Source: Phyllobacterium sp. OV277 (lineage in GTDB: Bacteria > Pseudomonadota > Alphaproteobacteria > Rhizobiales > Rhizobiaceae). From it: a stretch of 64,000 nt of DNA. A program made the position numbers and the translations under genes. Below the pieces are notes generated by a model. The model did not search any database, was not told the origin of the DNA, and saw nothing but the letters and a program-made list of their open reading frames with translations. Within the stretch, counting starts at the first letter, position 1. Each line of letters starts with the position of its first letter. The stretch covers positions 1 to 64,000 of the forward strand of contig NZ_FNIY01000003.1 of NCBI RefSeq assembly GCF_900104355.1. Direction: 5' to 3'. Positions 1-64,000 of the stretch are shown one piece after another.

Positions 1-189
1 CGATGGACCAACGGTTCACTGAAGCTGCCAAGCGAGCTGTGGGCCGATTGCCGAACCCACGTCTTTCTGCGCGTGACCATGGATTCCGGCGGCAGTCCGC
101 ATTGGGTGGCAGGGTCGAAAACCAGACCACCGCGCGCCGAACCTGTTGATGCAAACCAAACCAATATCGTCCCGCTGCGTGCCGCATAA
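1..189 (+). CDS. 3' end of an unidentified gene
   Basis: The frame is open from base 1 to a TAA at 187-189 and encodes the last 62 residues of a protein whose start lies outside the window. The visible part has no membrane segment; it contains two Trp-rich stretches and ends in a polar, Pro-rich tail. I do not recognise the family. Absence of stops over 62 codons and codon use like the neighbouring genes support a real gene, but the short length leaves doubt. Confidence 0.5.
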   Translation, partial: RWTNGSLKLPSELWADCRTHVFLRVTMDSGGSPHWVAGSKTRPPRAEPVDANQTNIVPLRAA

Positions 190-216
190 TCTTTGTTTTG
201 GATGCTCGTAGCCAAG

Positions 217-672
217 TCAAGCAGACACTGCCATGAGCTGTGATTGCTCAAACTCTACAGGAGTCATTCTGCCAAAAAGTTCGATCAACGCAATGATGCG
301 CCCGGCATTTGTCACTTCCTCCACAATTCCTTCAAAACGAAGCGAATGGATTGCCGGAATCCGTGACGAATACGTCCAATCCTACTGGAAAGCGCTTGGC
401 TAAGTTTGACTTTTCATTTGCCTCTTCCTCTTTGCGATGGATGCGGGCAGCACGAGTGTCGTCGAATGCCATATCGAATTCTGCAAGGAAGATTGTCTCA
501 ACGCTATCGGCTGAGACACGCACAGGGTTGGCGAACAGCATATCGAGCGCAAACGCGATCCATAAAACGTATCAGCCAGTTGATCTGGAGAGTGTCAGGC
601 AGGCCGATGAAGCGCGTAATAATTGGTCGTCGGCGGATAAGGGATCGGAACAAATAAGCGTCAAAAGTCTAA
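217..672 (-). pseudogene. decayed NusG-like transcription elongation factor
   Basis: Reading the minus strand, residues resembling the second half of a NusG/RfaH-type protein are spread over three frames. The last piece, ending at TGA 217-219, reads GIVEEVTNAGRIIALIEL then FGRMTPVEF, the typical KOW-domain end of NusG paralogues. The piece before it (541 to 332) ends NPFASF, the motif that should run directly into EGIVEEV. The frame breaks at 334-337, where the coding strand has four T's and three would restore reading. A further upstream piece (about 668-555, with ITRFIGLPDT) is in yet another frame. The N-terminal NGN part is not recognisable. NusG paralogues often serve polysaccharide or mobile loci; nothing of such a locus remains here. 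The family match is by eye from motifs. Confidence 0.55.
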
Positions 673-732
673 ACTCCCTTTTCAGATGAGTCTAAACTTT
701 CAATCAAACTGACCGCTAAATATTTGAAATGA

Positions 733-809
733 TGGCGATCCCGGCTGGATTCGAACCAGCGACCGTCGGCTTAGAAGGCCGGTGCTCTATCCAGCTGAGC
801 TACGGGACC
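733..809 (-). tRNA. tRNA-Arg(UCU)
   Basis: A 77-nt cloverleaf on the minus strand, with 7-bp acceptor stem GGTCCCG/CGGGATC, D arm, anticodon loop CTTCTAA giving anticodon TCT, T arm with GGTTCGAATCC, and CCA encoded in the gene (733-735). The outermost anticodon-stem pair looks mismatched (C/A), but the rest is regular. It would read AGA codons. Its 3' end faces the decayed NusG-like gene. Confidence 0.95.
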
Positions 810-865
810 AGCTTTTGAACCGGCGATCACAGTATCGCCGGGAAATCCGAACAAAATGCAAACAG

Positions 866-1171
866 TCAGTGAGTCCAGGGCTGCTTGCGATCAAAGCGGA
901 AGTTTTCCGAATAGGAAACCACACGCCGTCTGGTTTCCTTCGGCTCCTGCACAGAATAGGCAATGCCGTTTTTCTGTGCGTAAGCGATTGCCTCTTCCTT
1001 CGTCTCGAACGACAGGCGAATCTGGCTCTTCATATCGCCCGATGACGTGTAGCCCATCAGCGGCTCAACCTTGCGTGGCTGTTCCGGCTCGAATTCAAGC
1101 ATCCAGCCATCGGTTTTGGCCTTGCCTGATTGCATTGCTGTTTTTGCAGGGCTGTAAATACGTGCTGCCAT
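866..1171 (-). CDS. ETC complex I subunit (NDUFS4-like accessory protein)
   Basis: A 101-residue protein of the ETC_C1 NDUFS4 family, the 18-kDa accessory subunit of NADH:ubiquinone oxidoreductase found in mitochondria and alphaproteobacteria. Family features include the early RIYSPAK segment, the central W-x-LEFEP and GYTSSGDM stretch, and a C-terminal part with FETKEEAIAYAQKNG. The length fits the short bacterial form. It is soluble, with no signal peptide, and would sit on the matrix-arm side of complex I. It is monocistronic between two tRNA genes and far from any nuo operon, which is usual for this gene. Confidence 0.85.
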   Translation of the reverse strand: MAARIYSPAKTAMQSGKAKTDGWMLEFEPEQPRKVEPLMGYTSSGDMKSQIRLSFETKEEAIAYAQKNGIAYSVQEPKETRRRVVSYSENFRFDRKQPWTH

Positions 1172-1247
1172 CAGAAAAAATCCCTTTGTCTGAAATCCCG
1201 ATATAGTACAGGCTTCGGTTCAGTACCAGCAGCATCATTAGTCAAAG

Positions 1248-1324
<77 letters not shown>

Positions 1325-1566
1325 TTCCAACTTGAACGTTGTGTGCAATAGAGAGTCGGAACCGGGAAAGCAATAGCCAGAAATAGGAAAACTTATGAAA
1401 ATCGCATAATTGCTGTGCAGGCGTGAAATAGGGCCGAAAAGCCGCATGCAAAATCCTGCTGATTTGCCCTTTGCCTTGAAATCGCACACCAAATTGTAAA
1501 CATTGTTGCGACTCAGGCCCGAGTTTTCATACTCCGCCGCGACTGCCGGCTTATATCTCCTCTCCT

Positions 1567-2253
1567 CTATAGATCGAATGTCGCCTGCCCTTCATCAATA
1601 GCAGTCACAACACTGGCAGCCAGCGCGCGAGTGATTTTCGATTTTTTCTCCAGCGCGGCGCGATCAAGCTTATCGACAATGCGGCTGGCTGTGGAAAGCG
1701 AACGCTCAATATGGCTGACGAGGAAGCTGATGACATTGGGGTCAACGGCGATCTGCCGGTCGGCAAAGAGCTTGTAGAGCACCCCTGATAGCAGCATATC
1801 GTCCGGCTCACCGATCTCCACCGTGGTTGCCGCCTTCAGGCGTGAGGCCAGATCAGGCAGTTTTACCGGCCAGTTGGCGGGCCAGCGGCGCGAGGTCATG
1901 AGCAAGCTTGAGCCACTCTGGCGCACCGTATTGATGAGATGGAACAGACCAGCCTCGTCAATTGGGCCATCGCCGATGTTATCGATGAGAAATGGTCCGC
2001 TTTTGCCCGATGCGTCGCCGATATGCGCCGCGTCAATGACTGTGGCATCCGAATCGGCCTTCCAGACGGCGGCAAGATGGGTTTTGCCGGATCCCGTCGG
2101 TCCGGCCAGAATAACGACCGGGGAAATCCACTCCGGCCAGCGATCAACAATATCCACCGCCGCCATGTTGGAGGCGGTGACGATCAGATCGTCGCGCGAA
2201 TATCCCGGCTCATGGCCAAGATCGAGCGGCAGTTGTCGCGGTGTATCGGTCAT
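1567..2253 (-). CDS. hdaA: HdaA, regulatory inactivator of DnaA
   Basis: A 228-residue DnaA-like protein that carries the AAA+ domain without the DNA-binding domain IV. In the Hda/HdaA family it binds the DNA sliding clamp and stimulates ATP hydrolysis by DnaA to prevent re-initiation. The N-terminal QLPLDLGHEP matches the clamp-binding motif, Walker A is GPTGSGKTHL (about residues 51-60), and FLIDNIGDG occupies the Walker B position. It follows an AI-2E family permease gene by 33 bases and a CDP-alcohol transferase gene, so it is probably the last gene of a three-gene operon. This arrangement opposite purM-purN recurs in alphaproteobacteria. Confidence 0.9.
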   Translation of the reverse strand: MTDTPRQLPLDLGHEPGYSRDDLIVTASNMAAVDIVDRWPEWISPVVILAGPTGSGKTHLAAVWKADSDATVIDAAHIGDASGKSGPFLIDNIGDGPIDEAGLFHLINTVRQSGSSLLMTSRRWPANWPVKLPDLASRLKAATTVEIGEPDDMLLSGVLYKLFADRQIAVDPNVISFLVSHIERSLSTASRIVDKLDRAALEKKSKITRALAASVVTAIDEGQATFDL

Positions 2254-2286
2254 AGCCAGTGAAATACAGTCAATGCCGCCCTGATG

Positions 2287-3462
2287 TCACCGGATTTCTT
2301 TGGATTGTTCGATTTTGCGGGGATCGCCTGTGTAGAGCGGGGATTGCCGGTAGCGACTGATGATAAAGCGCACGAGAACACCCATGGCCGCAGCTGTTGG
2401 CACGGCAATCAGCATCCCGGTAAAGCCCAGAAGTGAACCGAAGGCAAACAGCGCAAACATCAACCAGACCGGATGCAACCCGACCGAGGAGCCAACGAGT
2501 TTCGGCTGGAGAATGTTGCCTTCAAAGAACTGGCCGATGAAGAACACGACAGCAACCGCGCCCACATAAAAATAATCAGGCCAGAACTGCACCAGCGCCA
2601 CGCCAATGGCCAGCACCAGTCCAACCAGCGAACCGACATAGGGAATGAAGCTGATAAGACCGGCGAAAAGGCCGATCAGCAGTCCGAAATTCAGACCAAC
2701 TATGGTGAGGCCCACGGCATAGATCATACCGAGAAGCAGGCACACCGTGCCCTGCCCGCGCACGAAGCCGGCAATGGCCTTGTTCATGTCATTGGCGATA
2801 TCGCGCACGGTCTGGACATGATCGCGCGGTGTGAGGTTGTCGATGCTCTGCACCATGCGGTCCCAGTCGAGCAGCATGTAGAAAGCCACAACCGGGGTTA
2901 CGACGAAGAGCGCTGCAACGTCGATCAGCGTCTTGCCCGAACTCCAGATCGACTGGAGCAGAGTGGAAAGGAAGCCCGCGCCCTGCTGCAACAGCGAATC
3001 GAGACTGTTGCGGATGACGGAAGCATCAACGCCGATAAAATCCTTCAGCCATTGCGAATCGCGGTTGGCGATCAATTCCTGCAAGCGCGCCACATAGCTT
3101 GGCAGACGGGCGATGAAATCAGTCATCTGCGAGGCAAGGATCGGCACCAAGATCATCAGCAGCAGCGCGAAGGTCACCACAAACAGGATCAGGATCACGA
3201 TTGTTGCGACAAGGCGCGACATGCCCAGGCGTTCCAGCCGGTCGGCAACAGGATCAAGGAAGTAGGCGAGAACAAGTCCGGCCACAAAGGGCAGCAGAAT
3301 GGACGAGAAGATGTAGAGAAAAAGAGCCAGGAACACGACAGCGCCGGTCCAGAAAACCGCCTGACGGCGCACGCTGCCAGCGAGCGTGTTCACCTGCACA
3401 TCGACGTGGATGTCCTGCTCGGCCGGTGTGATCGTCTTGGTCTTACTTACGGATTTGCTCAT
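2287..3462 (-). CDS. AI-2E family transporter (PerM-like permease)
   Basis: A 391-residue polytopic inner-membrane protein of the AI-2E transporter family. Hydrophobic segments appear near residues 36-75, 85-110, 155-185 and repeatedly between 230 and 365, giving the family's roughly eight-helix pattern. The Gly/Pro-rich ISFIPYVGSLVG stretch (about 265-280) and the C-terminal part with GMLIAVPTAA are typical. The substrate is unknown; the family name comes from autoinducer-2 export, which should not be assumed here. The first residues overlap the end of the upstream CDP-alcohol transferase gene by 20 bases, indicating translational coupling. Confidence 0.88.
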   Translation of the reverse strand: MSKSVSKTKTITPAEQDIHVDVQVNTLAGSVRRQAVFWTGAVVFLALFLYIFSSILLPFVAGLVLAYFLDPVADRLERLGMSRLVATIVILILFVVTFALLLMILVPILASQMTDFIARLPSYVARLQELIANRDSQWLKDFIGVDASVIRNSLDSLLQQGAGFLSTLLQSIWSSGKTLIDVAALFVVTPVVAFYMLLDWDRMVQSIDNLTPRDHVQTVRDIANDMNKAIAGFVRGQGTVCLLLGMIYAVGLTIVGLNFGLLIGLFAGLISFIPYVGSLVGLVLAIGVALVQFWPDYFYVGAVAVVFFIGQFFEGNILQPKLVGSSVGLHPVWLMFALFAFGSLLGFTGMLIAVPTAAAMGVLVRFIISRYRQSPLYTGDPRKIEQSKEIR

Positions 3463-3991
3463 AGCCTGCCATGTGTTTTATCCATGCCACGAGATAGGCA
3501 GTGGAGGACGCTGCGGTCAAGAGTGCAACCACCCATACCAGAATCATCCGGCCTGCGCCGAACGAAAATTCGAATGTCATATCTGCCAGCGTGAAGGCCA
3601 CCAATATGATCTGCAGGGCCGTATTTGCCTTGGAGACAAGAAGCGGGCGCATTTCCACCGGATTGGCCATCACCGTCGAGAGCAGCACGGCCCCTATAAT
3701 GAGGATATCGCGCGAAACAACGATGACAACCAGCCAGACCGGCAATTCATTCAGGAACCCGAGAACGACGAACAGCGTCACCAGCAGCAATTTATCGGCG
3801 ATGGGATCAAGATAGGCACCAAGTTCCGTGCGCTGGTTGTAGCGGCGGGCAATATAGCCATCCACACCATCGGACACACCCGCCACGACAAAACCGATCA
3901 GCGCCGTGGCGACATAACCGGAAAGCAACGCCATGACGATGAAAGGCACAAGAATGAAGCGGAAGATGGTGATGTAATTGGGAATTGTCAC
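3443..3991 (-). CDS. CDP-alcohol phosphatidyltransferase (PgsA-like)
   Basis: A 182-residue integral membrane enzyme with the CDP-alcohol phosphotransferase signature D-G-x2-A-R-x8-G-x3-D-x3-D, starting at DGYIARRYNQ and ending at DPIAD. It should transfer a phosphatidyl group from CDP-diacylglycerol to an alcohol, probably glycerol 3-phosphate by similarity to PgsA. I chose the GTG at 3991 (protein starts VTIPNYITIF). An ATG at 4096 is in frame, but the added 35 residues translate a palindromic repeat (4031-4239) and are not credible. A clearer pgsA lies at 18477-19061, so this is a second, possibly specialised, paralogue. It heads the operon with the permease and hdaA. Confidence 0.82.
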   Translation of the reverse strand: MTIPNYITIFRFILVPFIVMALLSGYVATALIGFVVAGVSDGVDGYIARRYNQRTELGAYLDPIADKLLLVTLFVVLGFLNELPVWLVVIVVSRDILIIGAVLLSTVMANPVEMRPLLVSKANTALQIILVAFTLADMTFEFSFGAGRMILVWVVALLTAASSTAYLVAWIKHMAGYEQIRK

Positions 3992-4030
3992 GCTATCGGC
4001 TTCCTCGCATTTTCTTGTGTTTATCGGTCT

Positions 4031-4239
4031 GGTTCGTGGTTCGTGGTTCGACAAGCTCACCATGAGGGAGAGTGTGGATGCAACGCTAATCACCAACGTT
4101 GCAGAACTTAACTCCCTAACACCCGTCCATCTCCGTCATCCTCGGATCAAGCCCGAGGATGACGGAGAGTGGGGCTTGTCGTTGTAACCACCACTCTCCC
4201 TCATGGTGAGCTTGTCGAACCACGCACCACCAACCACGC
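4031..4239. repeat. composite palindromic repeat, copy 1
   Basis: Outer arms with the core TTCGACAAGCTCACCATGAG (left, about 4048-4068) and its reverse complement (right, about 4201-4220) enclose a stretch with GATGCAACGCTAATCACC and an inner palindrome of the GTCATCCTCGG / CCGAGGATGAC type at about 4133-4165. The inner unit is collapsed: its two arms nearly touch. It sits between divergent genes and overlaps the possible N-terminal extension of the PgsA-like gene. The rest of the gap to purM (4240-4426) shows no further feature. Confidence 0.88.
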
Positions 4240-4426
4240 TCACACACCACCGCTCTTTATGCTCAACCGCAAATTACAACATAAATGGACAGGCACCCGG
4301 CATTGCTCAACCCCTTTCATGCTGCCAAACTGTCGATATCTGGTGTTTTCATCCGGCATGAGGCACTCAGAGCTTGCAGCGGCGGCGGAGTCGTGCCATT
4401 TCGCCAGCAATAATCCGGAGCTGACA

Positions 4427-5488
4427 ATGACGATCAAAAATGGCCTCACCTATGCGCAGGCAGGCGTCGATATCGATGCTGGCAATCTGCTTGTCGAAAA
4501 GATCAAGCCGATCGTGCGCTCGACGCGCCGTCCCGGCGCTGATGGCGAGATTGGCGGCTTTGGCGGTCTGTTCGATCTGAAAGCAGCGGGTTTTACCGAT
4601 CCGGTCCTCGTGGCTGCCAATGATGGCGTCGGCACAAAGCTCAAAATCGCCATCGATGCGGGCGTGCATGACACGGTTGGTATCGATCTCGTTGCCATGT
4701 GCGTCAACGATCTGGTGGTTCAGGGTGCCGAACCGCTGTTCTTCCTTGATTATTTTGCCACCGGCAAGCTTGATCCGGATCAGGGCGCTGCCATCGTCAC
4801 CGGCATTGCCGAAGGCTGCCTGCAAGCCGGATGCGCATTGATCGGCGGCGAAACCGCAGAGATGCCCGGCATGTACCGGGATGGCGATTATGATCTTGCC
4901 GGCTTTGCTGTCGGTGCAGCCGAACGCAACCAGTTGTTGCCATCGGGTGATATTGCAGAGGGTGATGTCATTCTCGGTCTCGCCTCTTCAGGCGTTCATT
5001 CCAACGGCTTTTCACTGGTTCGCCGTATTGTTGAACTATCAGGCCTTGGCTGGGATGCGGATGCGCCCTTCAAACCCGGCACAACACTCGGGCAAGCATT
5101 GCTCACCCCCACCCGCATCTATGTGAAGCAGTTGCTGGCGGCAATCCGCGAAACCGGCGCGATCAAAGCGCTAGCTCACATTACCGGCGGTGGCTTTCCT
5201 GATAATATCCCGCGGGTGCTGCCCAAAGACCTGACAGCCAGCATCAACCTCTCGGCCATCAAGGTGCCGCCGGTGTTTTCATGGCTGGCCAAGGTCGGCG
5301 GTGTCGAACGCGACGAGATGCTGCGCACCTTCAACTGCGGCATCGGCATGATCGCCGTCGTTGCACCTGAACACGCCGACGCCGTGCTGGCAGCGCTGAA
5401 GGCTCAGGGCGAAGACGCGGTGCGGCTTGGCACCATGGTTGCCCGCGCTGACACTGGCGTCGTCTATCAGGGCAATCTGGCGCTGTGA
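4427..5488 (+). CDS. purM: phosphoribosylformylglycinamidine cyclo-ligase
   Basis: AIR synthetase, the fifth step of de novo purine synthesis: ATP-dependent ring closure of FGAM to AIR. The 353-residue length matches the family. Typical segments are [20 protein letters not shown] in the ATP-binding region, [11 protein letters not shown] and the C-terminal [10 protein letters not shown]. The ATG at 4427 follows a GGAG motif and gives the usual N-terminus ([13 protein letters not shown]). The frame extends upstream to 4169, but only through repeat sequence. purN overlaps the end by four bases. Confidence 0.96.
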
Positions 5489-6108
5489 GCAACAAAACCC
5501 CAAAGAAGCGTGTCGCGGTTCTGATTTCGGGTCGCGGCTCCAACATGACGGCTTTGATTGAAGCGGCCAAGGCAGCGGACTATCCGGCTGAGATTGTGGC
5601 CGTCATCGCCAACAAAGCGGATGCCGGCGGTCTGGACACAGCCAGAGCACACGGCATTGCCGCCCATGCTATCCCCCATCGCGACTATCCGACAAAACAG
5701 GCACATGAAGCGGCTGTCTCCGAAGCGCTGCACGCGGCAGGTGCGGAAATCGTCTGCCTTGCCGGTTACATGCGGCTGATGTCAGCGGAATTCGTTCAGG
5801 CATGGGAAGGCCGGATGATCAATATCCATCCTTCGCTGCTGCCATTGTTCAAGGGTCTGCACACCCATGAGCAGGCACTGGAAGCGGGCGTTCGCGTTCA
5901 CGGCTGCACGGTGCACTTTGTCACGGCAGGCATGGATGAAGGCCCGATCATCGCCCAGACCGCCATACCGGTGCTCAATGGCGATACAGCCGATAGCCTC
6001 GCATTGCGGGTGCTATCCGTTGAGCATGAGACCTATGCCCGTGCCCTTGCACTTGTCGCTTCAGGCAAGGCTGCTATGAAAGATGGGCGCACGGTTTTCA
6101 GTGACTGA
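5485..6108 (+). CDS. purN: phosphoribosylglycinamide formyltransferase
   Basis: A 207-residue GAR transformylase, third step of purine synthesis, moving a formyl group from 10-formyl-tetrahydrofolate to GAR. Catalytic residues of the family are visible: Asn113 and His115 in NIHPSLLP and Asp151 in GMDEGPII. The phosphate-binding loop SGRGSN is at 15-20. Translation starts with a GTG at 5485 that overlaps the purM stop (GTGA), so the two genes are coupled. It ends six bases from the convergent antitoxin gene, with no hairpin between them. Confidence 0.96.
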
Positions 6109-6114
6109 TTGAGC

Positions 6115-6420
6115 TCAAGCAGCGTCCTGCTTTTTGGTCGCCACAGGCACCAAAGACAGCTTGAGCCCCAATGCGTCAGCCACCTTAGTAATCGTCGCCA
6201 ATCCGGGATTACCTTCACCACTCAGAGCTTTGTATAGCGCTTGACGGGTAAGGCCGGTTTTCTTGGCAAGCTCGGCAATACCGCGTGCGCGCGCAATGTT
6301 ACCCAAAGCGCGGGCTATTTCCGAAGGAGTACCATCTTCGCACGTTGCCAACAGATACTCTTCGATCATTTCTTCGGAATCGAGATGCTGGGCAGTATCG
6401 TATGGGCTCAACTTTATCAT
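6115..6420 (-). CDS. antitoxin of a HigBA-type toxin-antitoxin pair
   Basis: A 101-residue DNA-binding antidote protein of the addiction-module family. The N-terminal part (SPYDTAQHLDSEEMIEEYL) is the toxin-binding region. The C-terminal half is a helix-turn-helix of the Xre/HigA type (GIAELAKKTGLTRQALYKAL, then NPGLATITKVADALGL). The ATG at 6420 gives the standard MIKLSPYD start and overlaps the toxin stop by four bases. The toxin-first order is the HigBA arrangement. The protein should repress its own operon and neutralise the toxin. Confidence 0.88.
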   Translation of the reverse strand: MIKLSPYDTAQHLDSEEMIEEYLLATCEDGTPSEIARALGNIARARGIAELAKKTGLTRQALYKALSGEGNPGLATITKVADALGLKLSLVPVATKKQDAA

Positions 6421-6722
6421 GATCTTACTTTCCTTAAAGCAGCAGCCATTGTCTTTGCCTTTCTGATATCGCGATCCTGAGTGCTCTTGTCTCCCCCACA
6501 CAACAGGATAATCAAGACGTCGTTTCGCTCGATGAAATAGACGCGGTAACCGGGACCATAATCAATTCGAAGTTCACTGACGCCGTCGCCGACAAGTTTG
6601 ATGTCACCGGGATTGCTGTCGATCAAGCGATCAAGTCGCATCGCAATTCTGGCTCTGGCTCTTTGGTCTCTCAAGCCATCAATCCAGCTTAAAAAAGTGT
6701 CCGTCTTCTCAATTAATCTCAT
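6417..6722 (-). CDS. RelE/HigB-like toxin (phage Gp49-like family)
   Basis: A 101-residue toxin of the RelE/ParE superfamily, killer-protein subgroup. Typical segments are the N-terminal T-x-x-F-x-x-W-x-D-x-L-R-D pattern, the central GVSELRIDYGPGYRVYF core, and the C-terminal LLCGGDKSTQDRDI followed by a basic tail. Members usually act as ribosome-dependent mRNA interferases; activity here is inferred. It is the first gene of a two-gene operon. The 81 bases upstream (6723-6803) are strongly A+T rich, unlike the surroundings, and likely hold the autoregulated promoter. Confidence 0.87.
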   Translation of the reverse strand: MRLIEKTDTFLSWIDGLRDQRARARIAMRLDRLIDSNPGDIKLVGDGVSELRIDYGPGYRVYFIERNDVLIILLCGGDKSTQDRDIRKAKTMAAALRKVRS

Positions 6723-6803
6723 AGAAAGTGTAAACCACAGTTGTCAAAATGTATAGATACTCAAAATTGCAATTTTAGAAAAATATAAAATATATCAATA
6801 AAA

Positions 6804-8915
6804 TCAATTCACTGCGGGGCGCACCCAAACCTTGCTGTCATGGAAGGCAGAACCGCCATAGGGCGCTGATGCGTCGGAGCCGGTGAGCACATTGATCCCC
6901 TCGCCGCGCTCGAACGCGGAGTTGCGGAACAGGCCCTCGGAGATCACGACACCGCGCTTGAGGCCCGTATGCAGGCGGGCGTGAACCACCACCTCACCGC
7001 GTTCATTGCCCACTTCCACACGAGCGCCTTCCTCGACGCCAAGCGTGGCGGCATCATCAGGATGGATCAGCAGTTCCGGACGGCCTTCTTTCAGCACCGA
7101 TGTCGGTGTTTCGGCGAATGTCGAATTGAGGAAATTGTGGGCAGGTGAAGTGCCCAAGCGGAATGGATGCTTTGCATCCGCGACCTCGATGGCTTCCCAA
7201 TAATCGGGGAATTGCGGCAGGGTTTCGAATGGTCCCTGTGTGCCCATGGATTGTGGCGGACGGTTTGGCGATGGACTGCCGGTCCAATCAGGCTTGAAGC
7301 GGAACTTCCCGTCGGGCCAATTGAAACCCTTTTCGTAATGGGCAGTCTCGTAGTCAGGCTGAACGTCGAGCCAGCGCATTTCTTTCAGCACGTCGTAGCC
7401 GGGCAGATTGCTGGCGGCCATCATGTTGTCGATCAGCGTCTTGGCATCAAGATCAAAGCCCGGCAGATCGCCAACGCCAAGGCGTTTGGCCAGTTCGTTG
7501 ATGACATAGAGGTTGGGGCGGGTTTCGCCCGGGCCATCGATGAGCTTGGGGCCGAGCACAATGTGCTGCTGGCCGCCGCCGCGATAAATATCGTCATGTT
7601 CCATAAACATGGTGGCAGGGAGAACCACATCCCCCATCTTTGCCGTATCGGTCATGAACTGTTCGTGCACGACCATAAACAGATCTTCGCGGGCCATGCC
7701 CTGCTTGATCAGACGCTGCTGCGGCGCGACATTGGCCGGATTGGTGTTCTGGATCAGCATCGCCATAACGGGCGGGCCGCCATAGAGCGTGTCCTTATCG
7801 CCCGTCAAAGCAAGACCGATTTTCGACTGATCGATATGGCGAACAGAAGTGTCCTTGAATGCCTGCCCCTCGATTTCCCGCTTGTCCATGCGGAAAATGC
7901 CTGAATTGGAGTGAAATGCGCCGCCGCCTTCGTGCTGCCACGCGCCAGTTACTGCCGCAATCGATAGTGCTGCATGCATATTGACTGCGCCGTTGCGCTG
8001 GCGGGTAAAGCCATAGCCAAGGCGGAAGAATGTCTTCTTCGTCGTACCAACAAGGCGGGCGAACTCTTCGATTTCCGCAACCGAAAGCCCGGTCAGAGCA
8101 GCAGCCCATTCAGGCGTGCGATCGCGAAGATGCGCTTCCAGTCCTTTGGGATCGTCCGTATCGCGACTGAGATAGTCCCAGTCGGCAAGACCATCACGGA
8201 ACAGCACATGCATGACCGCACAGGCCAGCGCTCCATCTGTTCCCGGCTTCAGAACCAGCCCGAGATCGGCCTGACGCACGGTGGCGTTCTCATAGATATC
8301 GATGGCGACGATCTTGGCACCGCGATCCTTGCGGGCGCGCACTGCATGGGTCATCACATTGACCTGCGTCGCCGCTGCATTGGTGCCCCAGATAACCACG
8401 CAATCAGATTTGGCCATTTCGCGTGGATCGACACCGCCAAGCTTGCCAGTCCCAGCGAAAAAGCCGGTCCACGCCATATTGGTGCAAAAACTGTCGAACT
8501 GATTGGAATACTTTTTTGCATGGCGCAGGCGATGCATGGAGTCGCGCTGCACCAATCCCATTGTCCCCGCATAAATATAGGGCCAGATGCTTTGCGAGCC
8601 GTATTCGGCTTCGGCTTTCAGGAAACGCTCGGCGACCAGATCAAGCGCCGCATCCCAGCTTGCCTCTTTCCAGATGCCCTCGCCCTTGGAGCCGCCACGG
8701 ACCAATGGCTTCAACAGACGGTCAGCGTGATGGATACGCTCAGCATAGCGGGCAACCTTGGCGCAGATGACACCCGCAGTATAGGTGTTTTCCTTGGCGC
8801 CGCGCACACGCCCGATCTGGCCTGAATCGAGCACTTCGACATCCAGCGCGCAGGTGGACGGGCAATCGTGAGGACAGGCTGAATGGCCGGTGCGAAGGAT
8901 GACAGCTTTGTTCAT
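6804..8915 (-). CDS. molybdopterin-dependent oxidoreductase with [4Fe-4S] domain
   Basis: A 703-residue enzyme of the DMSO-reductase/formate-dehydrogenase superfamily. Cys14, Cys18, Cys22 and Cys51 have the spacing of the N-terminal [4Fe-4S] cluster. The central body contains the molybdopterin-binding folds (for example VVIWGTNAAATQVN), and the C-terminal domain (from about residue 585) is the molydop-binding barrel, with LLIHPDDAATLGVEEG. No twin-arginine signal is visible, so it is probably cytoplasmic. The substrate cannot be read from the sequence; its partner electron carrier is not adjacent. moaD and moaE for cofactor synthesis lie about 10 kb away. Confidence 0.85.
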   Translation of the reverse strand: MNKAVILRTGHSACPHDCPSTCALDVEVLDSGQIGRVRGAKENTYTAGVICAKVARYAERIHHADRLLKPLVRGGSKGEGIWKEASWDAALDLVAERFLKAEAEYGSQSIWPYIYAGTMGLVQRDSMHRLRHAKKYSNQFDSFCTNMAWTGFFAGTGKLGGVDPREMAKSDCVVIWGTNAAATQVNVMTHAVRARKDRGAKIVAIDIYENATVRQADLGLVLKPGTDGALACAVMHVLFRDGLADWDYLSRDTDDPKGLEAHLRDRTPEWAAALTGLSVAEIEEFARLVGTTKKTFFRLGYGFTRQRNGAVNMHAALSIAAVTGAWQHEGGGAFHSNSGIFRMDKREIEGQAFKDTSVRHIDQSKIGLALTGDKDTLYGGPPVMAMLIQNTNPANVAPQQRLIKQGMAREDLFMVVHEQFMTDTAKMGDVVLPATMFMEHDDIYRGGGQQHIVLGPKLIDGPGETRPNLYVINELAKRLGVGDLPGFDLDAKTLIDNMMAASNLPGYDVLKEMRWLDVQPDYETAHYEKGFNWPDGKFRFKPDWTGSPSPNRPPQSMGTQGPFETLPQFPDYWEAIEVADAKHPFRLGTSPAHNFLNSTFAETPTSVLKEGRPELLIHPDDAATLGVEEGARVEVGNERGEVVVHARLHTGLKRGVVISEGLFRNSAFERGEGINVLTGSDASAPYGGSAFHDSKVWVRPAVN

Positions 8916-9082
8916 GCCTTATGCATAGCGCAGTTTGAACGCCGCTGAAATGGCCTGCATTGTCCTTCTTGTCCCTGTCAGGACGCGCGAAATGTCGCGA
9001 CAGCGCTTGACGGGCGGCTGTTGAATTGATAGTTAAGCAATTACTTTAGTATTTATATTCGACGCTGGATGGGAGGTCCGAC

Positions 9083-9730
9083 ATGTCACTCAAACTGTAT
9101 TTTCACCCATTGTCATCCTTTTGCATGAAGGTGCTGACCGCACTTTACGAGAACGACACACCGTTTGAGCCAAGCGTTGTCAACTTCATGGACGAAAAGG
9201 AAAGCGCCGACTTTGCCAGGATCTGGCCCGTCAGGCAGTTTCCGGTTCTACGCGATGAAGCGAAAGGCAAGACCATTCCGGAATCCAGCCTGATCATCGA
9301 ATATCTGGAACAGCACTTCCCCGGCAAAGTAAAGCTTCTGCCGTCGGATCAGGAACTCGCATTCGAAACCCGGTTTTATGATCGCTTTTTCGATCTGCAT
9401 GTGCAGGTCCCGATGCAGAAGATTGTAACCGACAATTTTCGCCCCGAGGGCCAGAATGACACCCTCGGCGTTGAATATGCCAGGCAAAAACTGCGGACCG
9501 CCTATGATATTCTGGAAAAGCATCTGGCGGGCAAGACATGGGCCATTGGCAATGACTACACCATGGCCGATTGCGCCGCCTCACCAGCACTTTTCTATGC
9601 CAATTTTGACGTGCCGATTGGTGAGGGATATCCAAATTTAACCGGCTATCTGAACCGGCTTATGCACAGGCCTTCCTTTGCCCGCGCGATCAAAGAGGCG
9701 ACGCCCTATTTCGACATGCGGCCAGAATAG
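9083..9730 (+). CDS. glutathione S-transferase family protein
   Basis: A 215-residue protein with a thioredoxin-like N-terminal domain (1-80) and a helical C-terminal domain. It has the Pro of the cis-loop in VRQFPVLRD and the ES pair of IPESSLIIEYLEQ, which hold the glutathione gamma-glutamyl group. The N-terminal SSFCMKV carries a Ser/Cys at the catalytic position. The C-terminal YTMADCAASPALFYA is the conserved N-capping region. A GGAGG ribosome site precedes the ATG. It diverges from the molybdoenzyme gene and ends three bases from a convergent transporter gene. Substrate unknown. Confidence 0.88.
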   Translation: MSLKLYFHPLSSFCMKVLTALYENDTPFEPSVVNFMDEKESADFARIWPVRQFPVLRDEAKGKTIPESSLIIEYLEQHFPGKVKLLPSDQELAFETRFYDRFFDLHVQVPMQKIVTDNFRPEGQNDTLGVEYARQKLRTAYDILEKHLAGKTWAIGNDYTMADCAASPALFYANFDVPIGEGYPNLTGYLNRLMHRPSFARAIKEATPYFDMRPE

Positions 9731-9733
9731 CTG

Positions 9734-10582
9734 TCAGGCGAGACGCATCACGGCGGCGCCAGCGGCAATCAGAGCCACGGCGATGAGGCGTTTCGCACCG
9801 ATATTCTCCTTGAGAACGAAGGCGGAAATGGCCACGGCGAACAGGATCGACGTCTCGCGCAGCGCGGCGACGGCAGCAACCGGCGCCATGGTCATCGCCC
9901 ACAGCGCAAGCCCGTAAGAGCCTAGCGTACCCACACCGCCCACGGTTGCCAGCCGGGTGCGCTTGATAAAATGCGGCCAAAGCTCGCCCTTGCGGGTGAC
10001 AATGGTCCAGAGGAACAGCGGAACGGCATTGAGCGTGAAAACCCACATCGTATAGGCCGCCGGTGCGCCTGAATGACGAACGCCAATGCCATCAATCAAC
10101 GTATAGGTGGCGATGACCAAAGCGTTAATCAGGGCAAAGACCGTTGTGGCGCGATTGGCCCCTGCTCGCCTGCGTGCCTCCAAGGCAAGTACCAGCACGC
10201 CGCAGCAAATCAGGGCAATGCCGGACCATTTTTGCGCGGAAAGAAACTCGCCGACCAGTGGCCCGCTGGCAATGGCCACAAACAGCGGTGCAGTACCGCG
10301 CATGATCGGATAGGCCTGGCTCATGTCTCCACTGCGATAGGCGGCGGCAACCAGTGCGAGATAAACCAGTTGCACGACTGCGGAACCAGCCAGAAATGGC
10401 CAGCTCTCCGGCGCTGGAGCGGGCAGGAACGGCAGGCAGATCAAAGCGATCACTCCGGCCGAGGTGACTACAACCACCGTGTTGAGGAACTTATCGCCTT
10501 CGGATTTGACAACAGCATTCCAGCTTGCATGCAGAAATGCAGCAAACAGGACGACGAGAACAACAGTTCCGGACATGATCAA
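9734..10582 (-). CDS. DMT-superfamily transporter (EamA domains)
   Basis: A 282-residue inner-membrane protein with about ten hydrophobic segments arranged as two EamA repeats, the drug/metabolite transporter pattern. The end of the first repeat (AYRSGDMSQAYPIMRGTAPL) and the matching part of the second (LRETSILFAVAISAFVLKE) carry the usual conserved Pro/Glu positions. The cargo is unknown. The flavin reductase gene lies 96 bases upstream on the same strand, so co-transcription is possible but not shown. Confidence 0.87.
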   Translation of the reverse strand: MIMSGTVVLVVLFAAFLHASWNAVVKSEGDKFLNTVVVVTSAGVIALICLPFLPAPAPESWPFLAGSAVVQLVYLALVAAAYRSGDMSQAYPIMRGTAPLFVAIASGPLVGEFLSAQKWSGIALICCGVLVLALEARRRAGANRATTVFALINALVIATYTLIDGIGVRHSGAPAAYTMWVFTLNAVPLFLWTIVTRKGELWPHFIKRTRLATVGGVGTLGSYGLALWAMTMAPVAAVAALRETSILFAVAISAFVLKENIGAKRLIAVALIAAGAAVMRLA

Positions 10583-10678
10583 ACCCCGACACGCCAGCTA
10601 TTTGCGTGTTCCATCCGCTCAATGACACATCTGGGTCAGATGGCAAATTGGATAATCTGATGTTTAACATCAGTCGTT

Positions 10679-11209
10679 CTAAACGGCGTTGATTGCGTCC
10701 ACAAAACCGGCAAGGCTGTCGCGCAATTGGCCGCCGAATTCTTTGCTTTTGGCTATGCCGTCGGCATCGAGTTTCTTGCCCTTGAGCGGTAAGGTGAGCG
10801 ATGCATTGATGACCACGCGGGCAGACATCGTCATCAGAACTTCCATGAGTAGCGGCGTGATGCGCTCCGACTGCGGCGACGTATTGATCAGAAGAACCGG
10901 CTTTTCCGGGAACTCAACACATGAAACCAGCCAGTCCAGCATGTTCTTGAAACTACCGGGAATGCCATGGGCATATTCCGGGCAGGAAATGATCAAGCCA
11001 TCGGCAGCGCCGACCTGTTTTCGCAGCGCTACTATCTTTTTAGGCGGACTATCACCGTCAAGATCGGGATTGAAGGGCGGCAAACCTGCCAAACCCTTGT
11101 ACAGAGTGATGCTCACATCAGCAGGTGCCAGTTTCATGCAGGCCTCCAGAACACTCGTGTTCATGGAAACGGCACGCAGGCTACCGGAAATAGCGAGAAG
11201 CTTTGTCAT
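10679..11209 (-). CDS. NADPH-dependent FMN reductase family protein
   Basis: A 176-residue flavodoxin-like protein of the NADPH-dependent FMN reductase/ChrR group. The phosphate-binding loop SGSLRAVSMNTSVLEA (about 8-23) and the SCPEYAHGIPGSFKNMLDW segment (about 95-113) contact FMN. Related enzymes reduce flavins, quinones or azo compounds. It is cytoplasmic, with no signal peptide. It is divergent from rlmJ, with 88 bases between the starts. Confidence 0.87.
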   Translation of the reverse strand: MTKLLAISGSLRAVSMNTSVLEACMKLAPADVSITLYKGLAGLPPFNPDLDGDSPPKKIVALRKQVGAADGLIISCPEYAHGIPGSFKNMLDWLVSCVEFPEKPVLLINTSPQSERITPLLMEVLMTMSARVVINASLTLPLKGKKLDADGIAKSKEFGGQLRDSLAGFVDAINAV

Positions 11210-11297
11210 GGAAAGGCCTTGCAGTGGGAATCATTTTGGATCATCAGCATAACCGAGTTGCTTGCGATAGCACCAACATCATGACAGAAGCTGAGCC

Positions 11298-12158
11298 ATG
11301 AACTACCGCCACGCCTATCATGCCGGCAATTTCGCCGATGTTGTCAAACACATTATCCTGACGCGGATTGTGCTGTATATGCAGCGCAAAGACCATGCTT
11401 TTCGTGTCATTGACACCCATGCGGGTATCGGGCGTTACGATCTCAAAGGAACGGAAGCGGGCAAAACAGGTGAATGGCAAAGCGGCATCGGCCGCCTGCT
11501 TGACACGAAGCTTGATGCAGCGGTCGCCGATCTGATCAAGCCCTATCTCGATATTGTCCGCGCCGAGAATGCCGACGGCACAATTCGCCATTACCCCGGA
11601 TCGCCGCTGCTCGTGCGGCACCTGTTGCGCAAGCAGGACCGTCTTTCCGCGCTGGAATTGCATCCTGATGATGCGCAAACCCTTGCCGCCCTGTTCGAGG
11701 GCGATGTGCAGGTACGCGTCACGGAGCTTGATGGCTGGCTGGCGCTTGGCGCGCATCTGCCGCCGAAGGAAAAGCGCGGCCTCATCCTTGTTGATCCGCC
11801 TTTTGAAGTGGGCGGCGAATTTGACCGTCTGGTTGAGGGCCTCGTTAAAGCCCATCGGCGTTTTGCCGGCGGCACCTATGCTTTCTGGTACCCGGTCAAG
11901 GACCGCATGGAGGTGAAGCGTTTTGTCTCAGCCCTGCACGACACCGGCATTCCGAAAATCCTGCGCGCGGAACTGATGATTCGTGCGGCCTCGCCCGAAC
12001 CACGGCTGGACGGCACGGGAATGATCATCGTCAACCCGCCTTTCACACTGGACGACGAGCTTAGAACTGTTTTACCTGCGTTGTCGAAAGTCCTCAGTGA
12101 CGGACAGAATGCAGGTTTCACCCTCGATTGGGTCCGCGGCGAGCAAGTTGGTGCTTGA
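11298..12158 (+). CDS. rlmJ: 23S rRNA (adenine-2030-N6)-methyltransferase RlmJ
   Basis: A 286-residue SAM-dependent methyltransferase of the RlmJ/ComJ family that methylates A2030 of 23S rRNA. It begins MNYRHAYHAGNFADVVKH, the family hallmark. It carries DTHAGIGRYD for SAM binding (about 39-48) and the N6-adenine catalytic motif as DPPFE (about 161-165). The ATG at 11298 gives the usual N-terminus. It stands alone; the next gene starts 69 bases later. Confidence 0.94.
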   Translation: MNYRHAYHAGNFADVVKHIILTRIVLYMQRKDHAFRVIDTHAGIGRYDLKGTEAGKTGEWQSGIGRLLDTKLDAAVADLIKPYLDIVRAENADGTIRHYPGSPLLVRHLLRKQDRLSALELHPDDAQTLAALFEGDVQVRVTELDGWLALGAHLPPKEKRGLILVDPPFEVGGEFDRLVEGLVKAHRRFAGGTYAFWYPVKDRMEVKRFVSALHDTGIPKILRAELMIRAASPEPRLDGTGMIIVNPPFTLDDELRTVLPALSKVLSDGQNAGFTLDWVRGEQVGA

Positions 12159-12227
12159 CCGCAGGCATCGGCTGTTCGACATTGGTCTCACATTAATACC
12201 TTGTATACCCTATGGAGAGTGACCCCT

Positions 12228-12689
12228 ATGGCACGCGTTTCCACCCTTCTCGCCACAGCTTTCAGCACCGCTCTGGGCGCTGCTCTGGCAATTTCATCCG
12301 TCGTTCCGGCGTTATCAGCCGATTATCTCGAACGCGCACCCAGCCAGACCTATGATGATACATGCGGCCGCTCAGGCGTTCTCAACCGTATCGCCAGCCG
12401 CTTCTCCTATCAGGTGCATCATGTGCCCGGCCTGCAGCAGGTAGCCATTCAGGATTTCAGCGAAGTCCATCAGCAGCGCTATGAGCCAAGCCGTGATCCG
12501 GAAATGTCGGCTGTCTCGCGCTATTATTGCCAGGCCACCGCACATCTCTCCGATGGCAACCAGCGTCCGGTCTGGTATGTGGTTGAAGAAGGCATGGGCT
12601 TTGCGTCCATCGGCAACAATGTCGAGTTCTGCGTTGCCGGTTTCGACCGCTGGAATGTCTATAATGGCAGCTGCCGCAGCCTGAAATGA
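12228..12689 (+). CDS. exported conserved hypothetical protein
   Basis: A 153-residue protein with a clear signal peptide (MARVSTLLATAFSTALGAAL, cleavage after PALSA near residue 30). The mature part is rich in aromatic residues and has four Cys (CGRSG, YYCQA, EFCVAG, GSCRSL), which could form two disulfides in the periplasm. The ATG at 12228 has a GGAGAG ribosome site 8 bases upstream; a start at 12201 would spoil the signal peptide. No function is recognised. It precedes the secreted RNase T2 gene by 13 bases, so the two are likely co-transcribed. Confidence 0.8.
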   Translation: MARVSTLLATAFSTALGAALAISSVVPALSADYLERAPSQTYDDTCGRSGVLNRIASRFSYQVHHVPGLQQVAIQDFSEVHQQRYEPSRDPEMSAVSRYYCQATAHLSDGNQRPVWYVVEEGMGFASIGNNVEFCVAGFDRWNVYNGSCRSLK

Positions 12690-12702
12690 GCCGTGATCAC
12701 TG

Positions 12703-13446
12703 ATGCAGATCGGCAGGCTGGCCCGCTACGCCCTGTTCGCGGCCCTTCTTGGCCTGTCCGTGTTGACGTATCTGCGCGAACAACAGCCCCGGGAAAATGC
12801 TGTTAACCAGCAAACACCCGAGGCGATCACGACAAGCAAGCGCCAAACACCATCATCGCCAGCGGCATCCGTGCCCATAGGCAATGGTTTTGATTTCTAT
12901 GTTCTCGCGCTTTCCTGGTCACCAAGCTATTGCGCTTCGGAAGGGTCAAACGCCAACCGGCAGCAATGTTCGACCAACCGCCCCTACGGTTTTGTCGTAC
13001 ACGGGCTTTGGCCGCAATATGAACAGGGTTATCCGCAGGATTGCGACACATCCGAGCGCGATGTGCCGTTCAGCCGGGCAAAGCAACTCTCGGACATCAT
13101 GCCATCGGCAGGTCTTGTCACCTATGAGTGGCGCAAGCACGGCAGCTGTACAGGATTGAGCCAGCAGGATTATTTTTCAGTCATACGGCAGGCGGTATCA
13201 CGGGTTTCCATCCCCTCCGCCTATAGTCAGCCGACCCAGCGGGCGCCTGTTAATCCGCAGGTGGTGGAACAGGCGTTCATTGCTGCCAATTCCGGTATGA
13301 GCAACGATGCCGTTTCGATCACATGCGATAGAGATTACCTGCGCGAGGTGCGTGTCTGCCTGACCAAGGATCTGCAGTTCAGGGGTTGCCCGGAGGTGGA
13401 ACGCTCAGCCTGCCGCAAACGATCCGTGGATATGCCGGGACAGTAG
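12703..13446 (+). CDS. ribonuclease T2 family protein
   Basis: A 247-residue exported endoribonuclease of the T2 family. Both active-site motifs are present: CAS1 as VVHGLWPQY with His100, and CAS2 as YEWRKHGSC with Glu142 and His146. An N-terminal hydrophobic segment (about 9-24) followed by a Pro/Ser/Thr-rich linker to residue 60 suggests a signal anchor or lipid-free signal peptide. T2 enzymes cut single-stranded RNA to 3'-phosphates and usually scavenge RNA outside the cytoplasm. It is coupled to the preceding exported protein gene. Confidence 0.92.
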   Translation: MQIGRLARYALFAALLGLSVLTYLREQQPRENAVNQQTPEAITTSKRQTPSSPAASVPIGNGFDFYVLALSWSPSYCASEGSNANRQQCSTNRPYGFVVHGLWPQYEQGYPQDCDTSERDVPFSRAKQLSDIMPSAGLVTYEWRKHGSCTGLSQQDYFSVIRQAVSRVSIPSAYSQPTQRAPVNPQVVEQAFIAANSGMSNDAVSITCDRDYLREVRVCLTKDLQFRGCPEVERSACRKRSVDMPGQ

Positions 13447-13467
13447 ATTGCGTTGAGTGTGTGCACG

Positions 13468-13608
13468 GTGGTTCGTGGTTCGTGGTTCGACAAGCTCACC
13501 ATGAGCGAGATGGGTGATGAAAGGGAGTTATATTCTGCCACGTTGGAGAACTTGGCTCCTGCAACCAACCCCTCTCCCTCATGGTGAGCTTGTCGAACCA
13601 CGAACCAT
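13468..13608. repeat. composite palindromic repeat, copy 2
   Basis: Left outer arm with tandem GTGGTTC units and TTCGACAAGCTCACCATGAG (13485-13504), right outer arm with its reverse complement (about 13578-13598). The inner palindrome is absent; a GATGAAAGGGAGTTATATTC segment lies between the arms. It sits between two plus-strand genes, and the remaining 94 bases of the gap show no other feature. Confidence 0.85.
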
Positions 13609-13702
13609 GTTCATGCAAAGAACCACACCGCTCTGAACGCTTTGCTAAAAACCAACACAGGTTTACCGTCAATCATCGAATCGCCAACTCTGGAGCGTCA
13701 TT

Positions 13703-14299
13703 GTGACGAAAGTTCTTTATTCCCCCGCCTCGCCCTATAGCACCAAGGTGCGCATGGCCGCGCATTATGCAGGCATACCGGTTGAGAGTATTCTTGTAGA
13801 CACGAATGCCGCGCCCGCCGATTTGATCAGTGCCAATCCGCTGGGCAAGATTCCAACGCTCATTCTTGATGATGGCAGATCGCTTTATGACAGCCGCGTC
13901 ATCACCCAGTATTTCAACCGCATTTCCGGTAACAAGATTTTTCCGCGCAATGCGGAAAAGCGGCTTGAGGCGGAGCAGCTGGAATCCATTGCGGATGGTC
14001 TGTGCGATGTTCTGCTCGCCCATGTCTATGAACGCCGTTTTCATCCGGAAGAGAAAATCCATCAGCCGTGGCTCGACTGGCAGTGGGCGAAGGCGATTCG
14101 TGTGCTCGATTATCTGAACGCAGCGCCGCCGCGTCTGAGCAAAAAGCTCAATGGCGGTCATATCGCGCTGGCTGCTGCCCTTGCCTATGCAACATTGCGC
14201 TTTGAAGGCAAATGGGAAAAGGGCCGTTCAAAGCTCAAGCGCTGGCAGAAACGCTTTGAAGAACTTCACCCGGAGCTTGCCGCACTTCTACCGAAATGA
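13703..14299 (+). CDS. glutathione S-transferase family protein
   Basis: A 198-residue GST-like protein. The N-terminal thioredoxin-like domain begins KVLYSPASPYSTKVRM, with Ser at the catalytic position of PYSTKVR, and has the cis-Pro in LGKIPTLILDDG and DS in LYDSRVITQYF. The C-terminal domain is helical and ends in a very basic stretch (KGRSKLKRWQKRF). It resembles proteobacterial GSTs of unknown substrate. It converges on the omp25-like gene with a bidirectional terminator between. Confidence 0.87.
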   Translation: MTKVLYSPASPYSTKVRMAAHYAGIPVESILVDTNAAPADLISANPLGKIPTLILDDGRSLYDSRVITQYFNRISGNKIFPRNAEKRLEAEQLESIADGLCDVLLAHVYERRFHPEEKIHQPWLDWQWAKAIRVLDYLNAAPPRLSKKLNGGHIALAAALAYATLRFEGKWEKGRSKLKRWQKRFEELHPELAALLPK

Positions 14300-14310
14300 A
14301 TCCAACGCAA

Positions 14311-14347
14311 TAAAAAAGCCGGACAGTTTCCTGTCCGGCTCTTTTCT
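14311..14347. terminator. bidirectional intrinsic terminator
   Basis: A perfect 10-bp stem AGCCGGACAG / CTGTCCGGCT with loop TTTC, flanked by A's on the left and CTTTTCT on the right. It can end transcription from the GST gene on one strand and the omp25-like gene on the other. Confidence 0.9.
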
Positions 14348-14361
14348 GGATCAAATTCTGA

Positions 14362-15003
14362 TTAGAACTTGTAACCGACACCAACGCGAACTTCGTTCGT
14401 GGTGATCTTGTTCGAGACACTATCGATGCCACCGAGATCGTAGTCCTTCTTGCCATAATCGGAGTAGCGATATTCAACGCGGCCGACGATGTTCTGGGTG
14501 ATCTTGGCTTCTGCACCGGCACCGGCTGTCCAGCCGATGTGAGTCTTGCTTTCGCTGCCCAGAGGACCGGAGAGCTTGCTGTCCATAATCGCAACACCGC
14601 CTGTACCGTAGAGCAGGACCGGATCAAGAGCGATACCGGCACGGGCACGGACAGAACCTTCAACGCCCTGCTTTGCTCTGTAGCCGAAGTTGCTTTCCTT
14701 GGCACCGGAATAGCCGATGTCACCTTCAGCACCGTAGACGAACTGGCCGTTCTGGAGGTTGTAACCGCCGTAAGCACCGCCCTTGAAGCCATCGGCATCA
14801 AGTTTGCCGGCGCTGGTCTTGTTCTTGTTCCAGCCATAGCCGCCATAGGCACCGATATAAGCGCCGGACCAATCGGCCTGAGGCGCCTGGTATGCAGCTT
14901 CAGGCGCAGGAGCCTGTTCAGTAATAATGTCAGCAGCCAGAACTGGGGCGGAGAGCGTCAGCACAGCCGCCGAAGCGAGGATCATTGTCTTAAGAGTGCG
15001 CAT
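14362..15003 (-). CDS. outer-membrane protein of the Omp25/Omp31 family
   Basis: A 213-residue beta-barrel protein. The signal peptide (MRTLKTMILASAAVLTLSAP, cleavage at VLAAD near residue 24) is followed by a short Pro/Ala-rich segment and an eight-strand-like barrel with alternating aromatic residues (WSGAYIGAYGGYGWN) and a C-terminal strand ending VRVGVGYKF. The terminal Phe is the Bam recognition signal. The whole layout, including GRVEYRYSDYG, resembles Omp25 of Brucella, where the family contributes to envelope stability and host interaction. It is monocistronic with a long A+T-rich upstream region. Confidence 0.9.
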   Translation of the reverse strand: MRTLKTMILASAAVLTLSAPVLAADIITEQAPAPEAAYQAPQADWSGAYIGAYGGYGWNKNKTSAGKLDADGFKGGAYGGYNLQNGQFVYGAEGDIGYSGAKESNFGYRAKQGVEGSVRARAGIALDPVLLYGTGGVAIMDSKLSGPLGSESKTHIGWTAGAGAEAKITQNIVGRVEYRYSDYGKKDYDLGGIDSVSNKITTNEVRVGVGYKF

Positions 15004-15499
15004 AGCAATCTCCTTATTTGAACTCTTTTACACGGAGCGGGCACTTGGTGGGGAAAACCAAAACTTGCGTCCGCTGAACGAGATGGACATTCGCTCCGCA
15101 TTGTGGCGGCACTTGCTCCGGACTGTGAAAAGAAACTGTCGAGAAAATGGCAGAAATGCGATGTGTTTATTATGCAACATGTCGAATTTACGAATGATTT
15201 CAAATGGATAAAAATAACCCAACAAAATAGAATTTGCGAAATATTTGCGTAAAATTTATCGCAAAGTCTGAAAATCGGCGTTTTCAATATAGTATACTTA
15301 ATGGTTACTTAAACTCTTCATTACTCTTGAAGCGACTACGCACCTCCCAGCGTTATACGTGCTTTGAAAGAGGAAAAATGCCGCGACTGATACGAATGAC
15401 TTTGATATTTCATTTGTCATTGCAGCCGCAGCCAAACCCTCGCGCTTTCGCTATATCCTCCCTATATTCAAGGGTGAATCGCAGTATCAGGAGAGCCAC
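15004..15499. other. A+T-rich divergent intergenic region
   Basis: The 496 bases between the omp25-like gene and the SDR gene are distinctly A+T rich between about 15150 and 15330. They must hold the porin-like gene's promoter and leader on the minus strand and the SDR/uvrC promoter on the plus strand. I found no convincing coding frame, no long hairpin and no clear -35/-10 pair that I would defend. Confidence 0.6.
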
Positions 15500-16264
15500 T
15501 TGCAGACAGATAAGACCGTTGTCCTTGTAACGGGTGGGGCAAAACGTGTTGGCAAGGCGATTGTAGAAAATCTGGCCGCCAATGGTTTTGCCGTGGCTAT
15601 TCATTGCAATCGTTCACTTGAAGAAGGTCAGGCGCTGCTGGAAACGGTTCAGGCGGCAGGTGGAACCGCAGCCGTGGTTCAGGCAGACCTGACGGACAGT
15701 GCATCGGTGCGCGGTTTGATTGGCAGCGCTGAGGATGCGCTTGGTCCTGTTGAAATCCTCGTCAACAATGCCTCGATCTTTCAGGAAGACGGTTTTGGCG
15801 ATTTCGATGATAAACGCTGGGACAGGCATTTTGCTGTCCATGTGAAAGCGCCCGTCCTGCTGGCGGATGCCATGCAGGCGGCGCTTCCGCACGGGGAAAG
15901 CGGCCTCATTGTCAATATTATCGACCAGCGCGTGTGGAAGCTTACACCCAAATTCATCTCCTATACCCTGTCAAAGGCTGCGTTGTGGACGGCAACCCAG
16001 ACCATGGCGCAGGCACTTGCTCCACATATCCGCGTCAATGCCATTGGTCCGGGGCCAACAATGCAGGGAGAACGTCAGGAGAGAATCGATTTTGAACAAC
16101 AAGTTGACGGCCTGCTGTTGAAACACGGGCCCGATCTGTCAGAATTTGGCAATACGATCCGCTATCTCTGGCAGACTCGCTCCGTAACCGGGCAAATGAT
16201 TGCATTGGATGGCGGGCAGCATCTGGCGTGGGAGACGCCGGATGTCACAGGAATGGCAGAATGA
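15500..16264 (+). CDS. SDR family oxidoreductase (FolM/pteridine-reductase-like)
   Basis: A 254-residue short-chain dehydrogenase. The NADP loop is [10 protein letters not shown] (11-20), with the KR pair typical of pteridine reductases and FolM. NNAS is at 89-92, and the catalytic pair is Tyr155/Lys159 in SYTLSKA. At the usual catalytic Ser the sequence reads NIIDQRVW, so Asp replaces Ser, as in pteridine-reductase-like members. It starts with TTG at 15500 after AGGAGAG. Its stop overlaps the uvrC start (ATGA). A role in reducing dihydropteridines is inferred only. Confidence 0.82.
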
Positions 16265-18366
16265 ACAAAGCACCCAATCATCCAATCATCGATCCGGCAC
16301 CACCGCTTTCCCCCGAAGGGAACGAGGAGGATATGGGCGTGATGCTGGATGATGAAGGCCCGCTTGCTGCTGAGAACAGTGAGCCGATCCGCGATGTTGC
16401 GGCGCTGATCAACGCCATCGAATGGGATTCCAGCGTTGAAAGCGACGGAACCAGCGGTGCCGATGTTATTGGCGAACTGGTCAAACGGCTGCCGAACAAA
16501 CCCGGTGTTTATCGCATGTTCAGTCAGGCTGGCGACGTGCTCTATGTGGGCAAGGCCCGCAACCTGAAGAAGCGCGTTTCGAACTATGCGCGCGGTCAGG
16601 GTCATAATAACCGCATTGCCCGCATGATCCGCGAAACCATGAAAATGGAATTCGTCGTCACCCGCACCGAGACAGAAGCACTGCTTCTGGAAGCGAATCT
16701 CATCAAGCGCTTACGTCCACGCTTTAATGTTCTGATGCGGGATGACAAATCATTCCCCTATATCCTGCTGACTGCGCCGAAACAGACGGATCGACGGCTT
16801 GCACCGGGTATTTTCAAGCATCGCGGTGCCCGATCCTCGAAGGGTGACTATTTTGGTCCATTCGCCTCGGCGGGTGCTGTCGGGCGCACAATCAATGCCT
16901 TGCAGCGGGCATTTCTGCTGCGAACCTGCACCGATTCTTTTTACGAGAACCGCACACGTCCCTGCCTGCTCTATCAGATCAAGCGCTGCTCCGGCCCATG
17001 CACCAATGAAATCAGCGAAGCTGAATATGATGAACTGGTGAGCGAGACCAAGGCTTTTCTGTCAGGCAAGAGTCAGGCGGTAAAAACCCATCTTTCCGAT
17101 GCCATGCGCGAAGCCTCGGCTGCGCTGGATTTTGAACGGGCTGCCGTTTACCGCGACCGCCTGTCATCCCTTTCCCATGTCCAGTCGCATTCCGGCATCA
17201 ATCCGCAATCGGTGGAAGAAGCCGATGTGTTCGCCATTTTTCAGGATGGCGGTGTGACCTGCATTCAGGTGTTCTTTTTCAGAACCGGCCAGAACTGGGG
17301 CAACCGTGCTTACTATCCCAAGGCAGACTCGTCACTCTCCAGTGCCGAGGTTCTGGGGGCGTTTCTGGCACAGTTCTATGATGACAAGCCCTGCCCTTCA
17401 CTGATCATGCTTTCGGAAACGGTCGAAGATCAGGAACTGCTCGGCGTGGCACTGACCGCAAAGTCGGATCGGAAAGTGACGATCACCGTGCCCCAGCGCG
17501 GCGAGAAGAAGGACCTTGTGGAACATGCGCTGAGCAATGCGCGTGAAGCACTGGGCCGCCAACTTGCCGAAACGTCGTCGCAATCGCGCCTGCTCAAAGG
17601 TGTGGCCGAAACGTTCGGGCTGGAGAAAACACCGCGCCGCATCGAGGTCTACGATAACTCCCACATCATGGGCACCAACGCCATTGGCGGCATGATCGTC
17701 GCGGGGCCGGAAGGCTTTGTGAAAAACCAGTATCGCAAGTTCAACATCCGCTCGACCGATATCACCCCCGGCGACGATTTCGGCATGATGAAGGAAGTGA
17801 TCGAGCGCCGGTTCAGCCGTCTGGTCAAAGAACACGGCACGCCCGAGAATAAGGATATGCCCGATACGGCTGATATCGAGATTGACGAATTCGATGATGA
17901 TTCCGACGCCTTCCCCGCTTGGCCGGATATTATCCTGATCGACGGTGGTCAGGGTCAGATGAGCGCCGTGCGCGGTATTCTTCAGCAGATGGGGCTTACC
18001 GACAAGGTAACGGCCATTGGCGTGGCCAAGGGTGTGGACCGTGATGCCGGACGCGAACGCTTTTTCATGGAGGGCAAGCAATCCTTCACCCTGCCACCGC
18101 GCGATCCTGTTCTCTACTTCCTGCAACGCCTGCGCGACGAGGCGCACCGCTTTGCCATCGGCACACACCGGGCCAAGCGCAAGAAGGAAATGATCAAGAA
18201 TCCGCTGGATGAAATCGCCGGCATCGGCCCTTCACGAAAACGTGCGCTGCTTCATCAATTTGGTACAGCAAAGGCGATATCACAGGCTGCTGTCGAAGAT
18301 TTGATGAAGGTGGACGGGATATCGGAAGCAATGGCCATTACTATTCGCGATCATTTTCGTTCATAG
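16261..18366 (+). CDS. uvrC: excinuclease ABC subunit C
   Basis: A 701-residue UvrC, which makes both incisions around DNA lesions with UvrA and UvrB. About 75 extra acidic residues precede the GIY-YIG nuclease domain (from about 79: PGVYRMF and [13 protein letters not shown]). Then come the UVR motif ([17 protein letters not shown]), the RNase H-like second nuclease domain ([11 protein letters not shown] and IDGGQGQ) and C-terminal helix-hairpin-helix motifs. An acidic insert ([11 protein letters not shown]) interrupts the second nuclease domain. I chose the ATG at 16261 because it overlaps the SDR stop; the frame continues up to 16228. Confidence 0.96.
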
Positions 18367-18476
18367 TTCGCTTACACATTGAAAACGGGACATAATTGCG
18401 CCCGACTCCGCGACGATGAGCTTGACGTTTGACGGACAAGCCCGTTTGATCGGCACTGATTTGATTGGTTGGAAAT

Positions 18477-19061
18477 ATGCCCAAGAACAACGCTTACTCA
18501 TTGCCGAACCTGTTGACCTACGGGCGCATTCTTGCGGTGCCGCTGGTCGTGCTCTGTTTCTTCCTCGAAGGCAGTCTGCAATCGAGCGATGCGGCCCGCT
18601 GGGGCGCATTGGTGATTTTCGCCATTGCCAGTATCACCGATTTCTTTGATGGCTATCTCGCCCGTATCTGGAAACAGACATCGACTATCGGCCGCATGCT
18701 TGATCCCATCGCTGACAAGCTGCTGGTCTCGGCCTGCCTGCTGCTGCTTGCCGCTGACGGAACCATTGCGGGCTGGACGCTGTGGGCTGCCATCATCATC
18801 CTTTGCCGCGAAATTCTTGTCTCCGGCCTACGCGAATATCTGGCAGAGCTGAAAGTCAGCGTACCCGTCAGCCAGTTGGCAAAATGGAAGACGACAATCC
18901 AGATGTTTGCCGTTGCCATTCTTCTGGCGGGACCTGCGGGTGACAAGATCCTGCCCTATACAACGCAGTTCGGCATTGCCCTGCTCTGGGTTGCCGCTCT
19001 CGTTACGCTTTATACCGGCTGGGACTATTTCCGCGCCGGTCTGAAACATGTGGTAGACTAA
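18477..19061 (+). CDS. pgsA: CDP-diacylglycerol--glycerol-3-phosphate 3-phosphatidyltransferase
   Basis: A 194-residue integral membrane enzyme making phosphatidylglycerol phosphate, the committed step to phosphatidylglycerol and cardiolipin. It begins SLPNLLTYGRI, typical of PgsA, and has the CDP-alcohol signature starting at DGYLARIWKQ and ending at DPIAD. Four to five hydrophobic helices follow. The ATG at 18477 gives the usual short N-terminus. It is 110 bases after uvrC and 3 bases before moaD, so it begins or continues an operon with the molybdopterin synthase genes. Confidence 0.95.
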   Translation: MPKNNAYSLPNLLTYGRILAVPLVVLCFFLEGSLQSSDAARWGALVIFAIASITDFFDGYLARIWKQTSTIGRMLDPIADKLLVSACLLLLAADGTIAGWTLWAAIIILCREILVSGLREYLAELKVSVPVSQLAKWKTTIQMFAVAILLAGPAGDKILPYTTQFGIALLWVAALVTLYTGWDYFRAGLKHVVD

Positions 19062-19064
19062 GCC

Positions 19065-19319
19065 ATGACCAAACTGGTTTATTTCGCATGGGTGCGCGAG
19101 CGGATCGGCAAGGGCGAGGAAGACATCGAACTCCCCGCCTCTGTCGTGACCGTGCATGACTTGTTAAGCCATCTCAAAACCCGCGGCGAAGAATATGAGC
19201 AGGCGCTGGAATATCAGGACGTCATCCGCGTTGCCATCAATCAGGAGCATGTCGATCACAAGACGCCCATCAACGGCGCGCAGGAGATTGCCCTGTTTCC
19301 GCCCATGACCGGTGGCTGA
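19065..19319 (+). CDS. moaD: molybdopterin synthase small subunit MoaD
   Basis: An 84-residue ubiquitin-fold sulfur carrier. The C-terminus PPMTGG ends in the Gly-Gly that is adenylated and thiocarboxylated before donating sulfur to precursor Z. Length and ending are diagnostic. It starts 3 bases after pgsA and ends 3 bases before moaE, so it is tightly coupled to both. Confidence 0.96.
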   Translation: MTKLVYFAWVRERIGKGEEDIELPASVVTVHDLLSHLKTRGEEYEQALEYQDVIRVAINQEHVDHKTPINGAQEIALFPPMTGG

Positions 19320-19322
19320 GCC

Positions 19323-19799
19323 ATGACCGGCGCAATCAAGCCGCTCGTCAAAATCCAGAGCGAAAATTTTGATACGGCTGCAGAAATTGCCCATCTGACG
19401 TCAGGACGCCATGATATCGGCGCCGTCGTGACCTTCAGCGGGTTATGCCGCGACGAAGCGGGTACGCTCACTGCGCTCGAAATCGAGCACTATCCCGGCA
19501 TGGCTGCCAATGAAATCAGCAAAATTGCCGATGAAGCGCTCGGGCGCTGGCCGCTGACGGGGCTTACGGTCATTCATCGCTATGGCATGATCAGGCCGGG
19601 TGAAAACATCGTGCTAGTTGTGGCGGCTTCCGCCCATCGTCGGGCGGCTTTCGATGCCGCCTCTTTCCTGATGGATTACCTGAAGAACGCCGCGCCCTTC
19701 TGGAAGAAGGAGCATCTCGTCAGCGGTGCCGAGAGCAGCTGGGTCGAGGCCAAATCCACCGATGCGGCGGCGCTCGAGCGCTGGCACGAGGCCAAGTAA
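19323..19799 (+). CDS. moaE: molybdopterin synthase catalytic subunit MoaE
   Basis: The 158-residue large subunit of molybdopterin synthase. Conserved segments are GAVVTFSGLCRD near the N-terminus, ALEIEHYPGMA, the RYGMIRPGE loop and the C-terminal FWKKEHL with the active-site Lys pair, then GAESSWVEAK. With MoaD it converts cyclic pyranopterin monophosphate to molybdopterin, a cofactor needed by the oxidoreductase at 6804-8915. It follows moaD by three bases. Confidence 0.96.
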   Translation: MTGAIKPLVKIQSENFDTAAEIAHLTSGRHDIGAVVTFSGLCRDEAGTLTALEIEHYPGMAANEISKIADEALGRWPLTGLTVIHRYGMIRPGENIVLVVAASAHRRAAFDAASFLMDYLKNAAPFWKKEHLVSGAESSWVEAKSTDAAALERWHEAK

Positions 19800-20231
19800 A
19801 TGCGCCGACTTGCCATCCTGTCGCTCATTATCGGCTTTATCGGCGTAATCGCGCTGTTCGGTCTGTCGTTCAAAGCCCGAAGCGAGCAGCGCGTGCCAGT
19901 TATTACCGATGTGAGCTGGCTGGCTGAAGACCTTGATGGCGGCGGGGTGATCGACTTTGCCCAGACGACGTTGATGATAGACCATGACAACAATGTCAGC
20001 GGTTCCGGCGGCTGCAACCGCTTCATGAGCAAGGCCACATTCCGGGGGCTTAAACTGACATTCACCCCAGCCGCGGCAACGCGAAAACTTTGCCCGCCCG
20101 CCCTGATGAATCAGGAGAACAAATTCTTTGCCGTGCTGGAGCAGACCCGCTCCTTTCTGGTGGTCGATGGCAAGCTGACCCTGCGCGGCACAGCGGGCAA
20201 AACCATCGCCCGCTTGGCACGGCAGAACTGA
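19800..20231 (+). CDS. META-domain exported protein
   Basis: A 143-residue protein with an N-terminal signal anchor or signal peptide (about 4-24, LAILSLIIGFIGVIALFGL). It carries a META domain of the HslJ type: SWLAEDLDGGG, then SGSGGCNRFMS and ATRKLCPPALMNQEN. The two Cys in SGGCN and KLCPP are the usual META pair. HslJ-like proteins are linked to heat and novobiocin tolerance in enterobacteria, but no function is shown here. The ATG follows the moaE stop with no gap. Confidence 0.85.
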   Translation: MRRLAILSLIIGFIGVIALFGLSFKARSEQRVPVITDVSWLAEDLDGGGVIDFAQTTLMIDHDNNVSGSGGCNRFMSKATFRGLKLTFTPAAATRKLCPPALMNQENKFFAVLEQTRSFLVVDGKLTLRGTAGKTIARLARQN

Positions 20232-20249
20232 TCCCATCCCGCACAAACA

Positions 20250-20281
20250 AAAAAGCCGGGACAAATCCCGGCTTTCTTTTA
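20250..20281. terminator. bidirectional intrinsic terminator
   Basis: Stem AGCCGGGA / TCCCGGCT with loop CAAA, preceded by A's and followed by TTCTTTT. It lies between the convergent META-domain gene and ndk and can serve both strands. Confidence 0.9.
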
Positions 20282-20296
20282 TCAATCTCGAAGCAA

Positions 20297-20719
20297 TCAG
20301 CCGACGACTTCTGTACCGGAGAACCAGTAAGCGATTTCTTCTGCTGCTGTTTCAGGCGCATCGGAACCGTGAACGGAGTTTTCGCCGATCGACAAAGCGA
20401 ATGTCTTGCGGATCGTGCCTTCGTCAGCATTGGCTGGGTTGGTGGCGCCCATGACTTCGCGGTTGCGAGCAATGGCGTTTTCACCTTCCAGAACCTGCAC
20501 GATGGTCGGTGCGGAGGACATGAATTCAACGAGTTCGCCGAAGAAGGGACGATCCTTGTGAACAGCGTAGAAGCCTTCAGCTTCGCGGCGGCTCATCCAG
20601 ACGCGCTTGGAAGCAACAACACGAAGACCAGCCTCTTCCAGCTTCTGTGTGATGGCACCGGTAAGGTTGCGACGGGTCGCGTCGGGCTTGATCATCGAGA
20701 AAGTGCGTTCAATCGCCAT
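20297..20719 (-). CDS. ndk: nucleoside diphosphate kinase
   Basis: A 140-residue NDP kinase that moves the gamma-phosphate from ATP to nucleoside diphosphates through a phospho-His intermediate. The active-site His117 lies in the signature GENSVHGSD, Lys11 is in the nucleotide-binding start FSMIKPDA, and the length is standard for the bacterial enzyme. It is monocistronic, with a shared terminator downstream and a palindromic repeat cluster upstream of its promoter region. Confidence 0.97.
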
Positions 20720-20830
20720 GGAATAAAACCTTGTCGTTAGGGGAATTGGATGGCGGCTCTATAGCCGCAGGCAACTCCTTTGCCAAGGGGCTGCAACCAT
20801 TTAACAGCTGCCATACTGCGATTGGGGGTG

Positions 20831-20966
20831 TGTGGTTCGTGGTTCGACAAGCTCACCATGAGGGAGAGAGGTGGATGCAACGATAATCTCCAACGTTGCA
20901 GAATGGAGCTCCCCTCATCCTGAGCTTGTCGAAGGGCCTCATGGTGAGCTTGTCGAACCACGAACC
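20831..20966. repeat. composite palindromic repeat, copy 3
   Basis: Left arm TTCGACAAGCTCACCATGAG (about 20842-20861), right arm its reverse complement (about 20940-20960). Between them are GATGCAACGATAATC and a partial extra half-arm ending GAGCTTGTCGAAGG at about 20921-20935. This looks like a second, diverged outer arm nested inside the first. It sits between the minus-strand genes ndk and a GST. Confidence 0.86.
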
Positions 20967-20983
20967 CCGTTCATGCAACTTAA

Positions 20984-21676
20984 CTACTCAGCAGCGCTGA
21001 TCTCGCGGGCAATACCGCCATGCAAATCGAGGCAGCGTTCGAACCAGGCATAAACCGGATCTTTTTCATCCAGCAGTTTGAACGGTGTCAGCACCCGCAC
21101 CCACTGGAACGCACCAAACACGATATAATCACTAAACAAAGGTCCCTCACCGCCGATGAACGGCTGCGACAACAGCATCTTGCGCATGGGTTCGAGGCTT
21201 CTGGTAAAGGCGTCGTGCTTGGCATCACGCTCGGCGGCCACGTCCTCCAACGGGCGGCCAAAGATTTTCTCGCGGCTGTCACGGAAATAGGCCTTGTTTG
21301 GCTCATCGAGAATATCATGCACCGGCATCAATATGACTACGTTCAGATAGGGATGAACGGTCATCTGCGACCAGCCCTCGACAAAGCGGGCCATGGCCCG
21401 GCCGCCCTCACCTTTGAATAGCGATGGCCGGTCCGGATAATTGTCTTCCAGATAGAGTGCTATCTCAAAAGAATCTGCCACCCGCTTGTCACCATCGCGG
21501 AGGATAGGAACTTTCGGCGAAAACGCGCCTTCCAGTTCCGGAATGCCCTTGAAGGATACGCGGTTGCGGTTGAATGGCAGGCCCTTATGCGCCAGCGACA
21601 TCACCGTTTTCCAGCAATGCGGGCTAAATGGCCTGTTCAAATCGGTACCAACGAGTTCGTGCAGAATGATTCCCAT
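20984..21676 (-). CDS. glutathione S-transferase family protein
   Basis: A 230-residue GST-like protein. The N-terminal thioredoxin fold has RPFSPHCWKTVMSLAHKG, with a Ser-Pro-His-Cys motif at the usual catalytic helix, the cis-Pro of SPKVPILRDG, and DS in VADSFEIALYLE. The C-terminal helical domain holds GEGPLFSDYIVFGAFQW. It resembles GSTs that process aromatic or lignin-type compounds, but the substrate is not evident. It is divergent from the DinB-family gene, with only 66 bases between the starts. Confidence 0.86.
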   Translation of the reverse strand: MGIILHELVGTDLNRPFSPHCWKTVMSLAHKGLPFNRNRVSFKGIPELEGAFSPKVPILRDGDKRVADSFEIALYLEDNYPDRPSLFKGEGGRAMARFVEGWSQMTVHPYLNVVILMPVHDILDEPNKAYFRDSREKIFGRPLEDVAAERDAKHDAFTRSLEPMRKMLLSQPFIGGEGPLFSDYIVFGAFQWVRVLTPFKLLDEKDPVYAWFERCLDLHGGIAREISAAE

Positions 21677-21742
21677 GGAAAGCCGCCCTTGTTTGGATAT
21701 TATGGCAATAAGACTGACTCATTTCGGCGGAAAGTCAATTTG

Positions 21743-22255
21743 ATGGAACAGCATTTTCGCATGCTAGCGGCCTATAACCGCTGGGCAAATGAACGGCTTT
21801 ATGCCGCCGCGGCAGCACTTGATGACGAGGATTACCGGCGCGATATGGGGGCATTATTCAAATCGCTGCACGGAACGCTCAACCATCTCCTCGTGACTGA
21901 TCGCGTTTGGCTCTATCGCTTTACCGGCGAAGGTGACGCACCCAAGGCACTCGATACCATTTTGTTCGAGAAGCGTGATGAATTGCAGGCAGCGCGCGTC
22001 AAGGAGGATGCCCGCCTTATCAACTGGGTCAACGGGCTGAGCAGCGAAAATATTGCCGGCCGGTTCACCTATACGACGATCAGTGACATGCGCACGTTCA
22101 GCCAACGCATTGCACCGGCTCTGGCACATCTCTTCAACCACCAGACGCACCATCGCGGACAGGCGCATACGATCCTGACTGCACTGGGAACCTCTGCCCC
22201 ATCCCTTGATCTGATGCATTTTCAAAGGAGTGAAGAAGGCCGGGCATATGCCTGA
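21743..22255 (+). CDS. DinB family protein
   Basis: A 170-residue four-helix-bundle protein of the DinB/YfiT-like group. Metal-ligand candidates are His in SLHGTLNHLLVTDRVW and the pair in FNHQTHHRGQ near residue 135, the usual His triad. Members act as thiol-dependent or metal-dependent transferases of largely unknown substrate. The ATG at 21743 gives the typical EQHFRMLAAYNRWAN beginning; the frame is open further upstream, but that part overlaps the divergent GST start. Confidence 0.86.
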   Translation: MEQHFRMLAAYNRWANERLYAAAAALDDEDYRRDMGALFKSLHGTLNHLLVTDRVWLYRFTGEGDAPKALDTILFEKRDELQAARVKEDARLINWVNGLSSENIAGRFTYTTISDMRTFSQRIAPALAHLFNHQTHHRGQAHTILTALGTSAPSLDLMHFQRSEEGRAYA

Positions 22256-22278
22256 AATGCTATCGTGCCGGTATTGTC

Positions 22279-22472
22279 GTGGGTCCTCGGGTTAAACCCG
22301 AGGATGACGAGAGGCAGGGACTATAAGATAACCGTGGATGGCACGTTAGGATGACGGAGTGAAATGCTAACGAGTGTACGCTCTTGCACAATCAAACCAC
22401 TTCTGCATGGCGAGATTATCGTACCACACGCCTCCTCTCCGTCATCCTCGGGCTTGACCCGAGGACCCACAA
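22279..22472. repeat. inner palindromes of the composite repeat, copy 4
   Basis: Two inverted inner units, GTGGGTCCTCGGGTT... at about 22279-22310 and GTCATCCTCGGGCTTGACCC at 22441-22470, separated by about 130 bases of unrelated sequence. The first has TTAAAC in place of the usual TCAAGC. No outer arm is present. The cluster fills the 331-base gap before the ABC-F gene. Confidence 0.82.
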
Positions 22473-22586
22473 CAGGCAGGCAAATCACCCACAAATATCT
22501 CTCAACTCCACTTTCTCGCTCAATCGGCACATATCTCCCCCTAGCACGGCTTGCGAAAAACGCATTTCCCGTGCAAAAGCGCGGCC

Positions 22587-24485
22587 ATGCTTATTCTCAA
22601 CGATATATCCGTGCGTATGGCCGGACGCCTGCTGATCGATCACGCCAACCTTAACCTGCCATCGGGCACGAAGGCGGGTTTGGTCGGGCGCAATGGTGCG
22701 GGCAAATCAACGCTGTTCAAGGTCATTACTGGCGAAATGCCGGCGGAAACCGGCGATTTCTTCCTGCCGAAGAATATCCGCATCGGTCAGGTGGCGCAGG
22801 AAGCGCCGGGAACCGAAGATTCCCTGATCGAGATCGTGCTGGCCGCCGATCTGGAGCGTACCGCTCTATTGGCAGAAGCCGAGACGGCGACTGATCCGAA
22901 CCGCATCGCCGAAATCCATATTCGCCTCGTTGACATCGATGCGCATTCGGCCGAAGCGCGTGCCGGGGCGATCCTGTCGGGCTTGGGTTTTGACAGCGAA
23001 GCGCAAAAACGCCCTGCCTCGTCGTTCTCCGGCGGTTGGCGCATGCGCGTGGCTCTTGCCGCGGTACTCTTTGCCGAACCTGACCTGCTGCTTCTCGACG
23101 AACCAACCAACTATCTCGATCTGGAAGGCACGCTGTGGCTGGAAGATTATGTGCGCCGTTATCCGCACACGGTCATCCTGATCAGCCATGATCGCGATCT
23201 TCTCAATTCAGCCGTCAACTCGATCATCCATCTGGATCAGACAAAGCTGACGCTGTGGCAGGGCAATTACGACCAGTTTGAACGCCTGCGCAGCGAAGCG
23301 CTGGAACTACAGCAGAAGCAGCGCACCAAGCAGGAAGCGCACCGCAAGCACATGGAAGCCTTCGTTGAGCGGTTCCGCGCCAAGGCATCCAAGGCCAAGC
23401 AGGCCCAGTCGCGCCTGAAAGCCTTGCAGAAGCTGAAGCCGATCTCATCTGTTATCGAAGACCATGTGGCGCCGTTCCATTTTCCGGAGCCGGAAAAGGT
23501 TGTGGCATCGCCGATCATCGCGATTGAAAGCGGCGAAGTCGGCTACGCGCCCGGCAAGCCCGTGCTGAAACACCTCAATCTGCGCATTGATGCGGATGAC
23601 CGCATTGCGCTGCTGGGGTCGAACGGCAATGGTAAATCGACCCTCGCCAAGCTGATCAGCGGACGTCTGGGCCTGCAAACCGGCAAGATCACCGTGGCGC
23701 CGAACCTGAAGATTTCCTTCTTCGCCCAGCACCAGCTGGATGATCTGGTGCCTGATGACAACGCAATCGAGCATGTGCGCAAGCTGATGCCCGATGCGCC
23801 GGAATCCAAGGTGCGCGCCCGCGTTTCGCAGATGGGTCTTGCGACGGTGAAGATGAACACTGCCGCCAAAGACCTTTCCGGCGGTGAAAAGGCCCGGCTT
23901 TTGATGGGGCTTTCAACCTTTCAGGGTCCAAATCTGCTCATCCTCGATGAGCCGACCAACCATCTGGATATCGACAGCCGCGAAGCCCTGATGCATGCGC
24001 TGAATGATTTTGACGGGGCTGTCATCCTGATTGCCCACGATCGTCATTTGATCGAAGCCACCATGGACCGGCTCTGGCTGGTGCGTGACGGGGCAGTTGC
24101 ACCTTACGATGGTGATCTTGATGCCTATCGCTCGCTGGTTCTGGCCGACGCCAAGGCCGAACGCTCCGGCAACAGCAAGATATCAGTCGATGAGGGACAA
24201 AAGCTCAGCAAATCCGACCAACGCAAGCTCGCCGCACAAAAGCGCGAAGCCCTAAAACCGTTGCAAAAGAAGATTCAGGAAGCCGATGCCATGGTGCAGC
24301 GTTTCCAGAAGAAGGTCGAGACCTTGCAGGACCAGTTGGCCGACCCGGTTATCTACAGCCGCGAACCCGCAAGGGCGACACAGATCGGCAAGGAAATCGG
24401 TTACGCCAAATCCTCGCTGGCCCGGGCGGAAGAGGAATGGCTGACGCTTTCAACCGAATATGAAGCGGCGATGGCTGATCTCTGA
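22587..24485 (+). CDS. ABC-F family ATP-binding protein
   Basis: A 632-residue protein with two ABC ATPase domains and no membrane segment, the ABC-F layout. Domain 1 has Walker A GRNGAGKST, signature SSFSGGWRMRVALA and Walker B LLLLDEPTNYLD. A charged linker (about 250-300, rich in Gln, Lys and Ala) joins it to domain 2, with GSNGNGKST, LSGGEKARLL and LLILDEPTNHLD. A C-terminal coiled-coil (about 545-625) resembles Uup/YheS-type factors that act on ribosomes. I chose the ATG at 22587 (MLILNDISVRM). The frame continues to 22551. Confidence 0.92.
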   Translation: MLILNDISVRMAGRLLIDHANLNLPSGTKAGLVGRNGAGKSTLFKVITGEMPAETGDFFLPKNIRIGQVAQEAPGTEDSLIEIVLAADLERTALLAEAETATDPNRIAEIHIRLVDIDAHSAEARAGAILSGLGFDSEAQKRPASSFSGGWRMRVALAAVLFAEPDLLLLDEPTNYLDLEGTLWLEDYVRRYPHTVILISHDRDLLNSAVNSIIHLDQTKLTLWQGNYDQFERLRSEALELQQKQRTKQEAHRKHMEAFVERFRAKASKAKQAQSRLKALQKLKPISSVIEDHVAPFHFPEPEKVVASPIIAIESGEVGYAPGKPVLKHLNLRIDADDRIALLGSNGNGKSTLAKLISGRLGLQTGKITVAPNLKISFFAQHQLDDLVPDDNAIEHVRKLMPDAPESKVRARVSQMGLATVKMNTAAKDLSGGEKARLLMGLSTFQGPNLLILDEPTNHLDIDSREALMHALNDFDGAVILIAHDRHLIEATMDRLWLVRDGAVAPYDGDLDAYRSLVLADAKAERSGNSKISVDEGQKLSKSDQRKLAAQKREALKPLQKKIQEADAMVQRFQKKVETLQDQLADPVIYSREPARATQIGKEIGYAKSSLARAEEEWLTLSTEYEAAMADL

Positions 24486-24501
24486 TTTGGTGATGTTGTA
24501 G

Positions 24502-24791
24502 TTGCAGAATATAGCTCCCTGCAATCCACCCATCTCCGTCATCCTCGGGCTTGACCCGAGGACCCACGGTTAAGAAGATCAGATGAATCCGTATATTCAA
24601 CAATTTTGAATTATGGGTCCTCGGGTCAAGCCCGAGGATGACGGAGAGATGGAAGCCCGAGGATGACGGAGAGATGGGAGCCATAGGATGACGGAGATAG
24701 GTGGGTTGCAGAGAGCTATATTCTGCAAGCTTTGCGATTAGCGTTCCATCCACACTCTCCCTCATGGTGAGCTTGTCGAACCACGAACCAC
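24502..24791. repeat. composite palindromic repeat, copy 5
   Basis: An inner palindrome pair (about 24537-24567 and 24615-24645) encloses a 47-base loop containing AGATCAGATGAATCCGTAT. It is followed by extra copies of a GGATGACGGAGAGATGG unit (about 24640-24700) and then the right outer arm ending GAGCTTGTCGAACCACG at about 24791. The left outer arm is missing, so the element is asymmetric. The rest of the 455-base gap to the MFS gene, 24792-24940, shows a GAGGGGA...TCCCCTC inverted pair near 24840-24870 and no gene. Confidence 0.86.
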
Positions 24792-24940
24792 GCGTGGCAG
24801 GTTTTGCAGCGATCATTGCTAGCTCACAAAATCACAAGAGAGGGGATTTGCAGGTCGAAATCCTCCCCTCTCCTGGATTTTCCGGGAATTCAGCAGATGT
24901 GAATTCCCGAACGGTGCCAGCCCCCATAGAGGCAGGTTTT

Positions 24941-26374
24941 CTAAGAATTGAGGCAGTCGGCTGCAAACACCGTTTTCTTGCGGAATGGCAAGGCAAAACC
25001 GGCGATCAGGGCAGCAAGACCAATCATGGTTGAGACCGCAAAGATGGTCATTGTTGCATCGCGCAAGGCATCAGGGCTGGTTGCCTGCGGATAATTGGCG
25101 GCATTGGCCACCAGACCGGCGACAGCTGCGCCGATGGCATAACCGGCGGACTGCAATGTCGGCAGCAGTGCCGATGCCCGGTCGCGCTCGCCATCACGCG
25201 CCGCTTCCATGACACTCTGGCTTAAAAAGCCCCAGCTGACACCAAATCCGGCACCGATGCTCATCTGACCGGCCAGAACCACCAGCGGCAGATCGGCGGA
25301 GAAGCCGAGAACGAGAACGGCGAGCCCTGTGACCAAAAGTGTTGGCCCAAGGCGGATCAACCATGAGCGGCGGCGCGAGTCCTGAATATTGGCAACCAAA
25401 ATGGCGATTGTGCTCCATGCGACGGCAAAACTTGCACTGAATGCGCCGGCCATGGTTGGGCCATAACCCCACAAATTCTGCAAGGTCATGACAAGATAAA
25501 CCGACGTGGAAGCCTGCGCGATGGGCATAAGCAACACGACCCAAAGGCCGATACCGACGGTGGATGTAAGCGCGAAGGCATCCGATGGAAACAGCGGCGT
25601 GCGGCTGCGGCGGTCCACAATCACAACGGCGGCAAGGACCGCAGCGGCACCGGCGACGAACAGCACTTCCATCGTCAAAGTCTGCATGATGCCTGCGAGC
25701 GCCACCAGCATGATGCCGCCTCCAATGGCTGCGAGCCGCAGGAATGGTACGGACAAACTCCCGGTCTCAGCGCTGGAGCGCGGGACGATACGGAAAACCA
25801 GCGTAATGAAGATCAAAGCCATGGGAACGTTGACGAGGAAAGCAGCGCGCCACGATACGGTTTCCGTGAGAATACCGGCGACCAGCGGGCCGCCAAAGGC
25901 GGCAATGGCCCACACGACAGCTTCCGCGCCAAAGACTTTCGCCACAAGACGCGACGGGAAAAGTTCAGGAATAAGGGCATAACAGATGGCGGCAATCACG
26001 CCCTCGCCCAGCCCCTGCAGCGCCCGGCCAACAAGCACTTCCGTCATGGACGAGGCAAAAGCGGCGATCAGTGTTCCGACCAGAAACATCAGTGCAGCAC
26101 CAACCAGCGCCCGGCGTGGCCCTAATTTGCCTTTCAATAGCGCACCGCTGGCACCACCGACGATGGACAAGACGAGATAGAGGGTAAATGCCCAGGAGAT
26201 GAGCGCCAAACCGCCGATCTCCCGTACGGCTGTCGGCAAGGACGTGGAAACCAGAAAGCCATTGAACGCAAACAACGCTACGCCGAGGCAAAGCGTTGTT
26301 GTTGCGGCCGAATATTGCGGGCTTATCAGCTCGGACCAGCGCGCATCACTGGTTTGATCTGTCGACTCTTGCAT
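24941..26374 (-). CDS. MFS transporter (multidrug-type)
   Basis: A 477-residue inner-membrane transporter with about fourteen hydrophobic segments, resembling the DHA2 drug/proton antiporter group. The loop motif between helices 2 and 3 reads GKLGPRRALVG, matching MFS motif A. Gly/Pro-rich helices such as GGPLVAGILTE fit antiporter motif C. Cargo is unknown. It diverges from a winged-helix regulator gene 94 bases away, which suggests local control. Confidence 0.86.
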   Translation of the reverse strand: MQESTDQTSDARWSELISPQYSAATTTLCLGVALFAFNGFLVSTSLPTAVREIGGLALISWAFTLYLVLSIVGGASGALLKGKLGPRRALVGAALMFLVGTLIAAFASSMTEVLVGRALQGLGEGVIAAICYALIPELFPSRLVAKVFGAEAVVWAIAAFGGPLVAGILTETVSWRAAFLVNVPMALIFITLVFRIVPRSSAETGSLSVPFLRLAAIGGGIMLVALAGIMQTLTMEVLFVAGAAAVLAAVVIVDRRSRTPLFPSDAFALTSTVGIGLWVVLLMPIAQASTSVYLVMTLQNLWGYGPTMAGAFSASFAVAWSTIAILVANIQDSRRRSWLIRLGPTLLVTGLAVLVLGFSADLPLVVLAGQMSIGAGFGVSWGFLSQSVMEAARDGERDRASALLPTLQSAGYAIGAAVAGLVANAANYPQATSPDALRDATMTIFAVSTMIGLAALIAGFALPFRKKTVFAADCLNS

Positions 26375-26395
26375 GGCGTCACCTCAATTAAATAA

Positions 26396-26427
26396 GTTTT
26401 ATGTTTTTATATTACCCTTAATAAAAC
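26396..26427. promoter_or_regulatory. possible operator between MFS and regulator genes
   Basis: A 7-bp inverted repeat GTTTTAT ... ATAAAAC with 18 bases between the arms, in the A+T-rich 94-base gap between the divergent MFS and regulator genes. Position suggests a site for the neighbouring regulator; arm length is short enough that chance is possible. Confidence 0.3.
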
Positions 26428-26468
26428 AAGCAATAGCTTTTTAAAAATATTCTTGTTATCGTCAGAAG

Positions 26469-27128
26469 ATGCAGGATCGTACCACAAATCGCATGCTCTA
26501 TTCCCTGAAGGTGGCTGGCGCGCAGACCGCCGCATCGCTGGCAGACCGCCTTGGCATCACGTCCGTTGCTGTTCGTCAGATGCTGGGGCGGCTACAGGAG
26601 GACGGCCTTGTTGACTTTGAAGACAGCCGCGAGACTGTCGGTCGGCCCAAACGCTTCTGGCATTTGACCGATGATGGCAACCGGCAGTTTCCCGACAATC
26701 ATGCCGCCCTGACAGCCGACATTCTGGCTTCGGTATCCGCTGTTTTCGGCGATGCTGGTCTCGACAAGCTTATTTCCCATCGTGAAGCCACCACGCTCAA
26801 TCACTACCGCAACGAGTTGTCCAACATAGATTCCATGGAGCAGCGCGTGGAACGGCTGGCGGAAATACGCTCTGCCGAAGGCTATATGGCGGAGATAAAC
26901 CGCGATGAATCAGGAGCATTGATTCTCGTCGAAAACCACTGCCCTATCTGTGTCGCCGCCAAAGCGTGCCAAAAGCTCTGCCGGTCAGAGCTGGATGTGT
27001 TTCAGGCCGCGCTTGGCCCTGACGTGGAAATCAAGCGGTTCGAGCACATATTGAAAGGTGCGCGGCGCTGCGCCTATCGGATTACCGGGACGCAAGTGGA
27101 TAATCGTCAGCTGACGATGAGGCTGTAA
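26469..27128 (+). CDS. winged-helix regulator with Cys-rich C-terminus (SufR-like)
   Basis: A 219-residue transcription factor. The N-terminal winged helix (about 8-70) reads TAASLADRLGITSVAVRQML, then the wing with VGRPKRFWHLT. The C-terminal domain has Cys residues in HCPICVAAKACQKLC and RRCAYRI, the arrangement that binds an [Fe-S] cluster in SufR-type regulators. It could sense iron, oxidants or nitric oxide. It is divergent from the MFS gene. Its 3' end overlaps the convergent acetyltransferase gene by 22 bases. Confidence 0.83.
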   Translation: MQDRTTNRMLYSLKVAGAQTAASLADRLGITSVAVRQMLGRLQEDGLVDFEDSRETVGRPKRFWHLTDDGNRQFPDNHAALTADILASVSAVFGDAGLDKLISHREATTLNHYRNELSNIDSMEQRVERLAEIRSAEGYMAEINRDESGALILVENHCPICVAAKACQKLCRSELDVFQAALGPDVEIKRFEHILKGARRCAYRITGTQVDNRQLTMRL

Positions 27129-27655
27129 AGCATCGGGCTCATATAGGTGGTGCCGACACGCCAGTAATCACGCATCGGCCCGCCCTCGCACTCAAAACCC
27201 AAACGCTCCACGAGCTTGATGGAGGCGGCATTGTCAGGATGAATGATCGCCGAAATACGGTGTATTTTGAGATTTTCCGAGCAGTGATTAACGAGCGCCT
27301 GCACCGCTTCCCCCATCAGGCCGCGGCCCTGCCATTCGGTTCGCAGGATATAGCCGATTTCAAGCCGGTGATTACGCGCTTCGCGATGATGATAATTGAC
27401 CATGCCGATGCACTGGTCCGTTGTTCTGTCTGCTACCGCCCATGCCATCGTTTCATAGGGTGATGTGGTCTTGGCCAGCACACGCAGCCAGCGCCGCGTT
27501 TCCTCGATTGTCTCGCAGGCGGAAAAATCCCAGTATTGCGTCAGCTTTTCATCACCCAGACAGGCATGCAGGCCCTTCTCATCCCGGCTTTCAAACTGCC
27601 GCAAGCGCAGGCGCGGCGTCAGTAAAGTCGGACAGCCATTGAGCTGATGGGTCAT
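27107..27655 (-). CDS. GNAT family N-acetyltransferase
   Basis: A 182-residue acetyltransferase of the RimJ/RimL-like group. It begins with the usual LLTPRLRLRQFESRDEKGLH. The acetyl-CoA loop is in ILRTEWQGRGLMGEAVQAL, with Q-x-x-G-x-G/M, and the later NAASIKLVERLGFECEG is motif B. The ATG at 27655 overlaps the stop of the upstream gene (TGATG). The substrate is unknown; relatives act on ribosomal proteins or antibiotics. Confidence 0.88.
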   Translation of the reverse strand: MTHQLNGCPTLLTPRLRLRQFESRDEKGLHACLGDEKLTQYWDFSACETIEETRRWLRVLAKTTSPYETMAWAVADRTTDQCIGMVNYHHREARNHRLEIGYILRTEWQGRGLMGEAVQALVNHCSENLKIHRISAIIHPDNAASIKLVERLGFECEGGPMRDYWRVGTTYMSPMLYSLIVS

Positions 27656-28245
27656 CACCGTCCCCATTTTGGCGCAGCGGGTGCGTTGGTGGGCTGTGCT
27701 TTGCGGCGTCCCAGCCGGATCAGGCCAAAGAGGGCGACGGCAATCATCGTCAGACCAGCAGGGATAACCCACCGGTCAACCGTAGCCGCACCCTTTCGCA
27801 GAACCAGATCAACCTGCGCCACTTCAAGACCATCCACATCACCGGGCCCTATCTTGAATGTATAGTCACCTGAGACAACCGGATCGATATCCCCCGCCCT
27901 GTCGCGATAGACACGCGGCCCCTGTGGCGATCCCCGGTTGGCTGTCTGGGCGTTGACATAGGACAGCGTTTTGACCAGCACGTCCTTGCCATCGCGGGTG
28001 ACGACAGAAGTCAATGTGCTGCGTCCTTCAGCCGGAATGAAATTGCGCAGCGGCTGCATATCCACAAAAACACGGACAGGTCCGTCGCTATCCTTCAATG
28101 CTACGGTGATTGGCTTGTAGGGGCCGGGTCGGTCAAACACCCGCCATGACCCTATCTCGGCACCGGAAAAATTATAGATGTACCAGGGATAACCGATGCC
28201 AAGCCCGATGCCAGCAATCAAAAGCAACAGCAGCAGCTTGCGCAT
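27655..28245 (-). CDS. membrane protein of unknown function
   Basis: A 196-residue protein with one N-terminal hydrophobic segment (MRKLLLLLLIAGIGLGIGYP) and another near the C-terminus (about 160-182), so most of it should lie in the periplasm between two anchors. The tail is basic and Pro/Ala-rich. I do not recognise a domain. The ATG at 28245 begins one base after the holC stop, and its own stop overlaps the acetyltransferase start, making a three-gene set holC-this gene-GNAT. Confidence 0.75.
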   Translation of the reverse strand: MRKLLLLLLIAGIGLGIGYPWYIYNFSGAEIGSWRVFDRPGPYKPITVALKDSDGPVRVFVDMQPLRNFIPAEGRSTLTSVVTRDGKDVLVKTLSYVNAQTANRGSPQGPRVYRDRAGDIDPVVSGDYTFKIGPGDVDGLEVAQVDLVLRKGAATVDRWVIPAGLTMIAVALFGLIRLGRRKAQPTNAPAAPKWGR

Positions 28246-28246
28246 G

Positions 28247-28696
28247 TCAGGCCTTCTTTTCCCAGCGGCCCTCGGCATTCTGCTGCCAATAGGTCAACAT
28301 ATGCCCTTCTGCCTTCAAAAGCTTCCACTGTGCGCGCGCCTGTTCAAGCTGCATCTGATCGTGCCCGTCAAACATCAGGACAAGCCGTTCATAGGCTTCA
28401 ACATTGCTGGGCGCGGCACCATCCACCAGAAAGCGCACTGTCGCCCCATTCGGATTGCCCTCACCGGTCGTCAATATGACAGGCTGCTCCTGCGGATGCG
28501 GCTCCTGATCCGTGGCATGGGCAAGAAACGATGCGTCGGACCAGGTCCACAGATGATTGTCCAGACTGTCACGCCGCTCCTGCGACCCGGTCTGGATAAC
28601 GACCTTCCATTGGCGGCTGAGCGAGCGTTCGACCAACCCCGGAAGCGCATTTTCCAGTGTCGATTCAGTCAGATGGTAGAACAGGATTTCAGTCAT
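28247..28696 (-). CDS. holC: DNA polymerase III subunit chi
   Basis: A 149-residue HolC. It begins MTEILFYHLTEST and has the chi features LPGLVERSLSRQWKVVIQ, DNHLWTWSDASFLAH and the C-terminal ARAQWKLLKAEGH with W-Q-Q. Chi links the clamp loader to single-strand binding protein during replication. In many alphaproteobacteria holC lies next to pepA, as it does here, though a repeat cluster of nearly 400 bases separates them. Confidence 0.93.
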   Translation of the reverse strand: MTEILFYHLTESTLENALPGLVERSLSRQWKVVIQTGSQERRDSLDNHLWTWSDASFLAHATDQEPHPQEQPVILTTGEGNPNGATVRFLVDGAAPSNVEAYERLVLMFDGHDQMQLEQARAQWKLLKAEGHMLTYWQQNAEGRWEKKA

Positions 28697-28740
28697 TTTT
28701 ACTCATCTGATTGGATATTCGTCACTCGGTTTGGTTGAAT

Positions 28741-29068
28741 GGTTCGTGGTGCGTGGTTCGTGGTTCGTGGTTCGACATAACAACCATGAGGGAGAGGGGT
28801 GATGCAATGCTAATCGCCGAGGGCGCAGAACTTGACTCCTCATACCCCACCAATCTCTGTCATCCTCGGGCTTGACCCGAGGACCCACGGCCAAGGAGAT
28901 CAGATGAATCCGTATGCTCAGCGCCTCTAAGTTGTGGGTCCTCGGGTCAAGCCCGAGGATGACAGAGAATGGAGGATTGCAGGGAGCTAAACTCTGCGCC
29001 CTCGGCGATTAGCATTGCATCACCCCTCTCCCTCATGGTTGTTATGTCGAACCACGAACCACGAACCG
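28741..29068. repeat. composite palindromic repeat, copy 6 (largest, near-complete)
   Basis: The most complete copy: outer arms of about 70 nt (about 28757-28830 and 28995-29068), inner arms of about 34 nt (28854-28888 and 28934-28967), and a 45-nt central loop at 28889-28933 with AGATCAGATGAATCCGTAT. Both outer arms carry TTCGACATAACAACCATGAG, where other copies have AAGCTCACC, so they changed together. The element fills most of the gap between holC and pepA. Confidence 0.92.
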
Positions 29069-29089
29069 CATTATCACTTTCTGGCTTTA

Positions 29090-30589
29090 TCAGCCTTCGA
29101 AATTATCGTGCACCAATCGGTCCAAAAGGCGCACGCCAAAGCCGGAGGCCCAGGACTGGCTGTATTCCGTTGCTGGAGCGCCCATGGCGGTGCCCGCAAT
29201 ATCCAGATGTGCCCAGGCCGTATCACCGACAAAGCGCTTGAGGAACTGTGCTGCAATGATGGCGCCACCAAAACGGGTGCCGATGTTCTTCATATCGGCA
29301 TTTTTCGTATCGATCAGCTTGTCATAATCAGGACCGAGCGGCATACGCCACAATTTCTCGCCCGTTGCCTGCCCTGCATCGAACAATTGCGCTGCGAGCG
29401 TGTCATCATTGGAGAAAAGCCCGGCGCGTGACACACCAAGTGCAACCATGATGGCACCGGTCAACGTGGCAAGATTGACCATGAATTTCGGCTGGAACCG
29501 CTCATTGCAATAGTAGAGCGCATCTGCCAGCACCAGACGGCCCTCCGCATCGGTGTTGAGCACTTCGATGGTCTGGCCGGACATGGACGTGACGATATCA
29601 CCGGGACGCTGCGCATTGCCGTCCACCATGTTTTCCACAAGGCCGACAATACCGACCACATTCACCTTGGCTTTACGGGTGGCGAGTGTATGCAGAAGAC
29701 CTGTCACGGCAGCTGCGCCGCCCATGTCCCCCTTCATCTCTTCCATGCCGGCGGCCGGTTTGATCGAGACACCGCCGGAATCGAATGTGACGCCCTTGCC
29801 GACGAAAGCGATCGGCGCTTCCTTGCCCTTGCCACCCTGCCATTCCATGATTGCGAGGCGCGCCGGACGGACTGAACCCTGCGCAACGCCAAGAAGCGAG
29901 CCCATGCCAAGCTTCTTCATGTCCTTCGGATCAAGGATTTCGACCTTCACATCGAGTTTTTTGAGTTCCTCGATTCGTTCAGCAAATTCGACCGGCCCCA
30001 GAATGTTGGCGGGTTCATTGACGAGATCGCGTGCAAGGTTAACGCCCTCGGCCACGGCTTCGGCATTGGCAAAGGCTTTCTTTGCGGCATGAGGGTCGGC
30101 CACAAGAATGGTGATCTTGGCGGAAGATTTCTCTTCCTTCCCCTCATCGTCGCTTTTGCCCTTCTTGGTTTTATATTTATCGAAGCTGTAGGCGCGCAGC
30201 AGAATACCGAGCGCAAAGTCTGCGGCATTTTCGCCCGAGACCTCTGCCTCAGGCAAAGCAAGAACCACCGAAACATGTTTGGCCTTGCCGATCTTTGCGA
30301 ATGCGGAACCGCCCAGTTTCAGCCAGTCATCGGCTTTCAACTCGGCCGGATCACCCGTTCCAACCAGCACCAGACGGTCCAGTTCAGTCCCCGCAGGCGC
30401 AAGCGTGCTCAGGCTTGCGGCAAGTTTTCCCTTGAAATCCGAGACATCAATGATACGCGACAGCAACGCCTGCCCGACGACAGATTCGGCTTCGCCAGCT
30501 ACCTTACCTTCGCTGGCCAGAAGCAAAACTGCGGTTCCGTTTTCAACGGCAGCAAACTTTGCAAAACTGATGGATGGTCGTTTGGACAT
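29090..30589 (-). CDS. pepA: leucyl aminopeptidase
   Basis: A 499-residue M17 aminopeptidase. The signature NTDAEGRL is at 345-352. The metal-binding segment [12 protein letters not shown] is at about 262-273 and KGDMGGAA at about 286-293. The N-terminal macro-like domain precedes the catalytic domain. It releases N-terminal amino acids from peptides in the cytoplasm. A Lys/Glu-rich stretch (about 139-157) looks like an insertion between the domains. It is divergent from the lptF operon, with 269 bases between. Confidence 0.96.
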
Positions 30590-30764
30590 GATATCTCCAG
30601 ATTGAACAAATTGTGACTTCCTTATTCATCACAGTTGATGAATGAAGTGGGTGACGATAAGGATCGCGCGCTAACACCTTGTTAACCAGCTTTCTTCGCC
30701 TATTTTTAGCCAAGCCTGACTAGATTGAACATATACCGGGTTCGTCCCATAGTGCGGCAAAATA

Positions 30765-30785
30765 ATGCCATAAGTTGTATGGCAT
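30765..30785. promoter_or_regulatory. inverted repeat upstream of lptF
   Basis: A perfect 8-bp inverted repeat ATGCCATA - agttg - TATGGCAT lies 73 bases upstream of the lptF start and within the 269-base gap shared with pepA. It could be an operator for the envelope operon. The rest of the gap (30590-30764) shows no gene. Confidence 0.4.
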
Positions 30786-30858
30786 AGATGAAATGGTCGG
30801 TCATTCGTGAACGGCAAGTCGACAAACAAGGTGGCGGAACTCTTTTGCGAAACATGAC

Positions 30859-32070
30859 ATGCGCCTGATCGAGATATATATCTTACGACGCATTGTCGTC
30901 ATGTTCCTGGCTGTCCTGCTGTCGGCAGTCGGTATTACATGGATTGTTCAGGTGCTCGGTCGCATCAACTTTCTGACCACCAGCGGCCAGAGCTTCTTCT
31001 ATATCCTCAAGTTCAGTTCCAACCTTCTTCCGTCAGCATTTCCCGTTGTCATGCCGTTCGCGCTGGTTATCGCCGTGACGCAGACGCTTTCAACGATGAA
31101 CCAGGATTCGGAACTCGTTGTCATCAATGCCTCGGGCGCACCGCGTTCCACGGTCATTCGTCCGGTTATCCTCTTCGCGATTGTCGTTGCAGCCCTTTCC
31201 TTTATCATTGCCAACTACATTGCTCCCTATTCGCAGATGAGCATGCGGCAGATGATTGCCGATGCCCGCTCCGACGTCATCAATCTTGTCGTGCAGCAGG
31301 GATCGTTTCAGCGGCTGGACGAAAATCTCTATCTACAGATTGAAAGCCGCGATTCAAACGGCTCGATCAAAGGTCTGTTCGTCTCCGATTCGCGCGATCC
31401 GGTGACTGATCTGCTGTATTATTCCAAGGATGGTCTTGTCGTTGACAAGGGTGACCAGAGCCTGCTGGTGATGAAAGACGGCGAGATCGACCGCCGCGAT
31501 GTAAAGACCGGCAATGTCTCCATTATCAAGTTCAATACCTATGCGCTTGATCTGGCTGAGTTTTTGCCGAATGACGATAAAGATCCAACGATTTTCGCCA
31601 AGGACAGGCCGCTGGATTATCTGATGAACCCGGACCCGAACGATCCTGTTTATCAACAGAAACCTTTGCGCTATACGGCAGAACTGGCCAAGCGGCTGAC
31701 CGACTGGATGTATCCTATCGTCTTCGCTTTGATTTCACTGGCGGCGGCGGCTGACTCACGCTCGCACCGGGAAGCCCGCATTTCGGCTTCTTTCACGGCG
31801 ATCACCTTGAGTCTCATCGTGTTCTGGATCAGCTATTCCAGCGGCCAGACGGCGGAAAAGAACGAGGACGTTATTCCATTCCTCTTTGCCTTCCCGATTG
31901 TGGTTTCATTGCTGGCAATCTATGCACTGGCGACAAACCGTCAGATCGGTGTCCCGGCGTTCCTGAGCAATCTCTTCAAGAACGGACCTGTTACACCACA
32001 GGCAGCGCTTGCGGGTGTCAGGACAAAGCTGCTAAATCCCCGCTCCAATCGCGGAGCGAATGAAGAATGA
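30859..32070 (+). CDS. lptF: LPS export ABC transporter permease LptF
   Basis: A 403-residue inner-membrane permease of the LptB2FGC complex that extracts LPS and pushes it to the Lpt bridge. It has the YjgP/YjgQ layout: three N-terminal helices (from IYILRRIVVMFLAVLLSAVG), a periplasmic beta-jellyroll domain (about 125-265), then three C-terminal helices. The C-terminus has an extra polar tail. It starts an operon and overlaps lptG by four bases. Confidence 0.93.
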   Translation: MRLIEIYILRRIVVMFLAVLLSAVGITWIVQVLGRINFLTTSGQSFFYILKFSSNLLPSAFPVVMPFALVIAVTQTLSTMNQDSELVVINASGAPRSTVIRPVILFAIVVAALSFIIANYIAPYSQMSMRQMIADARSDVINLVVQQGSFQRLDENLYLQIESRDSNGSIKGLFVSDSRDPVTDLLYYSKDGLVVDKGDQSLLVMKDGEIDRRDVKTGNVSIIKFNTYALDLAEFLPNDDKDPTIFAKDRPLDYLMNPDPNDPVYQQKPLRYTAELAKRLTDWMYPIVFALISLAAAADSRSHREARISASFTAITLSLIVFWISYSSGQTAEKNEDVIPFLFAFPIVVSLLAIYALATNRQIGVPAFLSNLFKNGPVTPQAALAGVRTKLLNPRSNRGANEE

Positions 32071-33155
32071 TAGGCTGGACACTCGGGCGTTATTTCTTTC
32101 TCCGCTACGTGACGATCACCTGCTATTTCCTTCTGGGAAGCTTTGCGCTCGCCCTGATTCTGGATTTCACGGAACTGTCGAGCAAGCTTGCCGCCCTGCC
32201 GCAATATTCATCGATTCAGGCTTTCGGCCTGTCGCTGATGCGTATTCCTTACATCATGCAGCAGGTGTTCCCGTTCATTGCCCTGTTCTCGGCGATGACC
32301 ACGTTGATTTCCCTTAACCGGAAATATGAACTCGTTGTGGCCCGTTCGGTCGGCGTGTCGGCCTGGCAGTTTCTGCTGCCTGCCTGCACCGGAGCATTTC
32401 TGTTTGGCCTTCTGGCAGTGCTCGTGGTCAATCCCCTCGCCGCCTACGGCTTTGAGAAAAGCGAAGCGGTGCAAGCGAACTGGCGGAGCGGAAAAACCAA
32501 CGATACGACCGACGATCGTGTGCCCTGGCTTCGCCAGAAGACCGATGAAGGCGAGACGATCATTGGTGCCAAGAGTATCGTCAATCGTGGCCTGCGACTT
32601 GTCGATGCAACTTTTGTCCGTCTGGACAAAAACAAGGACATTATCGAGCGACTCGATGCCAAAACTGCCGACCTTCAAGAAGGTTACTGGCAGCTAACCG
32701 ATGTGACGAAATTTGTGCTTGGTGAGACCCCTGTTTCACCGGGCGATGTGCAGATTCCAACCCATCTTCGCCCTGAATTTGTTGAAGAAAGCCTCGCGCG
32801 GCCTGAGACGATTCCTTTTTTTGAGCTGCGTAACAAAATTGCCGCAGCTCGTTCTTTTGGCTATCCAGCCAATGCTTTTGACATGCATTTCCAGTCTTTG
32901 CTGGCTTTGCCTGCACTTTTAATGGCGATGACCCTAATCGCTGCGACAGTTTCGCTAAAATTTGTGCGCTTTGGACAATCCGGGACAATGATTCTGGGTG
33001 GCGTCCTTGCGGGCTTCGTGCTTTATGTCGTCACAGTCGTGGTCAAGGCATTCGGAAATGCGGGATTTGTCCCGCCTTTTGTTGCCGCTTGGACTCCAGT
33101 CCTGATTGCGACTTTTTTTGGGGTCTCCTTTCTACTGCACAAGGAGGATGGTTAG
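32067..33155 (+). CDS. lptG: LPS export ABC transporter permease LptG
   Basis: The 362-residue partner of LptF with the same layout: N-terminal helices beginning LGRYFFLRYVTITCYF, a periplasmic jellyroll region (about 130-265) and three C-terminal helices ending before FLLHKEDG. It overlaps lptF by four bases (ATGA). The lptD ribosome site AAGGAGG (33141-33147) is embedded in its last codons. Confidence 0.92.
   Translation: MIGWTLGRYFFLRYVTITCYFLLGSFALALILDFTELSSKLAALPQYSSIQAFGLSLMRIPYIMQQVFPFIALFSAMTTLISLNRKYELVVARSVGVSAWQFLLPACTGAFLFGLLAVLVVNPLAAYGFEKSEAVQANWRSGKTNDTTDDRVPWLRQKTDEGETIIGAKSIVNRGLRLVDATFVRLDKNKDIIERLDAKTADLQEGYWQLTDVTKFVLGETPVSPGDVQIPTHLRPEFVEESLARPETIPFFELRNKIAAARSFGYPANAFDMHFQSLLALPALLMAMTLIAATVSLKFVRFGQSGTMILGGVLAGFVLYVVTVVVKAFGNAGFVPPFVAAWTPVLIATFFGVSFLLHKEDG
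33141..33147 (+). promoter_or_regulatory. ribosome-binding site that decides the lptD start
   Basis: AAGGAGG is directly adjacent to an ATG at 33148 (no spacing) but nine bases before an in-frame GTG at 33157. Normal spacing favours the GTG, leaving a one-base gap after lptG. Confidence 0.65.
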
Positions 33156-33156
33156 A

Positions 33157-35505
33157 GTGGGATTGAATGTAACGCGCTCGGTGTTGCCGACGTGGCTCGC
33201 ACGGCTTATGTGCGGGACGGCCGTGCTATGCCTTGCAGGCGGGATTTCGTTCCCAGCCGTGGCCCAGACCAATGATGCCCTAGCAGGTAATTTCAAGACG
33301 AATCCAAACGCGCAAATGCTGCTGGAATCGGATGAGCTTGTGTATGACATCAACGCCAAGACGATTTCGGCCGTCGGTGGTGTACAGATCGATTATGACG
33401 GCAACCGGCTGGTTGCCCGGCAGGTCACCTATGATCAGAAGACCGGTCGCCTGAAGGCCATGGGCAAGGTCGAGATTGTCGAAAAAGACGGCAACCGCAT
33501 CTATGCGGAAAATCTCGATGTGACCGATGACTTCAAGGAAGGCTTCATCAACACGTTGCGGGTTGAATCAGCCGATAATACGCGCTTTGCCGCTGAAAGC
33601 GCCGAGCGTGTTGGCGGCGAGATTACAAAGTTCAACAATGGCATTTATACCGCGTGCGAACCCTGCCGTGATAAACCCGGCAAAGCTCCGCTTTGGCAGG
33701 TGCGTGCCCAGAAAATCATCTGGAACGGCAAGAAGAAGACCATCCGCTTCGAGCGCGGTCGGTTTGAGCTGTTCGGTATGCCCCTGGCATTCATGCCAGC
33801 CTTCGAAATTGCCGACCCGACAGTGAAGCGCAAAAGCGGCTTCCTGATGCCGAGCTACAAATATGAGACGGATCTCGGCTACGGTGTCAGTGTTCCCTAC
33901 TTCTGGGCGCTTGCCCCTAATTACGACCTGACGCTGACCGGCACCGGTTATACAAAGCAGGGTTTCCTTGCTGAAGCGGAATGGCGCCATCGTTTGGCCA
34001 ATGGTGAATACAGCATCAATCTTGCTGGAATCAGCCAGAACAAACCGCACGAATTCAATTCGATTAACGATCAGGAAGATTACAACAATACCGGTCGCGG
34101 TATGGTTGGATCGAAGGGCCATTTCCAGATTAATCCACGCTGGTCATTCGGCTGGGACGTTATGGTGCAGTCCGACAAGGCTTTCGCCTATCGTTATGGT
34201 CTCGAGAACTATGCGGATTATAACAAGACCGACCAGATTTATCTGACCGGATTGCATGACCGCAATTATTTCGATCTGCGTCTGTATAAATTCCATATTC
34301 AGGAAGGTTGGAGCGACTCCAATCCCTCCTCATCCGAACCCAAGCAGCCCTGGGTTCTGCCAAGTCTCGATTATGCCTATATCCCGACACAGCCTCTTGC
34401 GGGCGGCGAGTTGAATTTTAACCTCAACGTGCAGGCACTCAGCCGTGACAAGCTGGATGCTACGGCGGGATACACAGGTCTGCCGCGCACCGGGTATCTC
34501 TCTGGCATCAAGGGCAATGACGGCCGCATCACTGGCGAAGTTGAGTGGAAGCGTACGTTTATTACGGATAGCGGCCTTGTTCTGACACCCATCCTCGCGT
34601 TGCGCGGTGATGGCATGTATGTGGATTCGGATTCAGCTGGCGTTAATCGTGATCAGGCCTTCCGCGGCTTGGCAACGGCCGGACTTGAAGCCAAATATCC
34701 AATCCTGTTTACGGCAGCCAATTCGACCCATGTTCTTGAGCCAACAGCCCAGATTTTTGTTCGCAACAATGAACCCTATGCGGGTCAGATGCCGAACGAG
34801 GATGCGCAGAGCTTTGTCTTTGACGCTTCAAGCCTGTTTGAGCGAGACAAATTCTCCGGTTACGACCGGGTTGAAGGCGGTACGCGTGCCAATCTCGGCA
34901 TTCGTTATTCCGGCACATTCAACAATGGCCTGTCACTCAATGGTATTGCCGGTCAATCATTCCAGCTTGGCGGGTTGAACTCCTTTGCGACATCTGATTT
35001 TGTCAATGCAGGTGCGGAGTCCGGACTTGAATCGGCGCGCTCCGACTATGTTGCCATGATCGGTGCCAATTACGGTGCCTATAATCTGACGACAGGCGGG
35101 CGTTTCGACAAGGATACGTTTGAAATGCGCCGTGCTGAAGTTGCAGCCACTGCAGCGGGCACACACGGCACGCTTTTTGCCAAATATGCGTTTATCGATG
35201 CTCAGCCAACTTACGGTTTTCCGACGGACAGACAGGAAGTCACGCTTGGTGGTTCCCTCAAAATCACACCAAACTGGCGCGTTCTGGGTTCCGGCACCTA
35301 TGATATCGTTCACGATACACTCGTGAAGCAGGTAGCGGCGTTGGCCTATGATGACGAGTGCTTTACCTACCAGATGTCCTATACCGAGCAGCGGCCAATC
35401 GACAGCACTGGCGCGGCAGGCGACAAGACAACGACGTTCGGCTTCAACATTTCGTTCCGCACCCTGTGGGAATTTGGCAAGCCGGTGAATATTGGCGGTA
35501 TTTAA
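33157..35505 (+). CDS. lptD: LPS assembly outer-membrane protein LptD
   Basis: A 782-residue LptD that receives LPS from the Lpt bridge and inserts it into the outer leaflet with LptE. The signal peptide ends near FPAVAQ. An OstA/LptA-like beta-jellyroll follows (about 45-160, LLESDELVYDINAKTISAVG), then the long C-terminal beta-barrel ending with the strand before FGKPVNIGGI. Cys are few: CEPC near 165 and one Cys near 730. The start is the GTG at 33157, chosen from ribosome-site spacing. Confidence 0.93.
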   Translation: MGLNVTRSVLPTWLARLMCGTAVLCLAGGISFPAVAQTNDALAGNFKTNPNAQMLLESDELVYDINAKTISAVGGVQIDYDGNRLVARQVTYDQKTGRLKAMGKVEIVEKDGNRIYAENLDVTDDFKEGFINTLRVESADNTRFAAESAERVGGEITKFNNGIYTACEPCRDKPGKAPLWQVRAQKIIWNGKKKTIRFERGRFELFGMPLAFMPAFEIADPTVKRKSGFLMPSYKYETDLGYGVSVPYFWALAPNYDLTLTGTGYTKQGFLAEAEWRHRLANGEYSINLAGISQNKPHEFNSINDQEDYNNTGRGMVGSKGHFQINPRWSFGWDVMVQSDKAFAYRYGLENYADYNKTDQIYLTGLHDRNYFDLRLYKFHIQEGWSDSNPSSSEPKQPWVLPSLDYAYIPTQPLAGGELNFNLNVQALSRDKLDATAGYTGLPRTGYLSGIKGNDGRITGEVEWKRTFITDSGLVLTPILALRGDGMYVDSDSAGVNRDQAFRGLATAGLEAKYPILFTAANSTHVLEPTAQIFVRNNEPYAGQMPNEDAQSFVFDASSLFERDKFSGYDRVEGGTRANLGIRYSGTFNNGLSLNGIAGQSFQLGGLNSFATSDFVNAGAESGLESARSDYVAMIGANYGAYNLTTGGRFDKDTFEMRRAEVAATAAGTHGTLFAKYAFIDAQPTYGFPTDRQEVTLGGSLKITPNWRVLGSGTYDIVHDTLVKQVAALAYDDECFTYQMSYTEQRPIDSTGAAGDKTTTFGFNISFRTLWEFGKPVNIGGI

Positions 35506-35519
35506 TCATTTCTTTTCAA

Positions 35520-35549
35520 CTGGCCGCACTTGCGGCCAGTCATGCTTTT
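35520..35549 (+). terminator. hairpin after lptD
   Basis: A perfect 8-bp stem CTGGCCGC / GCGGCCAG with loop ACTT, followed by TCATGCTTTT. The U-run is imperfect, so it may end only part of the transcripts before surA, 114 bases further on. Confidence 0.6.
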
Positions 35550-35662
35550 GCCTTAGTAAAATTGCACTAGGGAACAGAAATAAACTCACAGGAATGGATT
35601 TTGCTGATCATTTTTGTCAAAATGGCCAAAAGAGATTCATAAATGATCGGATAACGTGGAAG

Positions 35663-36610
35663 ATGATGGTGAGGAAGCACATTCTTGCGGCGGCGATAGT
35701 GACCGCTTTGGGTTCTGGTCTGACGGCAGGGTTTTCGCTGCCTGCGCAGGCAAGTGACGTCAAGGTCATTGTCAATGGATCACCAATTACCGATTATGAC
35801 ATTGCCCGTCGCGCGGCCTTTTTGAAGCTGCAGCGCAAGAAGGGCAACCTCGTGCAGATGGCGCGTGAAGAACTGACCGACGACATGCTCAAGCGCCAGG
35901 AAATGCGGCGGCTGAACATCGTTATTTCAGATACGGACGTGAACCAGGCTTTTGAACGCTTTGCCACCAACAACAAGATGACGCTCGCCCAGCTCAATGG
36001 TGTCCTCGACAAATCGGGCGTTACGGCTGATCACTTCAAAGAATATATCCGCATGCAGATGGGCTGGGGCCGTGCCCTTGGCACCCGCGGCCGCACGCAG
36101 GGTGGTAGCCGCGTTTCCGAACAGGATGCCGTACAGCGCATGTTGAAAGATGGCGGCAAGAAGCCTGTATCGACCGAATACACATTACAGCAGGTGATTT
36201 TTGTCGTGCCTGCCGCTGATCGCGGTAATCTGGCAAAGCGGCGCAATGAGGCCAATGCCCTGCGCGCAAAGTTCAGCGGGTGTGATTCAACACGCGATAT
36301 CGCCAAGGGTACACTTGATGTCACAGTGCGTGACCTTGGCCGTTTCGTCGAGCAGGAACTGCCGCCGGAATGGTCAAAGCAGGTGACAGCTACATCCGTT
36401 GGCCATGCCACCGTGACGCAGGATACTGACAAGGGCGTGGAGTTCCTCGGTGTCTGCGCAACCCGCCAGATTTCCGACGACCGCGTTGCGCGTCTGGTCT
36501 TCTCGCAGGAAGCGGCAGCAGCCAACCAGAAGCCTGATGCCACGGCAGATGCCGTCAACAAGCAGTATCTCGACGATCTCCGGAAAAAGGCATCCATCGT
36601 CAATCGATGA
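35663..36610 (+). CDS. SurA-like periplasmic chaperone/peptidyl-prolyl isomerase
   Basis: A 315-residue exported protein. The signal peptide (MMVRKHILAAAIVTALGSGL, cleavage after PAQAS near 35) is followed by the SurA N-terminal chaperone domain (VIVNGSPITDYDIARRAAFL) and a parvulin-like region (about 165-275). It is shorter than Escherichia coli SurA, with room for one PPIase domain. It helps outer-membrane proteins fold, fitting its place after lptD. Either ATG at 35663 or 35666 could be the start; both give the same signal peptide. Confidence 0.88.
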   Translation: MMVRKHILAAAIVTALGSGLTAGFSLPAQASDVKVIVNGSPITDYDIARRAAFLKLQRKKGNLVQMAREELTDDMLKRQEMRRLNIVISDTDVNQAFERFATNNKMTLAQLNGVLDKSGVTADHFKEYIRMQMGWGRALGTRGRTQGGSRVSEQDAVQRMLKDGGKKPVSTEYTLQQVIFVVPAADRGNLAKRRNEANALRAKFSGCDSTRDIAKGTLDVTVRDLGRFVEQELPPEWSKQVTATSVGHATVTQDTDKGVEFLGVCATRQISDDRVARLVFSQEAAAANQKPDATADAVNKQYLDDLRKKASIVNR

Positions 36611-36625
36611 TGGTATTGCCCTTTC

Positions 36626-37651
36626 ATGAACAACGTCCTTGCTGTCAGTTCTGGTGATCCGTCCGGCATAGGGCCTGATATCGCGCTTACAGCCTGGACT
36701 TTGCGCAGATCAGCCCACCTGCCTGCCTTTTTTCTGCTTGGCGACGCGAAGCTCATTGCTGCGCGCGCGGTGCGATTGGGCCTAGAATGCCCCATCGAAA
36801 TCACCACACCGGACAATGCCCGCCACGTTTTCGATCGCGCGCTGCCGGTTGTTCCATTGCGAAATCCGCAAATCGACCGCCCCGGCACGCCATTGGCAGA
36901 CAATGCCGCCGGAACAATCGAAGCCATTGAACGGGCTGTTGAATACACCCTGTCCGGTCAGGCGAGCGCCGTTGTTACCTGTCCCATCGCCAAGAAGCCG
37001 CTCTATGAGGCCGGTTTTCGCTTTCCCGGCCATACGGAGTTTCTGGCGCATCTGGCCGGTGAGCATCTCGGCCACGAGGTAACGCCCGTCATGATGCTGG
37101 CGGGGCCATTGCTGCGCGCTGTACCCGTAACCATTCACATTGCGCTTAGCCGCGTTCCTGAAGTGCTTGATACTGCCAAGATTCTCGCTATTTCCCGCAT
37201 TACCGCTGAGGCGCTCAGAAACCAGTTTGGCATTGCCAAACCGCGCCTTGCGGTTGCGGGTCTTAACCCGCATGCGGGTGAAGGCGGCTCAATGGGTTTG
37301 GAAGATGAGGAAATTGTGCGTCCCGCCGTCGAAATCCTTCGAAGTGAAGGTATAGACGCTCGTGGCCCTCTTCCAGCGGACACCATGTTCCACGCCGCTG
37401 CGCGCGCCACCTATGATGCCGCTGTTTGCATGTATCATGATCAAGCCCTCATTCCGGCCAAGACACTCGGATTTGATGACAGTGTAAATGTGACGCTGGG
37501 TCTGCCCTTTGTGCGCACTTCGCCGGATCACGGCACCGCCTTTGACATTGCAGGGTCTGGCAAGGCCAAGCCGGACAGCCTGATTGCAGCCTTGCGTCTT
37601 GCCGATGAACTTGCCTCCCGTCGCTCCAGCCAGAATCGCACTATCGCATGA
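36626..37651 (+). CDS. pdxA: 4-hydroxythreonine-4-phosphate dehydrogenase
   Basis: A 341-residue PdxA, which oxidises 4-phosphohydroxy-threonine in the DXP-dependent pathway to pyridoxal phosphate. Typical segments are [12 protein letters not shown] at the start, the metal-ligand His in [22 protein letters not shown] and the C-terminal [14 protein letters not shown]. It lies 15 bases after the surA-like gene and overlaps rsmA by four bases, the conserved surA-pdxA-rsmA arrangement. Confidence 0.95.
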
Positions 37652-38469
37652 GTATTGACGACCTCCCTCCTCTGCGTGATGTGATTGACCGCCATGAACT
37701 GATGGCGAAGAAATCGCTTGGCCAGAATTTTCTGCTTGATCTCAACCTGACCGCCAAAGTTGCGCGGCAGGCGGGTGATCTGCAGGGACAGACCGTCATT
37801 GAGGTTGGACCCGGCCCGGGCGGCCTGACACGCGCCTTACTGGCTCAGGGTGCCAATGTCATCGCTATTGAACGTGACGAGCGCTGCCTGTCGGCCCTGC
37901 AGGAGATCGCCGATCATTACCCGGGTCGTCTCAGGGTCATCTCTGGTGATGCAATGGAGACGGACTTCAGGGCGCTGGCGGGCGGCGAGAAAGTCAAAAT
38001 CATTGCCAATCTGCCCTATAATATCGGCACGCAACTGCTGATCGGCTGGCTGCTCAGCGAGCCATGGCCGCCCTTCTATGCCTCGCTGACGCTGATGTTC
38101 CAGCGTGAAGTGGCCGAGCGTATCGTAGCAAAACCGACTTCCGATCCCTATGGCCGCCTCGGCGTGCTGGCGGGCTGGCGCACGGAGGCAAAGATCACTT
38201 TCGACGTGCCGCCGCAGGCCTTTACACCGCCACCAAAGGTGACATCATCGGTGGTCCATCTCGTTCCGCGCGCAGCACCGCTCCCATGCGACGCGACGAT
38301 ACTTGGCCGAGTAACACAGGCGGCTTTCGGCCAGCGCCGCAAGATGTTGCGCCAGAGCATCAAGCCGCTTGGCGGCGAAACGCTGCTGGCCAAGGCAGGC
38401 ATAGACGGCACCCGCCGCGCGGAAACGCTATCAATTGAAGAGTTTGTGGCCCTCGCCAACGCACTTTGA
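37648..38469 (+). CDS. rsmA: 16S rRNA (adenine-1518/1519-N6)-dimethyltransferase
   Basis: A 273-residue RsmA/KsgA that dimethylates two adjacent adenines in helix 45 of 16S r[12 protein letters not shown] (21-29), the SAM motif [10 protein letters not shown] (52-61) and the catalytic NLPYNI (121-126) are present. The C-terminal KMLRQSIK segment is typical. Loss of this gene gives kasugamycin resistance in other bacteria. It is the last gene of the lptF-rsmA cluster. Confidence 0.96.
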
Positions 38470-38659
38470 GCGGTGGCTCAAGTAAAGCAAATATCGGCCA
38501 GATAGAACCAACTCACCCCAACGGTCAGTAGTCCTACGAATTGTCCGCGAAACCGTGGCGTGCACTGATGTGCTGGCGCTTCATGGTGAGCGTACTTTGT
38601 CAGGAGCTGAAAATAGCCATTCCATGCTTTACGCGCAGTGCCGCGCAGCCGACGGTTAG

Positions 38660-39907
38660 ATGATCCCCGGACGCGATTTTCGTGCTCTATGGGCAGCGTA
38701 TACGATCTCAATCGTCGGTGATTGGGCTTATCGCCTCGCGATACCTCTTGTGGTCTATGATCTGACCCAATCGCCCTTTTTGATGTCGCTTTCCTATGCA
38801 GCAACCTTTGCGCCATTCATCATTGTCATGCCTTTCGGCGGCGTGCTGGCCGATGCAGTAGACCGTAAACGCCTGTTATGGATTGCGGATTTTATCTCGG
38901 GATGTATTGCCCTTGCGATCTGTCTTTATCTGTCCCTCCCCGGAGCAAACGCCTATTGGCTCATGCCGGGGCTGGCAGTTCTGGGCGCCATATCAAGTAT
39001 TTCTCACCCGGCCTTTCAGGGATTTCTGCCCAGCACCGTGCCCGCGCAACATCTTTCACGTGCAAACTCATTGATCACGACAAGTGATAGTGTTCTCAAC
39101 CTTGTGGCGCCAGCAATTGGGGGCTCGCTCGTGGCCTTACTGGGTGCATACAACGTGCTTTGGTTGAATGCCGCATCGTTTTTTCTTTCCATGGCACTCA
39201 TCTTGATCATTCGCGCCCAAAACCCTGTTGGTGACGGCACTCTGACACTATCGGTTTCCTCAGTACTTCATGGCCTGGGTCAGGGTCTAAAAACTGCCAT
39301 GCACTACCCGATCATCAAGTGGGGCACATTCCTGTTCATTCTGGTCAATTTCTCTTCCCACCTTATCCTTGGAAATATCATTTATTTTCTCACACAGGAC
39401 ATCGGACTTAGTCCGGAGCTGGCAGGTCTTGCCTTGGGTCTCTCCGCCATTGGCGCAATCATTGGGTCTCTGATAGCGCCGAAATTGATGCAGCGCGTTC
39501 ATCCGGGGCGGCTCATGCTGGCATGCGTGTTCGTGTCAGCGATCGGAACGGCACCCCTTCTGCTGGCGGAACGCCTCGATTTTTGGGGTGTTGTCGGCGC
39601 GCGGTCTATCACCATGGCCGCTGAAGCCGTTATCGTTGTCACGATGTTCACAGAACGGCAACGCGTGGTGCCAACTCAATATCTAAGCCGCGTGGTCGCA
39701 ATCACCAGAACGATCAGCTACGTGCCAGTTCCTTTGGCCGCTACGCTTGGCGGGTACATTCTCGCAACACAGTCCGGAGACATGTCAACGGTAATAGTAT
39801 TGAGCATGATTGTGCTCATTGGATGTGTCGTGATCGGTGTCTTCACCCCATTTGTGTCAGCTGACGATGAAAAAGAAACACGGATGGATACGACAGCAAG
39901 TGTGTAG
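38660..39907 (+). CDS. MFS transporter (EntS-like exporter family)
   Basis: A 415-residue inner-membrane protein with about twelve hydrophobic segments, of the MFS_3 group that includes enterobactin exporter EntS. The N-terminus FRALWAAYTISIVGDWAYRLA and motif A as GGVLADAVDRKRLL are family features. Cargo is unknown; no siderophore genes are nearby. It ends 30 bases from the convergent gmk, with only a weak TGGCGT/ACGCCA hairpin between. Confidence 0.85.
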   Translation: MIPGRDFRALWAAYTISIVGDWAYRLAIPLVVYDLTQSPFLMSLSYAATFAPFIIVMPFGGVLADAVDRKRLLWIADFISGCIALAICLYLSLPGANAYWLMPGLAVLGAISSISHPAFQGFLPSTVPAQHLSRANSLITTSDSVLNLVAPAIGGSLVALLGAYNVLWLNAASFFLSMALILIIRAQNPVGDGTLTLSVSSVLHGLGQGLKTAMHYPIIKWGTFLFILVNFSSHLILGNIIYFLTQDIGLSPELAGLALGLSAIGAIIGSLIAPKLMQRVHPGRLMLACVFVSAIGTAPLLLAERLDFWGVVGARSITMAAEAVIVVTMFTERQRVVPTQYLSRVVAITRTISYVPVPLAATLGGYILATQSGDMSTVIVLSMIVLIGCVVIGVFTPFVSADDEKETRMDTTASV

Positions 39908-39937
39908 GGGTGGCGTTCAGCGTCACGCCAACGCGCT

Positions 39938-40594
39938 CTAGTCGATCTTTTCATCCAGCAGGGTGCTGACGAAATCAAACAGGCCGGGGCAACGGTCGCG
40001 GCGCAGGCGTTCGGCAGTCACGATTGACTGGACCTGATGATAGGCGCGGTCGAGATCCTCGTTGACGATAACATAGTCGTAGGATCGCCAACGCTCGATC
40101 TCGTTGCGTGCATTGCGCAGGCGCACATCGATCACTTCCTCCGTGTCTTCGGCGCGGCGATGCAAGCGGTGCTTCAGAGCAGTCATCGACGGCGGCAGAA
40201 TGAAGATGCTGACGACGTCGCCCTTCATTTTTTCCTGTAATTGCAGCGCGCCCTGCCAATCAATGTCAAAAAGCATGTCCTGGCCATCGGCAAGGGCATT
40301 TTCCGCGGCTTCCCGGGGTGTGCCATAGAAATTGCCATGCACCTCAGCCCATTCAATCAGTTCATCGCTGTCGCGCAGGCGCTCGAACTCGCGCACGGAA
40401 ATGAAATGATAGTGGACGCCTTCAATCTCGCTGGCGCGGCGCGGACGCGTGGTCACGCTAACCGACAATGCCAGTTCGAGCTTCTCTTTATCATTGAGCA
40501 ACAGTCGGGCGATCGTCGACTTTCCTGCGCCCGATGGCGAGGACAGCACCAGCATGAGGCCACGTCGTTTGATGCTGTTGGATGCGTTGAGCAT
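39938..40594 (-). CDS. gmk: guanylate kinase
   Basis: A 218-residue GMP kinase. The P-loop [10 protein letters not shown] is at 18-27. The GMP-binding region has [19 protein letters not shown] and the lid [14 protein letters not shown]. It phosphorylates GMP to GDP. A later ATG (residue 14) would also retain the P-loop, so the start is not certain. It follows the yicC-family gene by two bases and ends the fab-mltG-gmk cluster. Confidence 0.95.
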
Positions 40595-40596
40595 GA

Positions 40597-41484
40597 TTAC
40601 TCCAGATTCTGTATTTGCTCGCGCAATTGATCCACAACCGCCTTCAGGTCAAGTCCAATCGACGTGATCGAGGCCGCATTGGCCTTGGAGCAGAGTGTAT
40701 TTGCCTCGCGGTTAAATTCCTGTGTCAGAAAATCCAGCTTACGCCCGACCCCATTTCCATCGCGCAGAAGCGTGCGCGCGGCGGCCACATGCATATCAAG
40801 GCGATCAAGTTCTTCCTGAATATCGGCCTTTGTCGCCAGAAATGCCGCTTCCATATGCAGGCGGGCTTCATCAAGTGCCGGAGACGCATCCAGCAGCAGC
40901 GCCACCTGCGCAGCAAGCCGCGCGCGAACTGCATCGAGCGTACGGCTTGGATCACGCCGCGCCTGCTGGGTGAGCAGCTCCACCGCATCGACCTGTGCGC
41001 TCAATATGTCGCCGAGTGCCTTGCCTTCAATCTGGCGATTGTGTTCGAGCTGCAAAAGCGTTTCGTCAAGAACAGCCAGAACGGCTTCCTCAACCTCAGC
41101 CTGATCTTCCGGCGATAACACGTCCTGTGGCGCCTCCAGAACGCCGCGCAGAGCCATCAGGCCCTCCGGTGTTGAAGGAGCCAGTTTGAAGTCCTCGCGC
41201 AGCTGTGCGGCAATCCGTGCCAGTTCCTTCAGCAAAGGCTCGTTGATGAGCGCCTTCGCATCACCCGCATTGCGGGTCACAGTCAATGCAGCCTGAAAAT
41301 TGCCGCGCTTGAAACGCTGGCCAAACAATGCTCGCGCCTTTTGCTCCACAGCTTCAAAGCCAGTGGGCAGGCGAAACCTGACATCAAGGCCCTTGCCATT
41401 GACCGATTTGATTTCCCATGAAATCTGCACCCCGGCATCGTTCCGGAGGTGACGGGCAAAACCCGTCATGCTTTGCAATGACAT
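40597..41484 (-). CDS. YicC family endoribonuclease
   Basis: A 295-residue protein of the YicC/YloC family. It begins [11 protein letters not shown], a hallmark, followed by [20 protein letters not shown], and ends with the DUF1732 region, [15 protein letters not shown] followed by the SKA motif and [16 protein letters not shown]-like tail. Members were recently assigned RNase activity. The ATG at 41484 matches the hallmark start; 41496 would add four residues. Confidence 0.9.
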
Positions 41485-41532
41485 TATTCCCCCCAAGAAC
41501 GAAGGCCTGATCGCAATCAGGCCCTTGCAGAA

Positions 41533-42762
41533 TTATTGTTGTGTTGGCTCGCTGTCATCCCCGGCGTCAGACGGATCGGCATTCTTGTCGCCGGTTGCCG
41601 CCTTGGCTGCCTCGTCAATGCGATTCTTCTCCACCGTGCGCCAGCGCTTCACATTGTCATTGTGGTCATCAAGCGTTTCGGCAAATACGTGACCGCCAGT
41701 GCCATCGGCGACAAAATAAAGATCCTTGGTCTGCGAGGGATGCGCAACGGCTTCCAGCGCATCGCGGCCGGGATTGGCAATCGGCCCCGGTGGCAGTCCG
41801 TTGATCGTATAGGTGTTGTACGGTGTCGGCTTTTCCAGATCGGATTTCAGGATTGGGCGGTCAGATGGTTTGCCCTTGCCGCCAAACAGGCCATAAATGA
41901 TCGTAGGATCAGACTGAAGGCGCATGCGCTTGTTCAAACGGTTGATGAACACGGCAGCAACGCGCGGGCGCTCATCGGCCTTCCCTGTTTCTTTCTCGAC
42001 GATCGAGGCAAGCGTGACAAATTCTTCAATGGTCTTGAGCGGAACGCTCGGATCGCGGCGCGCCCAAATCTCGTCAACCAGCTTCTTCTGGTCAGCCTGC
42101 ATCTTCTTGACGATTTCCTCACGCGTTGTGCCGCGGGAGAAGCGCTGAGTATTGGCAAACAGCGAACCTTCGTCAGGCACAACCGCTGGCAACGCGCCGG
42201 TCAGCACATCATCCTCGCTCACGCGTTGCAGAATCTGATCGACGGTAAGCCCTTCCGGAACAGTCAGCGAATGCAGGACCGACTTGCCGCTGCGCAACAA
42301 ATCCATGATATCGCGCATTGAGGCGTGCGCCTTGATCTCGTACTCACCCGCCTTCATATCGCGCTGATAGCCATAGGCCTGAACGCCATATTTGAAAACA
42401 CGCGCATCGGTGATGATGCCGCGACGCTCCAGACCATCGGCAATTTCAACAATCCCGGTGCCATTCTTGACGACATAATCCGTCGTAACATCTGTCGGAC
42501 CGGGCTCGTTGAACGAAACCTTGCCGAAATAAACGGCGGCAGCGGCGGCAAGAACCACCAGCACAACCAGCGACAGCATGAAATTGGCAAAGACAACGAT
42601 CTGGCTGCGGGCACGGCGCGACCGGCGCACGGGTGCTGGCGGGGGTGTCCCCGGCTCAGGCCGCAAGGCTTCAGATGCCGACTGCGGAACAATCGGTTTA
42701 CGCTCCGGCGCGTTGGCGGCGGGCGAACCGTTCGTCTCTTCAGACTGCTGATCTGAGCTCAC
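41533..42762 (-). CDS. mltG: endolytic murein transglycosylase MltG
   Basis: A 409-residue membrane-anchored lytic transglycosylase that cuts nascent peptidoglycan strands. A long Pro/basic cytoplasmic N-terminus is followed by one helix (about 60-85, IVVFANFMLSLVVLVVLAAA), a LysM-like part, then the YceG catalytic domain with the proposed catalytic Glu in LASIVEKETGK. I chose the GTG at 42762, which follows CGAGG; a TTG at 42792 is also in frame but lies beyond a small hairpin (CCGGCA/TGCCGG). Confidence 0.9.
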   Translation of the reverse strand: MSSDQQSEETNGSPAANAPERKPIVPQSASEALRPEPGTPPPAPVRRSRRARSQIVVFANFMLSLVVLVVLAAAAAVYFGKVSFNEPGPTDVTTDYVVKNGTGIVEIADGLERRGIITDARVFKYGVQAYGYQRDMKAGEYEIKAHASMRDIMDLLRSGKSVLHSLTVPEGLTVDQILQRVSEDDVLTGALPAVVPDEGSLFANTQRFSRGTTREEIVKKMQADQKKLVDEIWARRDPSVPLKTIEEFVTLASIVEKETGKADERPRVAAVFINRLNKRMRLQSDPTIIYGLFGGKGKPSDRPILKSDLEKPTPYNTYTINGLPPGPIANPGRDALEAVAHPSQTKDLYFVADGTGGHVFAETLDDHNDNVKRWRTVEKNRIDEAAKAATGDKNADPSDAGDDSEPTQQ

Positions 42763-42818
42763 GCAAACACCTCGAGCAAGTTTTTCCGGCAAGAATGCCG
42801 GTAAATTTGATTGTGATT

Positions 42819-42848
42819 ATGGCGAAAGCGCGAAAACGCTTCCGCCAT
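42819..42848. other. strong hairpin between fabF and mltG
   Basis: A 12-bp stem with one mismatch, ATGGCGAAAGCG / CGCTTCCGCCAT, loop CGAAAA, in the 94-base gap after fabF on the minus strand. There is no T-run after it, so it may be an RNA-stabilising or processing element that separates fabF from mltG levels. Confidence 0.55.
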
Positions 42849-42856
42849 TGCTGCAA

Positions 42857-44119
42857 TCACTGTTGAAAACGCCGCAAAACGAGCGAAGCGTTGGTACCAC
42901 CAAATCCAAAGGAGTTGGAAAGCGCCACATCAATCTTACGATGCCGTACCTTGTGCGGCACCAGATCAATTTTGGTTTCCACCGATGGTTTGTCCAGATT
43001 GAGCGTAGCCGGGGCGACATTGTCACGAATGGCAAGCGCACAGAAAATGGCTTCGGTCGAACCGGCAGCACCGAGAAGGTGGCCAATGGATGACTTGGTG
43101 GACGACATCGAGACTTTTGGAGCAGCATCGCCCAGAACGCGCTCAACAGCACCAAGCTCAATCGTATCAGCCATGGTCGATGTACCATGAGAGTTGATGT
43201 AATCGATCTGATCGGGCGTGATGCCCGCCCGCTTCAGAGCCATTTCCATGGAGCGCTGCGCACCCTCACCGCTCTCGGACGGAGCCGTGATGTGATAAGC
43301 GTCGCCGGAAAGACCATAGCCGATGACTTCGGCATAAATCTTTGCGCCGCGTGCCAAAGCATGTTCCAGCTCTTCAAGCACGACAATACCGGCACCCTCA
43401 CCCATGACGAAACCATCACGGTCATCATCGTAAGGGCGTGAAGCCGCAGTCGGATCATCATTGCGTGCAGTGGACAGCGCCTTGCAAGCGGCAAAACCGG
43501 CCAGCGAAATACGGCTGACGGGCGATTCCGTACCACCGGCAACCATAACGTCAGCATCACCAAAGGCGATCAGACGCGATGCATCACCAATGGCGTGCGC
43601 TCCGGTCGAGCAAGCTGTGACAACCGAATGGTTCGGGCCGCGCAACTTATGCTTGATGGATACCTGGCCAGAAGCCAGATTGATCAGACGACCGGGAATA
43701 AAGAAAGGCGAAATGCGCCGGGGGCCTTTGTCACGCAGCGTATAACCCGCTTCGACAATGCCTTCGAGGCCACCAATACCCGAACCGATCAGCACACCGG
43801 TGCGAATCTGATCCTCGTCGCTTTCCGGTGCCCACTTGGCATCGGCAAGCGCCTGATCGGCAGCACCCATGGCGTAAATGATAAAGGGATCAACCTTGCG
43901 CTGTTCCTTTGGCTCCATCCAATCATCAGGATTGAATGTACCATCGGTGCCATCACCAACCGGTATCCGGCAGGCAATTTTGCAAGGCAAATCTTCAACT
44001 TCAAACTCTGTCACCAGTCGGGCAGCACTCTTACCAGCCAAAAGGCGGGACCAAGTAAGCTCAACACCGGATGCAAGAGGAGAAACCAGCCCAAGGCCGG
44101 TTATGACAACGCGCCTCAT
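42857..44119 (-). CDS. fabF: beta-ketoacyl-ACP synthase II
   Basis: A 420-residue condensing enzyme of fatty-acid elongation. The catalytic triad is visible: Cys170 in VTACSTGAHAIG, His311 in NSHGTSTMA and His347 in SIGHLLGAAG. The length and GFGGTNASLVL ending are those of FabF. It is downstream of acpP by 114 bases, as usual. It extends acyl chains using malonyl-ACP and helps set the cis-vaccenate level. Confidence 0.96.
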   Translation of the reverse strand: MRRVVITGLGLVSPLASGVELTWSRLLAGKSAARLVTEFEVEDLPCKIACRIPVGDGTDGTFNPDDWMEPKEQRKVDPFIIYAMGAADQALADAKWAPESDEDQIRTGVLIGSGIGGLEGIVEAGYTLRDKGPRRISPFFIPGRLINLASGQVSIKHKLRGPNHSVVTACSTGAHAIGDASRLIAFGDADVMVAGGTESPVSRISLAGFAACKALSTARNDDPTAASRPYDDDRDGFVMGEGAGIVVLEELEHALARGAKIYAEVIGYGLSGDAYHITAPSESGEGAQRSMEMALKRAGITPDQIDYINSHGTSTMADTIELGAVERVLGDAAPKVSMSSTKSSIGHLLGAAGSTEAIFCALAIRDNVAPATLNLDKPSVETKIDLVPHKVRHRKIDVALSNSFGFGGTNASLVLRRFQQ

Positions 44120-44233
44120 GGCCGATCCTTCAATGTCATATTCAGCATGATCTTTTCCAACGGCCCCGCGCAGGTCCCGACAGGGGCTTCTCGCCTCCTG
44201 TCATGATTCCTGCGCTGCCAGGCCGAATGAAAA

Positions 44234-44470
44234 TCAGGCAGATGCTTTGTCGATGAACTTGACGGCATCGCCGACTGTCAGAATCGTCTCGGCAGCATCA
44301 TCAGGAATTTCAACGCCGAATTCTTCTTCGAAAGCCATCACGAGCTCGACAGTATCAAGGCTGTCTGCGCCCAGATCGTCGATGAAGCTCGCACCATCGG
44401 TGACTTTCTCGGCATCAACGCCCAGATGTTCAATAACGATTTTCTTGACGCGTTCTGCAGTATCACTCAT
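44234..44470 (-). CDS. acpP: acyl carrier protein
   Basis: A 78-residue acidic ACP. Ser37 in [12 protein letters not shown] takes the phosphopantetheine arm. The sequence begins [18 protein letters not shown], typical of the alphaproteobacterial AcpP. It carries growing acyl chains for FabD, FabG and FabF encoded around it. The 268-base region upstream holds an 18-bp perfect palindrome that may control it. Confidence 0.97.
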
Positions 44471-44614
44471 GTGGAAACCTCAACCTGTTTGTTTTTCCCT
44501 ATGCCTTGGTTAGCGGCACGGATGACTCTAATCAAGCAATAAGATGGCACTTCAGCCCTGTTTAACAGCTAAAACGCACATCCTCGCGGCTTATTCCTTG
44601 CGGAAAGGAAAGGG

Positions 44615-44632
44615 CATCAAATCGATTTGATG
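44615..44632. promoter_or_regulatory. 18-bp perfect palindrome upstream of acpP
   Basis: CATCAAATCGATTTGATG, a perfect 18-bp palindrome about 145 bases upstream of acpP, flanked by AGG/CCT after one mismatched pair on each side. It lies in the fabG-acpP gap. The form suits a dimeric repressor or activator of fatty-acid genes, but the factor is unknown. The gap also holds a CACCCGG...CCGGGTG inverted repeat (44704-44731) just after fabG, a weak terminator candidate without a T-run. Confidence 0.5.
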
Positions 44633-44738
44633 TCCTGACTTGGTGCGCGACTTATCACGCTTTATTGACGGCCTCAATCTCATAAATGTGATTGCACCCT
44701 TTACACCCGGCTGAATTGTATTGTCCGGGTGCACTTTA

Positions 44739-45476
44739 TCAGATCATTGCCATGCCGCCATTGACGTGGATCGTCTGGCCGGTGACGTAGGATGCTTCGT
44801 TGCTGGCAAGGTAGATTACAGACGACGCCACTTCCGCGCCCGTCCCCATGCGGCGCATGGGAATGGCGGACATAATGGTTTCTTTCTGCTTGTCGTTCAG
44901 CTTGTCGGTCATCGCCGATTCGATGAAACCCGGTGCAACGCAGTTGACCGTGACATTGCGGCTGGCAATTTCCTGTGCGAGCGACTTCGAAAAGCCGATC
45001 AGACCGGCCTTCGATGCCACATAATTCGTCTGGCCAGGATTACCCGTTACACCAACAACAGAGGTGATGTTGATGATACGGCCATAACGGCGGCGCATCA
45101 TCGGGTGGGTCAATTCGCGCGTCAGGCGGAACACGGCGGTCAGATTAACCTCAAGCACGCTATCCCAGTCAGCATCGGCCATGCGGACAAACAGCCCATC
45201 CTTGGTGATACCGGCATTGTTGACGAGAATTTCAACACCTTCCAGTTCGCTCTCCGCCTTTTCGCCCAGCGCCTTCACTTCGTCGCGGTTCGACAGGTTT
45301 GCCGGGAAAATCTTGACCCGGTCGCCAAGCTCGCTTGCCAGCGCCTCAAGTTTTTCAACGCGCGTGCCATGCAGGCCAACAATCGCACCCTGCGCATGCA
45401 GCGCGCGGGCAATGGATTCGCCAATACCACCGCTGGCACCTGTTATGAGAGCCTTGCGGCCTGTCAGGTCAAACAT
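44739..45476 (-). CDS. fabG: 3-oxoacyl-ACP reductase
   Basis: A 245-residue short-chain dehydrogenase that reduces 3-oxoacyl-ACP with NADPH. The cofactor loop is TGASGGIGES (12-21), NNAG is at 86-89, and the catalytic residues are Ser139, Tyr152 and Lys156. The ending TGQTIHVNGGMAMI is typical of FabG. It follows fabD by 17 bases, so the two are co-transcribed. Confidence 0.97.
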   Translation of the reverse strand: MFDLTGRKALITGASGGIGESIARALHAQGAIVGLHGTRVEKLEALASELGDRVKIFPANLSNRDEVKALGEKAESELEGVEILVNNAGITKDGLFVRMADADWDSVLEVNLTAVFRLTRELTHPMMRRRYGRIINITSVVGVTGNPGQTNYVASKAGLIGFSKSLAQEIASRNVTVNCVAPGFIESAMTDKLNDKQKETIMSAIPMRRMGTGAEVASSVIYLASNEASYVTGQTIHVNGGMAMI

Positions 45477-45493
45477 TGCTCAATCCCTTCCGT

Positions 45494-46438
45494 TCAAACG
45501 TTCAGCGCGGCAACAGCCGCTTCAATATCGTCAGGCGTGCCAACCGCGACACCTGATATGTCTTTATTAATACGGCGCGCAAGGCCGGTCAGCACTTTGC
45601 CAGCGCCAATCTCGTAGAGCGTCGTTACGCCATTGGCACCAAACCACTCGACCGTTTCGCGCCAGCGGACCTGACCCGTCACCTGCTCGACCAGCAAAGC
45701 TGCGATCTCATCAGCCGATGTGACCGGGGTTGCCCGCACATTGGCAATCAGTGGAACAATCGGGTTCTGCTTGGATACACTGGCCAGCGCCGCGCGCATG
45801 GCTTCAGCGGCTGGCGCCATCAGGGTAGAATGGAAGGGTGCGGAGACTGGCAGCATGATGGCGCGCTTGGCACCTTTTTCGGTCGCAAGTGCTGCGGCCG
45901 CCTCAACAGGAGCTTTTGAGCCCGAAATAACAATCTGGCCACCGCCATTATCATTGGCTATCTGCACCGGACCTTCCAGAGAAGCATCCGCACAGACAGC
46001 CTGCACCACATCATGTTCAAGACCGATGATAGCAGCCATGGCGCCCGCTCCTGCGGGAACCGCCTGCTGCATGGCATTGCCGCGAATGCGCAAAAGCCGC
46101 GCCGTATCGGCCAGCGAGAATGTCCCGGCAGCACACAGCGCCGAATATTCACCGAGCGAATGGCCAGCCACATAGGCCACTTTGTCCTTGATCGAAATGC
46201 CGCGCGCTTCCAGAACCCGGATAACTGCAATGGAAACAGCCATGAGGGCGGGCTGCGCATTGGCGGTCAGTGTCAGGGTTTCTTCCGGTCCGTCCCAAAT
46301 AATAGAAGAGAGCTTTTCCCCCAGCGCATCATCCACCTCGTCGAAAACAGCCTTGGCTTCGGCGAAATTGTCGGCCAAAGCCTTGCCCATACCAACCGTC
46401 TGACTGCCCTGACCCGGGAAGGTAAATGCTATGGACAT
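45494..46438 (-). CDS. fabD: malonyl-CoA:ACP transacylase
   Basis: A 314-residue FabD that moves malonyl from CoA to ACP. The nucleophile Ser94 is in GHSLGEYSA and the catalytic His203 in SAPFHSTLM; the N-terminal FPGQGSQ and QPALMAVSIAV are typical. It is the first gene of the fab cluster on the minus strand; the promoter must lie between 46439 and the divergent rpsF region, where palindromic repeat copy 7 also sits. Confidence 0.96.
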   Translation of the reverse strand: MSIAFTFPGQGSQTVGMGKALADNFAEAKAVFDEVDDALGEKLSSIIWDGPEETLTLTANAQPALMAVSIAVIRVLEARGISIKDKVAYVAGHSLGEYSALCAAGTFSLADTARLLRIRGNAMQQAVPAGAGAMAAIIGLEHDVVQAVCADASLEGPVQIANDNGGGQIVISGSKAPVEAAAALATEKGAKRAIMLPVSAPFHSTLMAPAAEAMRAALASVSKQNPIVPLIANVRATPVTSADEIAALLVEQVTGQVRWRETVEWFGANGVTTLYEIGAGKVLTGLARRINKDISGVAVGTPDDIEAAVAALNV

Positions 46439-46565
46439 GCGGGGCGCCTCCAGATTTCTGCTTTATTTTCGATAATGTGCCGCGCGATGTGCCTATCAGC
46501 AAGCCCAGAGTCAAGCTTTCATGCACATTATCGATGGAGGATTGCAGTGAGGTGGCTGCAGATTT

Positions 46566-46696
46566 GTGGTTCGTGGTTCGACAAGCTCACCATGAGGGAG
46601 AGGGATGATGAAAGGGAGCTTTATTCTGCAACCTATGCGATAAGCGTTGCATCCACCCTTCTCCCTCATGGTGAGCTTGTCGAACCACGAACCACT
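46566..46696. repeat. composite palindromic repeat, copy 7
   Basis: Outer arms only: TTCGACAAGCTCACCATGAG at about 46577-46596 and its reverse complement at about 46665-46685, both followed outwards by GTGGTTC units. The enclosed part reads GATGAAAGGGAGCTTTATTC, similar to copy 2, and GATAAGCGTTGCATCCACC. It lies between the divergent fabD and rpsF genes. Confidence 0.87.
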
Positions 46697-46751
46697 ACAA
46701 TGCCACCACCACCCCATCTTTTGCGTTGCAATATAAAACGGTCCATGCGGG

Positions 46752-46780
46752 TTGCTTCTTTTCAGATTTGCCCGTATAAG
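46752..46780 (+). promoter_or_regulatory. predicted promoter of rpsF-rpsR
   Basis: TTGCTT (46752-46757), a 17-base spacer and TATAAG (46775-46780) form a good housekeeping-type promoter. A start a few bases later would give a leader of about 190 nt before rpsF. Confidence 0.55.
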
Positions 46781-46806
46781 CCGCCCGTTCATTGCTCGGC
46801 GTCAGC

Positions 46807-46864
46807 TGGGGGCTGAACGGAGGGCCGGATTTTATCCGTGGAAGCGTAAAAGCTTCAGCCTCCC
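46807..46864 (+). promoter_or_regulatory. candidate S6:S18 ribosomal protein leader motif
   Basis: An outer stem GGGGGCTGAA / TTCAGCCTCCC closes an inner hairpin CGGAT-TTT-ATCCG with a flanking CCG. This layout, in the leader of rpsF-rpsR, resembles the S6:S18 autoregulatory RNA, where the protein pair binds a CCG-containing bulge to repress translation. The match is by eye. Confidence 0.5.
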
Positions 46865-46980
46865 GTGTCTCCGCTCTCGATCGTCTCCATCAGCGTCCTT
46901 TCTTCGCCGGTTTCCGGCAGAGAGATTCGCAGAGGTTTACCGTTGATTCCGGGCAATATTAACGAAGAAAGGCAAAGACA

Positions 46981-47406
46981 ATGGCTCTTTATGAACATGT
47001 GTTCCTTGCTCGACAGGACATTTCGCAGCAGCAGGTCGATGCGCTTGTAGAACAGTACAAGGGTATCATCGAGGCCAATGGCGGCAAAGTCGGGCGTATT
47101 GAAAGCTGGGGCCTCCGCGCCCTGACATATCGCATCAACAAGAACCGCAAGGCGTATTACTCGCTTCTCAACATCGATGCTCCGGCAGCAGCCGTTGCAG
47201 AAGTTGAGCGCCAGCAGCGCATCAATGAAGACGTTCTGCGCTTCATGACCGTTCGCGTTGAAGAGCACGAAGAAGGCCAGTCGGCCATGCTTGCACGCCG
47301 TGACGATCGCCGCGAACGCGACGACAAGTTCGGTGGCCGTGATGACGATCGTCCGCGCCGTCCACGCCGCCCGCGTGACAACGAAGCCGGTGAAGGAGCA
47401 GAATAA
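46981..47406 (+). CDS. rpsF: 30S ribosomal protein S6
   Basis: A 141-residue S6. The N-terminal 95 residues carry the S6 fold ([20 protein letters not shown] and [18 protein letters not shown]). A charged low-complexity tail rich in Arg and Asp (about 100-141) is longer than in Escherichia coli and common in rhizobial S6. It binds 16S rRNA with S18, encoded next door with a one-base overlap. Confidence 0.97.
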
Positions 47407-47654
47407 TGGTTGATATCAATCAGATCCCGACCCGTCGTCCGTTCCATCGCCGCCGCAAGACCTGCCCGTTCTCGGGTGCCAATGCGCCGAAGATCGACTA
47501 CAAGGACGTCAAGCTCCTGTCGCGCTACATTTCCGAGCGTGGCAAGATCGTTCCTTCCCGTATTACAGCTGTCAGCCAGAAGAAGCAGCGCGAACTCGCC
47601 CAGGCGATCAAGCGTGCCCGTTTCCTCGGCCTGCTGCCTTACGTTGTGAAGTAA
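47406..47654 (+). CDS. rpsR: 30S ribosomal protein S18
   Basis: An 82-residue S18 with the typical [14 protein letters not shown] start, [18 protein letters not shown] and the ending [13 protein letters not shown]. It overlaps rpsF by one base and is co-regulated with it. Confidence 0.97.
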
Positions 47655-47661
47655 GACTACC

Positions 47662-47692
47662 GAAGGCGGCAGGATTTCATCCCGCCGCCTTC
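47662..47692 (+). terminator. hairpin after rpsR
   Basis: A 9-bp perfect stem GAAGGCGGC / GCCGCCTTC with an inner GGAT-TTC-ATCC extension, eight bases after the rpsR stop. No T-run follows, so it may be a weak terminator or an RNA 3'-end stabiliser before the DUF2232 gene. Confidence 0.5.
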
Positions 47693-47865
47693 AGCCTTCG
47701 GGCAAAATATAAGCCTTCCGCGATGGGCGCGGTCAGGCAAACCAAAAAACCCAAGTTGAGGAATCGGTTTAAAAACCACCTCTAACTGCATGAATGGCGT
47801 ATAATCCTTATCCAAAAATCAAAGAAGATTTTTGGGGTTATGCGCAAAGCAGGACAGCGAGCGAA

Positions 47866-48831
47866 ATGAAACTGACTGGAACAGATATTGGCGTTGGAGT
47901 GTTGGCGGGCCTTGCGGCTGCGCTGCTCTCGATCGGCCTTGCCAATCAGTCGATTATTGGCTTTCTCCTCGTCCTGTTTACCCCGCTACCGATTTTCATT
48001 GCAGCGCTCGGCTGGGGCACGGTAACCGGCTTCATCGCCGCGGCCACGATGACAATCGCAGTTTCTGTCATTTCGCCGTCTCTGGATGCAGTGGCCGACA
48101 TACTCTTGATGGCTGTTCCAGCCGCTACAGGCGCATATTTCATTGGTTTGGCACGACCGGCAGCTGAAATCGGCGGCCCCAAAGACGTCTTTGTCTGGTA
48201 TCCCCTGGCCGACACATTGTTGCGCCTCTGCCTGGTCGTAGCTGTCGGTGTGATCATTATCGGTGCAATGATCGGCGAAGCACAGATGACTGCGCTCGTA
48301 CAGGCCGTGACCAAACAGATGAACGAAACCAATCCCCAATTGGCCGCAAATCCGGAAGTCGGTCAGTTGCTTGTACGGATTATGCTGCGTCTGATGCCCA
48401 TTATCGCTTCCGCAGCGTTTGTGATGTCTATCGTCGCCAACCTTTACGTGGCCCTGCGTATCACTGCTGCTGCCGGCAAACTGCAACGCCCCCGGGATGA
48501 TTGGCCCCGCGCACTGCGGTTGCCTCGCCCTGCACTGGTAATTTTTGCCATTGCCTGCGCGATGGCTTTCCTGCCGGGCGCGCCCGGATATGTGGGAAGT
48601 ACCATTGCTGGCGCTGTTGGAGCCGGGTTCTCGATGGCAGGCTTTGCCATGCTGCATGCCCGCTCACGCGGCGCGACGTGGCGGCCGTTCGCCCTGTGGT
48701 TTGCCTATGCCTGCGCATTTATCTTCAGCTTTACGCTCATCGTCTTCCTTCTGGCCGGTCTGTTTGACACATCGCGCAACGCGCCGGTTTCGAAGGCTGA
48801 AATTAAAACACCACCCAATAACGACAATTAA
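47866..48831 (+). CDS. DUF2232 membrane protein
   Basis: A 321-residue polytopic inner-membrane protein of the DUF2232 (YybS-like) family with about eight hydrophobic segments. It sits between rpsR and rplI, the position this family commonly holds in alphaproteobacteria. Function is unknown. I prefer the ATG at 47866 (KLTGTDIGVGVLAGL), which starts right before the first helix; an ATG at 47794 would add 24 polar residues. It is followed by rplI after 30 bases. Confidence 0.82.
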   Translation: MKLTGTDIGVGVLAGLAAALLSIGLANQSIIGFLLVLFTPLPIFIAALGWGTVTGFIAAATMTIAVSVISPSLDAVADILLMAVPAATGAYFIGLARPAAEIGGPKDVFVWYPLADTLLRLCLVVAVGVIIIGAMIGEAQMTALVQAVTKQMNETNPQLAANPEVGQLLVRIMLRLMPIIASAAFVMSIVANLYVALRITAAAGKLQRPRDDWPRALRLPRPALVIFAIACAMAFLPGAPGYVGSTIAGAVGAGFSMAGFAMLHARSRGATWRPFALWFAYACAFIFSFTLIVFLLAGLFDTSRNAPVSKAEIKTPPNNDN

Positions 48832-48861
48832 CGACCAATTGAACTTGAAAGGAAAACTCAA

Positions 48862-49431
48862 ATGGAAGTCATTCTTCTCGAACGCATCAGCCGCCTCGGC
48901 CAGATGGGTGAAACAGTCAAGGTAAAGGACGGCTTTGCCCGTAACTTCCTTCTGCCGCAGGGCAAGGCTCTTCGTGCCAACGAAGCCAACAAGAAGAAGT
49001 TCGAAGGCCAGCGCGCCCAGCTCGAAGCACGCAACCTTGAGCGCAAGACCGAAGCTCAGACAATCGCTGACAAGCTCAACGGCAAGACATTCGTTGCTGT
49101 TCGCTCCGCCGGTGAAACCGGTCAGCTCTACGGTTCAGTAACGACTCGCGACATTGCTGACCTGATCACTGCAGAAGGTTTCTCGATCAACCGCAACCAG
49201 GTTGAACTGAACACACCAATCAAGACGATTGGCCTGCACAAGATCGTTCTGGCTCTGCATGCGGAAGTCGAAGCAACTGTTACGATCAACATTGCTCGTA
49301 CTGCCGATGAAGCCGAGCGTCAGGTAAAGGGTGAAGACCTCACCTCTGCCGAAGCCATCTACGGCATTGAAGAAGCACCGCTTTCTGACGAATTCTTCGA
49401 TGAAGACGAAGAAGGCGAAGAAAACGCCTGA
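48862..49431 (+). CDS. rplI: 50S ribosomal protein L9
   Basis: A 189-residue L9. The N-terminal rRNA-binding domain starts [17 protein letters not shown] and continues with the [13 protein letters not shown] signature, followed by the long central helix and the C-terminal domain. An acidic tail of about 20 residues (ending EDEEGEENA) exceeds the usual length. An intrinsic terminator follows. Confidence 0.97.
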
Positions 49432-49476
49432 TTTTAAAGCATAAACTGCTCTGAGGAGTGGTATTTGCTTTACCAT

Positions 49477-49510
49477 AAAACACCCGGCAGAGATGTCGGG
49501 TGTTTTTTTG
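49477..49510 (+). terminator. intrinsic terminator after rplI
   Basis: Stem AAACACCCG... / CGGGTGTTT with a loop containing GCAGAGATGT, followed by a run of seven T's. It ends the rpsF-rplI operon. Confidence 0.9.
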
Positions 49511-49622
49511 CTTTTCAGAATCAAAAAAACAGGTAAATTTATTCATCCTACCCACGCCCGACCTTGGCTCGCTCCCGAGCCTCATAATGGCCGAGCTCTA
49601 TCGTCAATGATGGAGATTGTTC

Positions 49623-50903
49623 ATGAATGCCATCCTTAAGGCCGCTCTCTCGCGGCTTGTTCACACTGGTACACTTGTTATCACTGACTCCTCCGGCCAA
49701 AACCGCACCTTTGGTGATGGAACCGGAGAACCGATCCATTTCCGCATCAATACGGCTGCAGCCGAACGGCGGATTGCCTTTGATCCGTCCCTGCATTTCG
49801 CCGAAGCCTATATGAACGGCGAACTCGATGTTCTCGACGGCGATATCTATGACGTCCTGAAGATCATCTTCGAAAATACCGGGGCAACGGTTGCGCGCGA
49901 GCCATGGATGCTGGCGTTGGAGGGCATTCGCCGTGCCACCCGCCGCCTGCACCAGATGAACACGCTTGCCCGTTCATCAAGCAATGTACACAGGCATTAC
50001 GACCTGTCTGAAGACCTGTACCGGCTGTTTCTCGATACGGACATGCAGTATTCCTGCGCCTATTTCGAGCACCCCGATGCAACGCTCGAAGAAGCCCAGA
50101 TGGCGAAGAAACGGCATATTGCCGCCAAGCTGCTGGTTGAAAAAGGGCACAAGACGCTCGATATCGGCTGCGGCTGGGGCGGTCTGGGTCTCTACCTCGC
50201 CCGCCACCTCGATGCCAATGTGGAGGGTGTTACCCTGTCGCATGAACAGCATGGCATCGCCAACAAACGGGCAGTTGACGAGGGCTTATCGGCACAGGCC
50301 CGCTTTGACCTGCGCGATTACCGCACCATTGATGACAGTTTTGACCGGATTGTTTCGGTCGGCATGTTCGAACATGTCGGCGTCGGGCATTTTGCCGAAT
50401 ACTTTCAGCATACGGCCCGGCTTTTGAAGAAGGATGGCGTTTTCCTTCTCCATTCGATTGGCCGTTCCGATGGTCCGTCCTATACCAATGCCTTTATCCA
50501 GAAGTACATTTTTCCGGGAGGTTATATCCCTGCCCTTTCAGAAGTGCTTCCGCATATTGAAAAGGCTGGCCTTGTTATTACCGACATCGAAATTCTGCGT
50601 CTGCACTATGCCGATACGTTGCGCATCTGGCGTGAACGCTTCATGGCCAACCGCGACAAGGCAAAGGCGATCTATGATGAACGCTTCTGCCGCATGTGGG
50701 AATTCTATCTCGCCGCATCAGAATCAGCATTCCGCTGGCAGAACCTGATGGTGTTCCAGATACAGCTGGCGCACCGGCAGGAAGCTGTGCCACTAACGCG
50801 CAGCTATATCGAGAAAGAAGAAAAACGTCTCAAGCGGCTGGAAAGCGAGCGCAGCTGCGCCAATACGCAGGTCGACAACCGGGAATCGGTTGCCGGACGT
50901 TAA
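49623..50903 (+). CDS. cfa: cyclopropane-fatty-acyl-phospholipid synthase
   Basis: A 426-residue SAM-dependent enzyme that adds a methylene bridge to unsaturated acyl chains of membrane lipids. The SAM motif LDIGCGWGGLGLYLA is at about 180-194; YDLSEDLYRLFLD and the ending region with QLAHRQEAVPLTRSYI are typical. The ATG at 49623 has GGAG seven bases upstream; the TTG at 49617 is less likely. It is monocistronic. Confidence 0.93.
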   Translation: MNAILKAALSRLVHTGTLVITDSSGQNRTFGDGTGEPIHFRINTAAAERRIAFDPSLHFAEAYMNGELDVLDGDIYDVLKIIFENTGATVAREPWMLALEGIRRATRRLHQMNTLARSSSNVHRHYDLSEDLYRLFLDTDMQYSCAYFEHPDATLEEAQMAKKRHIAAKLLVEKGHKTLDIGCGWGGLGLYLARHLDANVEGVTLSHEQHGIANKRAVDEGLSAQARFDLRDYRTIDDSFDRIVSVGMFEHVGVGHFAEYFQHTARLLKKDGVFLLHSIGRSDGPSYTNAFIQKYIFPGGYIPALSEVLPHIEKAGLVITDIEILRLHYADTLRIWRERFMANRDKAKAIYDERFCRMWEFYLAASESAFRWQNLMVFQIQLAHRQEAVPLTRSYIEKEEKRLKRLESERSCANTQVDNRESVAGR

Positions 50904-50923
50904 CGTTCGCCGCACTTGAATAA

Positions 50924-50964
50924 AATTGGCCCGCCATGATCGTGATGATCGCGGCGGGCCAATT
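50924..50964. terminator. 12-bp perfect hairpin after cfa
   Basis: Perfect arms AATTGGCCCGCC and GGCGGGCCAATT with a 17-base loop containing GATCGTGATGATC. It lies 20 bases after cfa. No T-run follows, but the outer A/T pairs allow both strands to be used. Confidence 0.6.
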
Positions 50965-51010
50965 ACATTAACCTTCAAGCCTCCGATGCGGCTGCCCCCA
51001 CTCCCAGTCC

Positions 51011-51110
51011 GTCATCCTCGGGCTTGACCCGAGGACCCACGGCAGAGGGGACTTTTCCGCAATCATGGCGCTGCTCAGCAATGGGTCCTCGGGTCAAGCC
51101 CGAGGATGAC
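51011..51110. repeat. inner palindromes of the composite repeat, copy 8
   Basis: An inverted pair of the inner unit, GTCATCCTCGGGCTTGACCC (51011-51040) and its reverse complement (about 51081-51110), with a 40-base loop unlike the loops of copies 5, 6 and 10. No outer arms. It sits in the 492-base gap between cfa and dnaB; 51111-51395 shows no gene and probably holds the dnaB promoter. Confidence 0.85.
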
Positions 51111-51395
51111 GAAGAGAGAAGCGCACGGATGACGGAGAGAGTGATGCTTAACGATGACGGTGAGAACGTGCTTTTTGATACCGAAGAAGGAGGTGCTCCA
51201 TATCATCGCCGACGGAAGTGCTGATGTGTCAATAGTACCAGACCAAGGAATAAAAGTTTTATCCCCCAAGGCTGTTAATAGCGGGAATCATGGTACCGTT
51301 TCATTCGGACCGTCATTGGTTGTCCAGAGCAGCTTTACACGCCATTTTTAACTGCTTACTGCGGAACAGGTATTGGAATCGGGGCGAAAATTAAC

Positions 51396-52895
51396 ATGGC
51401 TGAGGCAGCACGCAAATTCCTTGAGGTACGCGACAGTGGAGACAAGCTCTACCGCGAAGCACCCAACAATATCGAAGCCGAGCAAGCGCTGCTGGGTGCC
51501 ATTCTCATCAACAATGATGCGTTTTACCGTGTTTCCGACTTCCTGAAGGCCGTGCATTTTTACGAGCCGCTGCATCGCAAGATTTTCGATGTGTCCTCGG
51601 ACATGATCCGCATGGGCAAGATGGCGAACCCCGTCACGCTGAAAACCTTCCTACCAACGGACGAAAAAGTCGGCGAAATGACGGTGATGCAATATCTCGT
51701 CCGCCTCGTCACGGAAGCGGTTACGGTCATTAACGCCGAAGATTACGGCCGCGCCATCTATGATCTTGCTACCCGCCGCGCGCTGATCACCATTGGCGAG
51801 GACATGGTCAATATCGCCTATGACGCGCCCGTTGATGTGATGCCGCAGGGCCAGATCGAGGACGCTGAACGCCGGCTGTTCGAACTGGCAGAAACAGGCC
51901 GCTATGATGGCGGCTTCCAGACCTTTACCGATGCGGTGAAAACCGCCGTCGATATGGCCAATGCCGCCTTCATGCGCGATGGCCATCTTTCCGGCGTATC
52001 CACAGGCATCCATGCGCTCGACAATCGTATGGGTGGCTTGCAGCCATCGGATTTGATCGTCCTTGCAGGCCGTCCCGGTATGGGCAAGACCTCGCTTGCC
52101 ACCAACATCGCCTTCAACATCGCTGCGGCTTACGAGTCCGAGCAGTTGGCTGATGGCACGATCAAGGCCAAGAATGGCGGTGTTGTCGGCTTCTTCTCCC
52201 TCGAAATGTCGTCGGAGCAGCTGGCAACCCGTATTATTTCCGAGCAGTCGGAAATCAGTTCATCGAAAATCCGGCGCGGTGAAATTAACGAGGCCGAGTT
52301 CGAAAAGCTGGTCGCCTGCTCGCAGCATATGCAGAAAGTACCGCTCTATATCGATCAGACGGGTGGTATTTCCATTGCGCAGCTCGCCGCCCGTGCCCGG
52401 CGCCTCAAGCGTCAACGCGGCCTCGACGTTCTGGTCATCGACTATATTCAGCTGATGCAGGGTTCATCCAAGAAAGCCTCTGAAAATCGCGTGCAGGAAA
52501 TCACCGAAATCACCACCGGTCTGAAAGCGCTCGGCAAGGAACTCAATACGCCGATCATCGCGCTGTCACAGCTCTCCCGTCAGGTGGAAAGCCGCGAAGA
52601 CAAGCGCCCGCAGCTCTCCGACTTGCGTGAATCAGGATCGATCGAGCAGGACGCCGACGTGGTGATCTTCGTTTATCGCGACGAATACTACATCAAGAAC
52701 AAGGAGCCGAAGGAAGGCACCGAAGAGCATTTCAAGTGGCAGGCTGATCTGAAGGAAGCCATTGGCAAGGCGGAAGTTATCATTGCCAAGCAGCGTCACG
52801 GTCCGACAGGCACGGTAAAACTGGCCTTCCAGGCGGAATTCACCCGCTTCACGGATCTTGCAGAAGAATCACACTTGCCGGAGCGGTTTGAGTAG
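51396..52895 (+). CDS. dnaB: replicative DNA helicase
   Basis: A 499-residue DnaB. The N-terminal domain (EAPNNIEAEQALLGAILIN) is followed by the RecA-like helicase domain with Walker A GRPGMGKT (225-232), Walker B LDVLVIDYIQLM and the DRRPQLSDLRESG-like arginine-finger region (EDKRPQLSDLRESG). It unwinds the fork as a hexamer. No intein is present: the frame is continuous at the standard length. It stands alone, flanked by two repeat clusters. Confidence 0.97.
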   Translation: MAEAARKFLEVRDSGDKLYREAPNNIEAEQALLGAILINNDAFYRVSDFLKAVHFYEPLHRKIFDVSSDMIRMGKMANPVTLKTFLPTDEKVGEMTVMQYLVRLVTEAVTVINAEDYGRAIYDLATRRALITIGEDMVNIAYDAPVDVMPQGQIEDAERRLFELAETGRYDGGFQTFTDAVKTAVDMANAAFMRDGHLSGVSTGIHALDNRMGGLQPSDLIVLAGRPGMGKTSLATNIAFNIAAAYESEQLADGTIKAKNGGVVGFFSLEMSSEQLATRIISEQSEISSSKIRRGEINEAEFEKLVACSQHMQKVPLYIDQTGGISIAQLAARARRLKRQRGLDVLVIDYIQLMQGSSKKASENRVQEITEITTGLKALGKELNTPIIALSQLSRQVESREDKRPQLSDLRESGSIEQDADVVIFVYRDEYYIKNKEPKEGTEEHFKWQADLKEAIGKAEVIIAKQRHGPTGTVKLAFQAEFTRFTDLAEESHLPERFE

Positions 52896-52904
52896 AGTTG
52901 AGGG

Positions 52905-53072
52905 GTGGTTCGTGGTTCGTGGTTCGACAAGCTCACCATGAGGGAGAGTGAGGATGCAACGATAATCGTCGGCGTTGCAGATCAAAAAATTGCCGAGCAC
53001 AAAGGTTGCAGAACTTGACTCCCTTTCATCACCCCTCTCCCTCATGGTGAGCTTGTCGAACCACGAACCACC
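52905..53072. repeat. composite palindromic repeat, copy 9
   Basis: Outer arms at about 52905-52950 and 53035-53072, each with GTGGTTCGTGGTTCG. The inner palindrome is replaced by ATCAAAAAATTGCCGAGCAC, and two GTTGCAGA motifs remain. It fills most of the gap between dnaB and alr, leaving the alr promoter little more than 100 bases. Confidence 0.87.
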
Positions 53073-53181
53073 AATCGCGCACCACCACATGCAACCAAAA
53101 CCTTCCACCTAGTATCCAAATGCAAAGCCTCATACCATTTTGACCAGTTTAACCAGTCCGGACCTCATTCACTTGACCAAC

Positions 53182-54339
53182 ATGCAGCCTCACATCACCA
53201 CCACAGGCGCTGACCCCCGTCTTGCGGGCGGGCGGCTTACGATCGACCTTGATGCACTTGCCGCGAACTGGAAGCTTCTCTCCGAAAAATCCAAGCCGGC
53301 GAAGGCAAGCGCTGTCGTCAAGGCCAACGCCTATGGGCTTGGCATTGAGTATGTCGTGCCCGTCTTGTGGGATGCCGGGTGCCGCACTTTCTTTGTGGCG
53401 CTTGTCGAGGAAGGGTTGCGGGTCAAGGCGATTGCACCGGAAGCGCGGGTTTTTGTTCTCAATGGCCTGTTTGCCGAGGCACGTCCATTCTTTGAAACGT
53501 CTGGGCTCATTCCTGTGCTGGGCTCGCACTACGAAATCGACCTCTGGGTCAATGCCAATGCCAGCAGCGGATTGAACCTGCCCTACGCACTGCATGTGGA
53601 TACCGGCATGAACCGGCTGGGGCTGACTGTTGCAGAAGCAATTGATTTTGCCACGCAAGCCAAAGACATGCCTGTTCTGGTCATGACCCATCTGGCAACC
53701 GCCGATGAGCCGGGACACCTTCTCACCCAGCGGCAGATTGAGTCATTTCAACAGCTTCGCACTGCTTTTGCAGGCATTGAATCAAGCGTGTCCAACTCGT
53801 CAGGCATTTTCCACCCGGTTGGCATTGGTTCCGATTTGAGCCGTCCCGGCATTGCCATGTATGGCGGCGAACCGCTTGCGGGTGAGTCCAATCCGATGCG
53901 CCCTGTTGTGACAGTCGAAGCGCGGGTTGTGCAAATCCGCACCGGCCTCAAAGGCGAGACGTCAGGTTATGGTGCAACGGCGCTGCTTGAGCGCGACACG
54001 CGCATTGCCATTTGTTCGACCGGCTATGCGGATGGCTATCTGCGCTCGGCCTCGGGCAGCGGCACACCGCTGCGCATTGCTGTGCGCAAGGGCGGTGAAG
54101 GTTTTGTTGCCGGTCACAAAGTGCCTGTTATCGGCCGCGTGACGATGGACATGACATCCTTCGACATCACAGACCTGCCTGAATCTGCGGTCAAACCCGG
54201 TGATTACATCGAGCTTTTCGGCCATAATATTCTGCTTGATGAAGCCGCGCGGGCTGCAGGCTCCATCGGTTTTGAATTATTGACCGGGCTTGGAAACCGT
54301 TATCATCGTCGCTACCTCTACTCCGGAAAAGGCGATTGA
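53182..54339 (+). CDS. alr: alanine racemase
   Basis: A 385-residue PLP enzyme that makes D-alanine for peptidoglycan. Lys47 in VVKANAYGLG forms the Schiff base; the barrel residues HVDTGMNRLG and HLATADEP are typical, and TLD-type ending GNRYHRRYLY is present. The ATG at 53182 gives a normal N-terminus; an alternative TTG at 53140 would add 14 residues. No strong ribosome site precedes it. It overlaps radA by one base. Confidence 0.94.
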   Translation: MQPHITTTGADPRLAGGRLTIDLDALAANWKLLSEKSKPAKASAVVKANAYGLGIEYVVPVLWDAGCRTFFVALVEEGLRVKAIAPEARVFVLNGLFAEARPFFETSGLIPVLGSHYEIDLWVNANASSGLNLPYALHVDTGMNRLGLTVAEAIDFATQAKDMPVLVMTHLATADEPGHLLTQRQIESFQQLRTAFAGIESSVSNSSGIFHPVGIGSDLSRPGIAMYGGEPLAGESNPMRPVVTVEARVVQIRTGLKGETSGYGATALLERDTRIAICSTGYADGYLRSASGSGTPLRIAVRKGGEGFVAGHKVPVIGRVTMDMTSFDITDLPESAVKPGDYIELFGHNILLDEAARAAGSIGFELLTGLGNRYHRRYLYSGKGD

Positions 54340-55739
54340 TGGCCAAGGCAAGAATTCAATTCATCTGTCAGAACTGTGGAGCCGTGCACACGCGCTGGGC
54401 CGGTAAGTGCGATGCCTGCGGCGAGTGGAATACGCTCGTTGAGGAAGGCACTGCGGGTGGTATCGGCAGCGGACCCGGCAAATTGTCGGGCCGCAAGGGC
54501 CGTGCAGTCGCCCTCACCTCTCTTTCAGGCGAGATCGAGGATGCACCGCGCATCCAATCCGGCATCAGCGAGCTTGACCGGGTGACCGGCGGTGGTTTCG
54601 TACGCGGCTCGGCCATTCTGGTGGGCGGTGATCCCGGTATCGGCAAGTCTACCCTGCTCACCCAGGCTGCTGCCGCATTGGCGCGGCAGGGCCACAAGGT
54701 CATTTATGTCTCGGGTGAAGAGGCCGTGGCGCAGATTCGGCTGCGGGCGCAGCGCCTGCATGCCGCTGACACGGATGTACTCTTGGCTGCCGAAACCAAT
54801 GTCGAGGATATTCTCGCCACCATTTCCGATTCCAAACGCCCTGATCTGATCATCATCGATTCGATCCAGACGCTATGGACCGACGCTGCCGATTCGGCCC
54901 CCGGTACGGTCACGCAGGTGCGGGCCGGTGCGCAGGCGATGATCCGTTTTGCCAAACAGACCGGTGCCGCCGTGGTACTGGTTGGCCATGTCACCAAGGA
55001 TGGCCAGATTGCCGGACCGCGCGTGGTCGAGCACATGGTCGATGCGGTGCTTTATTTCGAAGGCGAAGGCGGTCATCACTATCGCATCCTGCGCACGGTC
55101 AAGAACCGTTTCGGCCCGACTGATGAGATCGGCGTGTTTGAAATGTCGGATCGCGGTTTGCGCGAAGTTGCCAATCCTTCCGAGCTTTTTCTCGGCGAAC
55201 GCAATGACAAATCGCCGGGAGCCGCGGTTTTTGCCGGGATGGAAGGCACACGCCCGATACTCGTTGAAATTCAGGCACTGGTCGCACCCTCCACGCTCGG
55301 TACGCCACGCCGTGCGGTCGTTGGCTGGGACGGCAACCGCCTTTCCATGATTCTGGCGGTGCTCGAGGCCCATTGCGGCGTGCGCTTCGGCCAGCACGAT
55401 GTTTACCTCAATGTAGCCGGCGGATACCGGATTTCTGAGCCCGCAGCCGATCTTGCGGTTGCATCTGCACTGGTTTCATCCATTGCTGGTATTGCCCTTC
55501 CGGCCGATTGCGTCTATTTCGGCGAAGTCAGCTTGTCTGGCGCCGTTCGCCCAGTGGCGCATGCGGTGCAGCGGCTGAAGGAAGCAGAGAAGCTTGGGTT
55601 CAAGCAGGCAGTTCTTCCCAAGGGAAGCAACGACGTGCCGAAAGGACGCAACGCCCATCTGACCGAGACGGCCTCGCTGCCGGACCTTGTGGCCCGGATT
55701 GCGGCGTCGGGACCCGGTAAAGGGAAACGCGACGACTGA
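54339..55739 (+). CDS. radA: DNA repair protein RadA
   Basis: A 466-residue RadA/Sms, a RecA-like branch-migration helicase in recombination. The N-terminal zinc finger has Cys10, Cys13, Cys24 and Cys27. Walker A GGDPGIGKST spans about 97-106, the diagnostic KNRFG is at 255-259, and a Lon-protease-like domain ends the protein (from about 330, with PADCVYFGEVSLSGAVRPV). The ATG at 54339 overlaps the alr stop (TGATG). Confidence 0.96.
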   Translation: MAKARIQFICQNCGAVHTRWAGKCDACGEWNTLVEEGTAGGIGSGPGKLSGRKGRAVALTSLSGEIEDAPRIQSGISELDRVTGGGFVRGSAILVGGDPGIGKSTLLTQAAAALARQGHKVIYVSGEEAVAQIRLRAQRLHAADTDVLLAAETNVEDILATISDSKRPDLIIIDSIQTLWTDAADSAPGTVTQVRAGAQAMIRFAKQTGAAVVLVGHVTKDGQIAGPRVVEHMVDAVLYFEGEGGHHYRILRTVKNRFGPTDEIGVFEMSDRGLREVANPSELFLGERNDKSPGAAVFAGMEGTRPILVEIQALVAPSTLGTPRRAVVGWDGNRLSMILAVLEAHCGVRFGQHDVYLNVAGGYRISEPAADLAVASALVSSIAGIALPADCVYFGEVSLSGAVRPVAHAVQRLKEAEKLGFKQAVLPKGSNDVPKGRNAHLTETASLPDLVARIAASGPGKGKRDD

Positions 55740-55799
55740 CCTGATACCGCCATTATCCGAAGGCTGTATAAGTTGGAATTGGATTGGGGATACATGTAA

Positions 55800-56387
55800 A
55801 TGCCTATTACGTTGCTTGACGGAATTCTTTTGGGCATCACTCTCGTTTCGGCGATACTGGCCATGGTGCGCGGCTTTTCGCGCGAAGTGCTGTCGGTCGT
55901 CTCATGGGCAGCGGCAGCGGCAGCGGCCTATCTCTTCTACAAGCCCGTCGTGCCTTTCCTTGCGCCCTATATCAGCAATGAAACCATTGCCCAGATTGCA
56001 GCGGCCGGTATCGTCTTCATCGTTACGCTGATTATTGTCTCGGTTATCACCATGAAGATTGCCGATTTCATCATCGACAGCCGTATCGGCGCACTGGATC
56101 GCACACTCGGTTTCCTCTTCGGCGCCGCCCGCGGTGTTCTCCTTGTGGTTGTCGCGATGCTGTTTTTCAATTGGCTCGTAACTGAGAACCAGCCCGCATG
56201 GGTTTCACAGGCAAAATCCAAGCCAATGATCGACTCACTTGGCGCAAAGCTGATGAGCCTGCTGCCTGAGGACCCGGAAGCAACTCTGAAGCGTTTGAAG
56301 CCCGGATCAATGACGGCTCCGGACGCAACAACAGCGCCGGAACCCAAGGAAGATATCCCGCCTGAGGGTACAACACCCAAGCCTTAA
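55800..56387 (+). CDS. CvpA family membrane protein
   Basis: A 195-residue inner-membrane protein with four hydrophobic segments (starting at TLLDGILLGITLVSAILAMV, then about 35-55, 65-85 and 100-125) and the MVRGFSREVLS loop of CvpA. A Pro/Glu/Thr-rich cytoplasmic tail follows. The family takes its name from colicin V production, but the link reflects co-transcription with purF, which also follows here by 117 bases. Role unknown. Confidence 0.9.
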   Translation: MPITLLDGILLGITLVSAILAMVRGFSREVLSVVSWAAAAAAAYLFYKPVVPFLAPYISNETIAQIAAAGIVFIVTLIIVSVITMKIADFIIDSRIGALDRTLGFLFGAARGVLLVVVAMLFFNWLVTENQPAWVSQAKSKPMIDSLGAKLMSLLPEDPEATLKRLKPGSMTAPDATTAPEPKEDIPPEGTTPKP

Positions 56388-56438
56388 CAGCTTTTTGGGT
56401 GCGACAATGGGTTAACTTGGCGTTTGCGTGGTAATACC

Positions 56439-56451
56439 CCACATAGTGTGG
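56439..56451. promoter_or_regulatory. inverted repeat upstream of purF
   Basis: CCACA-tag-TGTGG lies 54 bases before the purF start, next to a CATAAT motif. It may be part of the purF promoter region. Arms are short, so the call is tentative. Confidence 0.3.
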
Positions 56452-56504
56452 CATAATGGAATGACAGATCTTACAGTTGAATCTGCGGCGAAAGGCTTGC
56501 GGTA

Positions 56505-57998
56505 ATGACCGACATTTTTCGTGATGAGACCCCTCTCATGTCCCTTGACGACGACACACTGCATGAAGAGTGCGGTGTGTTTGGCATTTTGGGGCATCCG
56601 GATGCCGCAACGCTGACGGCGCTGGGGCTGCATGCCCTGCAGCATCGCGGACAGGAAGCGGCAGGTATCGTCTCCTATGATGGCAAGCAGTTCTGCTCGG
56701 AACGCCGTATGGGCCTCGTCGGCGACCATTACACCAATCCTGCGACACTGGCTCAATTGCCGGGTGATCGGGCCATCGGCCATGTGCGTTATTCCACAAC
56801 CGGCGATCCTGCGCTTCGCAATGTCCAGCCGCTGTTTGCCGAACTGGAAATCGGCGGCATTGCCATTGCCCATAATGGCAATTTCACCAACGGTCTGACG
56901 ATGCGGCGCAAGCTCATCGCCGATGGCGCTATCTGCCAGTCCAATTCCGATACGGAAGTTGTCCTGCACCTCATCGCCCGCTCGCGCAGCACCACATCGT
57001 CAGACCGCTTCATCGATGCGATCCGTCAGATGGAAGGCGGCTACGCGATGCTCGCCCTCACCCGCACCAAGCTGATTGCTGCGCGTGACCCCATTGGCAT
57101 CCGTCCGCTCGTCATGGGTGATCTTGATGGCAAGCCAATCTTTGCCTCCGAAACCTGCGCACTCGATATTATCGGCGCGAAGTTTGTCCGCGATATTGAA
57201 AACGGCGAAGTGGTTGTCTGCGAAATTCAGGCTGACGGTTCGATCAGCATCGAGGCCTTCAAGCCGCAAAATCCGAAGCCCGAGCGTATGTGCCTGTTCG
57301 AATATGTCTATTTCGCCCGTCCCGACTCCGTTGTTGGCGGTCGCAATGTCTATACGGCGCGCAAGAATATGGGCGTTAATCTCGCCAAGGAAGCACCGCT
57401 GGAAGCCGACGTGGTGGTTCCGGTTCCCGATGGCGGTACCCCTGCTGCAATCGGGTTTGCGCAGGCGAGCGGCATTCCGTTCGAACTCGGCATTATCCGC
57501 AACCATTATGTCGGCCGTACCTTTATCGAACCAACCCAGTCGATCCGGGCGTTCGGCGTCAAGCTGAAGCATTCGGCCAACCGTGCTGTTATTGAAGGCA
57601 AGCGTGTTGTGCTGGTGGATGATTCCATCGTGCGCGGCACCACTTCGGTCAAGATCGTCCAGATGATCCGCGATGCGGGTGCACGCGAAGTGCATATCCG
57701 CGTTGCCAGCCCGATGATCTATCATCCTGACTTTTACGGCATCGATACCCCGGATGCGGACAAGCTGCTGGCAAATCAGCACGCGACGCTCGCCTCCATG
57801 TGCAAATATATTGGTGCGGATTCGCTTGAGTTCCTGTCGATTGACGGGCTTTACCGGGCAGTCAGCGGAGCGCCGCGCGATGCAAGTTCGCCGTTGTTCA
57901 CCGATCATTACTTCACTGGCGATTATCCAACCCGGCTTGTTGACCGGGATGGTATCAGCAATGTGCGCCAGTTCGCGCTTCTCGCAAATAACGGCTAA
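56505..57998 (+). CDS. purF: amidophosphoribosyltransferase
   Basis: The first enzyme of purine synthesis, 497 residues, forming phosphoribosylamine from PRPP and glutamine. Cys23 in EECGVFG becomes the N-terminal nucleophile after removal of the propeptide. The PRPP loop VLVDDSIVRGTTS is present, and Cys in the ending region (SMCKYIGADSLEFLS) fits an iron-sulfur or structural role. The ATG at 56505 leaves a 22-residue propeptide; an in-frame ATG at 56538 would leave 11. Confidence 0.95.
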   Translation: MTDIFRDETPLMSLDDDTLHEECGVFGILGHPDAATLTALGLHALQHRGQEAAGIVSYDGKQFCSERRMGLVGDHYTNPATLAQLPGDRAIGHVRYSTTGDPALRNVQPLFAELEIGGIAIAHNGNFTNGLTMRRKLIADGAICQSNSDTEVVLHLIARSRSTTSSDRFIDAIRQMEGGYAMLALTRTKLIAARDPIGIRPLVMGDLDGKPIFASETCALDIIGAKFVRDIENGEVVVCEIQADGSISIEAFKPQNPKPERMCLFEYVYFARPDSVVGGRNVYTARKNMGVNLAKEAPLEADVVVPVPDGGTPAAIGFAQASGIPFELGIIRNHYVGRTFIEPTQSIRAFGVKLKHSANRAVIEGKRVVLVDDSIVRGTTSVKIVQMIRDAGAREVHIRVASPMIYHPDFYGIDTPDADKLLANQHATLASMCKYIGADSLEFLSIDGLYRAVSGAPRDASSPLFTDHYFTGDYPTRLVDRDGISNVRQFALLANNG

Positions 57999-58015
57999 CG
58001 GTTGAGTTTCCATTC

Positions 58016-58768
58016 ATGATTTCTGACGGCAGTTTTCGGCTGGACGGCAAGCTTGCGCTTGTAACCGGCGCGTCCCGCGGCATTGGCTATTTCCTTTCCA
58101 AAGAACTTGCAGCGCGCGGTGCGCATGTGATCGCCGTTGCCCGCACGGTGGGCGGGCTTGAAGAACTCGATGACGAAATCACCGCCGCTGGCGGCTCGGC
58201 GACACTTGTTCCGCTTGATCTGACCGATATGCCAGCCATCGACCGGCTTGGCGGATCTATCTATGAGCGCTGGGGCAAACTCGACATTCTGGTCGCCAAT
58301 GCGGGTGTTCTCGGCACGATTTCACCGATTGGCCATGTGGAAGCAAAAGTCTTCGACAAGCTGATGAATATCAATGTTTCCAGTGTCTGGCGCCTGATCC
58401 GCACCACAGACCCGCTGCTGAAGCTCTCTGACGCGGGTCGCGCGCTTTTGCTGTCATCGGGCGCTGCGCATTCCGCCCGCGCCTACTGGGGGCCCTATGC
58501 GGCTTCCAAGGCCGCTGTTGAGGTGATGGGCCGCAGCTGGGCCGATGAAGCCCGCCAGACCAAGCTGCGCGTCAACTCGGTCAACCCCGGCGCAACCCGC
58601 ACCGCCATGCGCGCTCAAGCCGTTCCGGGCGAAGATCCTGAAACCTTGCCAACACCAGCCGAAGTTGCCGCCAAAATCGCCCTCATTCTCGATCCGAAGA
58701 TTGATGATACGGGCAAGCTGTATGATGTGCGTGCCGGTAAGCTGCTGGGCTACAATAACCCGAGTTAA
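58016..58768 (+). CDS. SDR family oxidoreductase
   Basis: A 250-residue short-chain dehydrogenase. The cofactor loop TGASRGIGYF is at about 17-26, NAGV at about 95-98, and the catalytic Ser/Tyr/Lys lie in LLLSSGAAHS and YAASKAAVE. The arginine after the loop suits NADP. It follows purF by 17 bases in the same direction, a neighbour pairing common in rhizobia. Substrate unknown. Confidence 0.88.
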   Translation: MISDGSFRLDGKLALVTGASRGIGYFLSKELAARGAHVIAVARTVGGLEELDDEITAAGGSATLVPLDLTDMPAIDRLGGSIYERWGKLDILVANAGVLGTISPIGHVEAKVFDKLMNINVSSVWRLIRTTDPLLKLSDAGRALLLSSGAAHSARAYWGPYAASKAAVEVMGRSWADEARQTKLRVNSVNPGATRTAMRAQAVPGEDPETLPTPAEVAAKIALILDPKIDDTGKLYDVRAGKLLGYNNPS

Positions 58769-58792
58769 GGGGTGGTTGTGAGGGGTGTGGTG

Positions 58793-59110
58793 TGTGGTTC
58801 GATGAGCTCAGGATGAGGTGTGTGGTTCGACAAGCTCGGGATTAAGGGCATTGTTGGCTGCAAGATAATCGTCATGAGTGCAGAATTTAGCTCCCCGCAA
58901 TCCTCCCATCTCCGTCATCCTCGGGCTTGACCCGAGGACCCACAACTTAAAGGCGCTGAACATACGGATTGATCTGCTCTCCTTAGCCGTGGGTCCTCGG
59001 GTCAAGCCCGAGGATGACGGAGATGGGTGGGGTATGAGGAGTCAAGTTCTGCACGTTCGGCGATTATCTTGCATCCACACTCTCCCTCATCCCGAGCTTG
59101 TCGAAGGGGC
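58793..59110. repeat. composite palindromic repeat, copy 10
   Basis: A degenerate copy. The left side has two imperfect outer arms (GTGGTTCGATGAGCTC and GTGGTTCGACAAGCTC). Inner palindromes are at about 58913-58943 and 58989-59022, and a right outer half ends GAGCTTGTCGAAGG near 59107. The 45-nt loop 58944-58988 is the reverse complement of the loop in copies 5 and 6. It fills the gap between a convergent SDR gene and the AraC-type gene. Confidence 0.87.
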
Positions 59111-59155
59111 ACAGCGGGAAATGCAGCGACAAACTTACGCCCCAGCAAACTGCAA

Positions 59156-60235
59156 TCACCCGGCGAGGCGGATAACCGTACCACCTGAATTATTTTTGGC
59201 CAGAGCATTGGATCTCCATGCCTTCGGGCTCATACCGGTAACGCGCAGAAACTCACGGTTGAAGTTGGATTTGGTCTGAAACCCGGCATCAAACATGATG
59301 TTGGTGACCGACAATTCCGTATCAGCCAGCAGACGGCAGGCTTCCCTCACCCTGAAGTCATTCACATATTGCGAGACGCTCATCGTCTTGACCCGGTTGA
59401 CGGCAGTGGAAACCTGCCGGGCCGAAAGGCCCATCTTGCGGGCAAGACGGTTCAGATTGAGGTCAACATCGCGGTAGAGTTCACGCGACTGCATCAGGCT
59501 ATCGAGCGAAGTGGCAATATCCGTATCCTCACCGCTTGTAGCTACCGGCAAAGCGCCCTCTTCCGACGTAGTATCAGCGCGCTCCTCCGGGCGGCTGGTC
59601 CCGGCAACCGTCGCCGCCGCACCCAGAACCAGCATGGCTAATACATTGCCAATAGCAACGATGCGGCCTGAATGCGTGCCGCCTGACTCGGCAAAATCCC
59701 ATCTGATGACAACATCGATGATTGCAGAACTGGCGATGGCAAAGGCAGTGATCTGCAACGCCCTGTAAGCGTTGATAACGCCATCCAATCGGGACGAGCC
59801 CAGCGCATCGGGTCCGCGCCATGCCAGACGGCAAAGCGCAATTCCATAGCCTGCAAAAATGACAATGATCGTCAGAGATATCGGCGCGGGCCAGAAAGCG
59901 ATCAGGCCAATGATCAGCAGTGCCGGCAAGATGTGCAACAGAAGAAGCGGACGCTGTATTGGAGGGCGTTCGGTGCGCAGGCCTTCAAAGCTCAGCCATG
60001 CGAGCGTTGCAATGATGACCGCAAGAACCGCCTGAAGCGGCAATATCTCCAGCACATTATAACCCCAGCGGACACCGATTACGATCGATTGCAAGGCATA
60101 GACCGAAATCAAAGCCAGAAAGAATGGATTTGTACCGCTGCCATCATTGCGCCTGATCATCTGGATCAGGAGAACGACGAGCAGGACAGCAACCACAAAG
60201 GGCAATGGAACAAACAGCATGAAGATGTCCGGCAT
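59156..60235 (-). CDS. membrane-bound AraC family regulator
   Basis: A 359-residue protein with about seven hydrophobic segments in its first 220 residues and an AraC-type DNA-binding domain at the end. The double helix-turn-helix reads LNRLARKMGLSARQVSTAVN and then VTNIMFDAGFQTKSNFNREF, followed by the GMSPKAWR signature. Membrane-tethered AraC factors sense envelope or lipid signals. I chose the ATG at 60235 (PDIFMLFVPLPF), at the start of the first helix; a start at 60340 is in frame. It is divergent from a hydrolase gene. Confidence 0.87.
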   Translation of the reverse strand: MPDIFMLFVPLPFVVAVLLVVLLIQMIRRNDGSGTNPFFLALISVYALQSIVIGVRWGYNVLEILPLQAVLAVIIATLAWLSFEGLRTERPPIQRPLLLLHILPALLIIGLIAFWPAPISLTIIVIFAGYGIALCRLAWRGPDALGSSRLDGVINAYRALQITAFAIASSAIIDVVIRWDFAESGGTHSGRIVAIGNVLAMLVLGAAATVAGTSRPEERADTTSEEGALPVATSGEDTDIATSLDSLMQSRELYRDVDLNLNRLARKMGLSARQVSTAVNRVKTMSVSQYVNDFRVREACRLLADTELSVTNIMFDAGFQTKSNFNREFLRVTGMSPKAWRSNALAKNNSGGTVIRLAG

Positions 60236-60356
60236 GAGTTGACTGCCCGCACTATGTCCTGAAACGCGATCCCGGACGACCTGAATTGTGATCAAGGTCG
60301 AGATAACAGTGAAAAGGCCCTCCTCTGGCTTCAACGCCAACCATCAGGAGCGCATC

Positions 60357-61316
60357 ATGCTAAACCTTCTCACCGCCGCAGCAGGACTGCAGTTCATTGA
60401 CGTGCCAAACGATAGCCGTGGTCCTGCACTGGATGCGGCGGTCTGGTACCCCTGTACCGGCAAACCCGCACCGGTGGATATCGGCTTTGATTATTCAACT
60501 GTCGTGAAAGACTGTCCCCTGACAGGTGAAAAACTCCCACTCATTGTCATCTCACATGGCGTTGGGGGTTGGTACGGCAATTTTCACACCCTCGCGGAGA
60601 AGCTTGCCGATGCGGGTTTTGTCGTCGCTGCCATTAATCATCCAAGAGACGGCGGCCGCTCCAAAACACGCGATCCTGGTGATATTGCCTCGATGACCCA
60701 ACGCCCCGTTGATATGACGCGCATGCTGGACTTTCTGCTGGCATCATGGCCGGATCATTCTAGGATTGATATGGCCCATATTGGTTTCTTCGGTTTTTCC
60801 CGAGGCGGCTTTACCGGGCTTGGCATGATCGGCGGCAATCCCGACTGGAAGAAACTGCTCGACAACTGCCCTGTTTATCCCGGAAACCGTTTCTGCGAAC
60901 AAATCCGCGCCGGTGCCATTGCACCCCTGACCGCCGATCCGCGCATCCGTGCCGCTGTCATTGCCGATCCGGCGGGCGGCAGCTTGTTCACCCCGGAGAG
61001 TTTAGGCCGCGTGACCGTGCCCGTACAACTCTGGGGTTCAGCATATGGCGGCGACGGTCTATCCCCTGCCGATGCAGCCGCTGTCGCCGAACGCCTGCCG
61101 GTCAAGCCGGACTATCACCCCGTAGCAAACTCCGGCCATTTCTCATTCCTGCCACCCTGCTCCGAAGCCTTTGCCAAACTCGTTGCAGACTCTGGCGACG
61201 GAGAACTCTGCACCGATGCGCCGGGCTTTGACCGCACAGCCTTCCACAAACAGTTCAATACGGATGTCCTGGCGTTTTTCCAGACGCATTTGAATGGTAA
61301 GGAACCAAGCAAATAG
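60357..61316 (+). CDS. alpha/beta hydrolase (dienelactone/PAF-acetylhydrolase-like)
   Basis: A 319-residue alpha/beta hydrolase. The oxyanion region VISHGVGGWYGNF, the nucleophile elbow GFSRGGFT and the final His in NSGHFSFLPPC give a plausible Ser-Asp-His triad. It resembles the dienelactone-hydrolase group with a platelet-activating-factor acetylhydrolase-like core. There is no clear signal peptide from the ATG at 60357, chosen for its CAGGAG site. The divergent AraC-type gene may control it. Confidence 0.86.
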   Translation: MLNLLTAAAGLQFIDVPNDSRGPALDAAVWYPCTGKPAPVDIGFDYSTVVKDCPLTGEKLPLIVISHGVGGWYGNFHTLAEKLADAGFVVAAINHPRDGGRSKTRDPGDIASMTQRPVDMTRMLDFLLASWPDHSRIDMAHIGFFGFSRGGFTGLGMIGGNPDWKKLLDNCPVYPGNRFCEQIRAGAIAPLTADPRIRAAVIADPAGGSLFTPESLGRVTVPVQLWGSAYGGDGLSPADAAAVAERLPVKPDYHPVANSGHFSFLPPCSEAFAKLVADSGDGELCTDAPGFDRTAFHKQFNTDVLAFFQTHLNGKEPSK

Positions 61317-61352
61317 GGAGGTGGTCTGTGAGGCTGCAAAGCCTCAGCTGCG

Positions 61353-61545
61353 TGGTGCATGGTTCGGCAAGCTCACCATGAGGCGCAAACCTCTCCTCGT
61401 CATCCTCGGGCTTGACCCGAGGACCCATGGGTGCCGCGCTTTAAGATTGTGGGTCCTCGGGTCAAGCCCGAGGATGACGGGGGAGGTAAGCTCCTCATGG
61501 TGAGCTTCATGAGCTTGTCGAAGGGCAAACCACGAATCACGAATA
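61353..61545. repeat. composite palindromic repeat, copy 11
   Basis: Left outer arm GGTTCGGCAAGCTCACCATG (about 61360-61382), inner palindromes at about 61397-61427 and 61449-61481 with a short 21-base loop, and a right outer arm with an internal duplication (GAGCTTCATGAGCTTGTCG, about 61502-61520). It lies between the convergent hydrolase gene and pssA. Confidence 0.86.
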
Positions 61546-61572
61546 ACCAACCAAGAATCTTGCAGTTCACTC

Positions 61573-62406
61573 TCAGGAAGCTGCTGGCGTCTCTGAAACA
61601 GCCAAAGCCGCCGCATCGGCAGCCTCGTGGCGTTTCCACGCCCGGGCGCTGAATGGCAGGGTGAGGAAGAAGCCGATAGTCGTCAGCGTCAGTGTTTCCC
61701 ACGTATAGCTCATCAGGAAAGCCACATAGACAACGATGGCCAGAAAGCTCGGCATGACCCAGTCAGAGCGCAGCTTTGTTCCGGCAGATTTGCCGCTGAA
61801 AACAGGCAGGCGACTGATCATCAGGATGGCCACACCCACCGTATAGGCTGCACCGGCAAAGGCCAGCGGGCGCGTAGGCGCGAGCCCCAAAAAGCCGAGA
61901 TAGACAGGCAGCATCACCAGCATCGCGCCCGCGGGGGCCGGAACGCCGGTGAAAAAATTGTTCTGCCACAGCGGCTTGCCGACCACGTCAAGCATCACGT
62001 TAAAACGGGCAAGGCGCAGGCAGCAGGCAATACAATAAAGCAGCGCCGCGATCCAGCCGAAGGACCGGGCCTGATCCAGCATATAGGCATAGAGAACCAG
62101 CGCCGGTGCGACACCGAAATTGACAATATCGGCAAGCGAATCCATCTGCGCGCCAAACTTGGTCGAGCCCTTCATCATGCGGGCAATGCGCCCGTCAATG
62201 CCATCGAGGAAAGCGGCGAGCAGCACCATCGAAACTGCCAGCTCAAACCGGTTCTCAAAGGCCAGCCGGATACCGGTAAGACCGGCACAGATGGCGAGAA
62301 CCGTGATCACGTTGGGAATGAGATAGCGCATGGGAATGCGCGAGCCTGTCGGCTCCTTCACCTCAGGCTTATCGTCAAACAGCGGATCGGTATCAGGTTC
62401 GCTCAT
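61573..62406 (-). CDS. pssA: CDP-diacylglycerol--serine O-phosphatidyltransferase
   Basis: A 277-residue integral membrane enzyme making phosphatidylserine. The CDP-alcohol signature begins DGIDGRIARMMKG and continues G-x3-D-S-L-A-D, and the N-terminal IPMRYLIPNVITVLAICAGL is typical of PssA. About seven helices follow. The ATG at 62406 gives the family start; the frame runs further up to 62553, but that part overlaps psd. It is 10 bases after psd in the same direction, giving the psd-pssA operon for phosphatidylethanolamine. Confidence 0.94.
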   Translation of the reverse strand: MSEPDTDPLFDDKPEVKEPTGSRIPMRYLIPNVITVLAICAGLTGIRLAFENRFELAVSMVLLAAFLDGIDGRIARMMKGSTKFGAQMDSLADIVNFGVAPALVLYAYMLDQARSFGWIAALLYCIACCLRLARFNVMLDVVGKPLWQNNFFTGVPAPAGAMLVMLPVYLGFLGLAPTRPLAFAGAAYTVGVAILMISRLPVFSGKSAGTKLRSDWVMPSFLAIVVYVAFLMSYTWETLTLTTIGFFLTLPFSARAWKRHEAADAAALAVSETPAAS

Positions 62407-62416
62407 GCCGCGCGCC

Positions 62417-63115
62417 TCAGCTGATGCGGACCAGCGGAGCGCTGGGCTCGCCGCCGAATTCCGCAAGCACGCTCTCGCCGCCAACCGCCGTCTGGCCGAC
62501 GGCAACGCGCGGGGCAAAACCTTCAGGCAGATAGACATCAACGCGTGAGCCAAAACGGATCAGGCCAAAGCGTTCGCCAATCGAAATGGAATTGTTTTCA
62601 TCGGCCCAGCAGACGATGCGGCGGGCAACGAGACCTGCAATCTGCACAACCGCGACCTGACCGTTGGGGCTGTCGATCACAAGGCCGTTGCGCTCGTTTT
62701 CGGCAGAGGCCTTATCGAGTTCGGCATTGAGGAATTTGCCCGGCTTGTGGACGATGGTCGTGATGCGGCCGCGCACCGGCGCGCGGTTGATATGGCACGA
62801 AAACACATTCATGAACACGGAAATGCGGGTCATTTCCCGGTCGCCAAGATTAAGCTCACGCGGTGGAACAGCGGGGCCAACGGCAGAAACGAGACCATCA
62901 GCGGGGCTGATCACCAGTTTATCGTCCGTGGGTGTCACGCGCTGCGGATCGCGATAGAAATAGATGCACCAGGCCGTGAGGATGAGGCCGATCCAGAACA
63001 GGGGCTCCCAGAAATAGCCGAGAACCACGGTCACCCCGGCAAAACCGGCGATGAACGGATAACCCTCCCGGTGGATGGGTACCAGCGTGTTGCGGATGGA
63101 ATCGACAAGGCTCAT
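62417..63115 (-). CDS. psd: phosphatidylserine decarboxylase
   Basis: A 232-residue short-form Psd that converts phosphatidylserine to phosphatidylethanolamine. The self-cleavage site is the Gly-Ser of [11 protein letters not shown] near residue 202-203, which gives the pyruvoyl group on the alpha chain. N-terminal hydrophobic segments (about 22-52) anchor it. Other landmarks are [16 protein letters not shown] and the YRDPQR stretch. It precedes pssA. Confidence 0.95.
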
Positions 63116-63280
63116 TGGTTTGTTCCTGACAGCGCCAAATACTCGCCCGGCAGCATATATACGCCACCGGAATTGCGCGTTACTTATCGGAGATTGGCAG
63201 CGGGAGCAAACCTTTCAACCCGGCCGGGACAATTCATCAGCAGAATTATTCATTGGCCGGGTTTTGCTTGGCGCGACGTT

Positions 63281-64000
63281 TTAAGGTTCGACGGCGACAT
63301 CCAAAGCTGGCTTGCCGCGCACGACGACGCCAAGATCGTCCTCCTCGCGCACTTTGCGCAGACGCTCTTCGGCCTCGCTTGCCTCGCGCTGGCGGTTCCA
63401 CATGGATGCGTAGAGGCCATTCTCTGCCAGAAGTGCCGTATGCCTTCCCCGCTCGGCAATCACGCCGTCCTTGAGCACAATGATTTCATCAGCGCCGATA
63501 ATGGTTGAGAGCCGATGGGCGATGACAAGCGTCGTGCGGTCACGGCTGACAAGATCAAGCGCCGCCTGAATTTCATGTTCCGTGGCACTGTCGAGCGCCG
63601 AGGTCGCCTCATCGAGGATCAGGATGGGCGGTGCTTTGAGAATGGTGCGGGCAATGGCAACCCGCTGCTTCTCGCCGCCCGAGAGTTTCAGCCCGCGCTC
63701 GCCGACCATGGCGTCATAGCCCTCGGGCAGGCTTTTGATAAAACTGCCGATCTGGGCAAGATCCGCCGCATTGCGCACTTCCTCTTCGGTCGCGGTGATG
63801 CGGCCATAGCGGACGTTATAGGCGATTGTGTCGTTGAACAGGACTGTGTCCTGCGGCACCATGCCAATCACCGCACGCAGGCTTTCCTGCGTCACATCAC
63901 GGATATCCTGACCGTCAATGCTGATCGATCCGCCCTGAATATCGTAGAAGCGGTAAAGCAAACGCGACAATGTCGATTTGCCAGCGCCGGATGGGCCGAC
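63281..64000 (-). CDS. ATPase end of an ABC exporter (Atm1/ABCB-like), partial
   Basis: The window edge cuts the gene; 240 residues of the C-terminal nucleotide-binding domain are visible. Walker A reads GPSGAGKST at the very edge (about 63971-63997), the Q-loop is in [11 protein letters not shown], the signature [14 protein letters not shown], Walker [13 protein letters not shown], and the H-loop His in IAHRLSTI. The sequence best fits the Atm1/HMT type, where a membrane domain precedes this part, for glutathione- or sulfur-linked export. A polar tail of about 40 residues follows. Confidence 0.9.

Follow-up and report, generated by a model that had tools for sequence, protein, structure and literature searches.

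Arm-to-arm copying as the probable origin of a matched block in a dispersed palindromic repeat between pepA and holC of Phyllobacterium

Our findings identify the long palindrome between pepA and holC of Phyllobacterium sp. OV277 as a member of a dispersed repeat family, and they are probably best explained if this copy was shaped by template switching within the palindrome together with turnover of copies. In this account a mosaic, non-coding Phyllobacterium repeat would have come to occupy the pepA-holC spacer, with the ATAACAACC core arriving with the copy or early in its history. The perfect match of the 75-nt outer arms, above all in the GATGCAATGCTAATCGCCGAGGGCGC block, would be of later and local origin, the right arm having been copied onto the left arm after the lineage split from that of a close relative. 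The likeliest process would be switching of template by a DNA polymerase within the palindrome (as hairpin or cruciform, within or between strands), which may both correct one arm from the other and invert the segment between them. Where both arms of a hairpin have changed in concert, the usual interpretation is selection for structure; at this locus, comparison with the ortholog suggests that the match was made by copying between the arms, a caution that covariation alone is no proof of a functional RNA.

The palindrome and its genomic site

The window analysed here is a stretch of 64,000 nt at the start of contig NZ_FNIY01000003.1. An earlier reading of the sequence alone had described a nested palindrome with ATAACAACC and an adjoining stretch common to both outer arms, and on both points it proved accurate. 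The palindrome occupies 28741-29067 and has arms of 134 nt each (28755-28888 and 28934-29067) that are 91% complementary around the loop; its features are listed in Table 1. In both arms ATAACAACC is followed by the adjoining GATGCAATGCTAATCGCC. Folding of this copy gave values far beyond chance when compared with dinucleotide shuffles, both as RNA (-273.4 kcal/mol, z -27.6) and as DNA (z -28.9).

Table 1. Positions of the palindrome's parts, its neighbouring genes and the inverted sister elements
Feature	Position	Strand
holC, DNA polymerase III chi subunit, downstream neighbour	28247-28696	-
Left end, about five 7-nt units (TGGTTCG; one is TGGTGCG)	28741-28774	+
Left outer arm, 75/75 complementary to 28993-29067	28755-28829	+
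Left family core (M1), ATAACAACC allele: GGTTCGACATAACAACCATGAGG	28769-28791	+
Putative conversion tract of left arm; differs from G008 left arm, equals own right arm	28797-28829	+
Left mid stretch (24 nt), 12/24 paired with 28969-28992; many mismatches common to ortholog	28830-28853	+
Left inner arm, M3 module (TCTCTGTCATCCTCGGGCTTGACCCGAGGACCCAC), 35/35 complementary to 28934-28968	28854-28888	+
Loop, 45 nt	28889-28933	.
Right inner arm, M3 module	28934-28968	-
Right mid stretch, mismatched against left mid stretch	28969-28992	-
Right outer arm; putative donor for left-arm tract	28993-29067	-
Right M1 core, ATAACAACC allele	29031-29053	-
pepA, leucyl aminopeptidase (M17), upstream neighbour	29090-30589	-
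Inverted elements, stricter ortholog set	C11 58826, 139845; C15 448450, 467780, 705460	

The palindrome lies 22 nt past the pepA stop codon, and the nearest relatives of the holC of the window are those of Phyllobacterium. An orthologous element is present in G008 (L151), a close relative in the genus whose flanking genes are 96% identical to those of the window genome (holC 433/450, pepA 1442/1500). The same site is differently filled elsewhere: family palindromes shorter than the window copy occur in AN3 (L030) and in P. calauticae (L031), the latter's with ACGCTCACC in both arms as another matched variant, and in place of any such element P. myrsinacearum DSM 5892 (L032) shows a short hairpin that is unrelated. 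In several Phyllobacterium the pepA-holC spacer holds, at the place of the palindrome, an ORF of about 200 aa for a putative glutathione S-transferase (L034:3359-3988; similar in L038, L039, L041 and L043).

A family of mosaic palindromes and its core alleles

The M1 core GGTTCGACAAGCTCACCATGAGG, which itself lacks GTAG, the tag at one end of REP sequences, occurs 148 + 148 times in the window genome at up to one mismatch, and the same pattern read backwards, used as a control, gave no matches. The family is present in 19 of 20 Phyllobacterium genomes; in a sample of 151 genomes from the wider family the core was found in 22, and the inner module CCTCGGGCTTGACCCGAGGACCCA is more widespread (48/151). 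Among the copies in the window the modules are variously combined, as M1 only, M3 only or M1 with M3. Inverted pairs of M1 cores able to form hairpins make up 98 elements in about 1.6 Mb of the window genome (the arm statistics below were drawn from contig C11 and roughly 1.0 Mb of C15), only two of which lie inside a predicted ORF. From core to core the window copy measures 285 nt, and many others about 112 nt. Two copies have peculiarities of their own: the one at 24504-24792 contains roughly three tandem 25-nt units (AGATGGAAGCCCGAGGATGACGGAG) at 24622-24722, apparently derived from its inner module, and in the one at C13:967638-967919 both arms have AAAACAACC, a variant peculiar to it.

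The high copy number, the extragenic position and the recurrence of modules in varied combinations lead us to file the family, as a kind, with the interspersed palindromic mosaic repeats (BIME/RIME-like), the likeness to RIME and Bru-RS being one of description. RIME and the Sm or AB and C palindromes of Rhizobiales are interspersed intergenic palindromic mosaic repeats too, as cited in PMC2573895, and Bru-RS1 and Bru-RS2 of the related genus Brucella are described as palindromic, intergenic, high-copy repeats of 103-105 bp (PMC2267715). The family also resembles REPINs, the doublets of REP sequences associated with RAYT (an IS200/IS605-like tyrosine transposase), in forming dispersed, extragenic, inverted doublets that fold into hairpins, and in REPINs compensatory changes between the arms are reported to be common (PMC3116915, PMC3733652). 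It differs from them in its longer arms and elements and in the absence of the gene: the RAYT domain Y1_Tnp (PF01797) had no match in the window genome, whereas the search found it in 5 of 14 control genomes. We therefore did not class the family with REPINs, since the transposase that defines the system was not found. None of the papers searched contains the M1 core sequence, and Rfam gave matches only far below gathering scores, to eukaryotic hairpins.

The distribution of core alleles bears on the claim that ten other copies carry AAGCTCACC where the window copy alone has a changed core. That string was found on 13 arms at 7 sites in the window, and ATAACAACC is not private: at up to one mismatch it occurs on 26 arms in the window genome and on 58 in G008, with none in the 18 other Phyllobacterium. 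We accordingly rejected the view that it is a double mutation peculiar to this copy; it is a subfamily allele, found in both arms of several copies in the genome, the window element among them. Among the 98 elements five have ATAACAACC in both arms (0.64 expected) and six in one arm only. More generally, the two arms share the same core allele in 63 of 98 elements against 43.9 expected, a value that none of 10,000 shuffles reached. The proposed comparison of arms within and between copies thus came out in favour of concerted arms for the core and against them further in, for in the 45 nt inside the core the likeness within copies is on average lower than that between copies (z -2.5; 98 elements). 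Because of this, homogenization of arms is not a strong general rule, and the window copy, which ranks second of 98 in this respect, is unusual in the family for the length over which its arms match.

The arms compared with those of the G008 ortholog

An alignment of the four arms, two from each genome, can be divided into three zones. In the outer one, the left arm of the window copy is identical to the right arm of that copy and to the right arm of G008, save in three columns with one base in both window arms and a different one in both G008 arms. Arm against arm, 8 of 68 outer columns differ in G008 and 0 of 68 in the window copy (Fisher p 0.006). The middle zone and the loop hold 22 arm-specific differences that are unchanged in the two genomes; inner mismatches are kept in both (26/82 and 30/82), and the inner arms of the window copy are identical to each other. 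Since the loop, the inner arms and these 22 differences are shared in the same orientation, the comparison indicates that the G008 element is the same insertion as that of the window, and it too has ATAACAACC in both arms.

The 29-nt block next to the core is private to this element. At up to two mismatches its occurrences in the window genome are confined to the window copy, one in each arm, the next best match having three, and in G008 a copy with one mismatch is found only in the orthologous right arm. Apart from the copy's own arms the window genome has no source for the block GATGCAATGCTAATCGCCGAGGGCGCAGA, the one exact source of the changed sequence being the right arm of the copy itself. 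The left-arm version of G008 has no second copy within three mismatches in either genome, and a recent overwriting of the G008 arm from outside would thus lack a visible donor. Conversion of the left arm by the right in the lineage of the window genome appears to be the simplest account, with the direction read from one ortholog; had the common ancestor possessed identical arms, with a later change in the left arm of G008, the tract would be of greater age. The sequence-only reading had offered three origins for the matched arms, namely selection for pairing, conversion between arms and insertion as a unit. For the GATGCAATGCTAATCGCC block, conversion is the best supported of these. Insertion as a unit is the likelier source of the shared ATAACAACC, because this subfamily allele is already in both arms of the ortholog.

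The first of the three origins, in which compensatory substitutions preserve a functional RNA or DNA hairpin (for a transcript 3' end or attenuation), found no support at this locus, where the 22 mismatched arm columns common to both species are unchanged, and we regard it as very unlikely. The very stable fold speaks for it, as does the gene context of M1 elements in contigs C11 and C15 (L110-L149, L212-L231, L252-L271), of which 45% lie in convergent gaps and 12% in divergent gaps compared with 17% and 29% of all gaps, though this is a rough count based on simple ORF calling that mislabels the window site itself. Yet the changes form one contiguous block, about 30% of the inner-arm and loop-side columns are mismatched in both species, the P. 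myrsinacearum site does without such an element, and inside the core the arms of a copy are no more alike than those of different copies. An effect of the element on the pepA or holC transcript is possible, and the element needs no function for its arms to be copied or inverted.

Inversion and turnover at sister copies

We compared the palindromes of C11 and C15:400001-800000 with the collinear sequence of G008. At 108 elements with collinear flanks the G008 site proved absent or short in 33 cases, diverged or replaced in 42, direct in 21, inverted in 11 and ambiguous in one. Sites absent in G008 offered no readable clean empty site or target-site duplication of the kind that marks a MITE, and many adjoin other repeats. 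A stricter set, in which the loop of the ortholog had to be the best match among all copies compared, comprised 18 elements, 13 direct and 5 inverted. The six further apparent flips (C11 72654, 369964 and 563993; C15 543524, 574470 and 787821) were set aside, as other copies match them better than the ortholog does, and they may be oppositely oriented replacements.

The five inverted sister copies, unlike the window copy, show inversion in place between collinear flanks. Two cases are the clearest. C15:705460-705590 matches in inverted orientation at 128/131 against 77% in direct orientation, with flanks of 99% and 96%. At C15:467780-468139, the other, the left flank and left arm are direct (115/115) and the interior is inverted, with a loop that has no other copy among the sequences compared; at C11:139845-140167 the segment inside the inner arms is inverted and the right outer arm is direct. 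In size the inverted segments run from tens of bases, as a loop, to the greater part of a 360-nt element, and their breakpoints, where readable, lie inside the arms at different depths, which argues for homology-driven events and against a recombinase acting on the core. Inverton-like recombination at the M1 core, with matching arms as a by-product of the flipping, is accordingly a highly improbable reading: flipped segments are indeed bounded by inverted cores, but the breakpoints fall inside the cores and differ between elements, the left arm at C15:467780 is direct well past the core, only the inner segment is inverted at C11:139845, and no recombinase is linked to the family, Y1_Tnp being the sole class searched.

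An artefact of assembly, by which two arms were collapsed or loops were oriented at random, has only a slight probability in our view. The window genome is a draft in 26 contigs and the window arm is a perfect repeat of 75 nt; set against this, perfect arms at the five flipped sites extend over no more than 20-49 nt, which is little compared with ordinary read lengths, and the tract, beside which mismatches are retained, involves both substitutions and an indel. In addition, G008 is a four-contig assembly whose C3 matches a plasmid record of Phyllobacterium sp. T1293 at the same coordinates.

Turnover gives more weight to another reading, in which the whole element was inserted, or replaced an earlier one, as a ready-made and nearly perfect palindrome copied from another family member, whose matching arms it inherited, with no local conversion. 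The diverged, replaced, absent or short sites in G008 favour it, as do the wholesale switches of core allele between orthologous sites and the standing of ATAACAACC as a subfamily marker. We nonetheless judge it unlikely for the window copy, whose ortholog is recognizably the same insertion, and the absence of the block from every other copy in its genome already disfavours it for the block. Exchange between dispersed copies does occur. The segments 28811-29011 and 58866-59066, 30 kb apart, have 201 nt in common at 90% in inverted orientation; the element to which the second belongs, at 58826-59105, is inverted relative to its G008 ortholog, and the loop of the window copy is slightly nearer to that element than to its own ortholog, hence our conclusion that such exchange takes place.

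Genome-wide, the arm alignments of orthologs contain 19 matched double changes and 19 crossed ones, each above the roughly 1.4 expected if changes were independent; an excess of matched over crossed changes was not found in these alignments (C11 and 400 kb of C15), and at least some of the crossed changes stem from partial inversions. We therefore claim conversion for the window locus and inversion for the sister loci, and do not claim concerted arms as a general rule. Reportedly, small inversions associated with hairpins in plastid genomes likewise leave loops in different orientations between close relatives; the present case differs in being a repeat family of a bacterial chromosome with longer arms.

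Both outcomes, the homogenization of an arm in a contiguous block and the inversion of a spacer or loop, are those of template-switch mutations at quasipalindromes and inverted repeats (PMC8604942, PMC8794818). In yeast, template switching between the arms of inverted repeats homogenizes arms and inverts spacers (PMC8604942), and in rRNA hairpins, bacteria included, it produces paired changes and loop inversions (PMC8794818). The family studied here differs from the reported yeast spacer inversions, with their changes of 2-5 bp (PMC8604942), in being a dispersed bacterial repeat with longer inverted segments. At the window copy we see in one arm a block change for which the opposite arm was apparently the source. 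Template switching seems to us the better account of these patterns than RecA-type recombination between the arms, though an inverted centre could result from the latter too.

In this family there are many natural loci at which the rates of palindrome self-correction and inversion may be measured in a bacterium. It is a rather improbable speculation that hundreds of such hairpins flip back and forth across the genome, with orientations polymorphic within populations, and act as a recombinase-free switch of 3'-end structure or read-through of neighbouring genes. Another family of palindromes, about 160 nt long (CACCCCCCTCTGTCCTGTCGGACATCTCCCCCACAAGGGGGGAGATC...), was observed at C11:72654-72847 (L113) and at other sites in C11 and C15; it often directly adjoins M1 elements, and some of its copies are oppositely oriented in G008.

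What the first reader, a model, noticed from the sequence alone, without database searches (positions are those of the whole stretch)
58944..58988. Same central loop kept in three copies, in both orientations
The loops at 24568-24614 and 28889-28933 and the reverse complement of 58944-58988 all contain a segment like AGATCAGATGAATCCGTAT. Loops at 51 kb and 61 kb differ. A conserved loop inside variable arms suggests a functional core or recent spread of one subfamily.
Basis: seen in the sequence. Interest (0 to 1): 0.55.

Follow-up and report, generated by a model that had tools for sequence, protein, structure and literature searches.

The report
Mirror-image DNA repeats with flipping loops
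The shared loop is the middle of a known kind of mirror-image repeat scattered between genes of a Phyllobacterium bacterium, and comparison with a sister species suggests that at some of the same places the middle has been turned round, as copying errors between mirror-image arms are known to do.

Summary
A 47-nt loop with the quoted segment lies at 24567-24613 and 28888-28934 (segment identical) and, reversed, at 58943-58989 (2 mismatches); chance expectation 0.01. It is the spacer of an inverted pair of CGTC-tagged REPs with at least 40 places in this genome. Arms are nearly invariant (1.95 bits per position) and the loop only moderately conserved (1.03 bits), the opposite of "conserved loop, variable arms". 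The genus is Phyllobacterium. Of 20 genus genomes, only this one and sister species G012 carry the loop start repeatedly.

The new result is in-place inversion. At 14 orthologous sites the loop has the same orientation in 8, is inverted between colinear flanks in 4 (identity 0.89-0.96; one is the 58-kb copy), and is unclear in 2. The inversions come with swapped or overwritten arms, as template switching between inverted repeats leaves them. By one rule, 4 of 55 evaluable palindromes are flipped (2 REP dimers, 1 T, 1 O) against 0 of 297 controls. No RAYT transposase was found. The element is of a known kind; its inversion history is the interesting part.

The parts
58943..58989 (-). 47-nt loop (spacer) of the third copy, reverse orientation
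58913..58942 (+). left CGTC-REP arm core of the 58-kb dimer (tag CGTC outside, tail CCA inside)
58990..59019 (-). right CGTC-REP arm core of the 58-kb dimer
58880..59052 (.). segment (loop, both REPs and about 33 nt of arm on each side) that is inverted in place in sister species G012, with colinear flanks; exact breakpoints lie inside the palindrome arms and are approximate
58855..59077 (.). whole imperfect palindrome at 58 kb (arms 108 nt, 78% complementary)
28888..28934 (+). 47-nt loop of the second copy
28858..28887 (+). left REP arm core of the 28-kb dimer (tag TGTC)
28935..28964 (-). right REP arm core of the 28-kb dimer
28755..29067 (.). whole palindrome at 28 kb (arms 134 nt, 91% complementary; RNA fold -264 kcal/mol)
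24567..24613 (+). 47-nt loop of the first copy
24537..24566 (+). left REP arm core of the 24-kb dimer
24614..24643 (-). right REP arm core of the 24-kb dimer
24502..24728 (.). palindromic locus at 24 kb with a tandem partial duplication on its right; rearranged in G012 (best local matches on both strands, family loop not found there)
51010..51111 (.). REP dimer with an unrelated 42-nt loop, same orientation in G012 (0.95)
61398..61479 (.). REP dimer with a 22-nt loop, apparently a shortened family loop
28770..28791 (+). outer-layer palindrome module (O: GTTCGAC...CATGAGG) around the 28-kb dimer
29031..29052 (-). mate of the outer module around the 28-kb dimer

Best explanation
The loop is the inherited spacer of a family of head-to-head dimers of CGTC-tagged REPs, nested in longer palindromes between genes in a Phyllobacterium species and its sister. 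Shown: the copies share one arm and one spacer, mostly 44-49 nt, and at orthologous sites the spacer is in the opposite orientation, between colinear flanks, at 4 of 14 sites, together with arm swapping or overwriting. Inferred: the inversions arise when a replication fork, stalled at the hairpin-forming palindrome, switches template between the inverted arms (between sister strands) and back. That flips the spacer and can copy one arm onto the other. The loop itself probably has no function of its own. Any role would be that of the hairpin at gene ends (transcript termination or stability), as proposed for REPs in general. How the dimers spread is open; no RAYT was found in the genus sample.
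For: Family: at least 40 places (40 of 115 candidates scored). Loops were read from 36 of 39 fetched G000 places and 30 of 30 fetched G012 places; 58 of 63 distinct loops score 14 or more to one consensus on their better strand, the other strand scoring 0 or less. Inversion: L002/L081 0.96, L009/L108 0.96, L016/L095 0.93 and L020/L091 0.89 in reverse against 0.44-0.60 forward, with flanks colinear; all four are reciprocal best loops, and with 60 or 110 nt more on each side the orthologous copy is the better match in all four. Arms: at 58 kb the inner 40 nt have changed sides (cross identities 0.88/0.93 against 0.75/0.66 same-side). At L020 the G000 arms match each other at 0.95 while G012's match at 0.66, so one arm was copied onto the other; L016 points the same way more weakly (0.88 against 0.80). 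Generality: by one rule 4 flips among 55 evaluable C11 palindromes against 0 of 297 control segments, p=0.0005; spacer replaced or unalignable in 40 of 55 against 49 of 297. The mechanism is described in yeast as giving both arm homogenisation and spacer inversion (PMC8604942, abstract and passages). Dimer type, conserved spacers, gene-end positions and lack of a dedicated transposase agree with CGTC REPs (PMC3733652). PF01797 (RAYT) found in 0 of 19 genus genomes, while 5 of 14 control genomes ring.
Against: Only two genomes were compared, without an outgroup at these sites, so the direction of each flip is not settled. At L020 another G000 copy (L003) has an equally similar loop (0.894 both), and at L016 the next best is 0.913 against 0.935, so copying from elsewhere is not excluded there by the loop alone. 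At L002 and L009 the arms look like a plain inversion, which arm-arm recombination would also give. Two further sites are unclear (L005 reverse 0.79; L022 0.64-0.65). Two sites with unflipped loops (L006, L024) have arms that match better crosswise, which needs two successive events. Of the 4 rule-based flips on C11 the O one is only 0.82, and T copies resemble each other closely, so those two are weak. Template switching was not observed directly. Spacers here (about 47 nt) are longer than those inverted in the yeast study (2-5 substitutions).
Confidence: 0.7

Rival explanations
1. Ordinary recombination between the inverted arms (RecA-dependent or cruciform resolution) inverts the spacer; no template switching is needed.
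For: L002 shows exchange of the inner arms together with the loop. Arms are 108-134 nt long at the 58- and 28-kb loci.
Against: At L020, and less clearly at L016, one arm was overwritten by the other rather than exchanged. Perfectly matching arm stretches next to the loop are 42 nt or less.
Confidence: 0.25
2. A site-specific invertase flips the dimers as a regulatory switch (inverton).
For: Inverted-repeat architecture and presence in both orientations; elements sit between genes, with an excess between convergent genes.
Against: Rule-based flips also include one T and one O palindrome with unrelated arms, though these calls are weak. Arm changes differ between loci and one arm is overwritten at L020. 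Invertase genes were not searched for.
Confidence: 0.08
3. Independent insertions or ectopic copying: each species received a different copy at the same site, by chance in opposite orientation.
For: Many sites carry different content in the two species (40 of 55). L022 and L096 share a loop at 0.93 at places without flank similarity. At L020/L091 the copy L003 has an equally similar loop.
Against: The four inverted loops are reciprocal best matches at 0.89-0.96, while non-orthologous loops average 0.66 (12 of 1067 pairs at 0.85 or more; three of these 12 have matching flanks on at least one side). With arms included the orthologous copy is the better match in all four.
Confidence: 0.1
4. Assembly artefact: short-read assemblers put palindrome cores in at random orientation.
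For: G000 is in 26 contigs; palindromes are hard to sequence. Reads were not available.
Against: Perfect arms next to the loop are 42 nt or less at the 13 sites measured, which ordinary reads span. Flipped sites also differ in arm sequence.
Confidence: 0.06
5. The loop is a conserved functional RNA or DNA core.
For: One consensus in most copies.
Against: Less conserved than the arms (1.03 against 1.95 bits); no common fold; GANTC in 14 of 63; other loops between the same arms in the 17 loci read from other genomes; no Rfam match in the window beyond two tRNAs.
Confidence: 0.05

Closest known systems
CGTC-tagged REPs, head-to-head dimers (Di Nocera et al. 2013, PMC3733652; abstract, passages and sections 5, 7, 14, 15 read)
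   Same: CGTC (or TGTC) tag, 8-bp stem TCCTCGGG/CCCGAGGA, 5-nt loop CTTGA, CCA tail, dimers with tags outside, spacers mostly 20-100 bp and as a rule conserved in such dimers, gene-end positions, no dedicated transposase, alphaproteobacterial host, dimers lying inside longer palindromes in some species.
   Different: Phyllobacterium does not occur in the main text. In-place inversion of the spacer between species was not in the passages and sections I read.
REPINs (Bertels and Rainey 2011, PMC3116915; search listing only)
   Same: Inverted pair of palindromic REPs with a spacer, able to form a long hairpin.
   Different: GTAG-type REPs linked to RAYTs (recalled; RAYT link also stated in PMC3733652); PF01797 found in 0 of 19 genus genomes here.
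CIR elements (Chen and Shapiro 2003; not held; described in PMC2229807, passages)
   Same: Intergenic repeats of alphaproteobacteria forming long stem-loops.
   Different: CIRs carry conserved GANTC; here only 14 of 63 loops do.
Inverted-repeat spacer inversion by template switching (Abraham and Hazkani-Covo 2021, PMC8604942, abstract and passages)
   Same: Spacer inversion, sometimes with arm homogenisation, at inverted repeats.
   Different: There yeast coding sequence with spacers of a few bp; here bacterial intergenic REP dimers with about 47-nt spacers.

Membership tests
CGTC REP superfamily | CGTC (or TGTC/CCTC) tag at one end | tested here: met
   Arm core starts CGTC; GTC has 2.0 bits and the first base 1.5-1.6 bits in 63 copies selected by the arm; 28-kb left arm has TGTC
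CGTC REP superfamily | 8-9 bp stem with 4-5 nt loop and CCA tail | tested here: met
   TCCTCGGG-CTTGA-CCCGAGGA, then C, CCA. The usual first A-T stem pair is A opposite C here
CGTC REP superfamily | HH dimers (tags outside) with conserved 20-100 bp spacers | tested here: met
   definitions in PMC3733652 sections 5 and 14
CGTC REP superfamily | No dedicated transposase | tested here: inconclusive
   PF01797 found in 0 of 19 genus genomes; other transposase families were not searched
CGTC REP superfamily | Extragenic, mostly between convergent or unidirectional genes | tested here: met
   59 of 59 tagged loci on C11 intergenic by midpoint (all three palindrome types); 49 gaps: 24 tandem, 17 convergent, 8 divergent; convergent excess p=2e-5 with a home-made gene caller
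REPIN | Inverted REP doublet | tested here: met
REPIN | GTAG-type REP and RAYT in the same genome | tested here: not met
   Tag is CGTC; no PF01797 match in G000
CIR (CcrM-associated repeats) | Conserved GANTC in the repeat | tested here: not met
   14 of 63 loops; the outer arm layers were not tested
Site-specific inverton | Orientation change at the same locus | tested here: met
   4 of 14 orthologous sites
Site-specific inverton | Dedicated recombinase and fixed recombination site | not tested
   Recombinase genes not searched
MITE / insertion sequence derivative | Target-site duplication and matching transposase ends | tested here: inconclusive
   Of 8 sites inspected, one neighbouring T-type palindrome shows a clean empty site with a 6-7 nt repeat (171734); the one site of those 8 with a REP dimer that is lacking in G012 (560319) has unclear edges; transposase ends not searched

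The most novel reading that the evidence does not exclude
The REP dimers and neighbouring palindromes of Phyllobacterium form a genome-wide set of naturally invertible hairpins whose cores flip and are re-copied often enough to differ within one species or culture. Orientation would then be a fast, heritable variable at dozens of gene ends, possibly affecting read-through between convergent genes.
Probability: 0.12. Interest if true: 0.7.

Novelty: new member of a known kind. Interest (0 to 1): 0.4.

Why it matters
CGTC REPs occur in many alphaproteobacteria, but how they move is unknown (PMC3733652). Orthologous dimers in two sister species give a natural record: sites persist, while cores flip, arms are overwritten and contents are replaced more often than in ordinary intergenic DNA. 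That makes template switching at real palindromes measurable in a bacterium, and it warns that spacer orientation cannot simply be read as insertion orientation.

Tried and rejected
RAYT-driven REPIN: not supported, PF01797 not found. CcrM/CIR link through GAATC in the loop: not supported (14 of 63). Structured RNA loop: not supported. Rfam on the window at gathering scores: only two tRNAs. Arm and outer-module sequences as text in papers: 0 papers. I found no report of in-place inversion of REP-dimer spacers in the listings; I read few of those papers and the library is incomplete, so this is weak. The loop-plus-arm pattern in genome contigs gave 0, but records near the window may be left out there. 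Target-site duplications for the dimers: no clean case. T-palindrome pairs with orthologous flanks: L173/L204 is the same (0.89), L183/L203 is flipped (0.91), and L167/L205, L189/L209 and L192/L214 match better reversed but weakly (0.72-0.78); because T copies resemble each other at up to 0.9, I use them only as support.

Limits and rows dropped. The 14 sites come from 39 G000 and 30 G012 loci, the best-scoring ones, so orthologous dimers with other loops are missed: the 51-kb dimer (same orientation) and the 61-kb dimer (loop shortened) are not among the 14. L025/L100 (loop 1.00, matching flank on one side only) was left out. L029 and L030 repeat L024 and L026; L033, L035 and L040 gave no loop; copies with identical cores were counted once. 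The gene caller covers 78.6% of bases and called the 28-kb gap tandem, although the ORFs at 28196-28738 (+, no Pfam hit) and 29090-30589 (-, peptidase M17) would make it convergent. Control segments came from its gaps and may include missed genes, which would raise their 'same' count.

Full report
WHAT IS THERE. The quoted segment is present as described, and three matches are far beyond chance. In each case it lies in a 47-nt loop between two inverted copies of GTCATCCTCGGGCTTGACCCGAGGACCCA. These dimers sit inside longer palindromes; around the 28-kb dimer, and less well preserved at 24 and 58 kb, the outer layer carries GTTCGACAAGCTCACCATGAGG-like modules. As RNA the 28-kb palindrome (28755-29067) would fold with -264 kcal/mol, and the 58-kb one with -156. 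The 51-kb loop is unrelated as far as can be told.

WHOLE GENOME. The window is the first 64 kb of a 574-kb contig (C11) in a 5.33-Mb genome. A search with 28820-29000 gives at least 40 places (82 matches; only 40 of 115 candidates were scored). I held 39 of them as loci (28, 11; the 40th is the 51-kb dimer) and read a loop in 36. With 30 loci from sister species G012, 63 distinct dimers give the consensus CGGCTAAGGAGATCAAACGAATCTGGATGCTCGGCGCTTTTAAATTA. Mean information is 1.03 bits per loop position and 1.95-1.96 per arm position. Selecting copies by their arms (up to 7 mismatches allowed) inflates the arm value a little. Loop orientation on the contigs is balanced, 18 to 19 in G000 and 15 to 11 in G012. 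The loop has no common fold and folds no better than shuffled sequence.

WHICH ORGANISM, AND HOW FAR THE LOOP REACHES. Loci of G008 and G019, placed in the window's genus by the genome search, are identical over 1667 and 1877 bases to named records of Phyllobacterium sp. KW56 and P. brassicacearum, so the genus is Phyllobacterium. Among 20 genus genomes the loop start CGGCTAAGGAGATCAAACGAA (up to 3 mismatches) occurs 13 times in G000, 13 in G012 and once in G004; the reversed control occurs 3 times in all. The dimer query matches 19 of 39 genomes, own included, in 4 of 20 genera. In the 17 loci read from genomes other than G000 and G012, one per genome, other loops of 24-137 nt stand between the same arms; further matches in those genomes were not read.

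IN-PLACE INVERSION. G012 is colinear with the window contig at 93.8% identity over 0.50 Mb in blocks above 1.5 kb, none of them inverted. Among the 39 and 30 loci, fourteen dimer sites have matching flanks on both sides in both species (orientation of L032/L107). The loop is in the same orientation at 8 (identity 0.87-1.00). It is inverted at 4: L002/L081, which is the 58-kb copy of the finding, L009/L108, L016/L095 and L020/L091 (0.96, 0.96, 0.93, 0.89 reversed; 0.44-0.60 forward). It is unclear at L005/L098 (0.79 reversed) and L022/L082 (0.64-0.65). The four inverted pairs are reciprocal best matches; non-orthologous loops average 0.66. The margin is thin at L016 (0.935 against 0.913) and nil at L020 (0.894 both), but with 60 or 110 nt more on each side the orthologous copy is the better match in all four.

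MECHANISM. The arms tell how it may have happened. At 58 kb the inner arm sequences, up to TTCTGCAC, have exchanged sides together with the loop. Beyond that point G012's right arm matches its left arm where G000's does not. At L020 both inner arms of G000 carry the sequence that G012 has only on the right (arm-arm identity 0.95 against 0.66), while the loop is reversed; L016 is similar but weaker (0.88 against 0.80). At L009 one inner arm has changed sides. At L006 and L024 the loop is not reversed but the inner arms match better crosswise, as two successive events would leave. Inversion of the spacer, sometimes with overwriting of one arm by the other, is what template switching between inverted repeats is reported to produce (PMC8604942, abstract and passages). 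Reciprocal recombination would explain L002 and L009 as well, but not L020, and less easily L016.

GENERALITY AND CONTROL. A search of C11 for long inverted repeats found 60 loci, 59 of them with a G012 site. By one rule (identity at least 0.8 and more than 0.15 better than the other strand) the spacer was the same at 11, flipped at 4 (58905 and 139840 REP dimers; 72654 T family, 0.90; 563996 O family, 0.82) and other at 40; 3 sites were too short and 1 was skipped. Of 297 non-palindromic intergenic 47-mers, 248 were the same, 0 flipped and 49 other. Flips: p=0.0005; replaced or unalignable: p=3e-16. The palindromes are therefore unusually changeable. The T and O calls suggest that flipping is not tied to one arm sequence, but they are weaker than the REP-dimer calls. 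Loops that persist are about as similar between species as other alignable intergenic DNA (median 0.957), so there is no sign of special constraint.

WHAT IT IS CALLED. Tag, stem, loop, tail, head-to-head arrangement, conserved spacer, gene-end position and the failure to find a RAYT match the CGTC REPs of Di Nocera et al. 2013 (PMC3733652; abstract, passages and sections 5, 7, 14, 15). They state as a rule of thumb that head-to-head dimers have conserved spacers, and they describe REP dimers nested in other palindromes. The finding as first written is therefore a new member of a known kind. REPIN membership fails on the RAYT and the tag; CIR membership fails on GANTC in the loop.

GENE CONTEXT. 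All 59 tagged loci on C11 (three palindrome types together) are intergenic by midpoint. Of 49 gaps holding them, 17 are convergent, 24 tandem and 8 divergent, against 22, 139 and 80 of the other 241 gaps of at least 60 bp (convergent p=2e-5). In the window the 24-kb gap lies between an ABC-ATPase and an MFS transporter gene, and the 58-kb gap between a short-chain dehydrogenase and an AraC-type regulator gene, both convergent.

WHAT REMAINS OPEN. How the dimers spread, whether flips are ongoing within a strain, and whether orientation has any effect were not tested. The direction of each flip is not polarised.

Noticed in passing
L185:1135-1530 (G000:C5:94398-94793); also G000:C11:114346-114740 and 512391-512786: A multicopy candidate structured RNA of about 330-400 nt, without a match at Rfam gathering scores in the 8 loci scanned: 11 places each in G000 and G012 (only 11 candidates per genome scored), diverged copies in G004, G016, G013 and G001, found in 6 of 59 genomes, all in the window's genus. 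Fold z-score -4.3 without neighbouring palindrome; alignment of 26 copies with long invariant blocks and 5 of 44 predicted pairs with changes on both sides. In the 8 loci (chosen for a T palindrome) it lies between O modules and T. None listed in the window.
   Followed up: partly
G000:C11:369964-370128 (L137:5964-6128) and others: T family: a palindrome of about 162 bp, arms ...CTCCCCCACAAGGGGGGAGATCA with a 65-nt loop; at least 40 places in G000 (40 of 71 candidates scored; 89-93% identical to the query) and 21 in G012, so perhaps more recently spread than the REP dimers. One site (171734) is cleanly empty in G012 with a 6-7 nt repeat.
   Followed up: partly
G000:C11, e.g. 171568-171895, 292441-292763, 361479-361808: Several T palindromes lie directly beside O palindromes, forming mosaics.
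   Followed up: no
L052-L057 (other genomes of the genus): The same REP arms enclose a 132-137-nt loop whose ends resemble CGGCAAAGGAG...CTCCTTTGCCG with internal TCCAG...CTGG-like parts in most, perhaps an older, longer form of the dimer.
   Followed up: no
L022 and L096: Loops 0.93 identical at places without flank similarity in G000 and G012, a candidate for a moved or ectopically copied dimer.
   Followed up: no
L006/L083 and L024/L099: Inner arms match better crosswise although the loop is not reversed, suggesting repeated flips with different breakpoints.
   Followed up: partly
window 22275-22474 and 46566-46695: Orthologous sites occupied by different palindrome types in the two species (REP pair against O module, and the reverse).
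   Followed up: partly
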